A DNA stretch of 64,000 nt from Halovivax ruber XH-70 (GTDB taxonomy: Archaea > Halobacteriota > Halobacteria > Halobacteriales > Natrialbaceae), in NCBI RefSeq assembly GCF_000328525.1, contig NC_019964.1, positions 2,852,001 through 2,916,000 of the forward strand. Reading direction: 5' to 3'. The notes below the pieces were generated by a model, which was given only the letters and a program-made list of their open reading frames with translations, did not search any database and had not been told where the DNA came from. A program made the position numbers and the translations under genes. Within the stretch, counting starts at the first letter, position 1. Each line of letters opens with the position of its first letter. Below, one piece after another: positions 1 to 64,000 of this stretch.

Positions 1-245
1 ATGAAGAAGGCGGTCGCGGGCAGTCCGAGGCCGGCGAGTGCGCCGAATACCAGCGAGATGCCAGTCTCGACCCCCGTATCGCAGTAGACGTCACCGACAT
101 CGGCGGAGACGGGGTTGGTTGCGACGACGAGGAACGCCAGCCCGACTGCGAGCTGTACGACAGGCGGACGTGCGAGGGTTTGTAGTGGCGCACTCAGTGT
201 GTTCGTGGCCGATTCAGCGGCGGTGGAGGGTGACTGCTCACTCAT
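1..245 (-). CDS. Small membrane protein, partial (C-terminus beyond window)
   Basis: The first 81 residues are visible. A hydrophilic N-terminus (MSEQSPSTAAES) is followed by a hydrophobic helix at about residues 30-46 ending in NPVSADVGDVYC, then a second hydrophobic Gly/Ala-rich helix (SLVFGALAGLGLP). A signal-like helix plus a short Gly-rich second helix resembles VirB2/TrbC-type pilin precursors or holin-like element proteins, but this is topology only. Its ATG overlaps the end of the upstream gene (238-522) by 8 nt, so the two are probably translationally coupled. Function unknown. Confidence 0.55.
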   Translation of the reverse strand, partial: MSEQSPSTAAESATNTLSAPLQTLARPPVVQLAVGLAFLVVATNPVSADVGDVYCDTGVETGISLVFGALAGLGLPATAFF

Positions 246-522
246 GACTTGCGGGTTGTGGATGATCAGTTTCTTCGAGTATTGCCTCGAGATCGTCGAG
301 ACTCGACGTGTGCTTGCACAAATCGTCGAGGTCACGGTCTCCGTCTTGGACGGTCCGTTCTACGAGCTCGATGAGGCGATTGCGGTCGATATCTCGATAC
401 GCCATCTGTTCCGATAGAGCCTCCCGAAAGAGGCCAGATGCGTTGATTCCAGCAGCCCAGCTGAGGAATACCGCATCTGCCGGTTGAATTGAGATGGACG
501 TCGTGACTTTGGTTGATTCCAT
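238..522 (-). CDS. Ribbon-helix-helix-like small protein
   Basis: A 94-aa protein. The N-terminal beta-strand-like stretch (KVTTSISIQPADAVFLS) followed by INASGLFREALSEQM resembles the strand-helix-helix of haloarchaeal CopG/RHH-type proteins, in which an N-x-S-G-x-x-R-x-A-L signature is common. The rest is acidic and helical, ending in an Asp/Glu-rich tail. It lies immediately upstream of, and overlaps, the pilin-like gene, so it may regulate that operon. The RHH call is by pattern only. Confidence 0.55.
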   Translation of the reverse strand: MESTKVTTSISIQPADAVFLSWAAGINASGLFREALSEQMAYRDIDRNRLIELVERTVQDGDRDLDDLCKHTSSLDDLEAILEETDHPQPASHE

Positions 523-915
523 TACTGCGAATTCTTGCGGAGGTTATTTCGGCCCGTAGCAGTCTCGTACGGGTCTGGCTTCGGCCTCTGCAATTTTCCC
601 ACCGGTGCGGTGGGGTCGATTGCAATTGTTACTGTCAAACAATTCTTACCACGATTGGATCCCGAATACACAATATTATAAATGTATGCATATATTTATA
701 TTAAGCATGGTCGCGGTTGTGGTGCACCGAATTAGCTGAGGTATATACAGACTCCTCTTTCTGATCTACTCAGATAGTCCACGTTCCTTATTCCTTGAGA
801 GTGGCGTGCTTCATTTGCCGTGGTGCACCTCTCTGGTTCCACAAGGTTTGTCATCTTCCCAACTTAGCCTCAAATCATACCGAAAGTTGAATACAGTTTA
901 CCGGCTCAAGCCTGT
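523..915. other. AT-rich intergenic region between divergent genes
   Basis: No credible gene. It holds a very AT-rich core at about 668-706 with several TATA-like runs that could serve the divergent genes at 522 (-) and 916 (+). A 10-bp word, GTGGTGCACC, occurs twice (719-728 and 830-839). Its inner 8 bp, GGTGCACC, is a perfect palindrome, so the pair could be regulator sites. Confidence 0.45.
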
Positions 916-1110
916 ATGGCGTCAATTCGAGGTAGAATCACCATTTTTGCAGTAGCACTCGTCATAGCAATGCTCATGATGGAATTCAGTGGAGTCTCGG
1001 ACGAATTAGGTATTCATGCAAGAGATGTGTTTTCGATAATCCCTGCAGCGATTGCCGGACCGATGATTTTGTTCGTGGGGATTCTTTGGATTCTCAACCC
1101 GGACCTGTGA
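916..1110 (+). CDS. Small two-helix membrane protein
   Basis: A 64-aa protein with two predicted membrane helices, at about residues 9-24 and 40-60, separated by a short polar loop (GVSDELGIHARD). It ends ILNPDL. No known family recognised. Its AT-rich codons match the surrounding element rather than the GC-rich chromosome. Small hydrophobic proteins like this are common in haloarchaeal proviruses and plasmids. Confidence 0.5.
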   Translation: MASIRGRITIFAVALVIAMLMMEFSGVSDELGIHARDVFSIIPAAIAGPMILFVGILWILNPDL

Positions 1111-1168
1111 CGTTCGCTTTCACCCGCCCACCTCAAACTTTATTCTCAATTGACTGGTACCTGACCAT

Positions 1169-1555
1169 ATGAAATCACCAAGCGAGCCATCCGAAGCCGA
1201 ACAGGTTCACGCGAAACACCTCGCGGCGTACTTCGCTCGGACGACAGACCTTACTGAAAACGAAGCTGAAACGGCCGCCTGGAAACAGTTCAGTGGGTCT
1301 GCATCGTGGGTCGCCAAGCAGACTGACACCTCACAGGGGACCGTCGAGAGTCACTGCGACCGGATCGCCGCCCAGTACGGGCTCTTTGCTATCCACCCTT
1401 CGAATCCTGACGACGGTGAAATGATCGATCTCGAGGATCCTACTCCCGAGGAGATTGATGAACTTGGACCAGACGTCCGCGATAGCTGGTTCGATCTTGT
1501 AGAAGACCACCCAGACGTTGCGCCCGAGTGGGCGGTCGAAAAGCTTGGACTCTAA
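1169..1555 (+). CDS. HTH-like hypothetical protein
   Basis: A 128-aa acidic protein. Residues about 28-70 (the NEAETAAW through GTVESHCDRI segment) look like a sigma-region-4/LuxR-like helix-turn-helix: an acidic first helix, a W-K-x-F-S-G turn, and a recognition-like helix after TDTSQGT. The C-terminal half is Asp/Glu-rich and includes a PDVAPEWAVEKLGL tail. Preceded at about 1138-1146 by an AT-rich stretch (acctcaaactttattc). Probably a small DNA-binding protein of the element. Target unknown. Confidence 0.55.
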   Translation: MKSPSEPSEAEQVHAKHLAAYFARTTDLTENEAETAAWKQFSGSASWVAKQTDTSQGTVESHCDRIAAQYGLFAIHPSNPDDGEMIDLEDPTPEEIDELGPDVRDSWFDLVEDHPDVAPEWAVEKLGL

Positions 1556-1613
1556 ACCGATCAATTCAAGTACGAATTTTTTCGGCTATCGAAATTGAGA
1601 ACGAGGAACATAC

Positions 1614-1674
1614 AGCTTGTACTATACATTTCGAGGTGACCTCAAGCTTGTACCACCCCGAAATCTTTTTTATA
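1614..1674 (+). promoter_or_regulatory. Promoter with repeated AGCTTGTAC motif
   Basis: A strong archaeal TATA box (TTTTTTATA, 1666-1674) would place transcription start near 1700. Just upstream, the 9-mer AGCTTGTAC occurs twice (1614-1622 and 1645-1653, 31 bp apart, about three helical turns), with the imperfect dyad GAGGTGACCTC at 1633-1643 between them. The layout suggests an operator for the gene at 1796. Confidence 0.45.
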
Positions 1675-1795
1675 GCCGCGCCACAACGGATTTGTATCGC
1701 ATGATCGGCAGCTCTGATTTGTCGACGGCGCACCCCACAAGCACCACTGAGAGTGCGAAGCGCCAACGAGAACGCGGTAACGAGGTGAGACAGTC

Positions 1796-1936
1796 ATGGG
1801 ATTTAGCAAAGCCAAGATGCGACGCGAGATGCGTAAGGCGATGCGCAAGGCCGAACGTGAAGCGGAACGTGAACTCCGAAAGGCCAAGCGCGAGGCCGAA
1901 CGCGAGATGCGTCGTGCACGCCGACGGAACCGGTAA
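1796..1936 (+). CDS. 46-aa highly charged helical peptide
   Basis: A very short ORF made almost entirely of Lys, Arg, Glu, Ala and Met, with repeats of the type K-A-E-R-E and R-E-A-E-R-E. It is predicted to be one long charged helix or coiled coil. The start is supported by an unusually good Shine-Dalgarno (GAGGTGA, 1782-1788) 7 nt upstream, on a transcript that would begin near 1700. A terminator-like hairpin follows at once (1957). It could be a nucleic-acid-binding or inhibitory peptide. No family recognised. Confidence 0.5.
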   Translation: MGFSKAKMRREMRKAMRKAEREAERELRKAKREAEREMRRARRRNR

Positions 1937-1956
1937 CGGCCGTCGACCTCGAACCT

Positions 1957-1995
1957 GGGACTGATCCACCAGTCCCGTTGATATCTCTTTTATTT
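1957..1995 (+). terminator. Hairpin plus T-rich terminator
   Basis: A 7-bp perfect stem, GGGACTG (1957-1963) with CAGTCCC (1970-1976), a 6-nt loop, then a T-rich tract (GATATCTCTTTTATTTG). It lies 20 nt after the stop of the 46-aa ORF. Confidence 0.5.
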
Positions 1996-2119
1996 GACTG
2001 TCTCGGGTTTACCTTCCACATCCTCAGCAAAAACTTTGTCGTCAGACAATTCAACAGGTTGTCTGCCGATTTTCCTGCTTAGATTCAGTCTATTCCTTTG
2101 AATACAGGCAAAAGTTTGA

Positions 2120-2335
2120 GACGGCGCCGAAGTCACTAACGTCCGCTTTGATGAAGAAGTCGGTCCGGCGTACCTTGACGCCCACAATACTGGCGATACA
2201 GACCGCACCGAAGCCATCAAACTGGTTATTGAACACTATCTAACCACAGACTTGGAGGACAATCTCGCACTCTACTACGCAAATATCGGCGAACGTGTCG
2301 AACCGTCGCTGATCGGGACCAAACGGGAATTCTAA
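2120..2335 (+). pseudogene. C-terminal gene fragment, convergent with polB
   Basis: An open frame of 71 codons, with clear coding character, ends in TAA at 2333-2335. It begins right after an in-frame TGA at 2117 and has no ATG, GTG or TTG before the coding-like part. The product contains VRFDEEVGPAYLDAHNTG, RTEAIKLVIEHYLT and ends SLIGTKREF. The middle resembles the helix of small RHH or partner proteins. I read it as the remains of a gene that lost its 5' end, or a frameshifted small gene. Its stop overlaps the polB stop on the opposite strand. Confidence 0.5.
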
Positions 2336-4434
2336 AACGCTCCGATTGTCGGTTCAACCCGGTCCGCCAGATACTCTCGGATAGTTTCTTCACGCCACCC
2401 ACTCGGCGACAGCACACTCTCCGCTGCCCGAATAACCTCGGTCGCGTAGAACGCCGCGTCGTACTCCTCGATCCCCTCGTGGGGTAGTTGCACGCGTTCA
2501 CGGCCAGATTTCGATTCGTCGACGACCACGTACTCGACAGGCTGCCCGGGTTCGCGACCGATCCCGGCAGCCTCGGCGCGTTCCAACGCTGCAACCGACC
2601 GAGTTGACTGCGTGTACTCTTCTAGGCGCTTTGACGAGCGAACTTCGATCACGAGGTCCATCGGGTTCACCTCGCCCGACCGAAGTCGCTGCAGTTGCCG
2701 ATCGAGTCGATCACAGACGGCCTCGGGTGTCCGTGTCGAATCGTATACCTCGATCAACTCACGCTGGCAATCGGCGACGTACGGCGGCGTCGAGTGCTGG
2801 CGAACCTCGATGCCGCGGAACTTGTACTCGCCGTCGTGCTTCCGACCGAAGTACTTCGTCAGTGCACCGGCCTTGCTGTCGGCCATCGGGACGAACGCCA
2901 CCCAGTCGAAGCCGCCCTCGTACTCGAGACGAATCCCAGCGTCGGCAAAGATCTCGCGAGCGACAGCTTCGAGCGCAGTCTGGGCCATCCCGTCATTGGC
3001 CTGGACCCAGAGACTATCGACGATCCCGTGGACGACTCGCCAGCCGTTGGCCTCGAGCGTTTGCTTCGCATTGAGCAAGATCTCGCGGGCATAGGCGTTG
3101 ATCGCCTCGTGGCACTCGATCCGACCGAACTTCGCGTTCGAGAAGCCCTGGTAGCCGAAACACGAGACGAGGATCCACTTGATCGCGTCCGACTTCTGTT
3201 GGAGTGCCTGCTTTCGCCCTTCATCGTCGGTCTCCCGAATCTCGGCCTTGATCGCGTCCCGATCCGAAATCAGCGGTTCGAGGACGTCCGCCAGATAGCC
3301 ACGTTCGTCGCAGATCGAGTAGCCAAGTCCCGGGACGTCTTCGCTATCGTGACAGTCGCAGCAGATCGTCTCCGGGCTAATGTTCCGCGTGACGATGATG
3401 TTGGGATACAGCGACGAAAAATCGAGCTCGTGGACATCCTCGTGAACGCCGACGTCGGGGGCGAACGTGTAGCCGCCGCGGTCGGCCTCGTGAAGCGTCC
3501 GCATCGACTTGAAGAATTCGTGGCGCCAGGACTTCCACGGCGTCAAGACATCTAGTTCCCGCGATTCAGTGATCTGGATCGCCGTAAGGACGTTGCCGAT
3601 CGACGCCCAGGCGAGTTCCTGGAGGGGTTTCCCGGATCGTCGCGATAGGTCGAGGATCCCCTGCAGACCGGATTGATCGTAGAAGAACGTGTTCGACCGA
3701 TCGATGATCGCCCGGCCAGGGACGTTGTACCGGGCGGGAGAGTGCCCGACCTGTCCATAGCTTTCGAACGTCGAGGCGCCGGCGAGCGTTTGCCAGCCAG
3801 AACGACGACCCAGGTCGAAGTCGTCGCGACCAACCACATCGGCTGCATCGTACAGCGCCGGCACGAGTTCGCTCGACGAGAGGATCAGGACATCGGGGTC
3901 GATACGGCCGAGGGCCCGGTCGACACGCTCCACGACCGCCTCTGGACTACCTGACACCCGCTCACCGTCGACCGACAGCTTCGAGAGGACATCGTCGACC
4001 ATCGCGGTCGCCGGCGCGGTGAGTCCGAGCGTCCGGAGGTCCCGGGCGGGATCCGGCGTCTGTCCCGTTTCGAGACAGTATCGGAACTCCCGCGAGAAAT
4101 CCACGTTGAAGCACTTCACATCTCCCGGCCGCCCGATGTCCCTGAGGTGGGAGGCGAGTTCGTCGACGGCGTCAATATCCGGGACGTCGATCCGAAGGAC
4201 GGGCTCAGGATCGTGACGCCAGCCACGTCGCCACGGTTCGAGTTGCATATCCATCGCGAGCGGATGCGGATCGAGCCGATCGGCGAGCTCCTCGAACGAG
4301 TGGTCACCGTCCGGGATGGCGTAGATTGTCGGCGTGAAGTCCGTGTTCGAGACAGTCTCGACTCCGTCCGAGGTGGCGTGCCACTTGAGAACCTCGCCGT
4401 CGAGGTAGTCGACCTTGAACAGTCCCGCCGTCAT
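2332..4434 (-). CDS. Divergent family-B DNA polymerase (PolB2-like)
   Basis: A 700-aa family-B polymerase. Motif A is intact (DFSSLYPNII, D338). Motif B is a variant (K419-x3-V-S-C-F-G). Motif C reads HGIVDSLW, so only the second metal-binding Asp (D473) of the usual DTD remains. The N-terminal half has no recognisable DxE, N-x3-F-D or Y-x3-D exonuclease motifs, so proofreading is probably lost. A Cys-rich segment at 358-375 may bind zinc. The ATG at 4434 is chosen because it overlaps the stop of the upstream 84-aa gene (ATGA); an in-frame extension to 4632 is read-through of that gene. Likely role: translesion or repair synthesis rather than bulk replication. Confidence 0.9.
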   Translation of the reverse strand: MTAGLFKVDYLDGEVLKWHATSDGVETVSNTDFTPTIYAIPDGDHSFEELADRLDPHPLAMDMQLEPWRRGWRHDPEPVLRIDVPDIDAVDELASHLRDIGRPGDVKCFNVDFSREFRYCLETGQTPDPARDLRTLGLTAPATAMVDDVLSKLSVDGERVSGSPEAVVERVDRALGRIDPDVLILSSSELVPALYDAADVVGRDDFDLGRRSGWQTLAGASTFESYGQVGHSPARYNVPGRAIIDRSNTFFYDQSGLQGILDLSRRSGKPLQELAWASIGNVLTAIQITESRELDVLTPWKSWRHEFFKSMRTLHEADRGGYTFAPDVGVHEDVHELDFSSLYPNIIVTRNISPETICCDCHDSEDVPGLGYSICDERGYLADVLEPLISDRDAIKAEIRETDDEGRKQALQQKSDAIKWILVSCFGYQGFSNAKFGRIECHEAINAYAREILLNAKQTLEANGWRVVHGIVDSLWVQANDGMAQTALEAVAREIFADAGIRLEYEGGFDWVAFVPMADSKAGALTKYFGRKHDGEYKFRGIEVRQHSTPPYVADCQRELIEVYDSTRTPEAVCDRLDRQLQRLRSGEVNPMDLVIEVRSSKRLEEYTQSTRSVAALERAEAAGIGREPGQPVEYVVVDESKSGRERVQLPHEGIEEYDAAFYATEVIRAAESVLSPSGWREETIREYLADRVEPTIGAF

Positions 4435-4685
4435 GACTCGCGCTCGTCGAATTGCGTTTCCAATTCTGTGATCCGGCGCTCCTGTGCGAGTACGATCGAG
4501 ACGAGCAACGCCAACATCGGATCCGTCGGATTCTGGTAGCCCGCTGCGTCGGCGTACTGCCGACCGTGTTCGAAGAGTCGATCGAAGTGTGGCTGATCCT
4601 GCCCTCGGAGCGCGCGGCGATAGTCGCCCCATCGCTCCTCGATCGACCGCACCTGATCACGGTAGGTCGGGTTAGTGCGCCCCAT
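4431..4685 (-). CDS. Small polymerase-associated protein
   Basis: An 84-aa protein starting MGRTNPTYRDQVRSIEERW, with a basic/aromatic N-terminal segment and a C-terminal helix (ALLVSIVLAQERRITELETQ) that could be a short coiled coil. It is sandwiched between the RecA-like gene (14-nt overlap) and polB (4-nt overlap), so the three are clearly one translation unit. I recognise it as a small protein commonly found next to this polymerase in haloarchaea. No biochemical function is known to me. It may bridge the polymerase and the RecA-like subunit. Confidence 0.75.
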   Translation of the reverse strand: MGRTNPTYRDQVRSIEERWGDYRRALRGQDQPHFDRLFEHGRQYADAAGYQNPTDPMLALLVSIVLAQERRITELETQFDERES

Positions 4686-5343
4686 GAATCTGCACCTCCG
4701 TCGGGGCGTCCGCGTAGAGCGGTTCGCGGGCCCGCAGCACCTCGGCCCAGAATGCGAGCGTCGTTTGTACCCAGCCGTCCTCCTGTGGATAGACGAGCGT
4801 CTCGAAGTCTTCACCCTCGAACCGAGGACCGAGCGGGGTCGAACGACAACTCACGGTGTGCGACGCGATTTCCGATACCGGTTCCGATAGTGCGTCGTCG
4901 CGAGCACGGGTGACCAGGACTGGACACTCGTGGTCGCGGGCGAGTCGAGCCAGCCGCGCGAGTGTACGGAGCAAGAGGTTGGTCGCTTCTCCCGATCGAA
5001 GACTATCGTCGCGGTACTGCCCGTCGACGGCCGGTGCGACGATGAGCGAGGGATCGATCCGCCGTTTCGACAGCGTCGCGACGAGCTCGTGGTGTTGCTG
5101 GGGTGTAAAGCCGCGTGCGACCTCGATCCGGTCGAGTATGCGGTCCGACGGTGAGACGTCTGTCAGCGTGTCCGTACGACCGTGACCGTGACTATCGACC
5201 CAGTATCCGTTGCCGCCATCGATGAGGACGTGATCAACGACGAGGGAGTGGAGTGGCGTGATCGGGTCGTCCGCTTTCAATAGTGTGATTCCGGGTTCGA
5301 GATCCGGGAGTTCCGGGATGGCTGGCTTATCGAATCGGTGCAT
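4672..5343 (-). CDS. RecA/RadA-like ATPase paralogue without Walker A
   Basis: A 223-aa protein with the outline of a RecA/Rad51 core. The strand where the P-loop should be reads LEPGITLLKADDPITPLHSLV, with no GxxxxGK[ST]. This is followed by VLIDGGNGYW, an ARGFTPQQHHELVATL segment, and a later strand LVTRARDD. The Walker-B-like strand is LIVAPAVDGQYRDD. It therefore probably does not hydrolyse ATP and acts as a structural or loading partner. It is the first gene of the operon with the small protein and polB. The arrangement recalls ImuA, the RecA-like protein of the bacterial ImuA-ImuB-DnaE2 mutasome. Confidence 0.75.
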   Translation of the reverse strand: MHRFDKPAIPELPDLEPGITLLKADDPITPLHSLVVDHVLIDGGNGYWVDSHGHGRTDTLTDVSPSDRILDRIEVARGFTPQQHHELVATLSKRRIDPSLIVAPAVDGQYRDDSLRSGEATNLLLRTLARLARLARDHECPVLVTRARDDALSEPVSEIASHTVSCRSTPLGPRFEGEDFETLVYPQEDGWVQTTLAFWAEVLRAREPLYADAPTEVQIHGAH

Positions 5344-5350
5344 GAGTGAT

Positions 5351-5403
5351 ACAATCTCTTGGATTGTTGTATTGGTCGGGGCCCGATTTCCGAAATTTCC
5401 GAA
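5351..5403. promoter_or_regulatory. Dyad and tandem repeat in the polB-operon / MBL divergent promoter
   Basis: Two elements lie just upstream of the RecA-like gene: an inverted repeat ACAATC(5351-5356)-TCTTG-GATTGT(5362-5367), and a perfect tandem 9-mer, ATTTCCGAA at 5386-5394 and 5395-5403. Both sit in the 211-bp spacer between the divergent repair operon and the MBL gene and could be operators coordinating the two. Confidence 0.4.
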
Positions 5404-5517
5404 GCGGGAATGGAGCCCCGGCTACAGCCGGTCGCAAGAGATCCTACGAGTCGTTCCACACTGGATAACCCCGCATCGATAGCCGTTCGTCGGGAGATTG
5501 GCGCTACGCTAGGAAGG

Positions 5518-5527
5518 TTATATATTA
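5518..5527 (+). promoter_or_regulatory. TATA box of the MBL-fold gene
   Basis: TTATATATTA, centred 32 nt upstream of the ATG at 5555. This is the spacing expected for a transcript with a very short or no leader. Confidence 0.6.
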
Positions 5528-5554
5528 TCGCACATAGACGGGGAAAACAGGATA

Positions 5555-7270
5555 ATGGAGATACAGTATCGGCACGCGAATCCGTACTCCGGGCGTGAGT
5601 CCGTCGTCTTGCGAATCGACGGCTTGCTCGCCGACCAGACCGTCTGCGTGCTGATCGACGCCGGGGAGAACGTCTCCACGGCCGACCTCCTCGACGAAGC
5701 CGACGACGAATACCTCTCGGCGGTCTGTTTGACCCACGCTCACCTCGACCACTACCAGTCGCTCGGTGAGGCGTTGGATCACGCGGCGCCCTTGTACGCC
5801 GCCCCGGATACGGCGCAGATCCTGGAGGACGTCTTCGAGGCGGGCGAAGACCACTACGACCTCGCGGGGACGGATCGAGTGCTAGAGCAGTTGACGCCCA
5901 TCGACGAGTGGACACAGATCGTCTCCGGGCTTCGAGTATGTCCGGTACCGGCGGGCCACGCGCCGGGTGCGGCGGGGTTCCTGTTCGAGGTCGAAGACGG
6001 CGACGAGCGGCGGACGATTCTCATCACTGGCGACTTCACCATGCGTCGAGCGGCCGGCTACCCCGGGTTCGATCCCGAGGCGTTCGTCGACGTCGACGCG
6101 GTCGTCCTCACCGCTGCGACGAGTGCCGACTTCGAATCAACCCTCACCGACGCCGTCGGCACCGTCTGCGAACGCGTCCGGGCGGGTTCGACCGTGCTGG
6201 CGACGGCGAGCGGGCTCACTGGAGTGCAGATCGCGTACCTCCTCGGGCACCTCACCGACGAGCGGGGTGAAGCCTGGCAGATCATTCTTGTTGGCCAAGT
6301 CGCAACGCTCTACGAGCAGCTCGGCTACGACGTGCCGAACGTCGAAGCGATTCCCGACTTTACCGATCCCTCTACCGTACTCACTCCAGGCGGCGTGACG
6401 ATTGCCGGGCCTGAGGTGCCAGTTGACGGGAGTGCCGGCCGTCTCTATGAGACGATTGCGGACGATCCCGGCGCGACCCTCGTTCAGCTCACCGGTGGCG
6501 CGACCGAACCCGTGACTGGCGACGCGTGTACCACCCACCAGTTCACGCTGAGCAATCACCCAACCGAAGAAACGATCGACGATATCGTCGAGACCCTGTC
6601 GCCAGTCCACGTCGTTGTTACGCATCAACAGGGCGCTGCTGCGTCACAATACAAAGACAAGTACGACAGCTTCGTCTGGGCGACGGACGACACGCAGACG
6701 TACACGATTCTCGACGAGACGGGATGGACACCTCCACCCTGGGTGACCGAGTCGACGACGCGACGCGTGATGGCGGGGACGAACGCGACAGCGCTCCGCT
6801 TCGGCGATGGAGGAATGGATCTCGAACTCCCGTCCGTTGAACGTGCTGACGACGTCGATCTCCGCGCCGAAGGGCTGGATATCGACCGCCTTCGCGATCG
6901 ACTCCACGATGAGCCGGAAGGCCTTGCGCCGAAAGGAGTTCGAGGTGAACAGACGACTGATGCCGATTGTCCGGACACGACAAACTCTGTTCCAGATCCC
7001 AACAAAGCCGGCATGCAGTCGATCGACGAAAGCGACGCTGAACCGTCACTGACCGATATCGATGCCCGGCTGCAGCGCATCGAGGCGGCGGTCGCCGATA
7101 GCGTCGTGGAGGCTCACGTCGTTGACGCCGGCGACGGGACGATCTTGCTCCGGCTCGAGGATCCGCCGGACGAACTAGAACACGGCCAGCAGCTTCGTAT
7201 TAGACTTCCGGCAGACCTGGACACCGAAGACGGTCACGAACGCAATGGTCGTGACGACGTCGATCGGTGA
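5555..7270 (+). CDS. Metallo-beta-lactamase-fold hydrolase, beta-CASP-like
   Basis: A 571-aa protein. The zinc site is clear: THAHLDH (H61, H63, D65, H66), a later GHAPGAAGF histidine near 133, and ILITGDF near 161. The order and the downstream VVVTHQQG segment near 357 suit the RNase J/CPSF-like beta-CASP group of nucleases. The C-terminal 150 residues are variable and acidic, with a short helix (IDARLQRIEAAVADSV) and a beta-rich end. It diverges from the RecA-like/polB operon, and I infer a nuclease role in the same repair process. It could act on RNA or DNA; the sequence does not decide. Confidence 0.8.
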   Translation: MEIQYRHANPYSGRESVVLRIDGLLADQTVCVLIDAGENVSTADLLDEADDEYLSAVCLTHAHLDHYQSLGEALDHAAPLYAAPDTAQILEDVFEAGEDHYDLAGTDRVLEQLTPIDEWTQIVSGLRVCPVPAGHAPGAAGFLFEVEDGDERRTILITGDFTMRRAAGYPGFDPEAFVDVDAVVLTAATSADFESTLTDAVGTVCERVRAGSTVLATASGLTGVQIAYLLGHLTDERGEAWQIILVGQVATLYEQLGYDVPNVEAIPDFTDPSTVLTPGGVTIAGPEVPVDGSAGRLYETIADDPGATLVQLTGGATEPVTGDACTTHQFTLSNHPTEETIDDIVETLSPVHVVVTHQQGAAASQYKDKYDSFVWATDDTQTYTILDETGWTPPPWVTESTTRRVMAGTNATALRFGDGGMDLELPSVERADDVDLRAEGLDIDRLRDRLHDEPEGLAPKGVRGEQTTDADCPDTTNSVPDPNKAGMQSIDESDAEPSLTDIDARLQRIEAAVADSVVEAHVVDAGDGTILLRLEDPPDELEHGQQLRIRLPADLDTEDGHERNGRDDVDR

Positions 7271-7736
7271 CAGGCGTCCGACTCAACTTTGGGCAGTCAC
7301 CGTACCCCTTCTATTATCCCGCCGTCAGAATTCAGTAGCTGAACAAATTCCTCCGCGGTGCCCCGTCTGACCGAAGCCGCCCCTAATTGAGTACGGATTA
7401 GGTTCAATGACTAATGTTTAGACCGCATGGCGTTCACATAGTTAATGTTCGCCCCTGCCCAATAGTTATAATATTGTCCACTCCATAGATTTCGCTGGAA
7501 GTCAGCGTCTCCATCAGTCGCAGGGGACTGCGCAGAAATGTCCCGGGTGGTGGACACACCCGAGACGTCTGGCCTCCAGACGCATGCCTGGTTGCCATGT
7601 TCCGAAAGACACCATCGAGACAAAAAGGTCTCGCACGCGTGCAGTGCCAAGAGTCGGATCACTACCCGTCGCATAGTTTCGTTTTCAGGGATTGGGGGCT
7701 GAGTTACTTCGATCGGGTTAGCCGCGGGGTACTCGG
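7271..7736. other. Intergenic region with one doubtful minus-strand ORF
   Basis: No confident gene. An open minus-strand frame from an ATG at 7743 to a TAG at 7411-7413 encodes about 110 residues, including MRRVVIRLLALHACETFLSRW and ending VNAMRSKH. Its codons are only partly haloarchaeal-like, and its 5' end overlaps the zinc-finger gene at 7737 on the other strand. It may be the remains of a gene. Confidence 0.3.
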
Positions 7737-7973
7737 ATGACATCCGTCGAGCAAACGTACGACGGGGCCGGCGAGGACGTTCACGATCGCGAATGCTACC
7801 GGTGTGATCGGAATGTGGAACCAGCGCGACTCTTCCGAGTAACGGTCGAACCACCTGAGACGATGGCAGTGGAATACCGCGACTCGGAGAGATTTTGCTG
7901 TCCGGACTGCGCAGCTGCGATGAATCTCTCTGAGTTTTCTGAGGAGTGGATCGAACGTCGACGTCAAAGGTAG
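7737..7973 (+). CDS. Small zinc-finger protein
   Basis: A 78-aa protein with two Cys pairs, CYRC near residue 20 and CCPDC near 54, forming a zinc ribbon around a beta-hairpin (ARLFRVTVEP, ETMAVEYRD). The C-terminus is a charged helix (EEWIERRRQR). This type of treble-clef/ribbon mini-protein is abundant in haloarchaea. Function unknown, probably nucleic-acid or protein binding. It is convergent with the SWIM gene downstream. Confidence 0.65.
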   Translation: MTSVEQTYDGAGEDVHDRECYRCDRNVEPARLFRVTVEPPETMAVEYRDSERFCCPDCAAAMNLSEFSEEWIERRRQR

Positions 7974-8021
7974 GCACTATCAGAACTCCTCAATGGAGAT
8001 CTGGCCTTTTCTAAGAATAGC

Positions 8022-8312
8022 TCATTCGTGCCGTCGTGCGAGAGTCGGATCGATGCGGACTCCATCGGGGATCGACTCCTCACCGAGAGCCTGTTTGACT
8101 CGAATCTGGTGTTTGCATTCACGTCCCCGGTACATCGCGTCTGGACACTCACACGCACCCTGACGAAGATCGACAGTGTAGATGGCCGTCTCGCCCGAGT
8201 AGACGTCGAACATCCCCGGTGCTTTCGAGACGACAATCATCGCCTCGGTAGCCGCGCGAACCGCGAGTTCATCGCCACAGGACCCCAAATTGTCCGGTGA
8301 AGTTGCGCTCAT
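8022..8312 (-). CDS. SWIM zinc-finger protein
   Basis: A 96-aa protein with a textbook SWIM motif: CECPDAMYRGRECKH, i.e. CxC-x9-CxH, at about residues 54-68. It is preceded by a beta-hairpin (FDVYSGETAIYTVDL). SWIM domains bind DNA or proteins and often accompany transposases, Swi2/Snf2 ATPases and recombination mediators. Third gene of a minus-strand operon (8795 to 8022) driven from the four-palindrome intergenic region. Free-standing SWIM proteins like this are typical of haloarchaeal elements. Confidence 0.8.
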   Translation of the reverse strand: MSATSPDNLGSCGDELAVRAATEAMIVVSKAPGMFDVYSGETAIYTVDLRQGACECPDAMYRGRECKHQIRVKQALGEESIPDGVRIDPTLARRHE

Positions 8313-8316
8313 AGGT

Positions 8317-8511
8317 TCACAACTCTACGAACGATTCCGGTTCGACATCCGCAGAGACGGTCGCCAGACACTCGACGCACGTCGCGACCACCGTGCATCC
8401 CCAGGGTCCCTCGTCGTCGAGACGGTAGTTCTCGAGCTCGAGGTCGTGGTCGCATTCGGCCTTCAGACGATCGGCGTCTGGATCACGTGGATCGACGGGT
8501 TGGATCGTCAT
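8317..8511 (-). CDS. Small Cys-rich hypothetical protein
   Basis: A 64-aa acidic protein with potential zinc ligands C-D-H near residue 20, a single Cys near 39, and CVEC near 45-48. It overlaps the upstream 95-aa gene by 4 nt (ATGA) and precedes the SWIM gene by 4 nt, so the three are co-translated. Family not recognised. Confidence 0.6.
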   Translation of the reverse strand: MTIQPVDPRDPDADRLKAECDHDLELENYRLDDEGPWGCTVVATCVECLATVSADVEPESFVEL

Positions 8512-8795
8512 TGCCAGATCCGCTCCGTAAGGCTCCCGAACGGGTTCTTGAAGAGCCGTTGATCGGCCCAGCCGCGCTTGTGTGCGACGTAGTCGAGCCA
8601 GGTGTTGATCGAACGGTCTGAGGTGAGATCGTAGCGATACGTCACCTCGCCGTCTTCGATGACGTGTACGGTTTCGTCGGTCGTCCGGTAGCAGTGAAAC
8701 GCTCCTTCGGAATCGATACCAACGTGGATGTAGTCGGCGCGCGGGTCCGAGGACGGTTCGGCACGTTCTTGGGAACTCGTGTTTTGGACTGACAT
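8508..8795 (-). CDS. Small hypothetical protein, first gene of SWIM operon
   Basis: A 95-aa protein with a disordered N-terminus (MSVQNTSSQERAEPSS), then a beta-rich segment with YIHVGIDSEGAFHCYRT and VHVIEDGEVTYRYDL, and a C-terminal helical part (SINTWLDYVAHKRGW). The longer in-frame start at 8900 is rejected because it would run through the operator array and its residues look non-coding. No known family. Confidence 0.6.
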   Translation of the reverse strand: MSVQNTSSQERAEPSSDPRADYIHVGIDSEGAFHCYRTTDETVHVIEDGEVTYRYDLTSDRSINTWLDYVAHKRGWADQRLFKNPFGSLTERIWQ

Positions 8796-8887
8796 GCTTC
8801 GGTCACTCTCCGAAGCGCGGTCGGGCGTGTTGGCGCACGCCCCGGCCAGATTTTGGGCCGGTGTTCCGCGCTTCTCATTTACACCTA

Positions 8888-8987
8888 TGCACCAGTGCAC
8901 ATTAAGTGTTTTGCACTAATGCAAATGTATGCGCTGGCGCAAATACTATGGCCTTCGCGGAGGAAGCTTCATTTGCAATGGCGCAAA
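8888..8987. promoter_or_regulatory. Array of four imperfect palindromes (TGCRC...GYGCA operators)
   Basis: Four copies of a TGCRC-N2-GYGCA-type dyad lie between divergent genes: TGCACCAGTGCA (8888-8899), TTTGCACTAATGCAAA (8910-8925), TGCGCTGGCGCA (8930-8941) and TTTGCAATGGCGCAAA (8972-8987). Centre spacings are 24, 18 and 44 bp. The last three are flanked by AAA on the right side, and copies 2 and 4 also by TTT on the left. They cover the probable promoters of both the SWIM operon (-) and the gene at 9002 (+). Confidence 0.65.
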
Positions 8988-9001
8988 ATTCGAGGTCTGA
9001 A

Positions 9002-9220
9002 ATGGGACGGTATCGCGCGATCATGACGGATACAGACCGGGAATACATCACAGGAGAAGGCGACCCGTCGGAGTCACAGCGCCTACAATCTATCTCTCGC
9101 GTCCGATCGCGGATCAACGACGAGCTCGTGAAAGATATCGAAGTTCTCGAAGAGCATCACCCTGATCTTCTAGAAGAGTTGCGAGAAGTAGTCTGTGAGA
9201 AACACGATTTGGGTCGATAG
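9002..9220 (+). CDS. Small acidic hypothetical protein
   Basis: A 72-aa protein from the ATG at 9002 (MGRYRAIMTDTDREYITG). A second ATG at 9023 (MTDTDREYI) is equally possible. The product is charged and helical (SRVRSRINDELVKDIEVLEEHHPDLLEELREVV). I have a general impression of similar small proteins in haloarchaeal elements, where the DREYI..G segment recurs, but I cannot name a family. The longer reading from 8906 is unlikely because it overlaps two operator palindromes. Confidence 0.6.
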   Translation: MGRYRAIMTDTDREYITGEGDPSESQRLQSISRVRSRINDELVKDIEVLEEHHPDLLEELREVVCEKHDLGR

Positions 9221-9439
9221 CCAAGTCAAGTCTCAATCAGGGTGGACAGAACCGATTCGACTAGGAAGCATCCCCAAGTCAGGCATTGAGCCGATATGAG
9301 TTCATTTCCAATATATCAAGATGAATCGACTGATGAGAAGGGGTGCACATTGACCGCCAGCGATTCTACTAGTTTTAACAAATATTCATTGTAGTGTGCT
9401 GCATAAAAGGTACGCATCCAAGAAAGTAGGTTCAACGGG
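9221..9439. other. AT-rich intergenic region
   Basis: No supported gene. A 32-codon ORF (9297-9395) starting MSSFPIYQDE has neither a Shine-Dalgarno nor a clear promoter and may be the stub of a lost gene. The word CCAAGTCA occurs twice (9221-9228 and 9271-9278). Confidence 0.3.
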
Positions 9440-10381
9440 CTACGGATCGGCAAAATAGTGTCCTATAACGCCAGTCGCGCCTGCACCTAACATTGCTCCT
9501 TGTATCCCTGCAAATGCCGCCCCTGCCGTTGCCCCCACTGCTGTTGGGCTGGTTTTCAGAAGATAGCTTATCCAATTTGTCCCCGGATAGTCCTTCACTA
9601 ATTCCCGGAGCACAGCTATTTTTCTGACCGGTTCGTCGGGCTCCTGCTCATGACGTATTCTGGACCGACGCTCTAGTCTTCTGATTTCTTTATATACCGT
9701 TTGGCGTCTTTCCGACACTTCCTCCACACTTTCGTCAATATATTTCTGTAAATATTCTTGAGATAGTTCTACTCTGTAATCTGCTGCTTCACTTATTCTA
9801 TTTATGACTTTTTTCATTCGGGCTAGAATAGGGCTCATGTTCAAACCGAATATTACTTCCTCAAATAGAACATCTGCCAACCGGAATCCACCCGGTTGAT
9901 ATGCCGACTCATAATCATCCTGTGGTTCGGAATTCGGAAGCGTTAATGATAAATTATTATATATTTCTGAATTCTCTTCCCCCCAATAATCGGATGCATC
10001 AAATACGGTTATATCTAATTCATCTATCCTGTGAGCAGTAGTTGATAATTGTTCGAATGATGTATTTCCTGAAAAGAAATCAAGGGTCGTTTTGTCCCCT
10101 TTGTACACTAATTGTCCTTCCCGCTCAGTTGCTTCTACCAAGAGGTTGTGGAAAGATTCCACAATATAGAATTTAAATGGCCATTTGCCAAGATCCTCTA
10201 CCATATCTAAAGTGCTACCAATAGCGGAATCAACCAATAAAGATGGGTCGATACATATCGCAGTTTTTGGGAAAATGTAGTCTGAGTCCACATATATGCT
10301 ACTATCATTAGGACCCGTCCGGATCCGCCCCTCCGTCAAATCACTATACACGATATCTCTTGATGGCTCAAACGCATTCAT
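9440..10381 (-). CDS. Orphan protein with C-terminal glycine-zipper membrane segment
   Basis: A 313-aa protein, unusually AT-rich for this genome and rich in Ile, Asn, Ser and Tyr. Residues 1-165 look alpha/beta (AICIDPSLLVDS, WPFKFYIVESFHNLL). Residues about 195-260 are charged helices (VEEVSERRQTVYKEIRRLER). The last 40 residues are a Gly/Ala zipper (TAVGATAGAAFAGIQGAMLG) of the kind that inserts into or oligomerises at membranes. The first part might be a PIN-like or other nuclease fold (Asp near 45), but no catalytic set is convincing. It stands alone, flanked by AT-rich spacers. The composition argues for recent transfer. A toxin or defence role is speculation. Confidence 0.7.
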   Translation of the reverse strand: MNAFEPSRDIVYSDLTEGRIRTGPNDSSIYVDSDYIFPKTAICIDPSLLVDSAIGSTLDMVEDLGKWPFKFYIVESFHNLLVEATEREGQLVYKGDKTTLDFFSGNTSFEQLSTTAHRIDELDITVFDASDYWGEENSEIYNNLSLTLPNSEPQDDYESAYQPGGFRLADVLFEEVIFGLNMSPILARMKKVINRISEAADYRVELSQEYLQKYIDESVEEVSERRQTVYKEIRRLERRSRIRHEQEPDEPVRKIAVLRELVKDYPGTNWISYLLKTSPTAVGATAGAAFAGIQGAMLGAGATGVIGHYFADP

Positions 10382-10607
10382 TTTTCAAGGTTCAGGTGTT
10401 ATCTCGGCTTCACCAACTAATATCTGGGGATGCTATCAATTTTAGATAGAGAGTAATGTTGGTGAATACGCCTCTGTATTAAACAGATCGCTCCTGACAG
10501 GTACCTTTAGATTTTCGACAATTAAATTACACCATTCGTCTATCCAAAGCGTTCGTTACGGTTGCTTCGATTGCATCTTTTTGGAAACCTCAATAGTACA
10601 CGGATGG
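10382..10607. other. AT-rich spacer with long-range inverted repeat
   Basis: No gene seen. A perfect 9-bp inverted repeat, TTCACCAAC (10409-10417) and GTTGGTGAA (10458-10466), flanks a 40-bp AT-rich stretch just upstream of the orphan gene at 10381 (-), a position fitting a regulator site. Confidence 0.35.
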
Positions 10608-11963
10608 TCACTTCATTGCCCCAACTACGGGCACACTCTTCACGTCGAAGACATGCTCGTTCCCGATAATTTTCTGTTCGAGAGCGCCCATTGCCTCGGA
10701 CATCTGCTCGTAGAGGCGCTTCTCCTCCACCGAGGCATCATCACGTTCCGCCCGCGTCTTCGCGTAGTGGAGCCGGTTAGAGTGGAACACTGACCAGTAC
10801 TCCCGGCGTTCAGCGCTGCTCAGGCCTACAGTATGGTAGTTCTTCAGATCCAGCCAGACGTCGCTCGGTTCCGGCGAGAGCCGCTTCATCTGGGTGGGCA
10901 ACCGACGTCCGTGAGTGCGATCACTGCTTCCGGGAATATCGTCCGTGAACTCCACGAGCCACTCCATGTCTTCGTCCGGTGGATAGTGCAGGTGCTGGCC
11001 GTCGTCACAGCTGCGGACGAGCAGACACCCTCCTTCATCGACAGCATCCCAGAGTAGCGATAGGATGGACTCCTGGTTCGCGACGTGATGGAACAAGTAG
11101 GCGGCAAAGACGAGATCGAAGCTTCCGAGATCGGCGTCAGGTAGGTTGTTGACGTCCAGCCACCGATACTCGACGTTGGGCGCGGCGTACTGGTCCTTGG
11201 CGATTTTGAGGGCTGCTCGGGACTGATCGATGGCGACGACATCGAACCGGTCGTCGTTCCCAAAGCGGCTCTTCGTGACCGTACCGTATCCACACCCCGC
11301 GTCGAGGACCCGATACGGTGGATCGATTCCCTATTCCTCGAATCGTTCTACGACCCGATCGAGGTTGCGCTCGTCCTGTTCGCGATGGACATCGGCAGAC
11401 AGCTCGAGCCGATCGTAATCGACCTCGACGTCGTATTCACTCGGTCCTTCGTGCTCGGACTCCACCACGAATTGTCTCCGTGGATCGGAGAGGATCTCGT
11501 CCATCATCCGGGAGAGGGACTGCTGGAGGCGACTCTCGTACTCTTCGAGGGTAGCGTACGTGAAGTATCCCGTCTTGCGGCATTCCTCTCTGAAGTCCTG
11601 GACGGCCGCATACTTATCCGGATCCAACTTGCTCGTTGGGACGTTCTGTTCCGAGAATCCGATAATCGACGGCGTATGCCCATCGAAGGCGAGCTGTCGG
11701 ACTGTGTCGGTCAGGCAGTCGCTCGTGGTCCTCGCGTTCTCCACTGTCGTCCAGAAGGTCCCGAGGACTGCATCGATCTCCTCCGCGAGGTCAGTCGTGT
11801 CGAGGTTGAGGTGGACAGCTGAGACCGGCTCCAGGTAGATGTCTTGGCTCCGTCCAGTCGTCGAGTTCCAGTCGATAACGACATCTCTGGCGACGCTCCG
11901 TTCCTGATCGATGTCGTCGCCCATGACCAGGAGGACCCGGTACACGGTAGCTTCAGTCGGCAT
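10608..11963 (-). pseudogene. DUF4062-like / SAM-methyltransferase fusion interrupted by one TAG
   Basis: One continuous reading frame of 452 codons contains a single in-frame TAG at 11331-11333. The first part (210 aa) resembles the DUF4062 group: a Rossmann-like start (TVYRVLLVMGDDIDQERSV), a DAVLGTFWTTVENART strand-helix, and a C-terminal YAAVQDFREEC...YESRLQQSL helix pair. Right after the TAG comes GIDPPYRVLDAGCGYGTV, a clear methyltransferase motif I, then VVAIDQSRAAL, a DLVFAAYLFHHVANQ strand, and a helical tail to a TGA at 10608. No start codon exists between the TAG and motif I, so the methyltransferase cannot be a complete separate gene. It is either a recent nonsense mutation or a read-through product. 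DUF4062 proteins are often linked to conflict and signalling systems. Confidence 0.7.
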
Positions 11964-12019
11964 CCTTGATTCAACTACTGACCACTAAGCAAAATGAATG
12001 GCGGAACGGCCCTGGACCA

Positions 12020-12316
12020 TTAGACGCCGGACGGGTCGAATTCCTTGAGCCGCGCTTCTTCCTCGTCCAATAGGTCGTGTTCCAGATATCGACGGCCGAG
12101 ACCCGTGATTCGGTAGTACCCGCCAGTTTCGTCTTCCTTCTCGATGAGACCAGCTGCGTTCAGTATCCGGACGCGCTGCTGGATTGTCCCCTTCGTCGGA
12201 TCCATGTTCTTGGCGATCGTCGCTGGCGGGGCCTTGAAATCATCCAGTTCGTGCCCGTCGAGGAACTCGAGGACGTCGAGATCGCTCATCTGAACCCACG
12301 CTATTCGTGCACGCAT
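12020..12316 (-). CDS. PhiH1-repressor-like winged-helix regulator
   Basis: A 98-aa protein (MRARIAWVQMSDLDVLEFL...). The N-terminal segment, the PATIAKNMDPTKGTIQQRVRIL helix-turn-helix, the wing (ETGGYYRITGLGRRYL) and the acidic end match the haloarchaeal PhiH1 repressor family of small winged-helix proteins, which control lysogeny or element genes. ATG at 12316; an upstream ATG at 12343 is possible. The 5' region contains three GTATACAC-like sites (12373-12449) that are good candidates for its own operators. Confidence 0.8.
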   Translation of the reverse strand: MRARIAWVQMSDLDVLEFLDGHELDDFKAPPATIAKNMDPTKGTIQQRVRILNAAGLIEKEDETGGYYRITGLGRRYLEHDLLDEEEARLKEFDPSGV

Positions 12317-12372
12317 AGTAGATCGACTAAGTGAATACCCCACTCTGGGTGAGCATCGGCAAAAAAACCTCT

Positions 12373-12449
12373 GTATACACCGGCGTCACGACCTTATGCG
12401 TTCGTATACACTCAGATAAGTATATGCTGAATCACAACTAAGCATACAC
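12373..12449. promoter_or_regulatory. Three GTATACAC-type operator candidates
   Basis: GTATACAC occurs at 12373-12380 and 12404-12411 (31 bp apart, about three turns), with the variant GCATACAC at 12442-12449. The 6-bp core GTATAC is itself palindromic. They lie 57-133 bp upstream of the PhiH1-like regulator, in the region between it and the integrase. Confidence 0.5.
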
Positions 12450-12818
12450 AATATTTAATACTACCAACGGCAAATGGTCCCGATACAAAGTCAGTACTAA
12501 CCGATCCGCCCGCGGGAAGTGGGCGCCGAGCTGACGAGCGATAGACTGCCCATCACAACGGCGTCAGAAAGGGTCCGAGTGGACATCTGACCCTTCTGGC
12601 CTGAGACGCTAAAAGCTTCGCCTCCGGGTAGAGGCCTCTCTGTGTCTCTCAGGCACGAGGTGACCGCCCTCCCAGCGCCGAAATGCGGACCGAGAGCCAC
12701 GCATGTCACACAATCGAGGGAGAACCCCACCGAGGGAATACGAACCGGCGACGGAACCAATCGATCCAGGAGATATTGAAATCGAGATACGCTGTCAAAA
12801 CGGACCAGAGGATCGAAA
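12450..12818. other. Structured non-coding stretch before the integrase
   Basis: About 370 bp with no convincing ORF; the open frame at 12683-12949 is a shadow of the integrase. After an AT-rich TATA-like segment (caatatttaatac, about 12449-12462), the sequence turns GC-rich and contains a stem AGGGTC (12569-12574) with GACCCT (12588-12593). The rest may be an untranslated leader, a small RNA gene or part of an attachment site. Confidence 0.35.
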
Positions 12819-13853
12819 ATGAGTCGTCTCGAACCGATCAGCCCCAGCAACGCCATCGAGATGTACATGGAGGGGCGGCGAGACGAGCTCAGCAAAGAAA
12901 CAATCCCGTCCCACGTGTACCGCCTCGAAGCGTTCGAGCAGTGGTGTGAAGAGGAGGGAATCGATAACCTGAACGACCTCACTGGACGGGACCTGTACGC
13001 ATTCCGGGTGTGGCGTCGAGAAGGACATGGGAAAGGACGCCAGGAGATTGCGACGATCACCCTGCGCGGGCAGCTCGCCACCGTTCGGGCCTTTCTCCGG
13101 TTCTGTGCCGATATCGACGCCGTTCCGGAAGGGCTTCACGAGAAGGTCCCGCTGCCGAAGGTTTCTGGAAGCGAGTCAGTGAGTGATACGACACTCGATC
13201 CAGAACGGGCGATCGATATTCTCGAGTACCTCAATCGCCACCACTACGCATCTCGAAAGCACGTCACACTGTTGCTCCTCTGGCACACTGGCGCGCGAGT
13301 AGGCGGGATTCGAGGGCTCGATCTCGACGATTGCCATCTCGATTCCGACCCTTCGGGACTCGAATTCGTGCATCGGCCAGCCCAGGATACGCCACTGAAA
13401 AACGGTGAGAAAGGCGAACGGTGGAACTCTATCGGTGGCCACGTTGCCGGCGTTGTCCAGGATTACATCGACGGACCGAGAGAGTGTGTAACCGACGAGT
13501 ACGACCGAGCCCCGCTTCTGACGACAACCCACGGCAGAGCGTCCCGTTCGACGTTGCGAGACACGCTGTACGACATCACCAGACCCTGCATGCGCGGTGC
13601 GGAGTGTCCACACGACCGGGATCCGGACGAGTGTGAGGCGACGAACTACGTGAAGGCGAGCACGTGCCCGTCGTCACGATCTCCGCACGATGTTCGGAGC
13701 GGTCGGGTAACGGCCTATCGACGGCAAGACGTCCCCCGCCAGATCGTCGGCGACCGGCTCGACGCGAGCGGCGACATCCTCGATAAGCACTACGACCGCC
13801 GTAGCGAGCGTCAGAAGGCGAAACAGCGACGCGACTATCTTCCAGACCAATGA
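12819..13853 (+). CDS. Tyrosine-type site-specific integrase
   Basis: A 344-aa protein with an N-terminal SAM-like core-binding domain (about 8-105) and a C-terminal tyrosine recombinase catalytic domain. Catalytic residues are visible: R160 in HTGARVGG, H290-x-x-R293 in SPHDVRSG, and Y325 in DKHYDRR. The GDRLDAS segment stands where the second His/Trp usually lies. A Cys/His-rich insertion at 257-284 (CMRGAECPHDRDPDEC) is a usual feature of haloarchaeal integrases and may bind zinc. Last gene of the island, pointing outward, so it probably integrated or excises this element. Confidence 0.9.
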   Translation: MSRLEPISPSNAIEMYMEGRRDELSKETIPSHVYRLEAFEQWCEEEGIDNLNDLTGRDLYAFRVWRREGHGKGRQEIATITLRGQLATVRAFLRFCADIDAVPEGLHEKVPLPKVSGSESVSDTTLDPERAIDILEYLNRHHYASRKHVTLLLLWHTGARVGGIRGLDLDDCHLDSDPSGLEFVHRPAQDTPLKNGEKGERWNSIGGHVAGVVQDYIDGPRECVTDEYDRAPLLTTTHGRASRSTLRDTLYDITRPCMRGAECPHDRDPDECEATNYVKASTCPSSRSPHDVRSGRVTAYRRQDVPRQIVGDRLDASGDILDKHYDRRSERQKAKQRRDYLPDQ

Positions 13854-14456
13854 CCGGACTAGACACGTTACTAGAGGTAGAACCGAGTCCACAGTGCAGG
13901 TCCGACAGGGCCCATCCAGAAACTGCACGATTTGTGACCGTCCCTGGAAGTGCAGTTTCCGGGCACGTTACCACCATAAAACCCCGTTCGCTAATTCGAT
14001 AATCGGGGTTCGAAAGTGGGCCTAGGTGGCGACCGCCCGAGGGTCGCCGCCGTCTTGCGATTGTTATAGCCGAAATGGGATAGTCGGTGTGAAATATCGG
14101 TTTGGGCCCTTCTGAAGGGGACGTATCGTCCTGCGTGGAACCAACACGTATTTTACCAATCAGTCAAATCTCCCTCACGATTCGTTCTATGACGAGCCGG
14201 TTCGCGGTTCGCCCGGTGTTCAAGCCTCTCTCGCCGCCCGCCGCGCGACGGGCCCGATAGCCGCAGCATTCGGGCTCGCTCCGCTACCGTCACGGTAGCT
14301 GCAGTTTCTCGCCACCAGACACGGACAGATGCCGACATCCACCGAGTCGCCGGCACCGCCGGCGCTCACACGATCTGCGATCGACAGTCGAACCGCCTTC
14401 GAGCCGCTCGCTCGAATCTCGCGCCGCCGCGTGGCTCTCAGTGGAGGGGATCATCG
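13854..14456. other. Element-chromosome transition region with hairpins
   Basis: No gene recognised; the open frames here are arginine-rich shadows. Two inverted repeats follow the integrase: ACCCCG (13981-13986) with CGGGGT (14004-14009), and GGCGACC (14028-14034) with GGTCGCC (14042-14048). A further CCCTTC-T-GAAGGG dyad lies near 14107-14119. GGTTCGAA at 14007-14014 looks like a tRNA T-loop, but no tRNA can be folded around it. This is the best place to look for the attachment site. Base composition rises to the chromosomal level after about 14.15 kb. Confidence 0.4.
14283..14299. promoter_or_regulatory. 17-bp near-perfect palindrome
   Basis: GCTACCGT-C-ACGGTAGC: 8-bp perfect arms around one base, 158 bp upstream of the MFS gene. 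It could be a regulator site for the exporter or a relic of the element end. Confidence 0.4.
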
Positions 14457-15767
14457 ATGATCGCTGCGATGCGATTACTGCGGCACAATCGGGGGTTCCG
14501 GCGATTTCTCGCGGGACAGTTCGCGACGAACGCCGGGGATAGCCTCTACACCGTCGCGGTCCTGTGGCTCGCCTTCGAGCTGAGCGGGTCGACCCTCGTT
14601 ACCGGCGCCCTGAACGCGATACTGCTGCTTCCCTGGCTACTGCAGGTCTTCGCCGGACCACTCGTCGACCGCCTCCCGCTGCGGGCGGTGCTGGTCGGCT
14701 CGCAGGTGGTCCAGGGAGTGGTCGTGCTCGTCCTGCCGCTCGCGGCGATCACCGGAACCCTGAGCGTCGGCCTCCTCTTCGCCGTCGTTCCGGTGCTCGT
14801 GCTCGCGTCGCTGGTGATGGCGCCGATGGAGACCGCGCTCCTCCCACGTATCGTCGAGGACGAGCGCCTCTCGGAGGCCAATTCCGCCCTCGCAACGGTT
14901 ACGCTTGGATTGGACATGCTCTTCGACGCGATCGGCGGCGTATTCATCGCTGTCTTCGGCGCGACGGCGCTGTTTCTGGCCGACTCGCTCACGTTCGCCG
15001 TCGCCGCAACGCTGTTCGCGGGGATCAGCGTTGCGACACTCGATGGTCGGGAGAAGAACGCAGACGCGCCCGCGTCCAGTCGCGCCGACCCCGGCTCGAG
15101 CGTCGACGGGGCGCTCGGTTCGTACGTCTCGGATCTCCGGGCTGGCGTCGATATCCTCCGCGGGACGCTCTTCGTCGAGTTGATACTGACGACCGCGGTG
15201 GCGAACTTCACGACCGGCGTCGCGCTCGCGATACTGCCGGCGTTCGGCGGTTCCACCGGCGGACCGGCGGTCTACGGCCTGTTGCTGGGCGCGCTTGGCA
15301 TCGGGCGACTCGTCGGTTCCGTCGTCGGCCCGTACGTCGAGCGAGTTCCTTACGGGCTCGTACTGGTCTCACACGGATTCGGAGCGGGGTGCTGGGTCGC
15401 AGCAGTGCTGGCTCCGTCGACGACGCTGACGGTCGTGTTGTTCGGTCTCGCGTGGGTTCCGATCGGGATATCGGGCGTGCTGACGGCGACGCTCAACCAG
15501 CGACTGTTTCCGGCCGACGCGCTCGGGCGGGTCGCCGCAACGAAAGGCACCGCGTCGGGGGCGACGCTCCCGCTGGGCTCGGTCATCGGTGGCCTCGTCG
15601 GCGAACTGCTCGGGGTGACGACGACCATGGCCCTGGCCGCGAGTGGCTTCGGCTTCACGGCCGTCTACATCCTCCTGCGACCGCGCCTTCGACAACTCCC
15701 CGCCGTCGAGGCCGCGACTCCCGCCGACTTCGACCTGCAGACCGAGTCCAACCGATCGGCAGCGTAG
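14457..15767 (+). CDS. MFS transporter (EntS-like exporter family)
   Basis: A 436-aa protein with about 12 membrane helices and a soluble central loop (about 197-225, DGREKNADAPASSRADPG). The N-terminus (RGFRRFLAGQFATNAGDSLY) and the RLPLRAVLVGSQ loop are characteristic of the MFS subgroup that includes enterobactin exporter EntS and macrolide exporters. The ATG at 14457 is supported by a rare strong Shine-Dalgarno, GGAGGGG (14443-14449), 7 nt upstream. Single gene, convergent with 15872-16243. Substrate unknown; drug or siderophore efflux is the family expectation. Confidence 0.85.
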   Translation: MIAAMRLLRHNRGFRRFLAGQFATNAGDSLYTVAVLWLAFELSGSTLVTGALNAILLLPWLLQVFAGPLVDRLPLRAVLVGSQVVQGVVVLVLPLAAITGTLSVGLLFAVVPVLVLASLVMAPMETALLPRIVEDERLSEANSALATVTLGLDMLFDAIGGVFIAVFGATALFLADSLTFAVAATLFAGISVATLDGREKNADAPASSRADPGSSVDGALGSYVSDLRAGVDILRGTLFVELILTTAVANFTTGVALAILPAFGGSTGGPAVYGLLLGALGIGRLVGSVVGPYVERVPYGLVLVSHGFGAGCWVAAVLAPSTTLTVVLFGLAWVPIGISGVLTATLNQRLFPADALGRVAATKGTASGATLPLGSVIGGLVGELLGVTTTMALAASGFGFTAVYILLRPRLRQLPAVEAATPADFDLQTESNRSAA

Positions 15768-15871
15768 CGGGACTGGAAACGTCACGACCCGGTTTTTTGC
15801 TGCGTTCCGCGCCGGCGGTGGCGATGTGCTCGCCAAAGGGAGTGGAAACGGTGTGACTCAGCGCTGTACAC

Positions 15872-16243
15872 TCAGTTTTCAGCCGGCGAATCCGGCCACA
15901 ACACAGCTTCGAGTGCGGCCGCATAGCGGCCGGGCTGGACTTCGCCGAACGAGACGATACCGAGCGGTTCGTCGTGACCGTCGCCGAGACTCGCGTAGTG
16001 CAGGTCGAGCCCCGGTTCGCGTCCGCGGTACACGGGCGATCCGTCGAACGTCTCCACCGGAAAGCCGAGCGCCGACGAGAGACTGGCCGGATCGATCTCG
16101 GCAGGGTGGGCTGTGAGGGCCACGAGTGGCTGCAATTCGCGAAGCTCAATGCGCGTTTCCAGACCCGCGACATCGACTGTTAGAACGCCGGTCGACTGGT
16201 CGTCGACGTATTCGAGTTCACCGTCGACAGGTTCGAGATGCAT
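15872..16243 (-). CDS. Acidic hypothetical protein
   Basis: A 123-aa protein with strong haloarchaeal codon bias. It begins MHLEPVDGELEYVDDQSTG, followed by beta-strand segments (VLTVDVAGLETRIELREL, LDLHYASLGDG). Probably a compact beta-rich cytoplasmic domain. No family recognised. It diverges from the giant NTPase gene starting at 16467, and a shared intergenic promoter region (16244-16466) lies between them. Confidence 0.65.
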   Translation of the reverse strand: MHLEPVDGELEYVDDQSTGVLTVDVAGLETRIELRELQPLVALTAHPAEIDPASLSSALGFPVETFDGSPVYRGREPGLDLHYASLGDGHDEPLGIVSFGEVQPGRYAAALEAVLWPDSPAEN

Positions 16244-16375
16244 CGGCTTCGGACGACCTCAGTAGTCGCCCCAAACCGTCTCCACAGCATAAAGATTCGC
16301 AGTCGCGCCAGCGGGAAAACGACGGAAACCCCCTCTCAGACGGGGATACTGCCCAAGGCGAGTACGGAGAAACCG

Positions 16376-16382
16376 TTATATC
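16376..16382 (+). promoter_or_regulatory. Promoter of the giant NTPase gene
   Basis: TTATATC at 16376-16382, inside the 223-bp spacer shared with the divergent gene ending at 16243. It predicts transcription start near 16405. This would leave a leader of about 60 nt to the preferred start at 16467, or almost none to the alternative ATG at 16401. Confidence 0.45.
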
Positions 16383-16466
16383 GTCCGTGAATGAATATCG
16401 ATGTATCAACCATCCGTTGTCGTTCGTTCAGCAGCGCTCGCCAGCGGAGTCGGTTGCGCTGAACCC

Positions 16467-19400
16467 ATGGATACCTCGATACAGGAAGTCGGCCCCGGCG
16501 AGCTGAGCACGGTGATCGAACCGGGCGCGGTGACGCTCGTGTTGCGGGCGCCCGGTGTCGGCGGCTCACGACAGTTGCGATCGCTCGGCGAGGCCGTGAC
16601 AGGGCTCTCCGAGACCGACGATGTCGACGAGCAAGAGCTCGTGGTCGTCGAGAATTTCGTGTCGGCGGTGTGCGACCTCGCGGACGGCTCTGTAATCGAC
16701 TATTGCGACCAGTTCGGTCGAGGATCGCTGTTTACCAGATCTGGCGGCACCGTCCTCGTCGCGCGCCCTCGCGGGTTCGACTGGCTCTGTCGGAGCGAAC
16801 TATCGGTCTACGGCCGGTTGATCGAGCGGGTCGACGCCGTCCTCGTGGTTCGGACCCCGCCGACCGCCGCGGAACCGGCGATCAACGCCGTCCGCGAGCG
16901 GGTTTCCAAACGACCCGTGGGCGGGCTTGGAGACGAAAAACGGGCAGCCCTGCTCGAGCAGGTCGGGTATCCGGCGTACGCCTTCGAGACACCCGAGTTG
17001 CAACAGGCGCTCGGGTGGTACGACGCGACGATTACGCCCAGCGCACTACTCGCGCTCTCGAAAAACGACGAGGGGGCCGCGCTCCTGCCCGCGGACGTGA
17101 GGCGGGCGTTCGGAACGCTACACGTGTTCGGAGCTCGTGACACGGACAGCGAGCGTGCGGAGTCGACCTGGTCGATCGACGACGGACTCGCGGACGGCCT
17201 CGCCACGCTCGTCCCGAGCGGCGGCCTCCCGAGTCGCGTTCCCAGCGAGCGGTCACCTCCGGCCCTCGCCGCGGTTTCGCTCGTCGTCGCTGGACTGGCC
17301 GACGACGCAGAGTGGCTCGACTCCCTCGTCCGGTACCGCGTGGTCCCCGCAGCCGCCGAAGCGCTGGAGATCGCACTGTCCCTGCCGCCCGGAACGATCG
17401 ATCACCTCCAGGTGTTCGCCGACGACCCCGCGCGAACGCTGATCCGGGAGGGGCTCGCCGACGCGACCGACGACTCGGTCGTCGACGAGGCACGCGACGT
17501 CATCGGCGAGGCGGCCGACGCACTCGGATCGTCCGCCGTCGCGTTCGAAACGATCGCGACCGACCCAGCCGAGTACGGGTCGTCGGTCCTCGTCGGTGCC
17601 TGGCACTGGGACGGCCCGGCCGCGTTACACGAAGCGGCAGCCGAACGCGAACTGCGGGCACCGCACACGAACCCTGACGGAGGGATGGACTGGCCGGCAC
17701 CCGTCGACGCAGCCGAACTCCGCGACGCCGTCGACGGCGGCCTGGTCGTCCTCACCGGACCGAAGACGACTGGCAAACGGCGGGTCGCCGCGTCTCTGGC
17801 GGCGGAACTCGAAGACTGGGGCGCGACGGTCAGACTACCCGAGCTTACCCACCCCGACCACGTTCGGACGGGGATCGCGGCGACGTCGAACGCCGTCGTG
17901 ATCGCCACCTACGGCGCCGAGCCAGCGCGAATCGGGAGCGAGAATGGCATTCGGGCCCTCGCCGAGTGGGTCGAGGCGGGAGACTGCACAGGAGCGGTGC
18001 TCATCTGCGACGAGTCCAACCGGGAGCGCCTCGACGACATCGCGGTACAGACTGACTGTGACGAACTGGCGACCTGGACGGATCGCACCGAGGTCGCCTT
18101 CGAGGAGACGAGCGGCGTCAGCTCGCCCGATCCTGCAACCGTCGCACGCGAACTGCTCGGTGCGATCGGCTGGGGCGAGGTTCAGACGCCGTCTCGACGG
18201 ACCGTCGACGTCGAGTCGGTCACCGACCAGAGCACGGTCGCCGCGGTTTCGGGCTGTCCGGACCACGCGCTCGGCGACGAGATCGTCGGACAGATCGTCG
18301 CCGAGGTCGTCGACGTCATCACGACGACACACGGGCCTGACGCGGCCCAGCCGTGGCTCTCGTTCGTCGACGACCTCGTGGCGGACGTCGGCCGCAATCG
18401 AACGGCCGACAGCGACGACGCAATCCGATACCGGGGCGAGGTGTACGCGACGGCGATCGCGGCCGTCGCGACGGCAAACCCGACGACGGACGAGTGGGTC
18501 CACGCAGTCGCGCAAAGCGTCTTGACTCTCACCAACGAGACCGCGGCCCCACCCGGCCGGGAGTCCGTCGGCGGCGAGATGGAGCCGTTCGCCACCGCGT
18601 TCGCCGGGGCACTGTCGATGCTCGCCCAGCCGTCGGACGGATCGGCGGTAAATCACGGCGCGGTGGGCTGTGTCGATCAAGTGCTCCACGAGATGGTCGG
18701 CAGCGAGGGGTCGCAATTTCCGCTCCACCTGGTCTACGGTCGCGCCGTCGGAGCGGTCGTCCACCGCGTCGAGGCGGACGGAGAGGTAGAGGGGGAGGTG
18801 GACGAGGAGGAGGAGGAGCGGCGGGAAGCGATCGGCACTGGGCTCGCCACGATCCTCACACTCGTTCGACAGCAGGCGGCAGGCGCCGACGAGTGGGCCA
18901 CAGCGAACGTGCTCACGAACGGCTTCGGCTCCGCGCTCGGAGCAGTGGCGGAGACGTGTCCACCCGCAGACCTGTCGGCCCTGATCGCCGATATCGAATC
19001 ACGGGCCAGCAACGCGACCCAGCTCGTCGGTGATCCGGACACCCGAACGGCGACGCTCCAAGAGCTGTACGTCGGCGGGATCGGGCTGTGGGTGTTCGAA
19101 CACGGCTGCTCGGACGAGGCGTTCGGGCCCTGGATCGAAGCCATCGGCCAGGGGCTGTGCCAGACGGCGCAAGCGATCGACGACGGCGAGCCGGAATCGT
19201 TCGTGGTCGAGGCGTACGGTCGCGCCGTTCGAACCGTCGTGGGGTCGGGCGAACGCGACCGAGCCGAACAGCTGTTCTCCGCGGCGCACCGACTCGTCGA
19301 GACGCTCGCGCGTGGCGAGTTCGTCGACGACGAGCAGGCGTTTCGAGCGGCATTACACGCGAAGGCACTGGCCGTCTTCGGCGACGTTGCCTTAGCGTCC

Positions 19401-20426
19401 CCGGACGAGGTCACCCAGTACCCCTACGGCAGTAACACGATCCCGTTCGACGATTCGCTCGGCTTCGAGGACTGGATCGCGCTGTACGACGAGGCCGTAC
19501 TGGCCGGCGACGTAACCGACGTGATCGACGCGACCAACGCGGATCCGACACAGTATCTGACGGCCGTCTACCGCGACGCGCTGTCGACGCACGTGCAGGG
19601 CTTCGACGAGGGGACGACCGAAACCGAATCGGGCAGTCCCACGACGACCGGCTCGACAGACGGCGTGACGCCACGCGGCCAGCGGACGTGGTACGGCGGG
19701 CTCGAAGACGTGATCGAATCGAGAGCGATCGAATCGGACACCGATCCGGTTGCATTCCTCGCGGACGTCTACGGCGGGGCGGCTGCCAACTGGGCGGCCG
19801 ACGGCGCGTCGAGTCGCACGCAGGAGTGGATCGACGTGCTCGTCGGATCGCTGCGGAGCGGTCGCGCGTCCATCGACGGACCAGCGGCGAGCGACTGGGA
19901 CGACGCGGTCGCGTCGACGCACGCCGAGGTATTAGCGGCAGTGGTGATCCGGACCGACGTCGGGGAACGCACCCACGACCGGTTGGTCGCAGCCGTCGTC
20001 GACGAGATCGAGACGACGGCGGTCGCGCCGGCCACTGTGACCGCCCCCATCGAGTACGTCGGGTCGGTCTTCGGGAACGCACTCGCACTCGTGGCCGACG
20101 TCCCACCCGAAGAGATCCGATTCGGCGTGGCCGAAGTGCTGACGGTCGTGGACGACTCGCTCTCGCTCGACCGAATCGGCGTCGAGCGAGAAGCGCTGCT
20201 CGAACGAGTGGGTTCGACGGCAGGCGAACGAGTGCGGGCAGCTGACGGCGGAGCCCACGCGACACGTCTCGAAGACGGACTCCGTGAGGCGGGATTCGAC
20301 TCCCTCGCGGACGACGTGGCCGACAGCGACGGTGTCGATGGGCCAGACGTGGCCGACGGCGACACTGTCGGTGAGGCCGACACGGGCGACGGCGGACCCG
20401 ATCGGACGCCGCAGCGATCGGAGTGA
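16467..20426 (+). CDS. Giant STAND-like P-loop NTPase with helical-repeat C-terminus
   Basis: A 1319-aa acidic protein without a recognised family. The N-terminal 110 residues form an alpha/beta segment (VTLVLRAPGVGGSRQLRSL). Residues about 423-560 contain a P-loop, LTGPKTTGKRR (431-438; Arg replaces the usual Ser/Thr after GK), and a Walker-B-like AVLICDE (D515, E516). From about 650 to 1240 a helical motif of the form (Y/F)GxA(L/V)xxV recurs about ten times, e.g. LVYGRAVGAVVHRV, EAYGRAVRTVVGSG, DVYGGAAANWAADG, SVFGNALALVADVP, giving a superhelical tail. The end is a DG-rich acidic tail. The layout matches STAND NTPases, which sense a ligand through repeats. ATG 16467 is preferred over 16401 because the 22 intervening codons lack the GC3 bias of the gene. 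Confidence 0.75.
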   Translation: MDTSIQEVGPGELSTVIEPGAVTLVLRAPGVGGSRQLRSLGEAVTGLSETDDVDEQELVVVENFVSAVCDLADGSVIDYCDQFGRGSLFTRSGGTVLVARPRGFDWLCRSELSVYGRLIERVDAVLVVRTPPTAAEPAINAVRERVSKRPVGGLGDEKRAALLEQVGYPAYAFETPELQQALGWYDATITPSALLALSKNDEGAALLPADVRRAFGTLHVFGARDTDSERAESTWSIDDGLADGLATLVPSGGLPSRVPSERSPPALAAVSLVVAGLADDAEWLDSLVRYRVVPAAAEALEIALSLPPGTIDHLQVFADDPARTLIREGLADATDDSVVDEARDVIGEAADALGSSAVAFETIATDPAEYGSSVLVGAWHWDGPAALHEAAAERELRAPHTNPDGGMDWPAPVDAAELRDAVDGGLVVLTGPKTTGKRRVAASLAAELEDWGATVRLPELTHPDHVRTGIAATSNAVVIATYGAEPARIGSENGIRALAEWVEAGDCTGAVLICDESNRERLDDIAVQTDCDELATWTDRTEVAFEETSGVSSPDPATVARELLGAIGWGEVQTPSRRTVDVESVTDQSTVAAVSGCPDHALGDEIVGQIVAEVVDVITTTHGPDAAQPWLSFVDDLVADVGRNRTADSDDAIRYRGEVYATAIAAVATANPTTDEWVHAVAQSVLTLTNETAAPPGRESVGGEMEPFATAFAGALSMLAQPSDGSAVNHGAVGCVDQVLHEMVGSEGSQFPLHLVYGRAVGAVVHRVEADGEVEGEVDEEEEERREAIGTGLATILTLVRQQAAGADEWATANVLTNGFGSALGAVAETCPPADLSALIADIESRASNATQLVGDPDTRTATLQELYVGGIGLWVFEHGCSDEAFGPWIEAIGQGLCQTAQAIDDGEPESFVVEAYGRAVRTVVGSGERDRAEQLFSAAHRLVETLARGEFVDDEQAFRAALHAKALAVFGDVALASPDEVTQYPYGSNTIPFDDSLGFEDWIALYDEAVLAGDVTDVIDATNADPTQYLTAVYRDALSTHVQGFDEGTTETESGSPTTTGSTDGVTPRGQRTWYGGLEDVIESRAIESDTDPVAFLADVYGGAAANWAADGASSRTQEWIDVLVGSLRSGRASIDGPAASDWDDAVASTHAEVLAAVVIRTDVGERTHDRLVAAVVDEIETTAVAPATVTAPIEYVGSVFGNALALVADVPPEEIRFGVAEVLTVVDDSLSLDRIGVEREALLERVGSTAGERVRAADGGAHATRLEDGLREAGFDSLADDVADSDGVDGPDVADGDTVGEADTGDGGPDRTPQRSE

Positions 20427-20538
20427 CGGTCGTATCGAGGCCCGAATGGCGGGTCCTCGAGTATGGTAGCCGCACAGCCGAGGAGGGGCTACGATATGAG
20501 CCCCGCTACGGACGGGCGTCCCGACGAAAGAGACTGGT

Positions 20539-20766
20539 ATGAGTCGAGTACGCGTCGCCACGTTCAGTCTCCTTGCCCTCGGGTACGCAGCGATCGGGTT
20601 CGTCGTGGGCCGACAGATCCTTCACGGCGTCCTCGGTATCCAGCCGGCCACGCTCCTCCCGATGCCGGGACCCATGTTGCAGGTGCTCGGATTCGGGCTA
20701 GTTCTCGGCATCGTTCTCGCCGGAACGCAGGTCTCCGTCCGGTTCCTCGATCTGCACAAGATGTGA
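20539..20766 (+). CDS. Small two-helix membrane protein
   Basis: A 75-aa protein with helices at about 7-30 (FSLLALGYAAIGFVVGRQIL) and 45-65 (LQVLGFGLVLGIVLAG) and a short cytoplasmic tail ending SVRFLDLHKM. Codon use is typical of the chromosome. No family recognised. The spacer of about 110 bp after the giant NTPase gives no evidence that they are co-transcribed. Confidence 0.6.
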   Translation: MSRVRVATFSLLALGYAAIGFVVGRQILHGVLGIQPATLLPMPGPMLQVLGFGLVLGIVLAGTQVSVRFLDLHKM

Positions 20767-20845
20767 CCGGTGTCGAGAGTCGACCGGTGCCGAGAGCCGG
20801 CATCGAATCGGCCGAGAGGCTGTATCGAGGCGAGACACCAAAGGG

Positions 20846-20885
20846 CAGCGTTCGCAAGGGTGAGGGACAGCGTTTGCAAGGGTGA
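20846..20885. repeat. Two 18-bp tandem repeats
   Basis: CAGCGTTYGCAAGGGTGA occurs at 20846-20863 and 20868-20885 (one mismatch, 22-bp period), 31 bp before the gene at 20917. The spacing of about two helical turns suggests a binding site. Confidence 0.4.
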
Positions 20886-20916
20886 CGGTTTGGACCGTGC
20901 TCCGGGGAGGGCGAGT

Positions 20917-21186
20917 ATGGCACAGACACCCGACGTCGACATGGTCGACACCGCGGACGACTACATCCACGTGCGCTTTCGCGATCCCGACCGTTACGCC
21001 GAGATTCGAACACCCGACTGGGCAGACCAACCAGCGCAGTCCGTCTCAGAGGGAAGTCAGGTCCGGACAGGAAGAGTCGACAGCACGGACGACTGGGAAA
21101 TTACGAGCGTCCTGATCGAGAAACACGTCGGTGAGGAGAAAGCCAGAGAGCAAGCTCGCGAGATCGTGGAAAAGATCGAATCGTGA
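20917..21186 (+). CDS. Conserved haloarchaeal small protein
   Basis: An 89-aa acidic protein, MAQTPDVDMVDTADDYIHVRF..., with a beta-hairpin (YIHVRFRDPDRYAEIRTPDWA), a turn rich in Ser/Gln, then a beta strand and C-terminal helix (KHVGEEKAREQAREIVEKIE). I recognise the general pattern as a widespread haloarchaeal hypothetical protein but cannot assign a role. Start chosen at the first ATG with coding-like composition. Confidence 0.6.
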   Translation: MAQTPDVDMVDTADDYIHVRFRDPDRYAEIRTPDWADQPAQSVSEGSQVRTGRVDSTDDWEITSVLIEKHVGEEKAREQAREIVEKIES

Positions 21187-21277
21187 GTGCAGACCGGAAG
21201 ATACCGCGCGACGATCGTGGGTCGAGGCGATTCAGCGGCCCGGAAGCGATCCAGCGGTTCGAAGGCGACCCCGTCGA

Positions 21278-21517
21278 CTATTCGCTGATCGTCAGGACGC
21301 CGTTTTTCACCGACACGTCGGCCGCCTCCGGTGGACGGACGAACTCGAACTGCTGGTCGTCGGCGACGACGATCACGGTGTCGTCGACGATGTCGACAGC
21401 GACGTCGCCCGCCGCGGCACCGAAGTCGACCGCGATCACGCTACGGTCGTCGTAGTCGAGCGTACGGACGACGATGCCACGTTCGGTTGCGTTCTGTAGT
21501 GGTTGTGGGACTTTCAT
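21278..21517 (-). CDS. Hsp20-like fold small protein (DUF7127-like)
   Basis: A 79-aa beta-rich protein. The ending, ADVSVKNGVLTISE, matches the last strands of the alpha-crystallin/Hsp20 fold (KNGVLTI), and the preceding VIAVDFGAAAGDVAVDIVDD fits two further strands. It is shorter than true small heat-shock proteins and lacks the flanking arms. My recollection is that this haloarchaeal family is labelled DUF7127. Single gene. Confidence 0.65.
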   Translation of the reverse strand: MKVPQPLQNATERGIVVRTLDYDDRSVIAVDFGAAAGDVAVDIVDDTVIVVADDQQFEFVRPPEAADVSVKNGVLTISE

Positions 21518-21626
21518 ACACAGCGTTAGCAGGCGTTCACTGGTAAGGGGAACGCAGGCAGACGACTGGGGGGAGGCGAGCGACGTATAGTTTCCTATCG
21601 GCGCGTCCTCGTCCTGGTAACTCCCT

Positions 21627-23762
21627 CTACGACCCGATGAAGTCGGTTAACGCCGTCTCCTGGATATCGTCGGTCTCCTCGAACTCGTTGGCGAGTTTCT
21701 TCGGGTCAGGTATTTCGAACGAGATCGAGGGATCTGGGCGCGTAACAGCGGCCTGGACGCGCTCGGCTTCGTCGAGAATGGGCACCTCTTCCGTCGTGGT
21801 TCCCGATATCGTACACCAGGCCCGCGATCGGGAGATGGCGACGAACGCTTCGTTTCGTCTATGGACAGCACTCTCGCGGTATTCTGGGTGTTGAACCCAC
21901 TCGAGGCCAACGAGGTACACCGACGCAGCTTCGTTCCCCTTGGCCCTGTGGATCCCAGTGATCGTAACGGCGTCATCCACGGCGAAGGTCTTGCCGTCCC
22001 CGTTCCAGACGCCGTTCGCGTCGAGGTCCCGGGATTCCAGTTCGTTCGCGAGCATCGCGCCGGTATCCACGTAATCGTATCCGAGGACGATGACCATGAT
22101 CTGGTCAGGAGCGAGGCCTTCCGCTACGTCTCGAACGATGCGGTCGGCAACCCACTGGAGTTCCGAACCCTTGGTCGGGAACGCGTTGGTTTCGACGAAC
22201 GGCTTCGCCGCCGGCGTTTCGTGAAGCGGATGCGGTGAGTGGTCGTCCGGCCGGCGGATCGTCGCTGTCTCGCCGACTTCCCTGAAGTCAGCGTCCACCT
22301 CGTACCCGAGGCTCTCCCAGCCGTCGGTGCGCGTGATCGTCTGGACCGGTCCGTCTTCGGCCATGAGGCCCATCCCGATCGCGTGTCCTGCCATGAGAAC
22401 CGGTCTGGGGGATCGATAGGCCTGGCGCATGACGTGGCTCTTCTGGACGCCACCGGGGTAGCTCCCGCGCAGGTCGAGGACCGGGTCGTCGTTCTCGTCG
22501 GTGCCGAAGAGGTTCGTCGGGCTCGGGGCGGAGAGACTCGTCAGACTCTGTGCCTCGTCGTACGCCCACACGAGCCGTTGGTTCTGGGCCAGCGCTTCGA
22601 GACAGAGGGTGAAGAAGTTCGATCCGAAGTCCTGCGCCTCGTCGATGAATATCCCGTCGTAGAGCGTCGGTATCGACGCTTCGTCCAGGAGTTCCTCGCA
22701 ACACGCGTCGAAGTAGTCGTCACGATCGGGAAACGCCTCACGTGCATCGTAGAACGTTCGATGGTCGCGACCGGCCGCTCGGCAGGCGTTGTAGTATATC
22801 CCGTCACCGGCCTGCGAGCCGCCCCAGGCGTGGATAATGTCGAGGTTATCCCAGTTCGGGTCGTCGTTCGCGAAGCGGCGATAGAACCGCTCGACGAGCG
22901 CCGTGAGCTGATCGTAGAGGCTCTTCGAGTGGAACGTGAACGCGAGGGACAACTCCGGGTACTTCGCGTGGGTCCGCGCCACCTTCATCGCGAGGAGGAC
23001 GGTCTTTCCTGATCCGGCGATGCCACGGATCTGCTGGGGACCCGGAGGAACGAGCATCCCGATCTCCTGCTGTTGTGCGTCGAGTCCCCGGAGCCCCTTC
23101 GTCACGTGCTCGTAGTGTTCTCCACGCCGCGTCGGTGTTCGCGGTGCACTGGTCCGGTCGCCGCTGATCGGTTGGCCGCAGCTGAGGACGTCCCTGGCTG
23201 CCACGAGTTCGTCGTCCGTGAGCGGGTCGAACGTCCGGACCGCCGCCAGTGCGTCGCGAAGTGCGACCGGTGTCAGATCGTCGCTCAGCAGCGTCCGCGG
23301 AGCGGCCGGACCGTCGAATCCACGGCCTTCCCACTCGTCTCTGGTGATGTTTGGAAGCGCGACGAACGTGTTGACTGGAACCCGACAGCCGTCGAGATCG
23401 GAGAGCGCCGGTTCGCTCGTGAAGAACCGACGCAAGAACAGCGCCTGGTTGCGCGCCTGCTGGTGCGGCGTCGATCGGGACTGGCTGATATTTTGCAAGT
23501 ACCACGTGTGGCCCTCGATCCGATCGATGTGGTCGATCCGATACCCCTTGACCTCGATCACGAGCAGTCCCAGGTCACGGTGGAGGAGGACGATATCTGG
23601 TTCGTGGTCGAACGTTTCACCCCCTTTGTCGACGATCGGATACTGGTGGTACGCGACGCCCTCGTCGGTCGCGTCGAACGCGCCCTTGAGGCGCTCCCAG
23701 ACCGCCAGTTCGGCGTCGATCCCCGGAAGTGACTCGTCGGCCGTCGTGGGGATGAATTCCAT
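21627..23762 (-). CDS. NERD-domain UvrD/Rep-type helicase
   Basis: A 711-aa protein. Residues about 15-140 form a NERD nuclease-like domain with D56 and the E70-V-K72 motif in LGLLVIEVKGY. The rest is an SF1A helicase: Walker A RGIAGSGKT (246-254), Walker B DGIFIDEAQDF near 360, and the C-terminal GIHRAKGNEA and NEAFVAISRSR motifs IV-VI. Length is normal for NERD-UvrD fusions. A TATA-like box (23784-23790) 25 nt upstream suggests a leaderless single-gene transcript. Such fusions are scattered among prokaryotes and are suspected defence or DNA-processing factors, but the role here is inferred. Confidence 0.85.
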   Translation of the reverse strand: MEFIPTTADESLPGIDAELAVWERLKGAFDATDEGVAYHQYPIVDKGGETFDHEPDIVLLHRDLGLLVIEVKGYRIDHIDRIEGHTWYLQNISQSRSTPHQQARNQALFLRRFFTSEPALSDLDGCRVPVNTFVALPNITRDEWEGRGFDGPAAPRTLLSDDLTPVALRDALAAVRTFDPLTDDELVAARDVLSCGQPISGDRTSAPRTPTRRGEHYEHVTKGLRGLDAQQQEIGMLVPPGPQQIRGIAGSGKTVLLAMKVARTHAKYPELSLAFTFHSKSLYDQLTALVERFYRRFANDDPNWDNLDIIHAWGGSQAGDGIYYNACRAAGRDHRTFYDAREAFPDRDDYFDACCEELLDEASIPTLYDGIFIDEAQDFGSNFFTLCLEALAQNQRLVWAYDEAQSLTSLSAPSPTNLFGTDENDDPVLDLRGSYPGGVQKSHVMRQAYRSPRPVLMAGHAIGMGLMAEDGPVQTITRTDGWESLGYEVDADFREVGETATIRRPDDHSPHPLHETPAAKPFVETNAFPTKGSELQWVADRIVRDVAEGLAPDQIMVIVLGYDYVDTGAMLANELESRDLDANGVWNGDGKTFAVDDAVTITGIHRAKGNEAASVYLVGLEWVQHPEYRESAVHRRNEAFVAISRSRAWCTISGTTTEEVPILDEAERVQAAVTRPDPSISFEIPDPKKLANEFEETDDIQETALTDFIGS

Positions 23763-23883
23763 ACGCTACACTAATAGCGAACTGATATACCAGTTTCCCT
23801 ACCGATACCCTTGACAGTTCTGTGGGCATCACGCCTGCCGTGTCGATCGGCGGACTTCACTCGATCGCGAACCGATCACCCCG

Positions 23884-24072
23884 TCAATCGTCGTCGTCAG
23901 TGCCGATGCGGTCGGGGATCGTCGTGGGAGCGTCCCCCGGCAGCGAGACGTCCCGGAGCGTAAAGCGCTTTACAACCATGTCGTAGCAGAAGACGAGCGT
24001 GCCGAGGATGATCATCGTGTCGCCGGGGAGGCGCGCCCAGAAGAGCAGCTGGACGAGTTCGCCCTCGTAGAA
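23884..24072 (-). pseudogene. Truncated heme-copper oxidase / NorB-like C-terminus
   Basis: About 62 codons with no start, reading [19 protein letters not shown], then [18 protein letters not shown] and an acidic end to a TGA at 23884. The W-x-R-x-P-G-D-x3-I pattern followed by a last membrane helix resembles the C-terminal helix of quinol-dependent nitric oxide reductase or related oxidases. The rest of the gene is missing: the frame upstream runs into unrelated sequence. It abuts a rhodanese fragment on the other strand. Confidence 0.55.
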
Positions 24073-24077
24073 GGGAG

Positions 24078-24236
24078 GCTGCGCGCGGCGGCGTAGCTCT
24101 CGGCGAACGCGCCTCCGTCGCCTGGTTCGCTCTGCACGAACTGCTTGGCTACGAGGACACCATGAACTACGACGGGTCGTGGACCGAGTGGAGGAACCTG
24201 GTAAACGCGCCGATCGAGACGGGCGCAGCGGAGTGA
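24078..24236 (+). pseudogene. Truncated rhodanese-like sulfurtransferase C-terminus
   Basis: About 52 codons without a start, ending [20 protein letters not shown] then [13 protein letters not shown] and a TGA at 24234-24236. The ER-S-x-W-F-x-L-x-E-L-L-G-Y and NYDGSWTEW patterns are the hallmark of haloarchaeal thiosulfate sulfurtransferases just after the active-site loop. The catalytic Cys loop and everything before it are gone. It faces the oxidase-like fragment across a junction of about 5 bp, marking an old deletion or insertion breakpoint. Confidence 0.6.
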
Positions 24237-24239
24237 AAC

Positions 24240-24848
24240 CTATGTCGGGCCACGATCGACGGCCGCGTCGTACTGTTCTCGGGTCACCGTGTACCGGTGG
24301 AGGTCGGCGACCTCGTCGTCCATCGGGACCCAGTTCCGGAGGACGCCGTCGTACTGCCCGCCGTGGGCCTCGATGTACCGCTGGATCGCACGTTTCGATT
24401 TCTCGTTGCCATCGTTGTGACCGGCGGTCACGAGCTCCAGGTCGAGGCGGTCGAAGGCGAGTTCCATCAGCGCCGCCGCACGCTCGCCGGAGTAGCCGCG
24501 ACCCCAGAACGGTTTCCCGAGGATGAGTCCGAGCCGCCCTGTCCGGCGATCCCACTCGCAGCTGAGCGTGGTCAGCCCCGCGAGTTTGCCGGCGCTGTCC
24601 TCGCCCGCCTTCGGCCGAACGACGTACTCGGCGCCCTCGGTCTCCGCCCAGCGGCGTTCGGCATCGTCAATCATCTCCTGGGCATCCTTCAGCGTCCGAT
24701 ACGGGCTCTGTGGGACGTGTTCGAAGACCTCGTCTACCCCCTCGCCGTAGCCGACTGCGAAGCACTCGTAGAGTTCGCGGACGTCGACCGTTTCGTGGCA
24801 GAATCGTTCGAGCCTGAGGCGGTCAGTCGCGACCGTTTCCGGGAACAT
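24240..24848 (-). CDS. GNAT acetyltransferase (RimJ/RimL type)
   Basis: A 202-aa protein with the RimJ/RimL layout: TDRLRLERF at the N-terminus, a GLTTLSCEWDRRTGRLGLIL strand pair, then the acetyl-CoA loop (FWGRGYSGERAAALM) and the N-x-K-S-x-R-A-I-Q segment (GNEKSKRAIQRYI). It transfers an acetyl group to an amine of a protein N-terminus or small molecule. Single gene on the minus strand. Substrate not predictable. Confidence 0.85.
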   Translation of the reverse strand: MFPETVATDRLRLERFCHETVDVRELYECFAVGYGEGVDEVFEHVPQSPYRTLKDAQEMIDDAERRWAETEGAEYVVRPKAGEDSAGKLAGLTTLSCEWDRRTGRLGLILGKPFWGRGYSGERAAALMELAFDRLDLELVTAGHNDGNEKSKRAIQRYIEAHGGQYDGVLRNWVPMDDEVADLHRYTVTREQYDAAVDRGPT

Positions 24849-24985
24849 GGGACATGATGAGAAGAGGACTCATATAATGCTACGCGACCACGCCGCCGAC
24901 GACCCCGATGTCCGTCGCCACGCCGGCGCATTCTCGTAAGTCGACCAACAGATTCTTCTCGGCACGGGTGTATATTCAGTACGCA

Positions 24986-25243
24986 ATGACAGTACTTTCA
25001 ACAGAAGACGAAGGTAAGTTCCTGATGGACGTCCGTGGAGAGCAGATCGGCATCGTCACGGCGGTCGATCCGGTCGAGCAGGTCGCCTACGTCGATCCGG
25101 AGCCGAGCCTCACGAACGCGTGGATACAGAGCCTCGGCCGCGGCGACGCGGGTGAGGACGACATCGAGATTCCGAGCGAGAACATCGAGACGGTGACCGA
25201 TTCGGAAGTTCGCGTCGACGCCGACCTCAGTAGCGAGGAGTGA
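24986..25243 (+). CDS. PRC-barrel-like haloarchaeal small protein
   Basis: An 85-aa acidic protein. MTVLSTEDEGKFLMDVRGEQ followed by IGIVTAVDPVEQVAYVDPEP resembles the first strands of a PRC-barrel domain (start strand, G-x-x-V-G-x-V). The IPSENIETVTDSEVRV end also fits. PRC-barrel proteins bind other proteins or RNA. The upstream ATG at 24908 adds a non-coding-like stretch and is rejected. Confidence 0.65.
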   Translation: MTVLSTEDEGKFLMDVRGEQIGIVTAVDPVEQVAYVDPEPSLTNAWIQSLGRGDAGEDDIEIPSENIETVTDSEVRVDADLSSEE

Positions 25244-25286
25244 CGACGGTTCGAATCCGGTTGCCGGCGTGAACGCCGTCCGTCGG

Positions 25287-26222
25287 CTAGAAGTTCACCG
25301 CGTCCTGGCCTTTCAGGCCGAGGAACTCGCGGGTCTGGGCGGGCGTCGCAATCTCCCGCCCGGCCACCGACTTCGTCAGTTCGACCATCTTCTCGACGAG
25401 GTCGGCGTTGCTCGCGGCCAGTTCGCCGCGGCCGCGATAGAGGTTGTCCTCCAGGCCGACGCGAACGTGCCCGCCCATCGAGACGCCCTGTACGCCGAGG
25501 GGGAACTCCTGACGGCCGGCGCCGATGACCGAGAAGGAGTACTGGTCGCCGAAGAGTTTCTCCGCGGTTCGATACATGTGGGTCAGTTGCTCGGGATCGG
25601 CGCCGATCCCGCCGTGGATGCCCATGACGAACTGGATACGAAGCGGCGGATCGAGGAGACCGCGGTCGAGGAAGTGCTTGGCCGTGTAAAGGTGCCCGAC
25701 GTCGTAACACTCGAGTTCCGGTTTGGTGCCACACTCGTCGAAGGTCTCGAGGAGGGATTCGATGTCGCCGAACGTGTTCCGGAAGATGAAGTCGCGGCTG
25801 TCGTCCAGATAGTCGGGTTCCCACTCGCGCTCGAACTCGTCGTAGGCGTTCAAGAGTGGGTACATCCCGAAGTTCATCGAGCCCATGTTACAGGAGGCGG
25901 TCTCGGGTTCGAGTTCGGGCACGGTCGCGATCCGTTCCTCGACGGACATCGCCGCCGACCCGCCGGTCGTCGGCTGGACGATCGCGTCCGTCTCGGCGCG
26001 GATTCCGCTCGCGATCTCGCGAAAGAGCGCGGGGTCGCTCGACGGTTCGCCCGTCTCGGGATCCCGGGCGTGGACGTGGATGATACTCGCGCCGGCCTCG
26101 GCGGCGGCGATGCCGTCTTCGATGATCTCCGCCGGTGTGACCGGCAAGTTCGGAGACATCGTCGGGACGTGGATCGCCCCGGTCAGTGCAGCCGTGATGA
26201 TGACGTCGTCGTGGTGTTTCAT
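25287..26222 (-). CDS. Beta-keto acid cleavage enzyme (BKACE, DUF849)
   Basis: A 311-aa protein. VIITAALTGAIHVPTMSPNLPVTP is the family N-terminus, with the HVHARDPETGEPSSD zinc site, QPTTGGS, NMGSMNFG, the PELECYDVGH segment and GIGAGRQEFPL-type residues near the end. Family members condense a beta-keto acid with acetyl-CoA to give acetoacetate and a shorter acyl-CoA; the best-known member acts on 3-keto-5-aminohexanoate in lysine fermentation. It is downstream of the cyclase-family gene and an ABC amino-acid-type importer on the same strand, which suggests it finishes a catabolic route for the imported compound. Substrate not predictable from sequence. Confidence 0.9.
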   Translation of the reverse strand: MKHHDDVIITAALTGAIHVPTMSPNLPVTPAEIIEDGIAAAEAGASIIHVHARDPETGEPSSDPALFREIASGIRAETDAIVQPTTGGSAAMSVEERIATVPELEPETASCNMGSMNFGMYPLLNAYDEFEREWEPDYLDDSRDFIFRNTFGDIESLLETFDECGTKPELECYDVGHLYTAKHFLDRGLLDPPLRIQFVMGIHGGIGADPEQLTHMYRTAEKLFGDQYSFSVIGAGRQEFPLGVQGVSMGGHVRVGLEDNLYRGRGELAASNADLVEKMVELTKSVAGREIATPAQTREFLGLKGQDAVNF

Positions 26223-26298
26223 GTGATGTGGAGTCGGGTCGTGGTGGGTGGTCGGATGGCTGGACAGCGCGATCGATACACCGACTGATCGGCGTCGA

Positions 26299-27099
26299 TC
26301 AGCCGTCGCCGTCGACGAAGGCGACCGGGCGGACCCAGCCGCCGCTCGCGTTCTCGATCTTGATGGGGGCCGTGACGAGCGGGATCTCGGTCCGGCGTGG
26401 CAGCGCGTCGAGGTTGGCCATCTTCTCGATCTGGCAGTACTCGACGTCGCGACCCGCGAAGTGGGCCGGCCAGAGTTCGGCGTCGTCCTCGGCCTCGGCG
26501 TAGCGGGCACCCATCTCGGTGAACGGCTTGTCGAAGCCGTAGGCGTCGGTGCCGATGACGCGGATTCCCTGCTCGACGAGATGTTTCGTCGCGGCAGCGC
26601 TCATCCCGGGGAAGTCGGTCAGGTACGCCGGCGTCCCCCAGTGCTCGTCGGCGCCGGTTTCGAGCAGGACGATCTCGCCCGGCGAGAGGTCGTGGTCGAT
26701 GGCGTCGAGTTGCTCGTCGATCTCGGCGGACGTGATCTCCGTGCCGGCGTCCTTCCAGGTGAAGTCGAGGACGACGGCCAGGCCGCGTGTCCACTCGAGC
26801 GGGACCTCGTCGATCGTTCGCGCGGGCTCACCGTCGACGGTTGGACCGTAGTGGGCCGGCGCGTCCATGTGGGTCCCGGTGTGGGTGATCGCGCTCACCT
26901 GCTCCCAGCCGAGTCCCATCCCGTCGGGGAAGTCCTCGGCGTAGACGTCGTAGCCCCCATCACGGAGGTTCTCCGCGAGCAGGGAGGCACCCGCCTCGTG
27001 ATCGAAGTACTCGATGTCGGGCGGCCAGGGCTCGCTCTCGACGTCCGCTTCCAGGCCGATACTCAGGTCGATCGGGTCGTACTGTGTCGGGTCGAACAT
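26299..27099 (-). CDS. Cyclase-family metal-dependent hydrolase
   Basis: A 266-aa protein with the family metal motif HTGTHMDAPAH (H-x-G-T-H-x-D-x-P-x-H) near residue 74, and a later GTDAYGFDKP segment with the conserved Asp. The family includes arylformamidase (kynurenine formamidase) and isatin hydrolase, which open amide or lactam bonds. The ATG at 27099 is used; longer frames run through the upstream tandem repeats. It sits between the transporter genes and the BKACE gene on the same strand, so it probably acts first on the imported substrate. Confidence 0.85.
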   Translation of the reverse strand: MFDPTQYDPIDLSIGLEADVESEPWPPDIEYFDHEAGASLLAENLRDGGYDVYAEDFPDGMGLGWEQVSAITHTGTHMDAPAHYGPTVDGEPARTIDEVPLEWTRGLAVVLDFTWKDAGTEITSAEIDEQLDAIDHDLSPGEIVLLETGADEHWGTPAYLTDFPGMSAAATKHLVEQGIRVIGTDAYGFDKPFTEMGARYAEAEDDAELWPAHFAGRDVEYCQIEKMANLDALPRRTEIPLVTAPIKIENASGGWVRPVAFVDGDG

Positions 27100-27125
27100 G
27101 CGTGTCGTGTAATCGTGTGTCGTCG

Positions 27126-27300
27126 GGTGGTCGTGCGTGTGTGGTCGATCGTGTTGTGTCGGGCCGCGTCGCGTGGTAGTGAGGTGGTCGTGCGTGTGTG
27201 GTCGATCGTGTTGTGTCGGGCCGCGTCGTGTGTAGTGGGGTGTGCCGTCCGAATCGGCGTAGTTGGGTGCCCTCCGTGCCGTGTGTAGTGGGGTGTGCCG
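27126..27300. repeat. Tandem direct repeats in livF-cyclase spacer
   Basis: Two nested repeat families. A 46-bp unit is perfectly repeated at 27126-27171 and 27183-27228 (57-bp period). A 21-bp unit, CGTGTGTAGTGGGGTGTGCCG, is at 27227-27247 and 27280-27300 (53-bp period). Both are G/T-rich on the + strand and low in complexity, quite unlike the rest of the operon. They fill most of the 227-bp gap between livF and the cyclase gene. They are not CRISPR: there are only two copies of each. Confidence 0.75.
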
Positions 27301-27326
27301 CCCGCGTCTGGTTGCCTCGGGAAGCC

Positions 27327-28058
27327 TCACATCCCGAGGTACGCTTCACGCACCTCGTCGCTCCGTTTCAGCTCCGTCGCCGGGCCGGAGAGGGTTACCT
27401 CGCCGTTGTCGAGGACGTAGGCGCGATCGGCGATGTCGAGCGCGGAGAGTGCCTGCTGGGAGACCAGCAACACCGTCGTACCCGCCTCGTTGATCCGGCC
27501 GATCGCGTCGAGGATGTCGGCCGCGAGGTCTGGGGCGAGGCCGAGCGTCGGCTCGTCCAGGAGCAACATGTCGGGGTCGCTCATCAGGCCCCGGCTCATC
27601 GAGACCATCTGCTGTTGGCCGCCGGACATCGTCCCGACGCGCTGGTCGAGACGCGATTCCAGATCGGGGAAGATCTCGAACACGCGCTCGCGCAGGCTCG
27701 AAACGGTGTCGTCGTCGAGGCCGCGCGGCGTCGCGATCGCGAACGTCTCGGCGATGGTCATCTCCGGGAACAGCTTGCGATCCTCGGGGACGTGGACGAG
27801 GCCGCGTTCCCAGGTCTCGTTCGCCGCGAGAGACGTCACGTCTTCCCCGTCGAACCGGATCGCTCCCGAGTCGGGCGTCGACAGCCCGGAGACGTTCTCG
27901 AGCAGGGTCGTCTTGCCGGCCCCGTTCGAGCCCAGCAGCGCGACGAGTTCGCCAGGTTCGACCGAGAGCGAGACGTCCCGGAGGACGCGCGCTCGACCGT
28001 ACGAGAAGTCGACGCCCTCGACGGCGAGCAGCGGCTCGCGAGCGGTCGTCTCACCCAT
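27327..28058 (-). CDS. livF: Branched-chain amino acid-type ABC transporter ATP-binding protein LivF
   Basis: A 243-aa ABC ATPase: Walker A GSNGAGKTTLL, the LivF-specific HVPEDRKLFPEMT segment, signature TMSGGQQQM, Walker B LLLDEPTLGLAP, switch His replaced by Gln in VLLVSQQAL. It powers uptake with LivG. The ATG at 28058 overlaps the livG stop by 8 nt; a GTG at 28067 is an alternative. Last gene of the transporter block before the repeat spacer. Confidence 0.9.
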   Translation of the reverse strand: MGETTAREPLLAVEGVDFSYGRARVLRDVSLSVEPGELVALLGSNGAGKTTLLENVSGLSTPDSGAIRFDGEDVTSLAANETWERGLVHVPEDRKLFPEMTIAETFAIATPRGLDDDTVSSLRERVFEIFPDLESRLDQRVGTMSGGQQQMVSMSRGLMSDPDMLLLDEPTLGLAPDLAADILDAIGRINEAGTTVLLVSQQALSALDIADRAYVLDNGEVTLSGPATELKRSDEVREAYLGM

Positions 28059-28854
28059 CGAGACCACCCCCGGTTTCGGGCACGTCTTCGTCGGGCGTGG
28101 CGTCGCTGTCCGCCCCGGTCCCGACCTCGTCGCGGCCGGAGCCGAGGTAGACGTCGATCACCTGTTCGTCGTGGACGATCTCGTCGGGCACGTCTTCGGC
28201 GATGATAGTGCCGTTCGCGAGCACGCCGACGCGGTCACAGACCGTCATCGTCGCCTCCATGACGTGTTCGATCAGCAGGATCGTCACGTCGAGTTCGTCC
28301 CGAATTCCGTCAATCAGTTCGATCTGGCGCGCGACGTCCTCGTGGCTGAGCCCGGCGAAGACCTCGTCCAACAGGAGGAGTTTCGGCTCCGTGGCGAGCG
28401 CGCGGGCGATCTCGAGTCGCTTCTGCTCTGACATCGTCAGGTCACGGCTCTCCTCGTGGGCGAGATCGGCGAGATCCACGAGGTCGAGCAGTTCCAGCGC
28501 TCGGGCCCGGGCCTCGCTCACTCGATCGTAGCCGCCGGCGTAGACGAGGCCGGGCAAGAGGTTGTCCTGGGTCGTCATGCCGGGGTACGGCCGGGTGAGC
28601 TGGAAGGTTCGCCCGACGCCGTCGCGGGCGATGTGCTTCGGCGCGCGATCGGTAATGTCGGTGCCGTCGAAGACGATAGTCCCGTTATCGGCACGGAGGA
28701 GACCGGAGACGAGGTTGAACAGCGTCGTCTTGCCGGCCCCGTTCGGGCCGATGAGGCCCTGAATCGAGCCTTCTTCGACGGTCATCGAGACGCCTTCGAG
28801 GACCCGGAGGCCGCCGAAGGATTTCTCGATATCGCGCAGTTCGAGGAGCGCCAT
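28051..28854 (-). CDS. livG: Branched-chain amino acid-type ABC transporter ATP-binding protein LivG
   Basis: A 267-aa ABC ATPase: Walker A GPNGAGKTTLF, the LivG-type GVGRTFQLTRPY Q-loop, signature TMSEQKRLE, Walker B LLLDEVFAGLS, switch His in LLIEHVM. The C-terminal LANGTIIAEDVPDEI segment is typical, followed by an acidic tail (about 20 residues) added in this organism. The start overlaps the livM stop by one base (TGATG), showing translational coupling. Confidence 0.9.
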   Translation of the reverse strand: MALLELRDIEKSFGGLRVLEGVSMTVEEGSIQGLIGPNGAGKTTLFNLVSGLLRADNGTIVFDGTDITDRAPKHIARDGVGRTFQLTRPYPGMTTQDNLLPGLVYAGGYDRVSEARARALELLDLVDLADLAHEESRDLTMSEQKRLEIARALATEPKLLLLDEVFAGLSHEDVARQIELIDGIRDELDVTILLIEHVMEATMTVCDRVGVLANGTIIAEDVPDEIVHDEQVIDVYLGSGRDEVGTGADSDATPDEDVPETGGGLDG

Positions 28855-29837
28855 CACCGATCACCTCCCGGTGTCGCGCCGCCGAGTCTATCCGGCAATC
28901 GGCTCCGGGCGTGGCGACGGAGCCACGGGACCACGCCGTGGGGCAGATAGAGGATGACCCCGACGAGGACGAGTCCGTACATGATCTGGGCGACCTGGCC
29001 GCCGAACTGCAGGACGAGGAACTCGTCGACGACGCGGAGCGCCGCCGCCCCGACGAAGGGGCCGATCCAGTTGCCGGTCCCGCCGAGCAGCGCCATGAGG
29101 ACGACCAGGATCGACACCCTGACGTCGAACATCGGCGTCGGCGTGACGTAGCCGAGGTACCAGGCGTAGATGCCGCCGGCGAGGCCGGCAAGCGCCGCCG
29201 AGAGGACGAACGCACCCACCTTCAGCCGGGTCGTGTCGATCCCCTGCGTGCTGGCGACCGCTTCGTCCTCCCTGATGGCGTAGAGGCCGATGCCGTACTT
29301 CGAGCGTTCGACGAGCCGAGCCGCGAGAATCGTCACGCCGAGGACGCCCACCATGAGCAGGTACAGCAGCACCTGGCTATGGGCCGGGTCGTCGAGCGGC
29401 GCCGGGAGGAAGACTCCCTGTGAGGCGTCGAGTCCGGGCAAGTTGGTCACGAACGCCTGGATGCCGAGCGCGATGACGAGCGTCACCAGCGCGAAGTACG
29501 GCCCTTTCAGCCGCAGGGCCGGGTAGCCGACCACGAGCGCGATGAAGCCAGCGACGGCCGCGCCGATCGGCGCGGTGAGGTAGGGCTCGAGGCCGTACTC
29601 GACGAACAGCCAGACGGACGTGTAGCCGCCGACGCCGAGGAACGCGACGTGGCCGAAGCTCTCGTAGCCGGCGTAGCCGCCCAGCACGTTCCAGCCGACG
29701 GCCAGCGAGGCGTACATGACCAGTAACATCAGGAACGAGAGGACGTACTGGTCCATCGTCAGGGCAGGCACGAGCGCCAGGAGTCCGACGACGGCGATCG
29801 CGAGCCGATCCGACGAGTCGAGTCTCTCTCGTATCAT
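28854..29837 (-). CDS. livM: Branched-chain amino acid-type ABC permease LivM
   Basis: A 327-aa permease with about nine membrane helices. The LAVGWNVLGGYAGYESFGHVAFLGVGGYT-type region is the LivM signature, and IREDEAVASTQGIDTTRLKVGAFV is the EAA-like loop that contacts the ATPase. ATG 29837 overlaps the end of livH by 4 nt. It ends with a basic cytoplasmic tail. Forms the channel with LivH. Confidence 0.9.
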   Translation of the reverse strand: MIRERLDSSDRLAIAVVGLLALVPALTMDQYVLSFLMLLVMYASLAVGWNVLGGYAGYESFGHVAFLGVGGYTSVWLFVEYGLEPYLTAPIGAAVAGFIALVVGYPALRLKGPYFALVTLVIALGIQAFVTNLPGLDASQGVFLPAPLDDPAHSQVLLYLLMVGVLGVTILAARLVERSKYGIGLYAIREDEAVASTQGIDTTRLKVGAFVLSAALAGLAGGIYAWYLGYVTPTPMFDVRVSILVVLMALLGGTGNWIGPFVGAAALRVVDEFLVLQFGGQVAQIMYGLVLVGVILYLPHGVVPWLRRHARSRLPDRLGGATPGGDR

Positions 29838-30697
29838 TGCTGGAAGAGTCCCTCCGGTTTGACGACGAGCAGACAGACGAGCAGGACGAAGAGGACGAAG
29901 TCGACCCAAGCGAACGGGACGACGAGCGCGCTCAGTTCGTACACCAGACCCGTGAGCAGTCCGGCGACCCCGGCGCCGACGACGCTCCCGACGCCGCCGA
30001 GGATGGTGACGATGAAGACGAACACCATCCAGTGGAGGTGCTCGCTGGGGGTGAACGACCAGAACATCGCGGTCGCGACGCCGGCGATCGCCGCCGTCGC
30101 GAGTCCGAGACCGAACGTGATCGCACTCACCCGGCGCTCGTCGATGCCCGAGAGGGCCGCCCCCTCAGCGTTCTGTGCGACCGCGAGGACCGCCCGCCCC
30201 GTGTACGTGTATTTGAGGAAGACGAACACGATCACGAGCGTGAGTAGCGCGAGGCCGGCTCCGACGAGCCGTCCGGTCGTCACCGGGACGCCGAGGACGT
30301 TCACGACGTCTCTGGTGTAGCCGGTCTGGAGTACGCGCGGGTCGGCGCTAAACTGGACGACGAGCAGGTTCTCGACGGCGATCGCCAGACCGAACGAGAG
30401 TACCATCGAGGCGAACGCCACCTCGCGGGCCCGATCGGCCAGCGGTCGGAAGAGCAACTCGTAGAGCGCGACGCCGATCACGAAGAACAGCGGCACGATC
30501 GCGACGAGTGCGAGAACGGGGTCGATGCCGTAGCTCGCGTGTGCGGTGTAGCCGAGATACGCCCCGAAGATGACGAACGCGCCGTGGGAGACGTGGATGA
30601 CGTCGAGTGTCCCCCAGGTGAGGCTGAAGCCGACGCTCAGCGTCGCGTAGACCAGCCCGAGCAGGGTTCCGAGGACGATGGCTTCGATGACGGCCAT
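29834..30697 (-). CDS. livH: Branched-chain amino acid-type ABC permease LivH
   Basis: A 287-aa permease with about eight helices. The start (IVLGTLLGLVYATLSVGFSL) and the LDVIHVSHGAFVIFGAYLG loop are characteristic of LivH. The ATPase-contact loop is AVAQNAEGAALSGIDERRV. It lies 2 nt after the binding-protein gene and overlaps livM by 4 nt. Confidence 0.9.
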   Translation of the reverse strand: MAVIEAIVLGTLLGLVYATLSVGFSLTWGTLDVIHVSHGAFVIFGAYLGYTAHASYGIDPVLALVAIVPLFFVIGVALYELLFRPLADRAREVAFASMVLSFGLAIAVENLLVVQFSADPRVLQTGYTRDVVNVLGVPVTTGRLVGAGLALLTLVIVFVFLKYTYTGRAVLAVAQNAEGAALSGIDERRVSAITFGLGLATAAIAGVATAMFWSFTPSEHLHWMVFVFIVTILGGVGSVVGAGVAGLLTGLVYELSALVVPFAWVDFVLFVLLVCLLVVKPEGLFQQ

Positions 30698-30699
30698 CG

Positions 30700-31938
30700 T
30701 TAGAACTGCTCGTAGTAGGGATAGACGACGTCGTGCGTCGCCACGTCGTCGGGCGCGACGAGTTTCGCGACCCCGTCTCTGACCTGGGTGGCGTACTCGA
30801 TCGGGTCCGGGAGCCCACGGTCGTCGAAGGCGTACTCGCCGCCGACCGTCTCGACGGAATTGCTCTTGAGCCAGTCGCGGATCGCACCGTTGTCGATTTC
30901 ACCGGCGCCCTCGACGCCCTGCTGGAGGGTCTGCATCCAGGAGTAGCCGAAGAGGAAGTACTCGGACGTCGTGTCGCGGTCGTACTCCTCCTGGGCGATC
31001 TCGTTGAGTCGGTCGATGCCCTCGAACGGCAGATCCGGGTGCATCGACGTGCCGGAGACGACGTAGTCCCCGAGATCGCCGAGTTCGTCCTCCCAGGCCG
31101 GCGTGAGGGAGCCGATCCCCTGCAGGACGGCTTTGGGCTCGTAGCCGGTGTCGTGGATCGCCTGGATCGTCGAGACCCCGTCGCCGAAGAAACCGTTCGC
31201 GAAGAAGAGGTCGGCCCCGACGTCCGCCGCGCTCGAGACGAGACTCTGGGCGGAATCCAGTGGGAGCGTGTATCGCTCGTCCATCTCGAGCGGAATGCCG
31301 AGCCGATCCAGGTTCTTCGTCGTGCTCTCGTAGACCGCTTGCCCGACCGGGTTGTCGACCGTGATCGCTGCCGCCGTCTCCGGCCACTCGCTCTCGGGTT
31401 GGCCCTCGAGCCAGTTGAAGAAGCCGTCGTACCACCACTGGCCCATCAGCGGCGGGGCGCCGAAGGCGTACTCGAACCCCTGCTCGAACGAGGACATGTG
31501 GCCACCCATCGAGACGTACACCATGTCGTTCTGATCGGCCACCTGCATCTGGCCCGCCGCGGTGCTCCCGGGGTAGCCCCCGAGCAGCAGATCCACGCCC
31601 TCGCGGGTGATCAGCCGGTTCAACTGCGAGACGCCTTCGGAGGCCTCTGACTGATCGTCCTCGATGACGAGGTCGACCTCGCGACCGAGGAGGCCTCCGT
31701 CGTCGTTGACGTCCGAGGCCCACTGTCGGTAGCCGTCTTCGATGTACGTCGCCGTGTCGGCGTACGCCCCCGAGAGTGGGAGCGTCCCGCCGATGACGAT
31801 CGCGTCACCGTCACCACCGTCCCCGAGAATGCTGTCGAAGCACCCCGCGAACGCCCCCGTCGCCCCGACGGCCGATGCCTGGAGGAAGCGCCGTCGCGAA
31901 TTCGTATCATGATCTCGACTGTTGTGCCCAGATACCAT
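30700..31938 (-). CDS. Substrate-binding lipoprotein of Liv-type ABC transporter
   Basis: A 412-aa periplasmic-binding-fold protein. The N-terminus carries a twin-arginine motif (SRRRFLQAS) and a lipobox, GAFAGC, so it is exported by Tat (the tatC genes are at 40.8-44.5 kb) and lipid-anchored. IGGTLPLSGAYADTA and the DGGLLGREVDLVIEDDQS segment are typical of LivK/amide-binding (type I) proteins. First gene of the operon. The ligand is unknown; the downstream cyclase and BKACE genes suggest an amino-acid- or amide-like compound. Confidence 0.9.
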   Translation of the reverse strand: MVSGHNSRDHDTNSRRRFLQASAVGATGAFAGCFDSILGDGGDGDAIVIGGTLPLSGAYADTATYIEDGYRQWASDVNDDGGLLGREVDLVIEDDQSEASEGVSQLNRLITREGVDLLLGGYPGSTAAGQMQVADQNDMVYVSMGGHMSSFEQGFEYAFGAPPLMGQWWYDGFFNWLEGQPESEWPETAAAITVDNPVGQAVYESTTKNLDRLGIPLEMDERYTLPLDSAQSLVSSAADVGADLFFANGFFGDGVSTIQAIHDTGYEPKAVLQGIGSLTPAWEDELGDLGDYVVSGTSMHPDLPFEGIDRLNEIAQEEYDRDTTSEYFLFGYSWMQTLQQGVEGAGEIDNGAIRDWLKSNSVETVGGEYAFDDRGLPDPIEYATQVRDGVAKLVAPDDVATHDVVYPYYEQF

Positions 31939-31962
31939 GGGGCAAGTATTGCGAGTACCGGT

Positions 31963-31970
31963 GCATAAAG
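31963..31970 (-). promoter_or_regulatory. Promoter of the liv operon
   Basis: On the minus strand, CTTTATGC is centred 29 nt before the ATG at 31938, giving a leaderless-type transcript. The rest of the 370-bp spacer up to 32308 holds no gene. It starts AT-rich (about 31971-32045), then becomes GC-rich. Confidence 0.5.
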
Positions 31971-32308
31971 CTACGTATGGACGAATATGAGGGCTTCATA
32001 CACGTTCACACAAACCATATAGAATGTGACTTGTAAATCAAGATACCTGACTGGCAGCCGGTCCGGCCGCTCGAGGACGATACCAGAGCCGACGTACGGA
32101 TCGACGGGCGTGAGGGATTGAGGAGAGTGAGAGAGTGACGGGTGTGAGGGATCGACCGGCACTCGCCGCGAGCAACGAGGGGTGCCAGCGAAGCGACGCT
32201 GTCGGTTCCGCTGGGCGTCTACAGGCGAGATGGCGGTCGAGTCAGCGAAGCGGCAACCGGGACCGGGTAGCGCGCCAGATTCAAGGGGTGACCGGCTAGA
32301 GAGGCGCC

Positions 32309-32833
32309 ATGCGCCTGACCGTCAACCTCGACGACGAGACCAGCGAGCGACTCGAGGGGCTCTCGGCGGCCGAGGGCGTGTCCAAATCGCAGATCGTTCG
32401 TGACGCGATCGGCCACTACGATCGGCTCCAGCGGGAGTGGGAGCAGGTCGAAGAGGAACGCCTGCAGTGGTACGTCCGACTGCTCGCCAGTTCCGAGCAC
32501 ATCATCCTCGATGTCGACCACCTCGACACCCTGTTAGACGCCGTCGAGGACCCGGAAGCGCTCGTCCCCACGTGGCGCGACATCGGCCGACGCCACGGCA
32601 TCGAGTGGGGCAGCCAGTTCGACTCGCTCGAGAAGAAGCTGCGAGTCCTCGAGTACTGCAACCTCTTCCGAATCACCGCGCTCGACGACGAACAGTTCGC
32701 GCTGACGTTCAACAACGAGACCGAAGCCACCCTCATCGCCGCGTTCATCGAGGGCGAGTGCGAGGAACTCGGCTTCGACATCGATATCCGCCAGATCGAT
32801 CGAAAACTCGTCGTGACGGATCGGACGGGATAG
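32309..32833 (+). CDS. RHH transcriptional regulator with C-terminal sensor domain
   Basis: A 174-aa protein. Residues 1-40 (MRLTVNLDDETSERLEGLSA, EGVSKSQIVRDAIGHY) form a clear ribbon-helix-helix domain. Residues 45-170 are an alpha/beta domain with YVRLLASSEHIILDVDHLD and a FALTFNNETEATLIAAFIEG helix, typical of the haloarchaeal RHH regulators with a small heme- or ligand-binding-like C-terminal domain. It is divergent from the liv operon and could control it. Confidence 0.75.
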   Translation: MRLTVNLDDETSERLEGLSAAEGVSKSQIVRDAIGHYDRLQREWEQVEEERLQWYVRLLASSEHIILDVDHLDTLLDAVEDPEALVPTWRDIGRRHGIEWGSQFDSLEKKLRVLEYCNLFRITALDDEQFALTFNNETEATLIAAFIEGECEELGFDIDIRQIDRKLVVTDRTG

Positions 32834-32857
32834 GGCCAGACTGGAGGACTACCGTCT

Positions 32858-33295
32858 TCACGCCTCGGGTCGGGGCATCGACTCGACCTCGCGAATCCGA
32901 TCGGTTTTCTCGACGGACTCGTACTGGCGCCGCCAGGCGTCTTCGGGGAACAGCCCGTTGCGGTCGAAGAGATCGCGTGCTGCCTCGGTGAGTTCGTAGA
33001 ACTTGTACGGATAGTCCCGCAGCCGGTTGCCGGGATCGATCTCGTGTTCGCGGACGACGCCGACGTCCAGCAGGGTGTGGAGGTGCCGCCGGATGGCGTC
33101 CTCGGAAAGCGGCGGGTTCATGTAGTCGAGTTCCTCGACGGTCGGCATTCCTGACGGATGGCCCACGATGTCCGCCAGGATGTCGGCCCGCTTCTGGTCC
33201 GTCGCCTTCTGTAACGCCCGCCAGGCGTCGAACGCTCCAGGGGAAGTGTTGGGCGACGGGTGGGCACCGTCGGCCGGCGGCGACTCTGGCTTCAT
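32858..33295 (-). CDS. Winged-helix (ArsR-like) regulator
   Basis: A 145-aa protein with an ArsR-type winged helix: helix 1 WRALQKATDQKRADILADIVG, recognition region PPLSEDAIRRHLHTLLDVGVV, wing DPGNRLRDYPYKFYELT. ATG at 33295; an in-frame upstream start at 33322 is less likely. It is convergent with the RHH regulator (25-bp gap) and divergent from the gene at 33483. Confidence 0.75.
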   Translation of the reverse strand: MKPESPPADGAHPSPNTSPGAFDAWRALQKATDQKRADILADIVGHPSGMPTVEELDYMNPPLSEDAIRRHLHTLLDVGVVREHEIDPGNRLRDYPYKFYELTEAARDLFDRNGLFPEDAWRRQYESVEKTDRIREVESMPRPEA

Positions 33296-33482
33296 ACGCA
33301 CCCATTGGACCGCAGTCAGCATAAAACCAGTTGACTCTTACTGAGGTTGGTTACGCAAATGGTCCCACAATCAGTCTACCTGCTTGTTCCAACCGGTCCC
33401 GGCCCCCGTCGATGCGGTTGGTTTCCGGCGGACGTCACGCGGACCGAATGACTCATGGCGTAGTAATTACCACCATTGTTCG

Positions 33483-34088
33483 ATGGACGACGGCGCGGAC
33501 GTGAGCGGGTCCGACACACCGTCGAGAGCCGATATCCCGGACGGAGAGACGCTGCTAGAGGGGATATCGGCCATCCAGCTCACCCCGGCCGAACACCAGC
33601 GGGTCAAGGATCTCGTCCACGGACCCCTGCTGAACCGAATCGAGCGTCACGACCGCCGCTATCTGGTCGTCGGTGCGGGCGGCGAGGTCGGTGCCGCGAC
33701 CCGCCGCTCGATCGTCTACGACGAACTCGACGGGCGGACAGATCAGCCGGCGACGGCCATCCGCCTCGAGGACTTCGACCTCACTCCGGAGGAGATCCGG
33801 CTCTGGACGCGGGTCTTCGACATCCTCTGCGGACTCGCGACACACATCGTCGCCGTGCTGGAAGACTTCGACGGCGGCTACGTCTGGGAACTCGGCCTGC
33901 TGTTCGCGCCGGCGTATCGCGAGAAGGCGTGGGTGCTGAAACGACGGTACGACGATCCCGAGCGGGAGCGTGCCCGCTTCGACAACGGCATGGCCGCCTC
34001 GCACGTCGAGGCACTCCTGACCGGGGAGCGAGCGCACGAGTGGACGACGGTGGACGAACTGCGAGCCGCCGTCGACGAGATTCCGTGA
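33483..34088 (+). CDS. Haloarchaeal Rossmann-like (deoxyribosyltransferase-like) protein
   Basis: A 201-aa protein with an acidic N-terminus, then RYLVVGAGGEVGAATRRSIV, a CGLATHIVAVLEDFDGGYVWELGLLF segment and a charged C-terminal helix region. The D-x-x-x-x-x-W-E-x-G pattern resembles nucleoside 2-deoxyribosyltransferase/SLOG-like folds, in which a Glu acts on nucleotides. No family number assigned with confidence. Preferred start at 33483; a longer frame from 33384 looks non-coding. Confidence 0.6.
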   Translation: MDDGADVSGSDTPSRADIPDGETLLEGISAIQLTPAEHQRVKDLVHGPLLNRIERHDRRYLVVGAGGEVGAATRRSIVYDELDGRTDQPATAIRLEDFDLTPEEIRLWTRVFDILCGLATHIVAVLEDFDGGYVWELGLLFAPAYREKAWVLKRRYDDPERERARFDNGMAASHVEALLTGERAHEWTTVDELRAAVDEIP

Positions 34089-34127
34089 CGACTGGATCCA
34101 CCTAACTTGGGCCGATCGGTCAGTTCA

Positions 34128-35186
34128 CTACTCGATCAGATCCTGATCGAGCGGGTCCTCCACGTCGCCCATGATCGCCTCGAGGAGATCGGTCACCGTG
34201 ACGAGACCGACGACGTCGCCGTCCTCGATGACGAGTGCAAGCTCCTGGCCCTCGGTCTGGAACTGGTCGATGGCGTCGCTGACGTCTGTATCGGGAGACA
34301 GTGTCATCGGCGGTGCCGCGAGTTCCGCGAAATCGACGTCCCCGCTCGCGAGTTCCTCCCGATGGCGGGTGAAGATCGGGAAATAGACGATGCCCCGGAA
34401 GTCCGTCAGGTCCTCGCCGACCAGCGGGTAGCGGGTCTGGGGCCGGTCTTCCATCCGCTTCGCGTTGTCAGCGAAGTCGGCCTCCGTCGAGAGCGCGACG
34501 ATCTCGTCGGGCGGCACCATCACGTCACGGACCGGCTGCTCGCCGACCGCCAGTGCGTTCATCACCTCCTCACGACGTTCGTCGGGAAGCTCCCCCTGTT
34601 CGAGGACGTCACCGAGCCGGTTTCTGAGGTCGGCACGGGATTCGATCATGTCCGCTTCGGTCTCGGTCCACGCGCCCGTCATCTCGACGCCGAAGAGTCG
34701 CAGCGTCGACTTGGCCACCCAGTCGCCGAAGACGATGAACGGCTTGATGGCGACGGCGAACCAGTACAGCGGACCCGCGTACCGGGCGACCTGTTTCGAG
34801 CGTTCGACGCCGAGGTACGTGGGCGTCTGTTCGCCGTGGGTCAGGTGGATCATATTGATCAGGAAGAACGCGAGCAGTGACCCGGCGCCGGCCGACGCCA
34901 GCGCCGTGTTTTCGAAGAGTGGTTTGAAGACGGCTGCGAGCCCCGGCTCGGCCACGATCCCCAGCGCGATCGACGTCCCGGAGATCCAGATCTGGCAGGT
35001 CGTCAGGTACAGTTCCAGATCGTCGGTCATCTTCCACGCCCGTCGCAACTTCGGATCGGCGTCGAACTCCGCCTTCGAGAACTGTCGCGTCCGCGTCAGT
35101 GCGAACTCGACCGCGACGAAGTAGGCGTTGATCAGGATGAGTCCGACACCGGCGAGAATGCGCGCGGTGATCTCGATCGATTCCAT
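34128..35186 (-). CDS. CNNM/CorC-family membrane protein with CBS domains
   Basis: A 352-aa protein. Residues 1-150 form a DUF21/CNNM transmembrane domain (ILINAYFVAVEFALTRTRQF, HLTHGEQTPTYLG). Residues 200-350 are a CBS pair (RDVMVPPDEIVALSTEADF; LALVIEDGDVVGLVTVTDLLEAIMG). The family handles Mg2+/Co2+ or Na+-coupled Mg2+ export. Unlike bacterial HlyC proteins it lacks the CorC_HlyC C-terminal domain. Single gene. Confidence 0.85.
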   Translation of the reverse strand: MESIEITARILAGVGLILINAYFVAVEFALTRTRQFSKAEFDADPKLRRAWKMTDDLELYLTTCQIWISGTSIALGIVAEPGLAAVFKPLFENTALASAGAGSLLAFFLINMIHLTHGEQTPTYLGVERSKQVARYAGPLYWFAVAIKPFIVFGDWVAKSTLRLFGVEMTGAWTETEADMIESRADLRNRLGDVLEQGELPDERREEVMNALAVGEQPVRDVMVPPDEIVALSTEADFADNAKRMEDRPQTRYPLVGEDLTDFRGIVYFPIFTRHREELASGDVDFAELAAPPMTLSPDTDVSDAIDQFQTEGQELALVIEDGDVVGLVTVTDLLEAIMGDVEDPLDQDLIE

Positions 35187-35271
35187 CGCTGGCCAGTAGT
35201 CACGGCCGGAGTAAAGTAGTGATGGAATTCCAGGTCACGACCCCGCACACGAGGCAGCGGAGCAGTTGCGC

Positions 35272-37635
35272 TCAGAATTCGAGCGGTTCCATCTCGTGGA
35301 CCGCACAGCCGAACTCCTCGGCCATGTCGTCGTGTACCTCCGGTTTAGCGGTGAGGTAGATGATCTGCCAGCCGTCCGCAACCAGATCCAGGAGCGTCTC
35401 GAATCCGTTCCGGAGTCGGGTTCGATCCGCGGCGAGGAACGGATCGTCGAGCAGCAGAAAGCCCGACTGGCCGCCCAAAACCTGCCCCGCGAGCGAGAGG
35501 CGAGCGGCGAAGTACAACTGATCGCGTGTGCCCTGGCTCAACTGGTCAGGCGCGAGTGTCCCGCCGTCCGATCGATGGACCGCCAGCGACCCGGCCTCCG
35601 GGTCGTACTCGACGGCGGTGTAGCGTCCGTCCGTAAGGTGGGCGAACGTCGCCGACGCCGGGCCGTCGGGCGAGAAGAGCGTCGCGGCCTTGCGTTCCTC
35701 GGCGTCGCGAATCTCGTCGACGATTCGAATCGCCTTCCGGGAGCGTTCGGCGTTCTCGGCGATCGTCTCGGACGCGTCCCGCAACTCGGCTTCGAGGGCT
35801 CGAAGGCCGTCTATGGTTCGCGCCCGTAACGACGGCGTCGTCTCGACGAACGGAGGGAGCGAGAGGTCGCCCACTCGACGGTCGAACGCGTCGAGCCGGT
35901 CGCGGTGGTCCGCGAGCTCCGCCTCGGCGGCCTCGAGGTCGGCGTCGAGGGCGTCCAGCCGCGTTTCCAGTCTATCCAGTTCGGTCTCGTCGTACTGGGC
36001 GGCATCGACCCCGTCGGCGTCCACCGCAGCTCGACGTTCTGCGAGCGCCGATTCCCAGCCTGCGATCGTGCCGTCGGGATCCGTCGCGTCCGGCTCGCCG
36101 AGCTCACGTGATAAGACCATTTCCGCTTTCGAGCGTCTGGTTTCTGCCTCTTCCAGCTGTTCGAGGCGTGTCTCGTAGGCATCGATCGAGTCCACGTCGG
36201 CGTCGGCCAGCGTCGACCGTACTGCCTCGCGTCGCCGCTCACGCTCCTCGACGGCAGCACGGCGGTCGGCCTCGAGTTCGTCGACGCGATCGGCCGTCTG
36301 GGCGACGCGTTCGTCGAGTTCGCGAACGCGCGCCTGGAGGCCCTCGAGTCGGTCCCGGTAGGCCCGACTGCGAACCGGTATCTCTTCGACCGAGTCGACG
36401 TCGAACCCGGCGTCGTGTGCCGTCTCCAGGAGCGCTCGCTCACGCTGGTCGGCCGCGACAGCACGGTCCGCCAGCCGGTGGTGGGACCACCACGACAGCG
36501 CGGCGACGGCGAACGCCACGAGAGCGATCACCCAGGCCACGAGCGCGGGGAGAGCGACGCCACCCCGCGCCACGAGCGCGCCCGCCCCACCGGCGACACC
36601 GGCCCCGACGAGCCCCGCCACCGTCAGCTGTCGGCGATGAGTGAGTCGCGATTCCAGCATCGCGTCGCCATCCGTCACCGGTTCCCGCGTCCGCTCCCGG
36701 TACGAGTCTGTGGCCCGTTCGAGGCGCGAAACCGCGTCGTCGCGCTGGGCGAGTTCCGCGTAGCGTTCGCGTTTTGTCTCCAGGGCCGACCGGTGGCGCT
36801 CCAGTGCCGTCCGCTTTCGGTCGAGTACGTCGTCGAGTTCGTCGATCCGCTCGCGAGCGTGATCGAGATCCACGTCCAGTTCGCGGAGTCGTTGCAGCGT
36901 TTCGCGGTCCACGGCGGCCGATCGGAGTGTCTCCGTCGCCGTCCGGTAGGCCGTCAGATTCGCTTCGGCCTCCTCGAGTTCGACGAGGTCCCGCGCCGTT
37001 TCCTGCGTCGTGAGGGCGGCCGCGACCGCTCGGCGCTCGCTCAGGAGCGACCGGCGCCGCCGGGCAAGCTCGTCGATCCCCTCCCTCGTCGCGGCCGCCA
37101 CGTAATCTTCGACGTCGGCGGCGAGCGCGTCGACGGCCGCCTTCGCGTCTTTCGTGTCGTACTCGCGATTCGCCAGATTCAATCGGGCCTCGGTCAGCCG
37201 GCCCTCCTCGACCAGCCCGTCCCGAATCGTCTCGAGTTCCGTGGTGTGGACGTCGCCGAGGTGCTCGACCAGCGAGGTGTAGTAGTCGGCCGTCTCGGGA
37301 AGGGCGAGATCGCTGTCCCGGATGACGAACAGCGAGGAGAGGTGGGCCGGGTCGATCCGCGAGACATCACCGAGCGCCGTCCCGTTGCCGAGTTCGTGGC
37401 GTTCGGTGCCGTCGTCCAGGACGACGCGACCGACCGGCTCGCTCGCGACTCGCGGCCCGGGCTTTAGATGGTCGGCGACGGCCGGGTCAAGCAACTGGAG
37501 CAGCGCCTCGAGGAAGAGCGTCTTACCGGATTCATTCGAGCCAGCCACGATCGTGAGCCCGTCGCCGCAGGGCGGCTCGCAGCCGGCCAGTGGGCCGTAT
37601 CGATCGACGGCCGTGCGCGTCAGCCGCATCGTCAC
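35272..37635 (-). CDS. Rad50/SbcC-like ATPase with internal membrane hairpin (YhaN-like)
   Basis: A 787-aa SMC-type ATPase. Walker A is AGSNESGKTLFLEA near 32-39. Two long coiled-coil arms (about 150-315 and 395-650) are interrupted by two membrane helices at about 336-386 (LTVAGLVGAGVAGGAGALVA; LVAWVIALVAFAVAALSWW). The C-terminal part has the signature DQLSQGTRDQLYFAARLSLA and Walker B GFLLLDDPFLAAD. The layout is that of Bacillus YhaN, not of soluble Rad50: no zinc-hook CxxC is visible. It overlaps the Mre11-like gene by 4 nt and surely forms a complex with it. Confidence 0.85.
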   Translation of the reverse strand: MTMRLTRTAVDRYGPLAGCEPPCGDGLTIVAGSNESGKTLFLEALLQLLDPAVADHLKPGPRVASEPVGRVVLDDGTERHELGNGTALGDVSRIDPAHLSSLFVIRDSDLALPETADYYTSLVEHLGDVHTTELETIRDGLVEEGRLTEARLNLANREYDTKDAKAAVDALAADVEDYVAAATREGIDELARRRRSLLSERRAVAAALTTQETARDLVELEEAEANLTAYRTATETLRSAAVDRETLQRLRELDVDLDHARERIDELDDVLDRKRTALERHRSALETKRERYAELAQRDDAVSRLERATDSYRERTREPVTDGDAMLESRLTHRRQLTVAGLVGAGVAGGAGALVARGGVALPALVAWVIALVAFAVAALSWWSHHRLADRAVAADQRERALLETAHDAGFDVDSVEEIPVRSRAYRDRLEGLQARVRELDERVAQTADRVDELEADRRAAVEERERRREAVRSTLADADVDSIDAYETRLEQLEEAETRRSKAEMVLSRELGEPDATDPDGTIAGWESALAERRAAVDADGVDAAQYDETELDRLETRLDALDADLEAAEAELADHRDRLDAFDRRVGDLSLPPFVETTPSLRARTIDGLRALEAELRDASETIAENAERSRKAIRIVDEIRDAEERKAATLFSPDGPASATFAHLTDGRYTAVEYDPEAGSLAVHRSDGGTLAPDQLSQGTRDQLYFAARLSLAGQVLGGQSGFLLLDDPFLAADRTRLRNGFETLLDLVADGWQIIYLTAKPEVHDDMAEEFGCAVHEMEPLEF

Positions 37636-38690
37636 TCCCCCCGCCGACCGGCGAGGGTTCGACTCGCGACCCGGAGTGTCCGCGTCCGGACCGACGCTTT
37701 CGTCTCGTCGTCCCAGTCGGTTTCCGCCAGGCGGTCCTCGAAGTCACGCATCACCGGGTGGGCGGTGACGTGGGACGCGTCGATCGTCTCGTTTCGAATC
37801 CAGCCGGGATCGGCCACGTCGTGCAGTCGGTCGGCGAAGTCGGATTCGCCCACCTCGACGACGCCGTCGACGACGATCGACGGCTCCGCAGTCGGCGTGA
37901 CGGTCGTCTCGACCCACGCGGCCAGCTCCGCGAGGACGGCGTCCTCGGTTCCCGGCGTGACGGTCACGCGTTTCGCCAGGTGGTGATAGGTATCGATCGG
38001 TTCGAACGCCAGCTCCGCATCCGCCTCGAGGCGGACGACCCGTCGCCGACCGGTTTCAGACGTCCGCGTCGACGCCGGCGTCCCCGGGTAGGCGAACTCG
38101 GCACCGGACTCGAACTGCAGGTGGTGGGGTCCGTGGTAGTGGCCGGCGAGGTAGGCGTCGAAGTCCAGTTCGGCGAGTAGCGCCTCCGTCACGGGGAAGT
38201 ACCGATAGGCCCCTTCGTCGCCGGCCTCCGCGTCGATCGGGGCGTCGAGACTGCCGTGGAAGAGGAGCACCTCCGTCCCGTCGAACGACGGCCGGTCCTC
38301 GAGTGCCAGCACCAGCTCGTCGGTCACCGACTCGCGGTAGGGAATCGCGATGATCCGGTACTCGCCGTCGGGGCTGTTCCAGGTGCCGTAGTCCGCTTCG
38401 TCCGCGATCACGGTACACGAATCGCCGAAGAAGAGGTCCCCGCGAAACGCCTCGATGTCGTGGTTCCCCGGGATGAGGACGATCTCGAAGGCACGATCGC
38501 TGAAGTACTGGTTCCGGAGCTCGCTCCGGAACTCGTCGACGTCCTCGGGACGATCGAAGAGGTCGCCACCGATCGTCAGGACGTCCGCGTCACGGGCCTC
38601 GGCGACCGAGAGGACGGCCTCGAGCGCATCCATCCGCTCCGGCGCGTCGGCCCGAAGGTGGACGTCGGCTGTGTGGACGAGTCGGGTCAC
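37632..38690 (-). CDS. Mre11/SbcD-like nuclease (YhaO-like)
   Basis: A 352-aa calcineurin-like phosphoesterase. All metal motifs are present: HTADVHL, GGDLFDR, PGNHDIE, LLFHGSLD and GHYHGPH. A C-terminal capping domain follows. Length and gene order (nuclease before the ATPase, 4-nt overlap) match the YhaO-YhaN pair. A GTG start at 38690 gives MTRLVHTADVH, as usual for the family; an ATG lies 27 nt upstream. It probably degrades or trims DNA ends at the membrane with its partner. Confidence 0.85.
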   Translation of the reverse strand: MTRLVHTADVHLRADAPERMDALEAVLSVAEARDADVLTIGGDLFDRPEDVDEFRSELRNQYFSDRAFEIVLIPGNHDIEAFRGDLFFGDSCTVIADEADYGTWNSPDGEYRIIAIPYRESVTDELVLALEDRPSFDGTEVLLFHGSLDAPIDAEAGDEGAYRYFPVTEALLAELDFDAYLAGHYHGPHHLQFESGAEFAYPGTPASTRTSETGRRRVVRLEADAELAFEPIDTYHHLAKRVTVTPGTEDAVLAELAAWVETTVTPTAEPSIVVDGVVEVGESDFADRLHDVADPGWIRNETIDASHVTAHPVMRDFEDRLAETDWDDETKASVRTRTLRVASRTLAGRRGE

Positions 38691-38896
38691 GAGTGGGCCC
38701 CGTAGCCCTCCGTCCACAGTGTGGTCGCCGTCGTGGATCGACGGGTCGAAACTGTCCCTCCCAAGTGGGACACGGCCGCCATCCCCGATCGCGTGACCGT
38801 CCAGCGTGCGTTCACGGCTCTAACGTATCCGGTCCGGTGAAAGTATAGATTGTGGTGTGGCGGACGACGACCGCCACCCGGCGACCCGACGCCAGC

Positions 38897-38931
<35 letters not shown>

Positions 38932-38987
38932 GCTCGACGATCATGCACGGGGAAAGAGCCGAATACGCAGCGATCGAATTGGAGCGC

Positions 38988-39494
38988 ATGCCCACCTACC
39001 AGACGTCGTCCGTGATCGACGCGCCGTTCGACAGGGTGTGGTCGTTCTACGACGACACCGAGGGGCTCGAAGCCCTCACGCCGGACTGGCTCGGGCTTCG
39101 CCGTCCAACCATCGTCGGGCCCGACGGCGAGCCGGAGCCGGACGCCTTTCGGCCGGGAACCGAGATACGACTCGAACTGGAACCGCTGGGCCTGTCCGGC
39201 CTCCCCGGCACCGAGTGGGTCGTCGAGATCGTCGAGCGAGAGGTCGACAACGACCGCGCCCGCTTCGTCGACGAGCAGGTCATCGGTCGCGGGCCGTTCC
39301 GGTCCTGGCGCCACACCCACCGCTTCGTCGACCTCGGCGGCGAGACACTGCTGGTCGATCGGATCGACTACCGGCTCCCGTACGCTGGGACGCTTCCGCT
39401 CGCGACACCTGCTCTCGCGGCGCTTTTGTGGTATCGACACCGCCGAACGCGGCAGTTGCTCGAAGCCGACCAGGCTGCGGGCGCCGGGCTCTGA
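38988..39494 (+). CDS. SRPBCC-family (polyketide cyclase/START-like) protein
   Basis: A 168-aa protein: MPTYQTSSVIDAPFDRVWSF at the N-terminus, then FRPGTEIRLELEPLGL and a D-R-I-D-Y-R-L-P-Y segment, all typical of the helix-grip SRPBCC fold that binds hydrophobic ligands. The ending carries a hydrophobic segment (TPALAALLWYRHRR) that may touch the membrane. Start at 38988 preferred; the frame upstream passes through the AC repeat. It diverges from the nuclease gene. Confidence 0.8.
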   Translation: MPTYQTSSVIDAPFDRVWSFYDDTEGLEALTPDWLGLRRPTIVGPDGEPEPDAFRPGTEIRLELEPLGLSGLPGTEWVVEIVEREVDNDRARFVDEQVIGRGPFRSWRHTHRFVDLGGETLLVDRIDYRLPYAGTLPLATPALAALLWYRHRRTRQLLEADQAAGAGL

Positions 39495-39686
39495 ACAGGC
39501 GTGGACGCCGAACGAGTGGGCCCGTCGTCGCGACCACCGAACTCCGGTTGGCGTCACGCCCGGGACGGCCCACCGTGACCGACGCCACTTCCGACGAGCC
39601 TTTCCGGATCGACGGCCTCGGTCGTGTACGAACGCGAAATCGCCGGCGACGCCCACCCATCTCGGCGACGCCGACGGGAGATTGCG

Positions 39687-40496
39687 ATGACAGGAAAAGA
39701 TCACTACTACAACAAGGCGAAACAGGAGGGCTACCGGGCCCGCTCGGCCTACAAGCTCCAGCAACTAGACGACCTCGAGGGACTCATCGACCGCGGCGAC
39801 ACCGTCCTCGACCTCGGCGCGGCGCCAGGCGGTTGGCTGCAGGTCGCCGCCGAGCGCGTCGGCCCCGAGGGGACCGTCATCGGCGTCGACTTCCAGCGGA
39901 TCGACGGATTCGACGACGAGATCGACGATCGGATCGAGACGCTCCGGGGCGACGTCACCGAAGCGAAGACGCTCGATCGGATTCGACGCGCTGCCGGCGC
40001 GTCCGATGGCGAGTCGAACGGCGAACGCGGCGCCGTCGACGTCGTCCTCTCGGACATGGCGCCGAACGTCACCGGCGAGTACTCGCTGGACCAGGCCCGC
40101 TCGCTGCACCTCGCACGCACCGCCTCCGAGGTCGCCCTCGAACTCCTCGAGACGGGCGGCACCTTCGCCGCCAAGGTCTTCGAAGGTCCCGACGTCGACG
40201 ACTTCAGGGCCGACCTCGAAGACGAGTTCCAGTACGTCCGCGCGACCGTGCCGAAGGCGACCAGAGACGAGTCCTCCGAACTGTACCTGCTCGGTATCGG
40301 TCGGCTAACCGCACCCGTAAGCGCCGGCGACGAACACGAAGTCGAGATCGTCGACACGGGCTCGGAAGGCGACGGGATCGCGACGGTCGAGGGATTCAGG
40401 CTGTTCGTCCCGGACGCCGAACCCGGTGAGACCGTCCGCGTCCGCGTCGACGACGTCAAACCCCACTTCGGCTTCGCAGAACGGATCGACGACTGA
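39687..40496 (+). CDS. rlmE: 23S rRNA (uridine-2'-O)-methyltransferase RlmE with TRAM domain
   Basis: A 269-aa protein. Catalytic residues of the FtsJ/RrmJ family are in place: YRARSAYKLQQL (Lys), LDLGAAPGGWLQVAAE (motif I), VVLSDMAPNVTG (Asp) and GGTFAAKVFEG (Lys). Residues from about 205 form a C-terminal TRAM domain (GDEHEVEIVDTGSEGDGIAT), a haloarchaeal feature that binds RNA. It methylates the 2'-O of a uridine in the 23S A-loop. Preceded by a leader of about 190 bp after the SRPBCC gene. Confidence 0.9.
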   Translation: MTGKDHYYNKAKQEGYRARSAYKLQQLDDLEGLIDRGDTVLDLGAAPGGWLQVAAERVGPEGTVIGVDFQRIDGFDDEIDDRIETLRGDVTEAKTLDRIRRAAGASDGESNGERGAVDVVLSDMAPNVTGEYSLDQARSLHLARTASEVALELLETGGTFAAKVFEGPDVDDFRADLEDEFQYVRATVPKATRDESSELYLLGIGRLTAPVSAGDEHEVEIVDTGSEGDGIATVEGFRLFVPDAEPGETVRVRVDDVKPHFGFAERIDD

Positions 40497-40547
40497 GAGA
40501 GTCGGTCCGGAACGTGCGACGCAGCCGCATCGAGCCGCTGTTGGTTT

Positions 40548-40724
40548 CTACTCCTCGTCTGCGAGGCGGCCGTGGCGCTGATCGATCTCGTCCAAGATAT
40601 CCAGATTCTTCCGGATCGACGCCCGGATCGCGTCGCTTCGGTTGACGTACTTGCCCTCGTCACCGACGTGGTCGTCCAGATCCGCGAGTAACTCGCCCGG
40701 AATCTCGACGCTGATCTTCGGCAT
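40548..40724 (-). CDS. CopG-family RHH DNA-binding protein
   Basis: A 58-aa protein, short but unmistakable: MPKISVEIPGELLADLDDHV, then GDEGKYVNRSDAIRASIRKN, a perfect ribbon-helix-helix. The tail is acidic and helical. Haloarchaea carry several nearly identical copies of this family, thought to be transcriptional regulators. It lies between rlmE (convergent) and tatC2 (same strand, downstream end). Confidence 0.85.
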   Translation of the reverse strand: MPKISVEIPGELLADLDDHVGDEGKYVNRSDAIRASIRKNLDILDEIDQRHGRLADEE

Positions 40725-40775
40725 ACCGGGCGTTCGAACCGGCCGGTTGTAAGTGTAGCCACCGCGGAAGCGGCC

Positions 40776-43139
40776 CTATTCGCCTGCGCCAGCGACGTCC
40801 GCAGCCGGGTCGGGACCCGACTCCGTGGCAGTCGTCGCGCCGCCGCCACCGAACAGGCGACCGCCGGCCGTCAGCACGTACAACACGGCGAGACCGAGCA
40901 GGTACGTCAGCGAGAGCGGGATCGCGACGGCGAACATCTTCAGGATGCCGCTGGGGCTCGCGAACATCGCCACGACGAAAATGCCGACGACGGCCGGGCG
41001 CCAGCGACGGCGCATCGTCCGATAGGAGACGATGTTCCCGACGTGGAAGAGCACCATCGTGACCAGGACGTTGAACAGGAAGCCAACGCCGAGCGTGGTG
41101 TAGATTACGAGCCAGAAGAAGCTCTTCATCCGGTAGGAGACGACCATCTCGTTCGCCAGCGCGTCGGTGATGAGATAGGAGATGACCGACGGGGCGATGT
41201 AGAAAAAGCCCAGGTAGGTGCCGGCGGCGAATCCGAGGAACAGGGACACACCCCAGACCGCGAACGTCCGCCGGTCGCCGCGAGCCAGGCCACGCTCTCT
41301 GATGGCCGGCCAGGCCCAGTAACAGACGAACGGAAGGATCGAGACAGCCGCCAGGATCGTACTGACCTTGACGATGAAGATCAGCACCTCGACGGGGTGG
41401 AGCGCGACGACGAAGCCCGAGTCCTGGAGGAGTTGGGTGAGCCCAGCCGACTCGTCGATCGTCGCGCCGTTGCTCTCGGCGACCTCCACCAGTAGCTCCC
41501 GGGGGACGCTGTCGACGAACTGCCGGAGGCTGCGCTTGATACCGCCGGCGTACAGCCAGAGGAACGACCCAGCCAGCACGGCCATGAACAGCCCGACGAC
41601 GTAGATGAGCTTCGACGTGAGGCTTTCGACGATGAACGCGAGGTCGTACGCGAACCCGCCGAGGTCCTCCTCGGTCGTCTCCGACTCGGTGAACGGATCG
41701 AGCATTCCGGCAGCAGTACTGGCCAGCGGTGAGGAGTCGTCTTCGCCCTCGCTCCCGTCGGCTGGGGCTCCCTCGCTGGGTTGTGTCTCAGCCTCGCCCG
41801 GTGACGCCTCCGCTGCCGTCTCGCCCTCCTCGATGGCTGCGATCGAGTCGAACCGATCGATGATCGCCTGGGCTTTCTCGCGATCGTCGGCGTGCATCGC
41901 TTCGCGAGCGACGCTCATCATCTCGTCTTCGGACATCGACGAAAAGACCGGCGCCGGAACCCGCTTGATGTCGCTCGGGTCCAGAACGGTGAAGTCCACG
42001 TCGTCTTCGGTCTGTGCCGTTGCAAGAGCGCTCTCTCGCGGATACACCGGCGTCCGAAGGACCTGGACGGTCACGACTGCGAGCGCGAGGGCGGCGACGC
42101 CGAGGGTCAGAATCGCCGCGGCCCCCAGCAGCCCGGCGGTTCCGTGCTCGACGACGAGTTCGCCGATAATCGTCGGCTCCGCCGGTTGCACCGCCGGCGG
42201 GAGTTCCGGAACGATAGTTTCTGCGACCCAGGTCCGCGCACCGGCGGCGAGCGCGACGGCGATAGCCAGAAAGACCACGGCCACGATCGCGATCGTCTGG
42301 CCGAGTCGGCGCTTGACGTGTCCGACGCCGCTCCCGATCTCCGCGGCCCCGCGGCGGCGGGTGTTCGCGACGAGTTTCGCCAGTCCGAGGCTGAACACGT
42401 AGAGGGCGACCAGCGGCAGCGCCCACATGAGTTGCGTGATCGGATCCGGCGGGGAGAAGAAGGCGCCGAAGACGGTGATGCCGACGATCGCGTGGCGCCA
42501 CTTGTCACGGAACGTCTCGTAGGAGACGATCTCGGTGTAGGAAAACGTCGCCATCAGCAGCGGGAGCTGGGCGGCGAGGCCGAACGAGATCGTCAGCAGC
42601 GAGACGAACTCGGTGAACTCCGTGATCCCCCAGCTCGGCTTGACGCCGGCATTGTACGCAATCTCGCCGAGGAAGAGGAACGTAAACGGGAAGAAGACGG
42701 TGAACGCGTAGACGATCCCAACCACGAAGAGGACGATCGAGACCAGCCCGAACGCCACGAGCCACAGCCGAGAGATCGGGACGACACTCGTAAAGCCGCG
42801 ATCCTGGAGGGACCCCCGTGCGTAGTACACCAGCGCCGGAATCGCGAAGACGATCCCGACGAGCAGGCCGATCTTCGCCTGCAAGAGGATGACCTCGAAC
42901 GGCGTCCGGGTGATGAGCTCGGTCGCGACGGCCACGTCGCCTTCCATATTGGTCTTGGCCGTCTGCTCTAAGAAATCCCAGACCCAGATCCGCATCGCGT
43001 AGAACGTGCCGATGAAGCCGATGACGAAGAAAATAAAGACCTTCTGCAGGTGACGTCTGGCAGTCGAGACCATCGCGCCGGCGGTCGCGCGGCCAGTGTT
43101 GATCGCCTGCGCCGTGTCTTCGTCGACGACACCACTCAT
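40776..43139 (-). CDS. tatC2: Tat translocase subunit TatC2 (tandem double TatC)
   Basis: A 787-aa fusion of two TatC domains joined by a cytoplasmic acidic linker (about residues 405-500). The first domain (helices from about residue 29) has the PFEVILLQAKIGLLVGIVFAI region; the second ends with the FLWLYAGGIKRSLRQFVDSV loop and LHPVEVLIFIVKVSTILAAV. Double-length TatC is specific to haloarchaea, which export most proteins folded through Tat. ATG 43139 is chosen because the sequence upstream is not TatC-like. It is divergent from tatC1 across a 146-bp promoter region. Confidence 0.95.
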   Translation of the reverse strand: MSGVVDEDTAQAINTGRATAGAMVSTARRHLQKVFIFFVIGFIGTFYAMRIWVWDFLEQTAKTNMEGDVAVATELITRTPFEVILLQAKIGLLVGIVFAIPALVYYARGSLQDRGFTSVVPISRLWLVAFGLVSIVLFVVGIVYAFTVFFPFTFLFLGEIAYNAGVKPSWGITEFTEFVSLLTISFGLAAQLPLLMATFSYTEIVSYETFRDKWRHAIVGITVFGAFFSPPDPITQLMWALPLVALYVFSLGLAKLVANTRRRGAAEIGSGVGHVKRRLGQTIAIVAVVFLAIAVALAAGARTWVAETIVPELPPAVQPAEPTIIGELVVEHGTAGLLGAAAILTLGVAALALAVVTVQVLRTPVYPRESALATAQTEDDVDFTVLDPSDIKRVPAPVFSSMSEDEMMSVAREAMHADDREKAQAIIDRFDSIAAIEEGETAAEASPGEAETQPSEGAPADGSEGEDDSSPLASTAAGMLDPFTESETTEEDLGGFAYDLAFIVESLTSKLIYVVGLFMAVLAGSFLWLYAGGIKRSLRQFVDSVPRELLVEVAESNGATIDESAGLTQLLQDSGFVVALHPVEVLIFIVKVSTILAAVSILPFVCYWAWPAIRERGLARGDRRTFAVWGVSLFLGFAAGTYLGFFYIAPSVISYLITDALANEMVVSYRMKSFFWLVIYTTLGVGFLFNVLVTMVLFHVGNIVSYRTMRRRWRPAVVGIFVVAMFASPSGILKMFAVAIPLSLTYLLGLAVLYVLTAGGRLFGGGGATTATESGPDPAADVAGAGE

Positions 43140-43254
43140 GAAGTGGCGGACACTACCTTTCTTCCAGTTATCAACCTTTCGAGTCAACCGACGCGTCGGC
43201 CCTCGCGTCGCGCGTGCAATTCTCACCTCGACGGGTGCGCCGTAAGAAAAAGGC

Positions 43255-43260
43255 CTATAA
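43255..43260 (+). promoter_or_regulatory. TATA box of tatC1
   Basis: CTATAA, centred 28 nt before the ATG at 43286, in the spacer between divergent tatC2 and tatC1. Confidence 0.5.
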
Positions 43261-43285
43261 CCGACCCCGAAACAATCACACGTAG

Positions 43286-44503
43286 ATGCCGGACGAGCGG
43301 GAGGAGTCGACGACGACCGACCCCGAGGAGCCGCGGGACCGTGACGCCGAGGCCTCGGAGGCCGACGGCGCCGTCGACGCAAAGGAACCCACCGGCGATT
43401 CCCAGTCGATCGACGAGGACGGGCCGAGTGACAACTCAGATCGCGTGCCAGACGAGGATGGGGCGAGCGACGAGTCCGAATCCGAACGCGTGCCAGACGA
43501 GGGAGAGTCAAGCGACGACTCAGATCGCGTACCGGGCGAGGGCGGACTCACGTTCGAGGGGAGTCCGTCGCAGAAGTTCGAGTGGGGTTCGTCGGAGGAC
43601 CGCCCCGACTCGCCGCCAAAGCCAGCGAAAGCCGGCGACGGCGACGATCAGGACGGCGATACGACCGATTCGGCGGAGTCGAGCGGTAGCGGTGGTGGCG
43701 CAACCGCCCCGGTCCCGAGCGCCCAGACCGAACCCGTGACCGGCGGCTCGGAACGAACCGAGGAGGTCGGTGGGATCTCGACGCCGCCAGACGACGAGGA
43801 GATGCCGCTTGCGGACCACGTCGAGGAGATGATCTCTCGGCTGGCGATCGTCCTGCTCGTCGGGGCGGCGGCGACCGCCGTCGGCCTCCTCTGGGCGACC
43901 GACGCCATCGGGATCATCTGGGCCGAGGCGATCCCACAAGCGGAGGCGTGGCGGCCACACCTCTACGGCCCTCTGGAGCTCTGGCTGACTCGGATCAAGG
44001 TTGCCAGCCTGCTCGGGATCATGGTCGCGCTCCCCGTGTTCGTCTACGAGACCTATCTCTTCATGCGCCCCGGTCTCTATCCGCACGAGCGCAAGTACTA
44101 CCTCGCGGCGGTGCCGACGAGCGTCGTGCTGGCCGCGATCGGGATGCTGTTTTCCTACCTGCTCGTCCTGCCGGTCCTCTTCGAGTACTTCTCGTACTAC
44201 TCGCGAGAGAGCGCCGCGATCAAGTACGGGCTCGGTCCGACCTTCGACCTGATCATCACGCTCACCGCGTTCCTGGCCGTCGTCTTCCAGATCCCGCTTT
44301 TCATCATGCTCGCGGTGATGATGGGCGTGACGACCCGGCAGTGGCTCGCCGACAAGCGCCTGTACTTCTGGGCGGCGTTCGCCGGCCTCGCCTTTACCTT
44401 CACGATCGACCCGAGTGGGATGGCCGCCGGCCTCGTCGCGATCACGATGATCGTCCTGTACGAGGGGACGCTACTGGTGCTGAAGTGGGTCGGCGTCGAC
44501 TGA
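43286..44503 (+). CDS. tatC1: Tat translocase subunit TatC1 with long acidic N-terminal extension
   Basis: A 405-aa protein. The TatC domain begins only at about residue 172 (MPLADHVEEMISRLAIVLLV). It contains the ELWLTRIKVASLLGIMVALPVFVYE-type region and the conserved FEYFSYYSRESAAIKYG loop, with six helices. The first 170 residues are disordered, acidic and repetitive (DRVPDEDGASDES, ERVPDEGESSDDS, DRVPGEGG), an unusually long extension that might keep the translocase soluble-partner contacts in high salt. Partner of TatC2. Confidence 0.95.
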   Translation: MPDEREESTTTDPEEPRDRDAEASEADGAVDAKEPTGDSQSIDEDGPSDNSDRVPDEDGASDESESERVPDEGESSDDSDRVPGEGGLTFEGSPSQKFEWGSSEDRPDSPPKPAKAGDGDDQDGDTTDSAESSGSGGGATAPVPSAQTEPVTGGSERTEEVGGISTPPDDEEMPLADHVEEMISRLAIVLLVGAAATAVGLLWATDAIGIIWAEAIPQAEAWRPHLYGPLELWLTRIKVASLLGIMVALPVFVYETYLFMRPGLYPHERKYYLAAVPTSVVLAAIGMLFSYLLVLPVLFEYFSYYSRESAAIKYGLGPTFDLIITLTAFLAVVFQIPLFIMLAVMMGVTTRQWLADKRLYFWAAFAGLAFTFTIDPSGMAAGLVAITMIVLYEGTLLVLKWVGVD

Positions 44504-44561
44504 TCGGTTCGGCGCCACCGTCGACTCGTCCCTGAATAGCCCAACTGCCAGCGGCAGGGCC

Positions 44562-45143
44562 ATGGCGCACACTTACGGAAGTCCTCGATGGATGCCGGTC
44601 ATGGACGTGACAGCCGCGCTCGACCGATCGCCGTCACGAACGCAGTCCGCCGAGCACGCGTCGTCGCGGACCGAACACGCCCTCGCGGCGAGCGCCCGTG
44701 GCGTGCAGGCCGGCTTCGTCGCCACGCTCATCATGACCGCGTTTCGCCTCCCGATCCTGCGGTCGCTGCCGCCCTCCGCGCACTTCTGGGCCGCGTACGT
44801 CGCCGGCGGCGATCCCGAAGATCACTCCGTCCCCGGCCTCGTCTTGCATCTCGGCTACGGAACGGTCGCCGGAGCGATCTTCGGCGGCCTGTTCGCCGTA
44901 CAGGACGCCGAAGAGGCGATCGAGGCCGAACAGCGTGGGCTGCTCTGGGGGTCGGTCTACGGCCTCGCTCTCTCGGCGTTCGGGACGCAGGTCATGCTAA
45001 AAGAGATACTCGGGCTGGAGCTCGAGGCCGACGAACTCGCCCTCTTCCACGCCGCCCACCTCGTCTACGGCGTCTCCCTCGGCGCCTGGGTTGGCTCCCG
45101 GACAGAGGGCGTCGACGATCCCGACGCCTACGGGTACGACTAG
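44562..45143 (+). CDS. Integral membrane protein, YagU-like
   Basis: A 193-aa protein with a soluble N-terminus (about 45 residues), then four hydrophobic helices: VQAGFVATLIMTAFRLPIL, LVLHLGYGTVAGAIFGGLFA, GLLWGSVYGLALSAFG, and AAHLVYGVSLGAWVGS. The G-x-x-A-T-x-x-M-T start and H-x-x-Y-G end motifs resemble the YagU/DUF1440 group of small bacterial inner-membrane proteins. The first ATG (44562) may be too early; ATG at 44601 (MDVTAALDR) is an alternative. Function unknown. Confidence 0.65.
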   Translation: MAHTYGSPRWMPVMDVTAALDRSPSRTQSAEHASSRTEHALAASARGVQAGFVATLIMTAFRLPILRSLPPSAHFWAAYVAGGDPEDHSVPGLVLHLGYGTVAGAIFGGLFAVQDAEEAIEAEQRGLLWGSVYGLALSAFGTQVMLKEILGLELEADELALFHAAHLVYGVSLGAWVGSRTEGVDDPDAYGYD

Positions 45144-45228
45144 ACTGGTTGTACCGAGCGTGAAAGACCGCGGCGGCGCAGTGGTGGCGCGTGGAAACGA
45201 CGTACGGCCGACCGGCGACCGGACCCGG

Positions 45229-46242
45229 TTACCGGGCGCGGAACCACTCGATCGTCTGTGCCAGCCCATCGGCGATGGAGACGGTCGGTTCGAAATCGAG
45301 CTGCTCGCGGGCGCGGTCGATCGAGCCCGCCGAGTGGCGAATGTCGCCGGGGCGCGCGTCGTCGTGGACGATCGACGAATCGGAATCCGATAGCGCCCGA
45401 ATGCGCTCGGCCAGCCGGCGAATCGAGATTGGATCCCCGGTCGCGACGTTGTAGGCCTCGCCGACGGCGTCGGTCGTCGCGGCCAGCAGATTCGCGCGGA
45501 CGACGTCCGAGACGTGGACGAAGTCGCGTGTCTGCGCACCGTCGCCCTCGACCGTGATCGGTTCGTCCGCGAGCGCCTGCTCCGCGAAGACACTGATTAC
45601 GCCGGCGTACTCGCCGGGCGGCTGGCCGGGGCCGTAGACGTTGAAGTAGCGCAACGCGGCGGTCTCCAGTCCGTACAGGTCGTGATACAGCCGCGCGTAG
45701 TGGTCCGCAGCGAGTTTGTCGAGACCGTACGGCGAGGTCGGTCGCTTCGACGCCGGCTCGACGATCGGCGTCGTCTCGGGTTGGCCGTACAGCGCCGCAC
45801 TCGAGGCGAGTACCACCCGAGCGTCGTGGCGCCGCGCCGCCTCGAGGACGGCGAGCGTCGACGCCGCGGTGACCTCGTGACTCGCCAGCGGTTCCTCGAC
45901 CGATTGGGCGACGCTCACCATCGCCGCCTCGTGGAAGACGACGTCGGCCGCTTCGACGGCGCGCTCGAGGGCGTCCCCGTCCCGCACGTCGGCCTCGACG
46001 AACGTCGCCTCGGCCGGCACGTTCGACCGGTCGCCGGACGCGAGCGAGTCGTAGACGGTGACGTCGGCGTCCGGTGTGAGCGCGTGGGTGATGTGCGAAC
46101 CGATGAAGCCGGCCCCGCCAGTGACGAGCACGCGAGTGCCGCCCAGTTCGTGGGTGGGATACGTGACGAGATCGTGGGCACTCGAGCGCGGCGGTTCGAC
46201 CGCTGGGGCATCAGGGTGACGGGACGACGAACGCGCGTCCAT
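45229..46242 (-). CDS. NAD-dependent sugar epimerase (GalE/WbpP-like)
   Basis: A 337-aa extended short-chain dehydrogenase: VLVTGGAGFIGSHI nucleotide-binding motif near 40, the SSAALYG strand, catalytic Y-x3-K in SPYGLDKLAADHY, and RYFNVYGPGQPP. It has a 30-residue N-terminal extension. It likely interconverts UDP-glucose/UDP-galactose or their N-acetyl forms. Last gene of the minus-strand glycan cluster. Confidence 0.9.
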   Translation of the reverse strand: MDARSSSRHPDAPAVEPPRSSAHDLVTYPTHELGGTRVLVTGGAGFIGSHITHALTPDADVTVYDSLASGDRSNVPAEATFVEADVRDGDALERAVEAADVVFHEAAMVSVAQSVEEPLASHEVTAASTLAVLEAARRHDARVVLASSAALYGQPETTPIVEPASKRPTSPYGLDKLAADHYARLYHDLYGLETAALRYFNVYGPGQPPGEYAGVISVFAEQALADEPITVEGDGAQTRDFVHVSDVVRANLLAATTDAVGEAYNVATGDPISIRRLAERIRALSDSDSSIVHDDARPGDIRHSAGSIDRAREQLDFEPTVSIADGLAQTIEWFRAR

Positions 46243-46380
46243 AGCGACGACTCGACACGCCCCGATTTGAGTACGGACAGACTACGGGCCCGTTTCACCG
46301 CTCCTATCGCGCCGACGAGACAGTCTCGAGAGACGGTGGTCGGCATCCAGAAGTAACGGCTCTTTGCTGGCAGCTACCGC

Positions 46381-47424
46381 TCACGCGTTCCGTGCCAGCA
46401 CTCCAGCCACCTCGAGTTGATCGACGAGCACGGCCGTCGTGTCGGTCTTGTCGTCGAGCAACTGCTGACGGCGCGAGGCCCACGTCGACCGGTCGTAGTC
46501 CTCGAGGATCGAGAGCGTGTGCGAGAGTGCCGTCGACTGGCTCTCGGGGCCGGCGAACGACGATACCAGCCCGTACTCGTCCTCGAGTTCGTCGATGTAG
46601 CCCAGCCGGAGACTGGAGACGAAGATCGCCGGCGTCCCGAGGACGGCACTCTCGGTCGCCATCGTCGGACTCTCCCCGATGAAGGCGTCTGCTTCGGCGA
46701 GCAGGTGGTGGACCCGGTGGGGCGGGACGGAGAGGCGACGATCGTGGAGGGATGGTGGCAGCGACGATTCGGCGGTGATGCATACGCGAACGCCCGTCGA
46801 CTCGAGCGCGTCGACGACGTCGGTCACGTCGTCGAACCCTCGCCCCCCGACGTCGTGAACGGCGTCCCAGCCGATGAGCCGAAGGACGACGAATCGCTCG
46901 TTCGGGCCGAGCCCCGCCTCCTCGCGAATCGACGACTCCGGGGTGAATCGCGCCGGGTGCAGATAGGCCAGTTCCTGATAGCCCGGATAGCGGACGTGAT
47001 TCGACCCGATCTCCTCACTGTAGCACGTCGGCGTGCAGATCCGGTCGGCGAACGGATACGTCACGGTGTTCTGCAACGTCGCGTGCTCGGTGTCGTAGAA
47101 CACCACCGATCGACCGCGGACGAGCGTCGAGACGTGTGCGATCGACGTCCCACCGATCGCCGTGAGGACGTCCGGATCGAACTCGCGCGCCGCCCGGTAG
47201 GTCGCTCGCGTGAGTCGCAGCTGGTCACGGACGCGAAACAGATCGCGCTCGGCCGGCTCACACGCCGTCTCGTAGTCGATACCGTACGCATCCAGTAGCT
47301 CCAGGGACATCTCCTTCTCCAGCGCGAGGACGCGAACCGTGTGCCCGAGTTCGGGCGCGAGTTCGACGTACGGCCGGAAGAAGTGGACGTGTGCCGGGTG
47401 CGTGATCTGGACGAGAACGCGCAT
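46381..47424 (-). CDS. DUF354 family protein (GT-B/UDP-GlcNAc 2-epimerase fold)
   Basis: A 347-aa protein: MRVLVQITHPAHVHFFRPYV start, GTSIAHVSTLVRGRSVVFYDTEHAT strand, PGYQELAYLHPARF segment, and AEADAFIGESPTMATESAVLGTPAI near the C-terminus, all characteristic of DUF354. The family is structurally like UDP-GlcNAc 2-epimerase/glycosyltransferases and is usually found in exopolysaccharide clusters. It begins 2 nt after the ATP-grasp gene. Confidence 0.85.
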   Translation of the reverse strand: MRVLVQITHPAHVHFFRPYVELAPELGHTVRVLALEKEMSLELLDAYGIDYETACEPAERDLFRVRDQLRLTRATYRAAREFDPDVLTAIGGTSIAHVSTLVRGRSVVFYDTEHATLQNTVTYPFADRICTPTCYSEEIGSNHVRYPGYQELAYLHPARFTPESSIREEAGLGPNERFVVLRLIGWDAVHDVGGRGFDDVTDVVDALESTGVRVCITAESSLPPSLHDRRLSVPPHRVHHLLAEADAFIGESPTMATESAVLGTPAIFVSSLRLGYIDELEDEYGLVSSFAGPESQSTALSHTLSILEDYDRSTWASRRQQLLDDKTDTTAVLVDQLEVAGVLARNA

Positions 47425-47426
47425 GG

Positions 47427-48599
47427 TCACTCCCCCCGCCCGAGGACCTGGGCGCGTTTCTCCGCATCCCGGAGGAACGAGAGGCTCTGGGCGGCGACAC
47501 CGGCCACGGCGTGTGGGTCGCGTCGGGACAAGACGCCGTAACACACCGGTTCATCTCGCGGCGCGAGGAACTTTTTGATGCGTGTAGCAAGGCTGTCCCC
47601 GCTGGCGACCCAGAGGAGCTGGCTCGGGAGCACCCACCGGTAGCGAAGGTCCGTCCGGTAGGACGTCACCGGCTCGGGATCACCACCGGTCGCGAGCGAC
47701 AGTGTCAGCGCCGGCACGTCGACACCGGCACTGATCGTCAGGCCGACCGACATCCAGAGCCGCGGGTTGACTTCGAGCAGCTTGTACGTCCGATCCTCGG
47801 GATCGAAGAGGACGTCCATGTGGGCCGGGCCGACCCAGTCGACCGCACGCAGGATCTCCAGGAGGTCGTCGACCCAGGGCTCGACGGGGACGCTGCGGGC
47901 TTCGACGGCCGGGCCGCCGCTGTCCGGATACTGGGTCAGTTCCTCGTAGACGTGAATTGCCCGCGGTTCCGACGATCGGTCGAACACCGTCCCGATGCTG
48001 TAGTGGCCACCCGCGTGGTCGACGTACTCCTGGACGACCGCGGGGCCGCTGTCGTCGGTGACCGCCCGGTAGGTCGCCGCGAGGGCAGCCGGTTCGTCGA
48101 CACGGGCGATGCCGCGTGCACCGGACGCCCGCGTCGGTTTGACCAGCACGGGAAACGTCGCCGTCGCCGCGATCTCGTCGATCGCCCGCTCGGTCGGGTC
48201 GTACGTCGTCGGAATCGGGACGCCGACGCGTTCGGCGAGACGCGCACAACTGGCCTTGTCACCGAGCCGATCGATCGTCTCCGGCGCCGAAAGTAACGTC
48301 GCGGTCCCCGCGGGGAGCGCCTGGTCGAGCGCGGCGAGCGCCCGCGTCGTCGCGTCCCGGGTCGGCACCACGAGATCGAACCGGATCGTGTCCAGAATGT
48401 CGAGCAAGGCAGCTCGGAACGCTGCTGGCTCGTCGCCCGGTGAGGGGTAGACGTGGCTCGCCGTCGCGTCGGTCGAGTAGGCAGCGACGTTGGACGCGAA
48501 GCTCTCGCCGACGTGGACCTCGACACCGTCCGCACTCAGCGAGCGAACGAACGAGAGTGCAGACAGCGACCGACCGTCGAGAACGAGGACCCGTGTCAT
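47427..48599 (-). CDS. ATP-grasp ligase
   Basis: A 390-aa protein with an ATP-grasp core: an N-terminal Rossmann-like part (VLVLDGRSLSALSFVRSL), the KPTRASGARGIARV nucleotide loop near 158, and DVLFDPEDRTYKLLEVNPRLW, the metal-binding motif, near 275. It resembles the carbamoyl-phosphate-synthase-like ATP-grasp group that joins amino acids or carboxylates to amines. In polysaccharide clusters such enzymes often decorate sugars. The start overlaps the acetyltransferase gene by 4 nt. Confidence 0.85.
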   Translation of the reverse strand: MTRVLVLDGRSLSALSFVRSLSADGVEVHVGESFASNVAAYSTDATASHVYPSPGDEPAAFRAALLDILDTIRFDLVVPTRDATTRALAALDQALPAGTATLLSAPETIDRLGDKASCARLAERVGVPIPTTYDPTERAIDEIAATATFPVLVKPTRASGARGIARVDEPAALAATYRAVTDDSGPAVVQEYVDHAGGHYSIGTVFDRSSEPRAIHVYEELTQYPDSGGPAVEARSVPVEPWVDDLLEILRAVDWVGPAHMDVLFDPEDRTYKLLEVNPRLWMSVGLTISAGVDVPALTLSLATGGDPEPVTSYRTDLRYRWVLPSQLLWVASGDSLATRIKKFLAPRDEPVCYGVLSRRDPHAVAGVAAQSLSFLRDAEKRAQVLGRGE

Positions 48600-49060
48600 G
48601 AGTCGGCCGCCTCCAGCCGCTTGATCGGTTCTGCCGGGACGCCGGCGACGACCGTCCGCGGCGGGACGTCCTCGGTCACGACGGCCCCAGCACCCACGAT
48701 CGCCTGCTCGCCGATCGTCACGCCCCCGAGGATCGTCACGTCCGCGCCGACCCAGGCGTCGGCGCCAACGTCGATGGGAGAGCGCTCGCCGTACTCGCCC
48801 GGCACCTGCGCCTGTTCGGGGTGCATCGAACACAGGAGCGTGACGTTCGGGCTGATCGTCGACCGATCGCCGAGCGAGAGCAGCGTTCGTTCCGGCGTGT
48901 CGCCGCCGATCGGCGTGATCGTCACGGTAGGCCCGACGTAGACCGAGGAGCCGACCTCGACGAACGAGAGTCGACCCAGTGCGGCCCGACGACTCCCGGC
49001 CGTCGGGGCGGTCCGCGCGAGCCGATACCACAGGTATCGGCGGTACTTCTCGCCGATCAT
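48596..49060 (-). CDS. Hexapeptide-repeat acetyltransferase
   Basis: A 154-aa protein with left-handed beta-helix repeats: VYVGPTVTITPIGG, STISPNVTLLCSMHP, IDVGADAWVGADVTILGGVTIGEQAIVGAGAVV and an ending DVPPRTVVAGVPAEPIKRL. The last part is the standard O-acetyltransferase signature with the catalytic His in CSMHPEQ. It probably O-acetylates a sugar of the surface polymer. Confidence 0.85.
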   Translation of the reverse strand: MIGEKYRRYLWYRLARTAPTAGSRRAALGRLSFVEVGSSVYVGPTVTITPIGGDTPERTLLSLGDRSTISPNVTLLCSMHPEQAQVPGEYGERSPIDVGADAWVGADVTILGGVTIGEQAIVGAGAVVTEDVPPRTVVAGVPAEPIKRLEAADS

Positions 49061-49138
49061 GGCTCCCCGGAACGTGGGCCGCGGGCTCGGCCGATCGCAC
49101 GATACCGTGTGTGGCGATACTCGACTCGCAGACTGAAT

Positions 49139-50125
49139 TCAGTGCGTTGAGACATTGGTGGATGACGTTGTCAGATCGGGTCGCGCGCCGCGGCGTCCAT
49201 GTTCACCCCGACCACGGCGTCCGTGCCCCTCCCGATGGGTCTCGTACGCACGTGAGATGGTGGTGAACGAGTAGCCCCTGTGTCGAAGCGTCTCGACGAC
49301 CGAACGAAGGAGCGCCGTCGAGCGGTCGACGTTCCGCTCGAAGACCGCCCGCTTCCATCGTGGAAGCAGTTCGTACGTACGAGTGCGATAGAGGTCCTGC
49401 AAGTGGGTGTTGTAGACGAGCGGCGTCGGGAGCGAGACGGATTCGAGCGCCCGGAGGAAGGGCCGCCCGAGGAGTTTCAGATAGCTGTGTGAGAGGGGAA
49501 CGCGAGTCGCCGTCGTGCCGACCGGCAACTCGAGTAACTCGGTCGTCCCGTCGGGGCGATACGGTGTGCGTGGCGCGGCCAGGTTGTTGTACACGCCGGG
49601 TCGGTACGACGGAAAGACGCTGGAGTCGAAGTGAAAGCCCGCGGCCTCCAGCATCGCGAACTCGTCGGCGTCGATGTTTCCCTGCGGCGCTCTGTACCCC
49701 ATCGGTTCGTACCCGAAGTGAGCGACGAACGCCTCCCTGCCCCGCCGGAGTTCTGCCTGGAAATCGTACGACTTCGAGGTGTCGTGCTGGTAGGAGTGGA
49801 GGTGAAACTCACACGTCAATTTCGACTCGAGTTCGTCGATCACGTCCGGATAGCGTTCGATCGTGCGACCGACGACGAAGAACGACACGGGGACGTCGAT
49901 GTCGCGAATCAGTTCGATGTAGTCGTCGATGTACGCGAACGTGAGGTGATCGTACCCCGACTGCTCGACGTACCAGTCGTTCTCGAGATCGAGCGTGAGA
50001 CAGGCGATTCGTTCCGCCGGGTCGGCGCCACAGTCGGCGTACGGGACGTCGGTGTCGGCCAGTCGACGGCCAGTGTCTTCGGCGGCCGCGGCGGCGCGCT
50101 CGCTGGAGTTCGGTCGATCACTCAC
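49139..50125 (-). CDS. Polysaccharide deacetylase (NodB-like)
   Basis: A 328-aa protein. CLTLDLENDWY holds the conserved Asp pair near 43-50, FFVVGRTIERYP and CEFHLHSYQHDTSK give the H-x3-H metal site, and GYRAPQGNID the third motif. It N-deacetylates GlcNAc-type residues. The C-terminal 35 residues (GHGRRGRGEHGRRGARPD) are Arg/Gly-rich and low in complexity, which may be a tail or a mis-assigned end. Overlaps the GT2 gene by 8 nt. Confidence 0.85.
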   Translation of the reverse strand: MSDRPNSSERAAAAAEDTGRRLADTDVPYADCGADPAERIACLTLDLENDWYVEQSGYDHLTFAYIDDYIELIRDIDVPVSFFVVGRTIERYPDVIDELESKLTCEFHLHSYQHDTSKSYDFQAELRRGREAFVAHFGYEPMGYRAPQGNIDADEFAMLEAAGFHFDSSVFPSYRPGVYNNLAAPRTPYRPDGTTELLELPVGTTATRVPLSHSYLKLLGRPFLRALESVSLPTPLVYNTHLQDLYRTRTYELLPRWKRAVFERNVDRSTALLRSVVETLRHRGYSFTTISRAYETHREGHGRRGRGEHGRRGARPDLTTSSTNVSTH

Positions 50126-51173
50126 GGATCTGCACCTCCTTCTGTTCGTTCACCTGCATGTCGAACAGCATCGCGAACATGAGAAACAGGCTCCCGATGA
50201 GGAACAACAGCAGACTCAGCGAGGCCCGAACGAACAGCGGATCGCCGTTCGCGTATTTGACGTAGAGCGACCACAGGCCACCGAGAACGCCGAGTGCGGC
50301 CGTCGCCGTCCCGAAGACGTAAAACAGCGCGAGCGGGTGGAAATCGAGCACCAGGTACTTCACCTTCAGCCGCCAGCAGAAGTTCTTGAAGAGCATCCAG
50401 GAGACCCGTCGAATGTACGTCGGATACGAGATCGAGGAGGCCTCGTCGCCGTAGATCGCCGGGATCGCGACGTCCGCGACGCGCATCCCCTTGGCGTTCA
50501 ACTTCACCAGTAAATCGTTGCAGTAGCCGTAGTACTCGTACATCGATTCGACGCCGACGTTCGCGAGTGCGTACCCCGAAATCGCCGTATAGCCGTTCTG
50601 TGGGTCCATCGTCTTCCAGTAACCCGACGCAATCTTCGTCAGGAAGGTGAGAATCGAGTTCCCCAGAAACCGAAAGCGGGGCATGTCCTGGCGGAACTCC
50701 CTGTACAGGAGCCGGTTCCCCTTCGCGTACTCCGCCTCACCGTCGACGATCGGGTCGATGAGGCGTGGCATCTGTTCGAGATCCATCTGGCCGTCGGCGT
50801 CGACCGTGACGGTAACGTCCATGTCGTCGCCGACGGCGGCCAGATAGCCGGTCTTGATCGCCCCGCCGGCGCCACGATTTTCCCGGTGGCGAATCGGGAT
50901 CACGCGCCCGACCGGATCGCCGATCGTCGCCCGCTCGGAGAGCGCCGAATCCCCGCCGTCGGCGAGCAGCGCGGTCTCCGCTACGGGCTCGTCGTCGGCC
51001 GCTGCGTCTCGCGAGGCGGCCTCCCTGATCTCGTCCCAGGTGCCATCTGTCGAGCAGTCGTCGATGACGTAGACGCGATCGACGAACTCGGGCAGATCAC
51101 AGATGACGTCGCCGACGAATCCTTCCTCGTTGTAGGCGGGCATCACGACACCGACGGAGTGGTCTCGGTACAT
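50118..51173 (-). CDS. Family 2 glycosyltransferase with C-terminal membrane helices
   Basis: A 351-aa GT2: VGVVMPAYNEEGFVGDVI at the start, VDADGQMDLEQMPRL (D-x-D), PQNGYTAISGYAL, and two C-terminal membrane helices (about 275-295, FYVFGTATAALGVLGGLWSL; and 312-338, LSLLLFLIGSLFLMFAMLF). An acidic insertion at 55-75 is a haloarchaeal feature. DPM/AglJ-like enzymes of this layout attach sugars to dolichol phosphate. ATG 51173 starts a new gene; the longer frame upstream is non-coding. Confidence 0.9.
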   Translation of the reverse strand: MYRDHSVGVVMPAYNEEGFVGDVICDLPEFVDRVYVIDDCSTDGTWDEIREAASRDAAADDEPVAETALLADGGDSALSERATIGDPVGRVIPIRHRENRGAGGAIKTGYLAAVGDDMDVTVTVDADGQMDLEQMPRLIDPIVDGEAEYAKGNRLLYREFRQDMPRFRFLGNSILTFLTKIASGYWKTMDPQNGYTAISGYALANVGVESMYEYYGYCNDLLVKLNAKGMRVADVAIPAIYGDEASSISYPTYIRRVSWMLFKNFCWRLKVKYLVLDFHPLALFYVFGTATAALGVLGGLWSLYVKYANGDPLFVRASLSLLLFLIGSLFLMFAMLFDMQVNEQKEVQIRE

Positions 51174-51207
51174 AGTGTGTGAGCGGTAGCTGTCGATCGC
51201 GGCTCGA

Positions 51208-52527
51208 TCAGAGGGTGTAGTAGACGTACGTGTCCTCGGGAACTCGGTCGGCGAACGATCCGTCGACGTCGACGAGTACCGGCGATGCAGCCATCTCGGA
51301 CGCCAGTTCGTCGAACGGGAGGCCGTAGAACTCCCCGTGGGGAGTGCCGACGAGCAGGGCGTCGAATCCGTCGGCGTCGAACGTTTCCTGAACCGGAATT
51401 GAGAACTCCTCACGCATGGCGTCGGCGTCGGCGTGCGGATCGAACCCGACCACGTCGATCCCGTAGTCGGCCAGCCGATCGATCGTCCCGCCGATGGCTG
51501 ACGTCCGGATGTCGGCGACGTTCGGTTTGTAGGAGAGCCCACAGACGAGGACGCGGCTGTCCCGCAACACGTTCCCGGCCTCGTTCAGCCCCCGAATCGT
51601 CAACTCTGCCACGTGCTCGGGGACGTACTCGTTCACCTCGCGAGCTTTCCGGATCAGTTCGGGCGAGAACCCGTTCTGTTCGGTCTCGTAGATGAGATAG
51701 AACGGGTCGACGGGGATGCAGTGGCCCCCGACCAGTCCAGGTCGGTAGTCGTGGAAGTTCCACTTCGTCCCGGCGGCCTCGAGAACCGCCTCCGTCTCCA
51801 GCCCGAGATGGTCACAGGCGATCGCGAGTTCGTTGACGAGCGCGATGTTCAGGTCGCGCTGGGTGTTCTCGACCACTTTCGCGGCCTCGGCCGTCTCGAT
51901 CGTCGGCGCCCGGTGGACGCCCGCCTCGACGACGGATTCGTAGAGGGTCGCGACGTCCGCGAGCGTCTCCTCGGTCATTCCGCTCACGATCTTGACGACG
52001 TTCGCCAGCCCGTGCTCGTCGTCACCGGGAACCATTCGTTCTGGCGAGTAGCCAACACCGAAGTCGACACCCGCAGTCAGTCCCGACGATCGCTCGATCG
52101 ACGGGACGAACCGTTCACGCGTCGCGCCGGGGTACACCGTCGATTCGAGGACCACCGTCGCGCCCCGTTGGAGGTGGTCGCCGACGGACGCACCGGCCGA
52201 TTCGACCAGTGCGAGATCGGGTTTCTCGCGGTCGTCGATCGGCGTCGGGACGGCGACGATGACGTATTCGGCGTCCGAAATCGGGGTCGGATCCGTCGTA
52301 AAGTCGATCGCCGTCGGATCGATCCGCTCGTTGCCGACGTCTCCCGTCGGATCGACGCCGGAGTCGAGCGTCTCGATCGTCTCCGGGTCGACGTCGAATC
52401 CGGCCAGTTCGTGGCCCGCCTCGGACAGCGCGACCGCCAGTGGCAGGCCGACGTAGCCGAGTCCAACGACACAGACACTCGCCGTCTCGGCCGCCGTCGG
52501 CTCGACCGACTCGAGTCGTTCGGTCAC
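51208..52527 (-). CDS. UDP-sugar 6-dehydrogenase (WecC/AglM type)
   Basis: A 439-aa protein: GLGYVGLPLAVALSEAG Rossmann motif, VPTPIDD, ESTVYPGATRE, and catalytic Cys in GGHCIPVDPFYL. The C-terminal LVCGLSYKPNVADIRTS is typical. It oxidises UDP-ManNAc, UDP-GlcNAc or UDP-glucose to the uronic acid. First gene of its operon, with a long AT-rich leader. Confidence 0.9.
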   Translation of the reverse strand: MTERLESVEPTAAETASVCVVGLGYVGLPLAVALSEAGHELAGFDVDPETIETLDSGVDPTGDVGNERIDPTAIDFTTDPTPISDAEYVIVAVPTPIDDREKPDLALVESAGASVGDHLQRGATVVLESTVYPGATRERFVPSIERSSGLTAGVDFGVGYSPERMVPGDDEHGLANVVKIVSGMTEETLADVATLYESVVEAGVHRAPTIETAEAAKVVENTQRDLNIALVNELAIACDHLGLETEAVLEAAGTKWNFHDYRPGLVGGHCIPVDPFYLIYETEQNGFSPELIRKAREVNEYVPEHVAELTIRGLNEAGNVLRDSRVLVCGLSYKPNVADIRTSAIGGTIDRLADYGIDVVGFDPHADADAMREEFSIPVQETFDADGFDALLVGTPHGEFYGLPFDELASEMAASPVLVDVDGSFADRVPEDTYVYYTL

Positions 52528-52904
52528 GAACGATCACCCGAGACTGGTCCGGTTCGATCTGTGGGCGCGTCTGAAACGTCTGGAGGGGTCCGTCTACACA
52601 TTCTGGGGATACACCTCGGCTAACGGCAACCGTATTTGTCGATACGGACTTCCCTGTAATATATCTAGCGGAAACGGCTGCTAGTAATTATAAATAGAAA
52701 CAGTATCGTCGCCACAGGATTGGCGGAGGGAAAGCACTCGAAACCGCATGACTGAACCGGTTCCTCCAGATGAGCACCGAAGCATATTCAGAATATTCTC
52801 ATATCGAAGTAATATAGGTGTCGGATAAATTTTTTATATATCATCGAAACAACAGTGTGTTGTGGCGTGAATGAACTGACGACCACGACCGATGTCGTGG
52901 ACGA
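52528..52904. other. AT-rich promoter region between glmS and the dehydrogenase gene
   Basis: No gene. TATA-like elements on the minus strand (GATATATTA, near 52656-52666) precede the dehydrogenase by about 130 nt. A second AT-rich stretch (52826-52846, AAATTTTTTATATATC) is close to the glmS stop and may double as its terminator. The region is sharply AT-richer than its neighbours. Confidence 0.4.
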
Positions 52905-54839
52905 TCATTCGACGGTCACGCTCTTGGCGAGGTTGCGAGGCTTGTCGATGGAACGACCGAGCAGGTTCGCACTCCAGTACGACACCAGCTGGAGTTGGAC
53001 GTTGGCCAGAACCGGCGTGAGCTCCCGACCCAGCGGTGGAACCGGGAGGACGTGCGTCGCATCCGCACCAGCAGTCTCGGGGCGATCGGTCACGGCGATG
53101 ACCGGAGCGTTGCGGGCACGAACCTCTCTGACGTTTCCGAGCGTCTTCGCGACGGCGTCGTCGTCACCGGTGATCGTCGCGAAGACGGGCGTCTCCTCGG
53201 TCACGAGCGCCAGCGGGCCGTGTTTCAGTTCGCCCGCGGCGAATCCCTCGGCGTGCTTGTAGGTGATTTCCTTCATCTTCAAGGCCCCCTCGCGCGCGAC
53301 GGGCGCGTCGAGTCCGCGACCGATGAAGAAGTACGCCTCCGCACCCAGGTAGGTCTCGGCCACCTCGCGAGCCAGCGACTCGTCGAGCACCTGCTGGATG
53401 CCGTCCGGGATCGCCCGCAACGACTCGACTGCCGACTGCGTCTCGCTGCCGGCGAGGACACGAGCCACCATCGCGAGGGCGACCTGCTGACTCGCGAACG
53501 TCTTCGTCGCAGCCACGCCGATCTCCGGGCCTGCGCGAATGTAGACCACGTGATCGGCTTCACGCGCGGCCGAACTCCCGACGACGTTCGTCACGGCGAG
53601 TGTCGTCGCCCCCGTGGCCGCCGCCTCCCTGAGTGCACGCATGGTGTCTGCCGTTTCACCGCTCTGAGTGACCCCCACGACGAGGGTCCCCGCCGGAACC
53701 GGAACGCGGTCGGCCCCGTATTCGCTCGCCAGAAACGCCTGGGCGGCGATGCCGTGGTCGCGAAGCAACTGTGCTCCATACAGCGCCGCGTGGTACGACG
53801 TACCGCAGGCGACGAACTGGACGCGTGCCGGCCGGGCGAGGGCGGTGAGTTCCGGCAATTCGATCGAGCCCGTCAACTCCTCGACGCGCTCGCGGAGGCA
53901 GCCGCGTATCGCGGCCGGTTGTTCGTGGATCTCCTTTAGCATGTAATGATCGTAGCCGCTCTTGCCGGCGTCCTCGGCGTCCCACTCGATCGTCTCGATA
54001 TCCGCGTCGACGACCCGGCCCCGTTCGTCCGTCACGACCACCCGATCGGGCGTGACGCGGGCGTACTCGCCGTCGTCGAGGTAGATCACCCGGTCAGTGT
54101 ACTCGATGAAAGCGGGGACGTCGCTCGCCAGATAGTGACCGGCTTCACCGATACCGAGCACGAGCGGCGACTCGTGTCGCGCAGCGTAGACCGTCTCGTC
54201 GCCCGCGAACACGGCCGCCACGGCGTAACTCCCCTCGAGACAGGCGACTGTCCGCCGGAACGCGGCCTCACGGACTGTCGTTGCGTCAACGGAATCTCCA
54301 TCGGCTTCGGCAGCCTCTCCATCAGCGACGGCAGTCGATCCAGCCACGTCTGCGTCGGCCGTCGCCAGGTCGTCGCTGGATACCGTCGTCGTGCGTCGAA
54401 CGACGTCGTCGAGATCGCCATCGAGGGCCGCTTCGAGGAGGTGCGGGACGACCTCGGTGTCGGTCTCGCTCTCGAACGAGTGCCCGGCCGCCGAGAGGGC
54501 TTCGCGGAGGTCGCGATAGTTCTCGATGATCCCGTTGTGGACCACGGCGATTCGACCGGTACAGTCGGTGTGCGGGTGGGCGTTGACGTCCGACGGCGGC
54601 CCGTGCGTACTCCAGCGCGTGTGACCGATCCCGGCGGCGCCGTCGACGCTACCGTCCGGCAGCGCAGCTTCCAGCGCGGTGACCTCCCCCTCGCACTTGT
54701 GGATCGCGATCGATCGATCGGCGACGGCCAGTCCCGCCGAGTCGTACCCCCGGTACTCGAGTCCGGAGAGGCCTGAAAGAAGGACGTCACAGACCTGTTC
54801 ACCGTCGTCAGCACCGGTGTAGCCGATGATGCCACACAT
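52905..54839 (-). CDS. glmS: Glutamine-fructose-6-phosphate aminotransferase GlmS
   Basis: A 644-aa GlmS. Catalytic Cys2 (MCGIIGYTG), the GLEYRGYDSAG, HTRWSTHGPPS and HNGIIENY glutaminase motifs, then two SIS domains with ACGTSYHAALYG and PVAREGALKMKEITY. It is about 40 residues longer than usual because of an acidic insertion at about 160-200 (TTTVSSDDLATADADVAG onward). It makes glucosamine-6-phosphate. Its ATG overlaps the upstream nucleotidyltransferase stop by 1 nt, so the two are coupled. Confidence 0.95.
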   Translation of the reverse strand: MCGIIGYTGADDGEQVCDVLLSGLSGLEYRGYDSAGLAVADRSIAIHKCEGEVTALEAALPDGSVDGAAGIGHTRWSTHGPPSDVNAHPHTDCTGRIAVVHNGIIENYRDLREALSAAGHSFESETDTEVVPHLLEAALDGDLDDVVRRTTTVSSDDLATADADVAGSTAVADGEAAEADGDSVDATTVREAAFRRTVACLEGSYAVAAVFAGDETVYAARHESPLVLGIGEAGHYLASDVPAFIEYTDRVIYLDDGEYARVTPDRVVVTDERGRVVDADIETIEWDAEDAGKSGYDHYMLKEIHEQPAAIRGCLRERVEELTGSIELPELTALARPARVQFVACGTSYHAALYGAQLLRDHGIAAQAFLASEYGADRVPVPAGTLVVGVTQSGETADTMRALREAAATGATTLAVTNVVGSSAAREADHVVYIRAGPEIGVAATKTFASQQVALAMVARVLAGSETQSAVESLRAIPDGIQQVLDESLAREVAETYLGAEAYFFIGRGLDAPVAREGALKMKEITYKHAEGFAAGELKHGPLALVTEETPVFATITGDDDAVAKTLGNVREVRARNAPVIAVTDRPETAGADATHVLPVPPLGRELTPVLANVQLQLVSYWSANLLGRSIDKPRNLAKSVTVE

Positions 54840-56056
54840 CAGGATCGCACCTCCGTCGCCGCCTCGATCGTCCCGTCGACCGTCGCCCCGGTCGCGAGGT
54901 GTGCGCCCGCGCCGACGACCGTCCCGGGGGCGTACGTCACGCCGCCACCGTCCGTGACGCGATCGGCGAGCAACGCACCCAGCGGTGCATCAGTGTGGAC
55001 CTGCTCACCGACGCGAACGTCACCTGGGCCGCCCGGAATCGTCGAGCCGGACCCGAGTTCCACGCCGACACCGGTGACGGTGTCGCGGACGACCGCGTTC
55101 GCACCGATGCGGGTATCGCGATCGAGGACGCACCGCTCCACGACGGCGTTTGCCGCCACCGTGACGTTTGCGCCGAGTGCGACGAACGGACCGACCACCG
55201 CACCGGGCCCGATCTCGCAGTCGGGGTCGACGGCGACCGGCTGACGGAGCACCGCGGTCTCGTGTATCGTCGGCGACCCCGGGCCGTCGGTCGCTTCGAC
55301 GCCACCGTTCTCGGACGGGACGACGCCATGGCCGGCTGCGCCGTCGTCCAGCAACGCGGTCGTGATAGCCAGGAGATCCCACGGATAGGTCGCGTCCGCC
55401 CAGAGCCCGTCGGTTCGGACGGCACGCACCGAATCCTCGTCGATGAGTCGATCGATCGCGTCGACGAGCGACTGCTCGCCGTGACCGGAGTCGACGGCGC
55501 GGACCGCGTCGAACACTCTGGGTTCGAGCAGGTATATGCCAGCGTTCAACAGGTAGTGACGGTCGTCACGGGGCCGTTCGACGATTTCGCGGACGCGACC
55601 GTCTTCGACGATCAACCCACCGTACTCGGCGACGTTTTCCCGATCGAGCGCCGCGAGCGTCGCCGCCGGTGACTCGGACGACTCGCTGTGGGCCGTCACG
55701 ACGGCGTCGACACTCTCCGCATTCACGAGCTGATCGCCGTACACGACCAGGCACGGCCCGTCGACAGCCGACTGCGCTTGCACGAGGGCGTGACCCGTCC
55801 CGAGCTGGGTCTCCTGCGTGACGTATCTGAGCGGCACGTCTCGATACCGAGGGCCGAAGTGTGCCTGGACGCGGTTTCGGCCGTAGCCGACGACCAGCGT
55901 GATATCCGTGAGTCCGCCGTCGACGAGCGCGTCGAGGACGTGCTCGAGGATGGGTTTGGTCGCACCGGGGAGCATCGGTTTGGGTCGATGCGTCGTCAGG
56001 GGTCTGAGGCGGGTACCTTCGCCGGCGGCGAGAACCACCGCGGATGGAGGGCTCAT
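54839..56056 (-). CDS. GlmU-like bifunctional sugar nucleotidyltransferase/acetyltransferase
   Basis: A 405-aa protein. The N-terminal half is a nucleotidyltransferase (AVVLAAGEGTRLRPLTTHRPKPML, GYGRNRVQAHFG, YGDQLVN). The C-terminal half is a left-handed beta-helix (GPGAVVGPFVALGANVTVAANAV) as in archaeal GlmU/ST0452-like enzymes, which make UDP-GlcNAc. It is followed directly by glmS. A leaderless-type TATA (56085-56092) precedes the ATG at 56056; the longer frame runs through the promoter. Confidence 0.9.
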   Translation of the reverse strand: MSPPSAVVLAAGEGTRLRPLTTHRPKPMLPGATKPILEHVLDALVDGGLTDITLVVGYGRNRVQAHFGPRYRDVPLRYVTQETQLGTGHALVQAQSAVDGPCLVVYGDQLVNAESVDAVVTAHSESSESPAATLAALDRENVAEYGGLIVEDGRVREIVERPRDDRHYLLNAGIYLLEPRVFDAVRAVDSGHGEQSLVDAIDRLIDEDSVRAVRTDGLWADATYPWDLLAITTALLDDGAAGHGVVPSENGGVEATDGPGSPTIHETAVLRQPVAVDPDCEIGPGAVVGPFVALGANVTVAANAVVERCVLDRDTRIGANAVVRDTVTGVGVELGSGSTIPGGPGDVRVGEQVHTDAPLGALLADRVTDGGGVTYAPGTVVGAGAHLATGATVDGTIEAATEVRS

Positions 56057-56084
56057 CAGATGGAAATATCCGCCAAGGGGGTGG

Positions 56085-56092
56085 TATATCTT
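56085..56092 (-). promoter_or_regulatory. TATA box of the glmU-glmS operon
   Basis: On the minus strand GATATA, centred about 32 nt before the ATG at 56056. Upstream the spacer to 56242 is AT-rich without a gene. Confidence 0.5.
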
Positions 56093-56242
56093 TTGCTTAT
56101 GCGCGATCAATGAGATATCTAGTGATAGAGTAACATAATTCATCTTGAAGTGAAAAAATACCAGCAGGGAGTACCAGACACCCACTCGACGCCGAGAGTC
56201 CGAAGTCGACGATCGGTGTTCGGGGTGGAGGCAATCGACGAC

Positions 56243-58477
56243 TCACTCGTCGTCGATTCGTTCGTCACTACCGCTCCCAGCCGATGCGTCCGTTGGCGCC
56301 GCTGACACTCCTGCAGCGTCGCCATCTGCCACACCGGTAGCGTCGCCATCACAGAGCTCGTCCGCATGTGCGAGCGACTCTCGGGCGACCGCTGGTTCGA
56401 CCGACGACGGATCGAACGTCGCTCGCTCGTAGGCCGCCGTCAGCGATGCTAGCCGATCCGTCTCCGTCTCGTCGGGGGTCTCGTACGCGCGGAAAAACTC
56501 CCAGTGCGTGAGTCCGGTGGGTGTCTCGAGACCTGCGTCGAGCTGGCTACGAACGGCAACGTAGGCCGTCCGGACGGCGTCGTCGGGGCGGCGCGCTTCG
56601 AGCGCGTCGACAGCCTGCGAGAGAAGCTGGCCGGAAACAGCACGAGCGGTGATCGACGGATCGGAGGTCGACTCACGGTGACGGGACGCCGAGTCGCCCC
56701 GGGACCGGCGCCAGCGCCACCAGCTCGCCCCAGCCAGGACGAGGAGGACGATCGCACCCCCGATTGCGACGATACCGACGCCCGAGGAGCCCTGTGACGC
56801 CTGTTCGGCCGGGATCTCTACCGTACGGGTCGCTTCGACGGATTCGAGGTTCGTCCCAGCCCCGTCCATCGACACCGTGACCTGGTGCTCACCGACCGTC
56901 GACGGCGCTGCGACCGTCGTCCCAAACGAGCCGTCCGCTGCCGTCGTCGCCGTCGTGACCCGCTCACCGTCCACGGCCACCGTCACCTCCTGGCCGGCGA
57001 CACCGACCGTGTCGACGGCGAGCGATCCGTTGATCTCGAGGTCGTCCGCACGGCGCTCGGTCTCGATCGAGAGCGACGGGGCGGTCGATTCGACAGTGAC
57101 GTTCGTAGATGCCGTCGCTGTCACCGCCGGGTCGTCCGTGGGCACAGTCACACCGAGGGCGTGTTCCCCCGGTGGGATCGCCGCCGGGACGGAGACGGGC
57201 GTATCGAGAGAGCCGTTCTCCGTCTCGCCAGCCCCCACATCAGTGCCCCCGAGCGTCACGTTGAGGGGGAGGCCGTCGACCGGGTCGCCGTCGACGGAGA
57301 CGTCGGCCGAGACGGAGGTCGGGTCGGCAAACGCGATCGACGAGACGTTACTCGTCAGCCCATCGATCGTCGCCGACTCCTGTGTGACCGAGACGGGGAC
57401 CGTGGTCCGCGAGCCGAGATAGCGCGAGGAGGGGTCGGGTACGTACGTGATCGTCACGTTCTCGGCCGACGCGGGGATCGAGACTGGCCGATACGAAAAC
57501 GAGAAGCGACCGCGCGAATCGGTCGTCGTGCGCAGCGATCGATTGCCGACCTCGAGGCCGATCGCCTCGTCGGCGACGGGCGAACCGGTCTCGCTCACGA
57601 GTCGTCCGCCCGCCCGAAGCGGCTCGGTGAACGAGATGTCCGAGTTTCGGGCTCTGACGGACAGTGCGGTCGCCTCGAACGCCTCACGCGTGATCTCGGT
57701 GTGTGTCGAGCGGATCTCCTCGGCGGTCGATTCGACCGCCTCTGTGGTCTCCGAGAAGTTCCCGGCACCGGCCGCTTCGAGATCGTCGTACTGGGTCGAG
57801 AGCGTCTCCCTCGACGCGTTGATCTCCGTCGCGATTGCCTCGAGTTCGCGGGCTCGTTCACGGGCCAGGTCGGTTGCTCCGTCGGCCATCGCCTCGTCGT
57901 AGGCGGCCTTCGTCTCCTCGTAGTCTTCGAGGAGCGACGTGAGCGCAGCCTGTTCGGTTCGCGTCTGTTCGAATAGCTCGGCAGTCCCATTCCGGTCGAG
58001 TTCGTCGGCGACGTCGACGTAGGCAGCGTACTGGGTGAGAAAGTCCTCGCCAATCGACTCGTTCGCGAGGTCGTACTCTCCCTCGCGCAACCAGTTCGCA
58101 CCCGTCTCGAGGCGGGCCGCGAGATCGGCTTCGAACATGTCCGCGAGTCCAGCCGTATCACCCTCGGCATCGTACGAATCCGGGTTTCGGTGGCGGTCGG
58201 TTCGATTCGTCGAATCGACGGCCGGGGAGACATCGGGGTCGACTCCTGCGACGTCGCCCGGGTCGACGCTTGGGGCGGCTTTCTGATCCGCGTTCGGGAC
58301 GGCTTCCTGATCGGCGGTCGCGGCGACTCCCGGATCACTCCGGGCGTCGGGCACTGCGCCGTCGCCAGCGACCGCAGCCGGCACGAGCGCGGTCCCAACA
58401 ACGACCACGACGACGGCAACCGTCGCCCAGAACCGGAGGGGGATCGATAACCGCCCGATGGCGGGGAGGGAGGGCAC
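56243..58477 (-). CDS. Secreted multidomain membrane protein with DUF4129 domain
   Basis: A 744-aa protein. A signal-like helix at 16-36 (FWATVAVVVVVVGTALVPAA), a disordered Asp/Ala-rich stretch, a helical coiled-coil part (about 140-270), and several Ig/bacterial Big-like beta domains (to about 560). A membrane helix near 572-592 (GVGIVAIGGAIVLLVLAGA) leads to a cytoplasmic DUF4129 domain (LTHWEFFRAYETPDET). DUF4129 is typical of transglutaminase/DUF58 clusters, and DUF58 and MoxR genes sit next door. It faces outward and probably senses or binds surface material. Confidence 0.8.
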   Translation of the reverse strand: MPSLPAIGRLSIPLRFWATVAVVVVVVGTALVPAAVAGDGAVPDARSDPGVAATADQEAVPNADQKAAPSVDPGDVAGVDPDVSPAVDSTNRTDRHRNPDSYDAEGDTAGLADMFEADLAARLETGANWLREGEYDLANESIGEDFLTQYAAYVDVADELDRNGTAELFEQTRTEQAALTSLLEDYEETKAAYDEAMADGATDLARERARELEAIATEINASRETLSTQYDDLEAAGAGNFSETTEAVESTAEEIRSTHTEITREAFEATALSVRARNSDISFTEPLRAGGRLVSETGSPVADEAIGLEVGNRSLRTTTDSRGRFSFSYRPVSIPASAENVTITYVPDPSSRYLGSRTTVPVSVTQESATIDGLTSNVSSIAFADPTSVSADVSVDGDPVDGLPLNVTLGGTDVGAGETENGSLDTPVSVPAAIPPGEHALGVTVPTDDPAVTATASTNVTVESTAPSLSIETERRADDLEINGSLAVDTVGVAGQEVTVAVDGERVTTATTAADGSFGTTVAAPSTVGEHQVTVSMDGAGTNLESVEATRTVEIPAEQASQGSSGVGIVAIGGAIVLLVLAGASWWRWRRSRGDSASRHRESTSDPSITARAVSGQLLSQAVDALEARRPDDAVRTAYVAVRSQLDAGLETPTGLTHWEFFRAYETPDETETDRLASLTAAYERATFDPSSVEPAVARESLAHADELCDGDATGVADGDAAGVSAAPTDASAGSGSDERIDDE

Positions 58478-58601
58478 AAAATATCGTACTCACGAACAGG
58501 GATAAATGTATCCACAGGCAGGTAGATAGTACAGTATAATACAGCATAGATTCTACAAAAATACCAGTAGTTTCAACACCATCGTCGTCGACCGAACGGC
58601 T

Positions 58602-60170
58602 ATGCAGGCTACGCGCCGATCGTGGGCGGTCGCCGCCCTGACCGTCTTCCTGGTCGGCTACGGTGCCGTCGTCGGCAGTCCGGTCCCCGCCGTCGGTGCG
58701 CTTCTCGTGGGTGCGTGGTTCGTCGGCCGGCAGGTCGCGTTCGTCGAAGCGTTCGAGCGGATCAGGACCGATCTCACCGTCTCACAGCGACCTGCCCGAA
58801 CGCGGGCCAGCGCCGGGGAGCGTGACCAGCTCACCCTCGTCGCCACGATGGGCGAGCGATCGGCAGCTGCCGACGACAGCGACGAATCACAGGACGGCGA
58901 GGTCGGGATGGCCCCGGACAATGACGGCGATCGTGCGCTCGCCGTCGACGTCGCCGTGACGGCCGGCGTCCCGACGGCCGCCATCGTCGAGCGACCACTG
59001 GCGGTCCGGCTCCACGCCGCCATGTCGGAAGCCACGGCGGAAAGCGCCGTCGAGTGGCCCGTCGCGGGGCGCCACGAGTTCGAGCCGGCGACGGTCCACG
59101 TCCGCAGCAAGCTGTTCACGGATACGTTCTCGATGGGAGACCAGCCCACAGTTGTCGTCGAAGCACGACAGGCCAGTTCACTTCACGTGGGCGCGGGTGG
59201 CGAACGAATCGCCGTCGGCGTCGGCACGCGCAAAGACGGACGGCGGGGACAGGGACTCGAACCGGCCGCGTTGCGAAAGTACACGGCCGGCGACAGTGCG
59301 TCCAGGATCGACTGGAAGGCCACCGCCCGACTCTCGACGCCGTACGTTCGCGAATACGAGGCCGAGACGGACCGGCGAACGGTGCTCGTCGTCGACGCCA
59401 GACGATCACCGGTTGCCGACCGACCCGGGGCTTCCCCGCTCGACCACCTCAGGTCAGTCGCCCTCTCGCTCGCCGACGACGCACACCAGCACGGAGAGCC
59501 GCTCGGGCTCGTCGTCGTCGGCGAAGACGGTATCAAAACGCGAATCCCGACGAGCAGGAGCGCCGACGTCCGCGGACGGATCCGGAACGCACTCTTCGAT
59601 CTCGAACCGACCTCCGATCGCTCCGGGCGCGGTCCCGACGGGCTGGCGGCCACCGCGACACCAACGCGCGGCGGCCACACACACCAGCAGACGGGGTCCG
59701 GACACGACGGCACACACCCGCCGATCACGACGTCGGCAGACGCGCAGTCGGCCCAGGTGACACTCGACGGGACGAGCGCGTTCGATCGGCGTCTCCGACC
59801 CTTCTACGCCGATCGCACGGCCTACGTCGAACGCATCGCCGACGCACCACTGTTCACCGCCGTCGACGAGGAGCTCGGACGCGAGTCGGGCCGGATCTGG
59901 CCGGTCATCCTCACGGACGACACCGCTCGCGCCGAGGTGGCCGAAACGGTTTCGAACGCCCGGGCGCGTGGCGACGGGGCGCTCGTCGTGATCGCACCGA
60001 CGGTGTTGTACGAGCGCGCCGGCCTGAGCGAGCTGGATCAGGCGTACGACCGGTACGTCGAATTCGAAGGGTTCAGACGGCAGCTCGGACGACAGGCCGG
60101 CGTCACGGCGCTCGAAGTCGGCCCGGCCGATCGGCTCGACGCCGTGCTCGAAGCGGGTGGTCGAACGTGA
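58602..60170 (+). CDS. DUF58 family protein
   Basis: A 522-aa protein: two N-terminal membrane helices (AALTVFLVGYGAVVGSPVPA, GALLVGAWFVGRQV), a beta-rich part, then the DUF58 signature RKYTAGDSASRIDWKATARL near 228. A vWA-like domain follows (VLVVDARRSPVADRPG). DUF58 proteins act with MoxR AAA+ ATPases in metal-dependent maturation or stress functions. Divergent from the DUF4129 gene and followed by two overlapping membrane-protein genes. Confidence 0.85.
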   Translation: MQATRRSWAVAALTVFLVGYGAVVGSPVPAVGALLVGAWFVGRQVAFVEAFERIRTDLTVSQRPARTRASAGERDQLTLVATMGERSAAADDSDESQDGEVGMAPDNDGDRALAVDVAVTAGVPTAAIVERPLAVRLHAAMSEATAESAVEWPVAGRHEFEPATVHVRSKLFTDTFSMGDQPTVVVEARQASSLHVGAGGERIAVGVGTRKDGRRGQGLEPAALRKYTAGDSASRIDWKATARLSTPYVREYEAETDRRTVLVVDARRSPVADRPGASPLDHLRSVALSLADDAHQHGEPLGLVVVGEDGIKTRIPTSRSADVRGRIRNALFDLEPTSDRSGRGPDGLAATATPTRGGHTHQQTGSGHDGTHPPITTSADAQSAQVTLDGTSAFDRRLRPFYADRTAYVERIADAPLFTAVDEELGRESGRIWPVILTDDTARAEVAETVSNARARGDGALVVIAPTVLYERAGLSELDQAYDRYVEFEGFRRQLGRQAGVTALEVGPADRLDAVLEAGGRT

Positions 60171-60706
60171 GTCGTCCGTCGGCACTGACCGCTCGACGAC
60201 GTTCTGACGACCTGTTCGAGCGAGTCCGACACGGAGTGCCAGTCGCCGCGGCTGTCGGCATTCAGGCTGTAGTGGCCGTCGCCGTCCTGGGCCCGGCTGG
60301 TATCGTCCTCGCCGCAGTGACGGCCGCCGGATGGGCCCTCGCCGGGACGCCGTACGGCCTCGCGGCAGGCCACGTCGCCCTCGTCGGCCTCGAACCTTCC
60401 ACACTCGCGCTCGGCTCGCTCGCAGCCGTCGAAGGCTGCTTCCTCGCGGTCCTCGTCGCGTCCCTCGTGCGCGGGCCAGCGACCGGCCGGTCGATCGCGG
60501 CCGCGGGAGCCGTGCTGGTCGCAGCCGGCGGCGTCGCGTGGCTCACACAGGACCACCTCGCGGCGTGGGCCACGATGACCGTGGCTGCGCTCACGGTTGC
60601 CCCCATCAGCTACGGAATCTACCGGTATCACCTCGTCCGGTACCGCACCGAGCGACGACCCGACGCACCGACCCCGACCGACGCGCCCGAAGACCCCACG
60701 ACATGA
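60167..60706 (+). CDS. Membrane protein of the DUF58 operon
   Basis: A 179-aa protein with a GTG start that overlaps the DUF58 stop (GTGA). About four or five hydrophobic helices (VAAAVGIQAVVAVAVLGPAG; TLALGSLAAVEGCFLAVLVA; AAAGAVLVAAGGVAWLT; ATMTVAALTVAPISYGIYRY), and a short Pro-rich tail. Similar small membrane proteins accompany DUF58 in haloarchaea. No function known. Confidence 0.75.
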   Translation: MSRPSALTARRRSDDLFERVRHGVPVAAAVGIQAVVAVAVLGPAGIVLAAVTAAGWALAGTPYGLAAGHVALVGLEPSTLALGSLAAVEGCFLAVLVASLVRGPATGRSIAAAGAVLVAAGGVAWLTQDHLAAWATMTVAALTVAPISYGIYRYHLVRYRTERRPDAPTPTDAPEDPTT

Positions 60707-61698
60707 ATCAGCACGACACCGACCGAGACGATTCGGCGACGAACCACACACCATTCGAGCGAGCCGAGCACCGCGGAACCCAGTCGGCGACTGATGAACG
60801 GCCGGCGAACGACGCCCCAGCCGAGAGGAACACGGAGGCCAGTACCACACCCAGTTCCGGCGAACTCGCCGCGCAGGTGGAACTGCTCGCCGACGAAAAC
60901 GCTCGCCTGCGGACGAAGTACGCGAGCGCGAAACGGGTCCGGTACCGCCGGACAGCCCTCGGCCTGGCCGGTGTCGGCCTCCTCGCCATCGTCGGCGCCC
61001 TCGCCGTCCCGACCGGTCAGGACGTGCTCTTCGTGCTCGGCGCCACGGGTCTCTTCGGTGCCCTCCTCACCGCCGTCCTCACACCGGAACGCTTCGTTGC
61101 AGCGTCGGTTGGTGAGCGCATCTACGAAGCGCTCGCGGCCAATCACGCTGCACTCGTCGACGAGCTCGGCCTGCGTTCGGAACCTCGCTACCTCCCGGGA
61201 ACGTCGAGCGTCGCGCCGAAGGTGTTCGTCCCGCAGCGGGCGGATACCTCGTCACCAACCGGCGAGACCGGCCCCATCGTCACCGACGAGGACCGCCGTG
61301 GACTGCTCTTCGAGCCGACCGGAGCCGGACTCTACACGGCGTTCGTCCAGGCGACTCCCGACAATCCCCCAACGGCACCTGCCGTACTGGCCGGCCAGTT
61401 GGCCGACGCGGTCGTCGACCAGTTCGAACTCGCCCGGGCGGTCGACCCCGACGTCGTCGGCGATCGCGTAACCTTCGCCGTCACCGACGGCGCGTTCGGC
61501 CCGCTCGACCGGTTCGATCACCCGATTCCGTCGTTCTTCGCGGTCAGCCTCGCTGCGAGCCGCGGCCGGCCAGTCCGGCTCACCGTCTACCCCGGCGACG
61601 ATCGGGCGGACTGGCTGGTCACCTGCTGGTGGGCCGACTCGTCCGACGGGACGGACGGCGATTCGACGGCACAGGAGCCGGCATCGGCGGGGTCGTAG
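60703..61698 (+). CDS. Haloarchaeal membrane protein with coiled coil (DUF58 operon)
   Basis: A 331-aa protein with a disordered acidic/Thr-rich N-terminus, a short coiled coil (GELAAQVELLADENARLRTK), two membrane helices (TALGLAGVGLLAIVGALAV; FVLGATGLFGALLTAVLTP), and a soluble C-terminal half with VAPKVFVPQRAD, GLLFEPTGAGLY and SFFAVSLAASRGRPV strands. The start overlaps the previous stop by 3 nt. The soluble part recurs in haloarchaeal DUF58 clusters. Function unknown. Confidence 0.75.
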   Translation: MNQHDTDRDDSATNHTPFERAEHRGTQSATDERPANDAPAERNTEASTTPSSGELAAQVELLADENARLRTKYASAKRVRYRRTALGLAGVGLLAIVGALAVPTGQDVLFVLGATGLFGALLTAVLTPERFVAASVGERIYEALAANHAALVDELGLRSEPRYLPGTSSVAPKVFVPQRADTSSPTGETGPIVTDEDRRGLLFEPTGAGLYTAFVQATPDNPPTAPAVLAGQLADAVVDQFELARAVDPDVVGDRVTFAVTDGAFGPLDRFDHPIPSFFAVSLAASRGRPVRLTVYPGDDRADWLVTCWWADSSDGTDGDSTAQEPASAGS

Positions 61699-61759
61699 CA
61701 ATGCGAACCAACGTCCTCACCGCCCCAGCGTGGAGAATGCTGTCACGCAAAGGCGGGCG

Positions 61760-62764
61760 TCACGTCCGATCGGGGCCGGTCAACGTTTCCGGCGTGGCCC
61801 CCGGCGGCGAGACATCTGCCAGGATCTCGTCGACGATAGTGGCCCCAGTCGTCGAGGAGAGCGTGGCATCAGTTTCGAGAACGAGTCGGTGGACGAGCGT
61901 CGGCTCGGCGATCGATTTCACGTCGTCGGGAATGACGTACGACCGGTCGTAGATGGCCGCCCTGGCCTTGGCGCCGTCGACGAACGCGAGCGTCGCCCGT
62001 GGAGACGCACCGTGGGCGACGTCCGGGTGCTCGCGGCTCGCGGCGACGAGGTCCAGAATGTACTCCGTGATCGGCTCGGCGACGTGCACCGACTCGACGG
62101 CCTCGCGAGCGGATTCGATCGCCACGGGTGAAACGACTGGTTCGACCGCAGCCGGGCCAAGCGTCGGGTCTGCTGCGAACCGGTCCACGATCGCCCGTTC
62201 GTCGCTCCGATCCGGGAGGTCGACGGTCAGTTTGAAGGAAAAGCGGTCGCGCTGGGCCTCCGGGAGCTCGAAGACGCCCTCCATCTCGATTGGGTTCTGC
62301 GTCGCGACCACCATGAAGGGGGTCGGCAGCGCGAGCGTGTCCCCCTCGAGCGAGACCTGACGCTCCTGCATCGCTTCGAGTAGCGCCGACTGCGCCTTCG
62401 GCGTCGCCCGGTTGATCTCGTCGGCGATGACGACGTTCGTAAACACGGGCCCGCGCTGCAGTTCGAACTCGCCGGTCGATTCCCGATACACGTGCGTGCC
62501 CGTGATATCGGCTGGCAAGATGTCCGGCGTGAGCTGGATGCGCCGGGATTCGAGCCCCGTCACGCGGGCGAAGAGGGTCGCCATCGTCGTCTTGGCAACA
62601 CCGGGGACCCCCTCGAGGAGGACGTGGCCGCGCGTCAGGAGGGCGATCGTCAGGTGTTCGATCTGGCGATCCGCGCCGACGAGTACCTGGCTCGTCTCGG
62701 TGCGAATCGCCTCGAAAATCGTCGACGGATCGGCTCCGGCGGGGACGTTCGAAGCGTCACTCAT
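61760..62764 (-). CDS. MoxR-family AAA+ ATPase
   Basis: A 334-aa protein: Walker A EGVPGVAKTTMA (GVAKTT), ADITGTHVYRESTGEF, Walker B NVVIADEINRATPKAQSALLEAMQE, sensor 1 VATQNP and sensor 2 SPRATLAFVDGAKARA. MoxR ATPases remodel protein complexes, often with DUF58/vWA partners such as the gene at 58602. It is convergent with the operon on the + strand and 8 nt overlapped by the DUF4350 gene. Confidence 0.9.
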   Translation of the reverse strand: MSDASNVPAGADPSTIFEAIRTETSQVLVGADRQIEHLTIALLTRGHVLLEGVPGVAKTTMATLFARVTGLESRRIQLTPDILPADITGTHVYRESTGEFELQRGPVFTNVVIADEINRATPKAQSALLEAMQERQVSLEGDTLALPTPFMVVATQNPIEMEGVFELPEAQRDRFSFKLTVDLPDRSDERAIVDRFAADPTLGPAAVEPVVSPVAIESAREAVESVHVAEPITEYILDLVAASREHPDVAHGASPRATLAFVDGAKARAAIYDRSYVIPDDVKSIAEPTLVHRLVLETDATLSSTTGATIVDEILADVSPPGATPETLTGPDRT

Positions 62765-63869
62765 TCGACCGCCCTTCGGTTTGGCCAGTGTTAAGCGCTG
62801 TTATTATTCGCTGTATTCGTTCACTATCCCACTCCGGATGGCGTTCACGGAGGTGGGAACGGAGGGCATCGACGTCGGCCTGACTGCGGGCCGTCGGGTC
62901 GCCGGCGGATCGGCCCGGTCGTCCGCGAAAGCGAGCGACGAGGCGGTGGGGCCACCGGCCTGCCACCAACCCGATCACGGCGATCCCGACACCGCCGATG
63001 GCTGCCGCGAGGGGCGACGAGTTGCGGACGGCCAGGAGTGCCACGTGGGCCGGTGGCAGCTCCTCGCTGTGAGAGACGTCGACGATCACGCGATCGGCCG
63101 ATTCGGACAGCGCGGCGAGAAACGCCTCGTTGTTGGCCCGATCGAACATGGCGTTGATCGTCAGGCTCGGATCGCCGATCGTCACGACGGTGCCGTTGCC
63201 GACCGGTTCGGAGACGGCGACGGGATACCGCCCGAAATCGGCCGCCGAACGGTTCGTGTCCGCGGGCCCGAGCGTCGCGTACGGACTCGTCCGACCGAGG
63301 ATCGTCGCGTCGTCGCTCGCGTTGACCGCGGTCGCGTGGTTGAACACCAGCCGATCGACGGGGCGGTCGAGCGTCGACGTGTTGACGTCGGTCGCGATCG
63401 GCATCGCCGGGCCGCGATCGTACTGGTGTTCGTCACGCAGGAGACGCCCGTCGACGCGCGCCTCGGCGCCGACGGACGCGAGCAGATCGTTCCCCGCCGA
63501 GCCGAAGTTCTCGAGGACGACGAGAGTCCCGCCGTTCCTGACGAACTGGCGCACTCGTGAGGCGTCCGTCGAATCGTAGGCGTCTGCTGGCGCCGTGACG
63601 AACGCGACCGACTGGGTCGGATCGCCGGACTCGTAAACGGCCGTCTCTCGAGCGACGACGAGTTCCGTGTCGGCGTCGGCCTCGATCGCGCCGCGGAACT
63701 CGCTCGACCCGTCCCAGGTCGGGTTGAAGAGGCCGAACGCCGACGCGGAGGTCGCACCAGCGATGACGATCGTCAGCACCGTCGCCCCCAACAGTGCGGC
63801 GAGGAGTACCTGCGACCAGGGAACTGCGTCGAGGTCGAGGGCAGCCATCCGGTCGGACGGTCCGGTCAC
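62757..63869 (-). CDS. DUF4350 domain membrane protein
   Basis: A 370-aa protein from a GTG at 63869, which overlaps the stop of the upstream gene (GTGA). One N-terminal helix (VLLAALLGATVLTIVIAGAT), a DUF4350 alpha/beta domain (VRQFVRNGGTLVVLENFGSA, GNGTVVTIGDPSLTINAMF), a second helix (LAAAIGGVGIAVIGLVAG) and a helical tail. An ATG at 63848 is an alternative. DUF4350 is a glutamine-amidotransferase-like fold that goes with MoxR/DUF58 clusters. Confidence 0.8.
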   Translation of the reverse strand: MTGPSDRMAALDLDAVPWSQVLLAALLGATVLTIVIAGATSASAFGLFNPTWDGSSEFRGAIEADADTELVVARETAVYESGDPTQSVAFVTAPADAYDSTDASRVRQFVRNGGTLVVLENFGSAGNDLLASVGAEARVDGRLLRDEHQYDRGPAMPIATDVNTSTLDRPVDRLVFNHATAVNASDDATILGRTSPYATLGPADTNRSAADFGRYPVAVSEPVGNGTVVTIGDPSLTINAMFDRANNEAFLAALSESADRVIVDVSHSEELPPAHVALLAVRNSSPLAAAIGGVGIAVIGLVAGRWPHRLVARFRGRPGRSAGDPTARSQADVDALRSHLRERHPEWDSERIQRIITALNTGQTEGRSNE

Positions 63870-64000
63870 GCGGACCGGCCTCCGGGACCGAGGCACGTTG
63901 GCCCACTGAATCCACGCAGAGGCCGTCTCGACGCTGGCAGCTCGGCTCGGCCGGCACTGGTGAGTCGACCGGGGACTGAGCCTGAAGACTGCCGAGAGGC
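63866..64000 (-). CDS. Partial C-terminus of an upstream gene in the DUF4350 operon
   Basis: The last 44 codons of a frame entering from the right edge, ending RSA then TGA at 63866-63868 overlapping the DUF4350 start. The residues are Arg/Gly/Ser-rich (PLRGFSGPTCLGPGGRSA). The 4-nt overlap is the main support; other frames are also open here, so the call is weak. Confidence 0.3.
   Translation of the reverse strand, partial: ASRQSSGSVPGRLTSAGRAELPASRRPLRGFSGPTCLGPGGRSA

Follow-up and report, generated by a model that had tools for sequence, protein, structure and literature searches.

The DNA analysed here, a 64,000-nucleotide stretch of Halovivax ruber XH-70 (contig NC_019964.1, positions 2,852,001 to 2,916,000; hereafter the window), contains overlapping minus-strand genes for a degenerate family-B DNA polymerase, a small protein and a RecA-like protein, and a divergent gene for a zinc hydrolase (Table 1). 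The initial annotation proposed that the four gene products form a damage-inducible bypass or repair complex, analogous to the bacterial ImuA-ImuB-DnaE2 system and carried on a mobile element. What, then, do these genes encode, and does the hydrolase belong with them? Our analysis makes it very probable that the three minus-strand genes encode the PolB2 translesion-synthesis complex (PolB2 mutasome), and that they are the cargo of an integrated conjugative-type element.

Table 1. Features of the PolB2 locus and of the surrounding mobile element (positions are those of the window unless stated)
Feature	Position	Strand	Description
iRadA	4672..5343	-	223 aa; RadA-family protein without Walker A; first gene of the operon
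PPB2 (arCOG07300-like)	4431..4685	-	84 aa; small helical partner, N-terminus MGRTNPTYR
PolB2 B-family DNA polymerase	2332..4434	-	700 aa; motif A DFSSLYP, motif C HGIVDS
Divergent intergenic region	5344..5554	.	211 bp; one promoter each for iRadA (-) and the MBL gene (+)
Tandem GGAA element TCGGAAATTTCGGAA	5388..5402	-	first GGAA 57 nt before the iRadA ATG
TATA-like TTATATATTATC for the MBL gene	5518..5529	+	about 26 nt before the MBL ATG
beta-CASP metallo-beta-lactamase (MBL)-fold hydrolase (P0004)	5555..7270	+	adjacent gene; considered unrelated to the mutasome
Tyrosine recombinase (Phage_int_SAM_1)	12819..13853	+	mobile element
attR	14041..14062	.	22-bp direct repeat GGGTCGCCGCCGTCTTGCGATT
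attL	G000:C1:2822662		43,379 bp upstream of attR, outside the window

Three overlapping genes with the features of a PolB2 mutasome

All parts of the proposed unit exist, and their coordinates and overlaps were confirmed. The three genes are adjacent and lie on the same strand, with an overlap of 14 bp between iRadA and PPB2 (4672-4685) and of 4 bp between PPB2 and PolB2 (4431-4434, ATGA), which makes it plausible that they are read as a single, translationally coupled unit. The length of PolB2 is a corrected one, as the 766-aa open reading frame begins too far upstream. PolB2 scored 1036 bits against the NCBIfam model NF004418 (type B DNA-directed DNA polymerase subfamily; cut-off 692), and its only Pfam match was DNA_pol_B; no exonuclease Pfam domain was found in the protein, even at E<=10. 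In an alignment of 18 sequences, both the intact motif A and motif C were invariant, the first Asp of motif C being lost (a D-to-I change) and the second kept, and the D(K/R) motif was represented by D245-R246 (P0001), with D245 also invariant. The N-terminus of PPB2 combines the MGRT motif, Arg3 and Arg9, matching the published PPB2. iRadA matched the Pfam model Rad51 at E=6e-4, below that model's curated cut-off, and a profile of its family matched RadA/Rad51 chains in the PDB (best E=1.9e-13); a Walker A motif (GxxxxGK[ST]) was absent from its sequence (P0003). The RecA-like protein lacking Walker A is thus a genuine RadA homologue.

Judged by sequence, the operon is a textbook case of the PolB2 mutasome. 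A description of this system in other archaea dates from 2014 and a model of it from 2025 (PMC4104785, PMC11791011), so that the core idea of the initial annotation, an archaeal mutasome-like unit of a B-family polymerase and a RecA-like protein, was right but already known. The window operon shares with the published complex (PolB2/Dpo2, PPB2/arCOG07300 and iRadA, from Sulfolobus islandicus and others; PMC11791011, PMC4104785) its gene order, the lost motif C Asp, the D(K/R) motif, the MGRT arm and an ATPase-dead RadA homologue. It differs in lying within an integrated conjugative-type element of 43.4 kb, in sharing the chromosome with a diverged second copy, and in having a GGAA promoter element and no adjacent orc1/cdc6 gene. 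The bacterial ImuA-ImuB-DnaE2 system works alike, in that a RecA-like protein is joined to an error-prone polymerase module, but the two are not homologous: the window polymerase belongs to the B family, the only polymerase family found among the operon proteins, which gave no match to Y-family ImuB or C-family DnaE2.

Two alternative promoter elements at haloarchaeal PolB2 operons

The divergent genes had been assigned a shared 211-bp promoter. The spacing is exactly 211 bp, but each gene has its own promoter within it. On the iRadA side, we found that two elements, which exclude each other, occur directly upstream of the TATA region in haloarchaeal PolB2 operons. A tandem GGAA-N4/5-GGAA element is present at about 46 of 74 operons, that of the window included, and the published UV motif of radA1 (of the CTTTCACTTTCA type) at 12 of the 74. 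The distance from the GGAA element to the start is conserved across haloarchaeal operons, its frequency in background upstream regions is about 1%, and it also precedes linked orc1/cdc6 genes. When sorted by replicon type, operons with the GGAA element were 23 secondary and 13 chromosomal and those with the UV motif 3 and 7, respectively, which is not a significant difference (Fisher p=0.077).

The UV motif was described in Halobacterium as TTTCACTTTCA, in the promoters of radA1 and top6B (PMC2556686). Both it and the GGAA element are tandem short repeats that lie upstream of TATA, at about 50-60 nt from the start codon; where 12 PolB2 operons have the UV motif, the window operon has GGAA-N5-GGAA instead. 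In Halovivax ruber XH-70, TTTCACTTTCA is found at radA and at a top6B-like gene, and at neither mutasome copy. In Sulfolobus, damage regulation involves Orc1-2 and the A(N)TTTC element (PMC5817253, PMC9738581). There too an Orc1/Cdc6 paralogue is implicated, and a short, non-palindromic element immediately precedes BRE; the haloarchaeal element, however, differs in sequence and lineage, and the Orc1/Cdc6 regulator is here a candidate.

In 12 relatives this promoter position is taken by the published UV-responsive motif of radA1, which makes it likelier that the window operon is damage-inducible. Tentatively, a dedicated damage regulator could use the GGAA element as its operator; the linked Orc1/Cdc6 paralogue is a plausible candidate, and the regulator would drive both itself and the PolB2 mutasome. 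Haloarchaea would then have a second damage-response circuit, distinct from that of radA and TTTCACTTTCA and brought by plasmids and integrative elements with their own mutator. Although the complex is known, the literature that we found gives no account of how haloarchaea switch the PolB2 operon on; we found no earlier description of a promoter switch at this operon, and the two-element switch appears to be new here. The fixed position shared by the two alternative elements, of which one is the published radA1 UV motif, makes the question directly testable in Haloferax or Halobacterium.

Pattern scans of the Halovivax ruber XH-70 genome returned 35 GGAA sites, several of which have an ATG at +57-60 (genes for an HNH-repeat protein, a DUF5817 protein and others). 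A broad GGAA regulon was considered and rejected: among 30 DUF5817 orthologues, the own copy is the one with the element, so these matches are probably due to chance.

Proposed function, conservation and alternative readings

For other archaea, published work provides a modelled complex and, in Sulfolobus, a role as a polymerase and in mutagenesis (PMC11791011, PMC4104785). A PolB2 mutasome would further be marked by a physical complex (1:3:1), translesion activity and damage induction. What we observed are the gene identities, their order and overlaps, the diagnostic residues, the conserved operon and promoter element, and the element boundaries; damage induction and mutasome function in Halovivax ruber XH-70 we infer. 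DNA damage would elicit transcription from the promoter with the tandem GGAA element just upstream of TATA/BRE. iRadA, RadA-like and predicted to be unable to use ATP, would dock on PolB2 through a motif resembling that of RadA oligomerisation, and a PPB2 trimer would place its MGRT arm between the two; the D(K/R) motif of PolB2 would contact this arm. The complex would then take over primer ends that the replicative polymerase leaves mispaired or with a lesion, and extend them with no proofreading; damage would thus be tolerated at the cost of mutations.

PolB2 is present in 82 of 146 Halobacteriales genomes, and the operon is conserved: of 41 haloarchaeal PolB2 loci, nearly all have iRadA ahead of PPB2 and PolB2, and the sampled PolB2 neighbourhoods contain 43 copies of the PPB2 gene. 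Candidates for PolB2 on viral contigs were inspected and none was confirmed. The Halovivax ruber XH-70 chromosome carries its second mutasome copy, also full, beside an orc1/cdc6 gene, a linkage that is frequent among haloarchaeal PolB2 loci. This linkage, together with the loss of the motif C catalytic Asp, of a recognisable exonuclease domain and of Walker A, would fit the proposal, made in 2014, of an inactive or regulatory replication complex, in which PolB2 and iRadA lack enzymatic activity and, with the linked Orc1/Cdc6, modulate the firing of origins. We regard this as improbable. Sulfolobus Dpo2, in which the same Asp is lost, is reported to have activity and to be needed for mutagenesis in response to damage (PMC11791011). 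In the 18-sequence alignment neither motif A nor the second Asp varies, the UV motif occurs in 12 PolB2 promoters, and no orc gene adjoins the copy in the window.

It also seems unlikely that the copy on the element is non-functional cargo, kept by chance beside the MBL gene. Decayed relatives exist, such as locus L084, where iRadA is partly deleted, and the pNRC200 operon, where PPB2 is truncated and an IS200/IS605-family transposase gene lies inside; moreover, Halobacterium NRC-1 can do without polB2, and deletion of the gene is reported to be possible in Haloferax volcanii, both of which count against a functional reading. In the window, however, the three genes are full length, every diagnostic residue and the promoter element are intact, and divergent relatives keep that element at an unchanged spacing. 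Possibly, the window operon is weakly active or is kept by hitchhiking.

The mutasome as cargo of a mobile element

Carriage on a mobile element, as first proposed, was borne out. The element measures 43.4 kb, has T4SS-like genes in addition to the tyrosine recombinase, and is bounded by the 22-bp direct repeat, which occurs only twice in the genome. The corresponding empty site was found in a same-genus genome (G134:C17, about 22319-24586), and the repeat and the empty site together prove the ends of the element. Integrase, att repeats, empty site and T4SS genes are those of an integrative conjugative element, and on this evidence the predicted mutasome is its cargo. Location of the att site inside an RNA gene was rejected, as an Rfam tRNA lies about 130 bp upstream of attL and not at it; the idea that a 587-aa protein encoded next to the T4SS genes is a fusexin received no support.

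MucAB and RumAB, the plasmid- and ICE-borne relatives of Pol V, are bacterial, with a Y-family polymerase and a UmuD-type partner under LexA control. The window system is likewise a mobile, probably damage-controlled mutasome carried as cargo; unlike them, it is archaeal. Its presence on an integrative conjugative-type element, together with the at least 104 plasmid records that contain PolB2, would make the mutagenic tolerance of damage transferable in archaea, as MucAB and RumAB do in bacteria.

The beta-CASP hydrolase gene is a neighbour of the operon

The zinc hydrolase with beta-CASP-like features is genuine. P0004 has the HxHxDH, H and D motifs and a beta-CASP fold with the motif B/C His; all of its MBL metal ligands are kept, and H61, H63, D65, H66, H135, D160, H335 and H357 are invariant in alignment A1. 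Foldseek matched its AlphaFold2 model to the beta-CASP structures of the RNA-cleaving CPSF73, IntS11 and aCPSF1, the nearest in fold (CPSF73, E=9e-23), and the SNM1/Apollo repair nucleases are distant sequence matches.

The initial annotation took this protein as the fourth member of the complex and named a lack of co-conservation of the four genes as a result that would refute its view; the MBL gene does not follow the other three. Its family occurs in 37 of the 146 Halobacteriales genomes and adjoins PolB2 only at the window locus, the next nearest pair being about 15 kb apart. No MBL gene adjoins PolB2 in any of 41 other PolB2 neighbourhoods, none lies beside the same-genus PolB2 operon (85% identity), and no mutasome genes were found around 47 further MBL loci (up to 10 kb on each side). 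The tandem GGAA element is absent from the MBL side of the 211 bp. Although the gene is adjacent, with its metal-ligand motifs intact, and a metallo-nuclease could process lesions, this missing linkage and a fold nearest to RNA-cleaving enzymes largely refute, and lead us to reject as very improbable, a four-part system in which the hydrolase serves the mutasome as a functional subunit, trimming DNA or RNA, and the genes on either side of the divergent promoter are co-regulated by it.

A comparison of the DNA upstream of this gene with that of its relatives did not reveal the junction that placed it beside iRadA; only the TATA region is alike, a TATA resembling TTATATATTATC being found upstream of the relatives as well. 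Read by eye, the motif-A acid of P0004 appears to be replaced (LTAAT).

The operon is a PolB2 mutasome

The initial annotation had described a polymerase, a small protein and a RecA-like protein encoded by overlapping genes, with a divergent zinc hydrolase gene, and this parts list was correct (see the table). For PolB2 we took position 4434 as the start; a longer mechanical ORF start was not adopted. PolB2 scores 1036 bits against NCBIfam NF004418, whose cut-off is 692, and also matches Pfam DNA_pol_B; no exonuclease domain was recognisable in it by Pfam search. Across 18 aligned haloarchaeal copies, motif A (DFxSLYP) is retained and motif C reads HGIVDS in 18/18, so that the first catalytic Asp of motif C is lost and the second retained. 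The single iRadA sequence gives weak matches to Rad51 and RadB. Its family profile matches archaeal RadA and Rad51 structures with E down to 1.9e-13, which bears out the proposed relationship to RecA, and no Walker A motif was found in the sequence. PPB2, of 84 aa, begins with MGRTNPTYR. The PolB2 mutasome operon was earliest described in PMC4104785; its published signatures are replacement of the first Asp of DxD and a D(K/R) motif in PolB2, a PPB2 MGRT arm with Arg3 and Arg9, an iRadA without ATPase residues, and the gene order iRadA-PPB2-PolB2 (PMC11791011). All are present, and, judged by sequence, the three minus-strand genes are a member of this already known system; the earlier mutasome reading was right.

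Features of the operon, its surroundings and related loci
Feature	Position	Strand	Remark
iRadA	5343..4672	minus	first gene of operon
PPB2	4685..4431	minus	overlaps iRadA by 14 bp
PolB2	4434..2332	minus	overlaps PPB2 by 4 bp
MBL gene, metallo-β-lactamase-fold protein, 571 aa	5555..7270	plus	211 bp from iRadA
Tandem GGAA element TCGGAAATTTCGGAA	5402..5388	minus	upstream of iRadA; first GGAA 57 nt before ATG
Second mutasome copy	G000:C1 ~730,457-733,925 (L065)		own chromosome
iRadA with internal stretch missing	L084:11214-11633		same-genus operon
DEDD-type exonuclease-like gene	L107:15378-16022; L114:1054-1698; L120:12372-13031		
Exonuclease-like gene remnant	L286 from 2373		H. salinarum pNRC200
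Type I restriction-modification system	L064:1894-8172		window ~-18106 to -11828
SWIM zinc-finger-like small protein	8022-8312		Pfam match just under cut-off

In the favoured reading, DNA damage would control expression of the PolB2-iRadA-PPB2 complex which, without proofreading, would by homology extend lesion-containing or mismatched primer ends. Evidence for polymerase activity and mutagenesis is from studies of Sulfolobus cited in PMC11791011, and both may by homology hold for the Halovivax ruber complex. The PolB2 mutasome would work like ImuA-ImuB-DnaE2, but lies outside that family.

Distribution and variants

PolB2 was present in 82/146 sampled Halobacteriales genomes and in at least 104 haloarchaeal plasmid records, pNRC200 among them. 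Both iRadA and PPB2 adjoin it in nearly all of 41 fetched neighbourhoods, where an Orc1/Cdc6 gene (~340 aa) often lies upstream. The second, diverged but complete copy in the H. ruber chromosome adjoins genes for Orc1/Cdc6 and for a DUF7344 protein and also has the GGAA element.

At loci L093 and L099 iRadA was unrecognised, PPB2 lacks the MGRT arm (N-terminus MSQT or MMQS) and the promoter element precedes PPB2 instead. The same-genus operon L084, with an 85% identical PolB2, is a decaying copy. In some operons a stand-alone exonuclease-like gene overlaps the PPB2 end (motifs DIETTGF ... FDLPFLRTR ... HNVAD; Pfam RNase_H_2, weak DNA_pol_B_exo); since PolB2 itself has no exonuclease domain, the product could be a candidate proofreader in trans.

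Two promoter elements

A tandem [TG]GAA-N4/5-GGAA motif, picked by eye, was found in 26/36 loci of a first set, nearly all 56-60 nt before the predicted iRadA ATG, and in 8/607 other upstream regions (-75 to -50). Most of these eight precede mutasome genes: PPB2 at loci with unrecognised iRadA (L093, L099), PolB2 where it stands apart (L107, L110, L114) and, at L084, the degraded iRadA. In a second set, fetched later, the rule held for 16/40 loci vs 0.1% in shuffles. Of 27 linked Orc1/Cdc6 genes, 15 have the tandem motif, as a rule 56-62 nt ahead of the start codon, and several others have a single TTCCGGAA at that position; in pNRC200, TGAAATCCGGAA lies 60 nt upstream of the polB2 ATG. A search for a wider GGAA regulon found none. 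The element is a putative regulatory site, provisionally undescribed, as the literature covered was open-access.

Many loci failing the GGAA rule show CTTTCACTTTCA-type sequences at the equivalent position, a motif reported for Halobacterium in 2008 at the UV-induced promoters of radA1, top6B, vng17 and vng280 (PMC2556686) and sought here post hoc, after the failures were inspected. Among 74 iRadA-first operons, whose counts are not independent because the loci share ancestry and some share a genome, 46 have GGAA (47 before removal of a slicing artefact), 12 the UV motif, none both and 15 neither; each motif occurs in 6/634 background upstream regions. In H. ruber, TTTCACTTTCA precedes radA and a top6B-like gene, and both mutasome copies have GGAA instead. 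This two-element pattern most deserves follow-up. The six TTTCACTTTCA sites (L280-L285) likely form a UV regulon in strain XH-70; all have an ATG 55-65 nt downstream, and their genes also include small uncharacterised proteins.

The MBL gene and the mobile element

Co-conservation of all four genes held for iRadA-PPB2-PolB2 and failed for the MBL gene, which had been proposed as a fourth mutasome member and is judged to be a neighbour only. Its family is present in 37/146 genomes and adjoins PolB2 only in H. ruber, the next nearest pair lying ~15 kb apart on one contig. No iRadA, PPB2 or PolB2 was found at 47 further MBL-profile loci (0/47, fetched stretches of ≤10 kb each side), where the sole PolB-like match is distant (L134, 31%), and no MBL gene at the same-genus operon. 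The MBL protein's AlphaFold2 model, with a mean pLDDT of 82.7, matches the RNA-cleaving β-CASP enzymes CPSF73, IntS11 and archaeal aCPSF1/FttA, and the metal ligands are invariant in a first alignment of 17 sequences. Close relatives (L066, L068, L069) lie near T4SS coupling-protein genes, so that the MBL gene looks like cargo of such elements.

Carriage on a mobile element was confirmed. A 22-bp repeat occurs exactly twice in the genome, at window -29338 and 14041, and the outer flanks are contiguous in a same-genus genome (G134), an empty site; the integrated element is thus 43.4 kb long. Between ~-27.5 kb and +14 kb the GC content is 0.47-0.63; beyond these limits it is mostly 0.62-0.70. 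The element encodes a tyrosine recombinase and the restriction-modification system and has matches to a T4SS coupling protein (TraG/VirD4) and to TrbL/VirB6; ~130 bp outside attL, its left repeat, is a tRNA that probably contains an intron. The SWIM-like gene and other small genes are situated right of the MBL gene.
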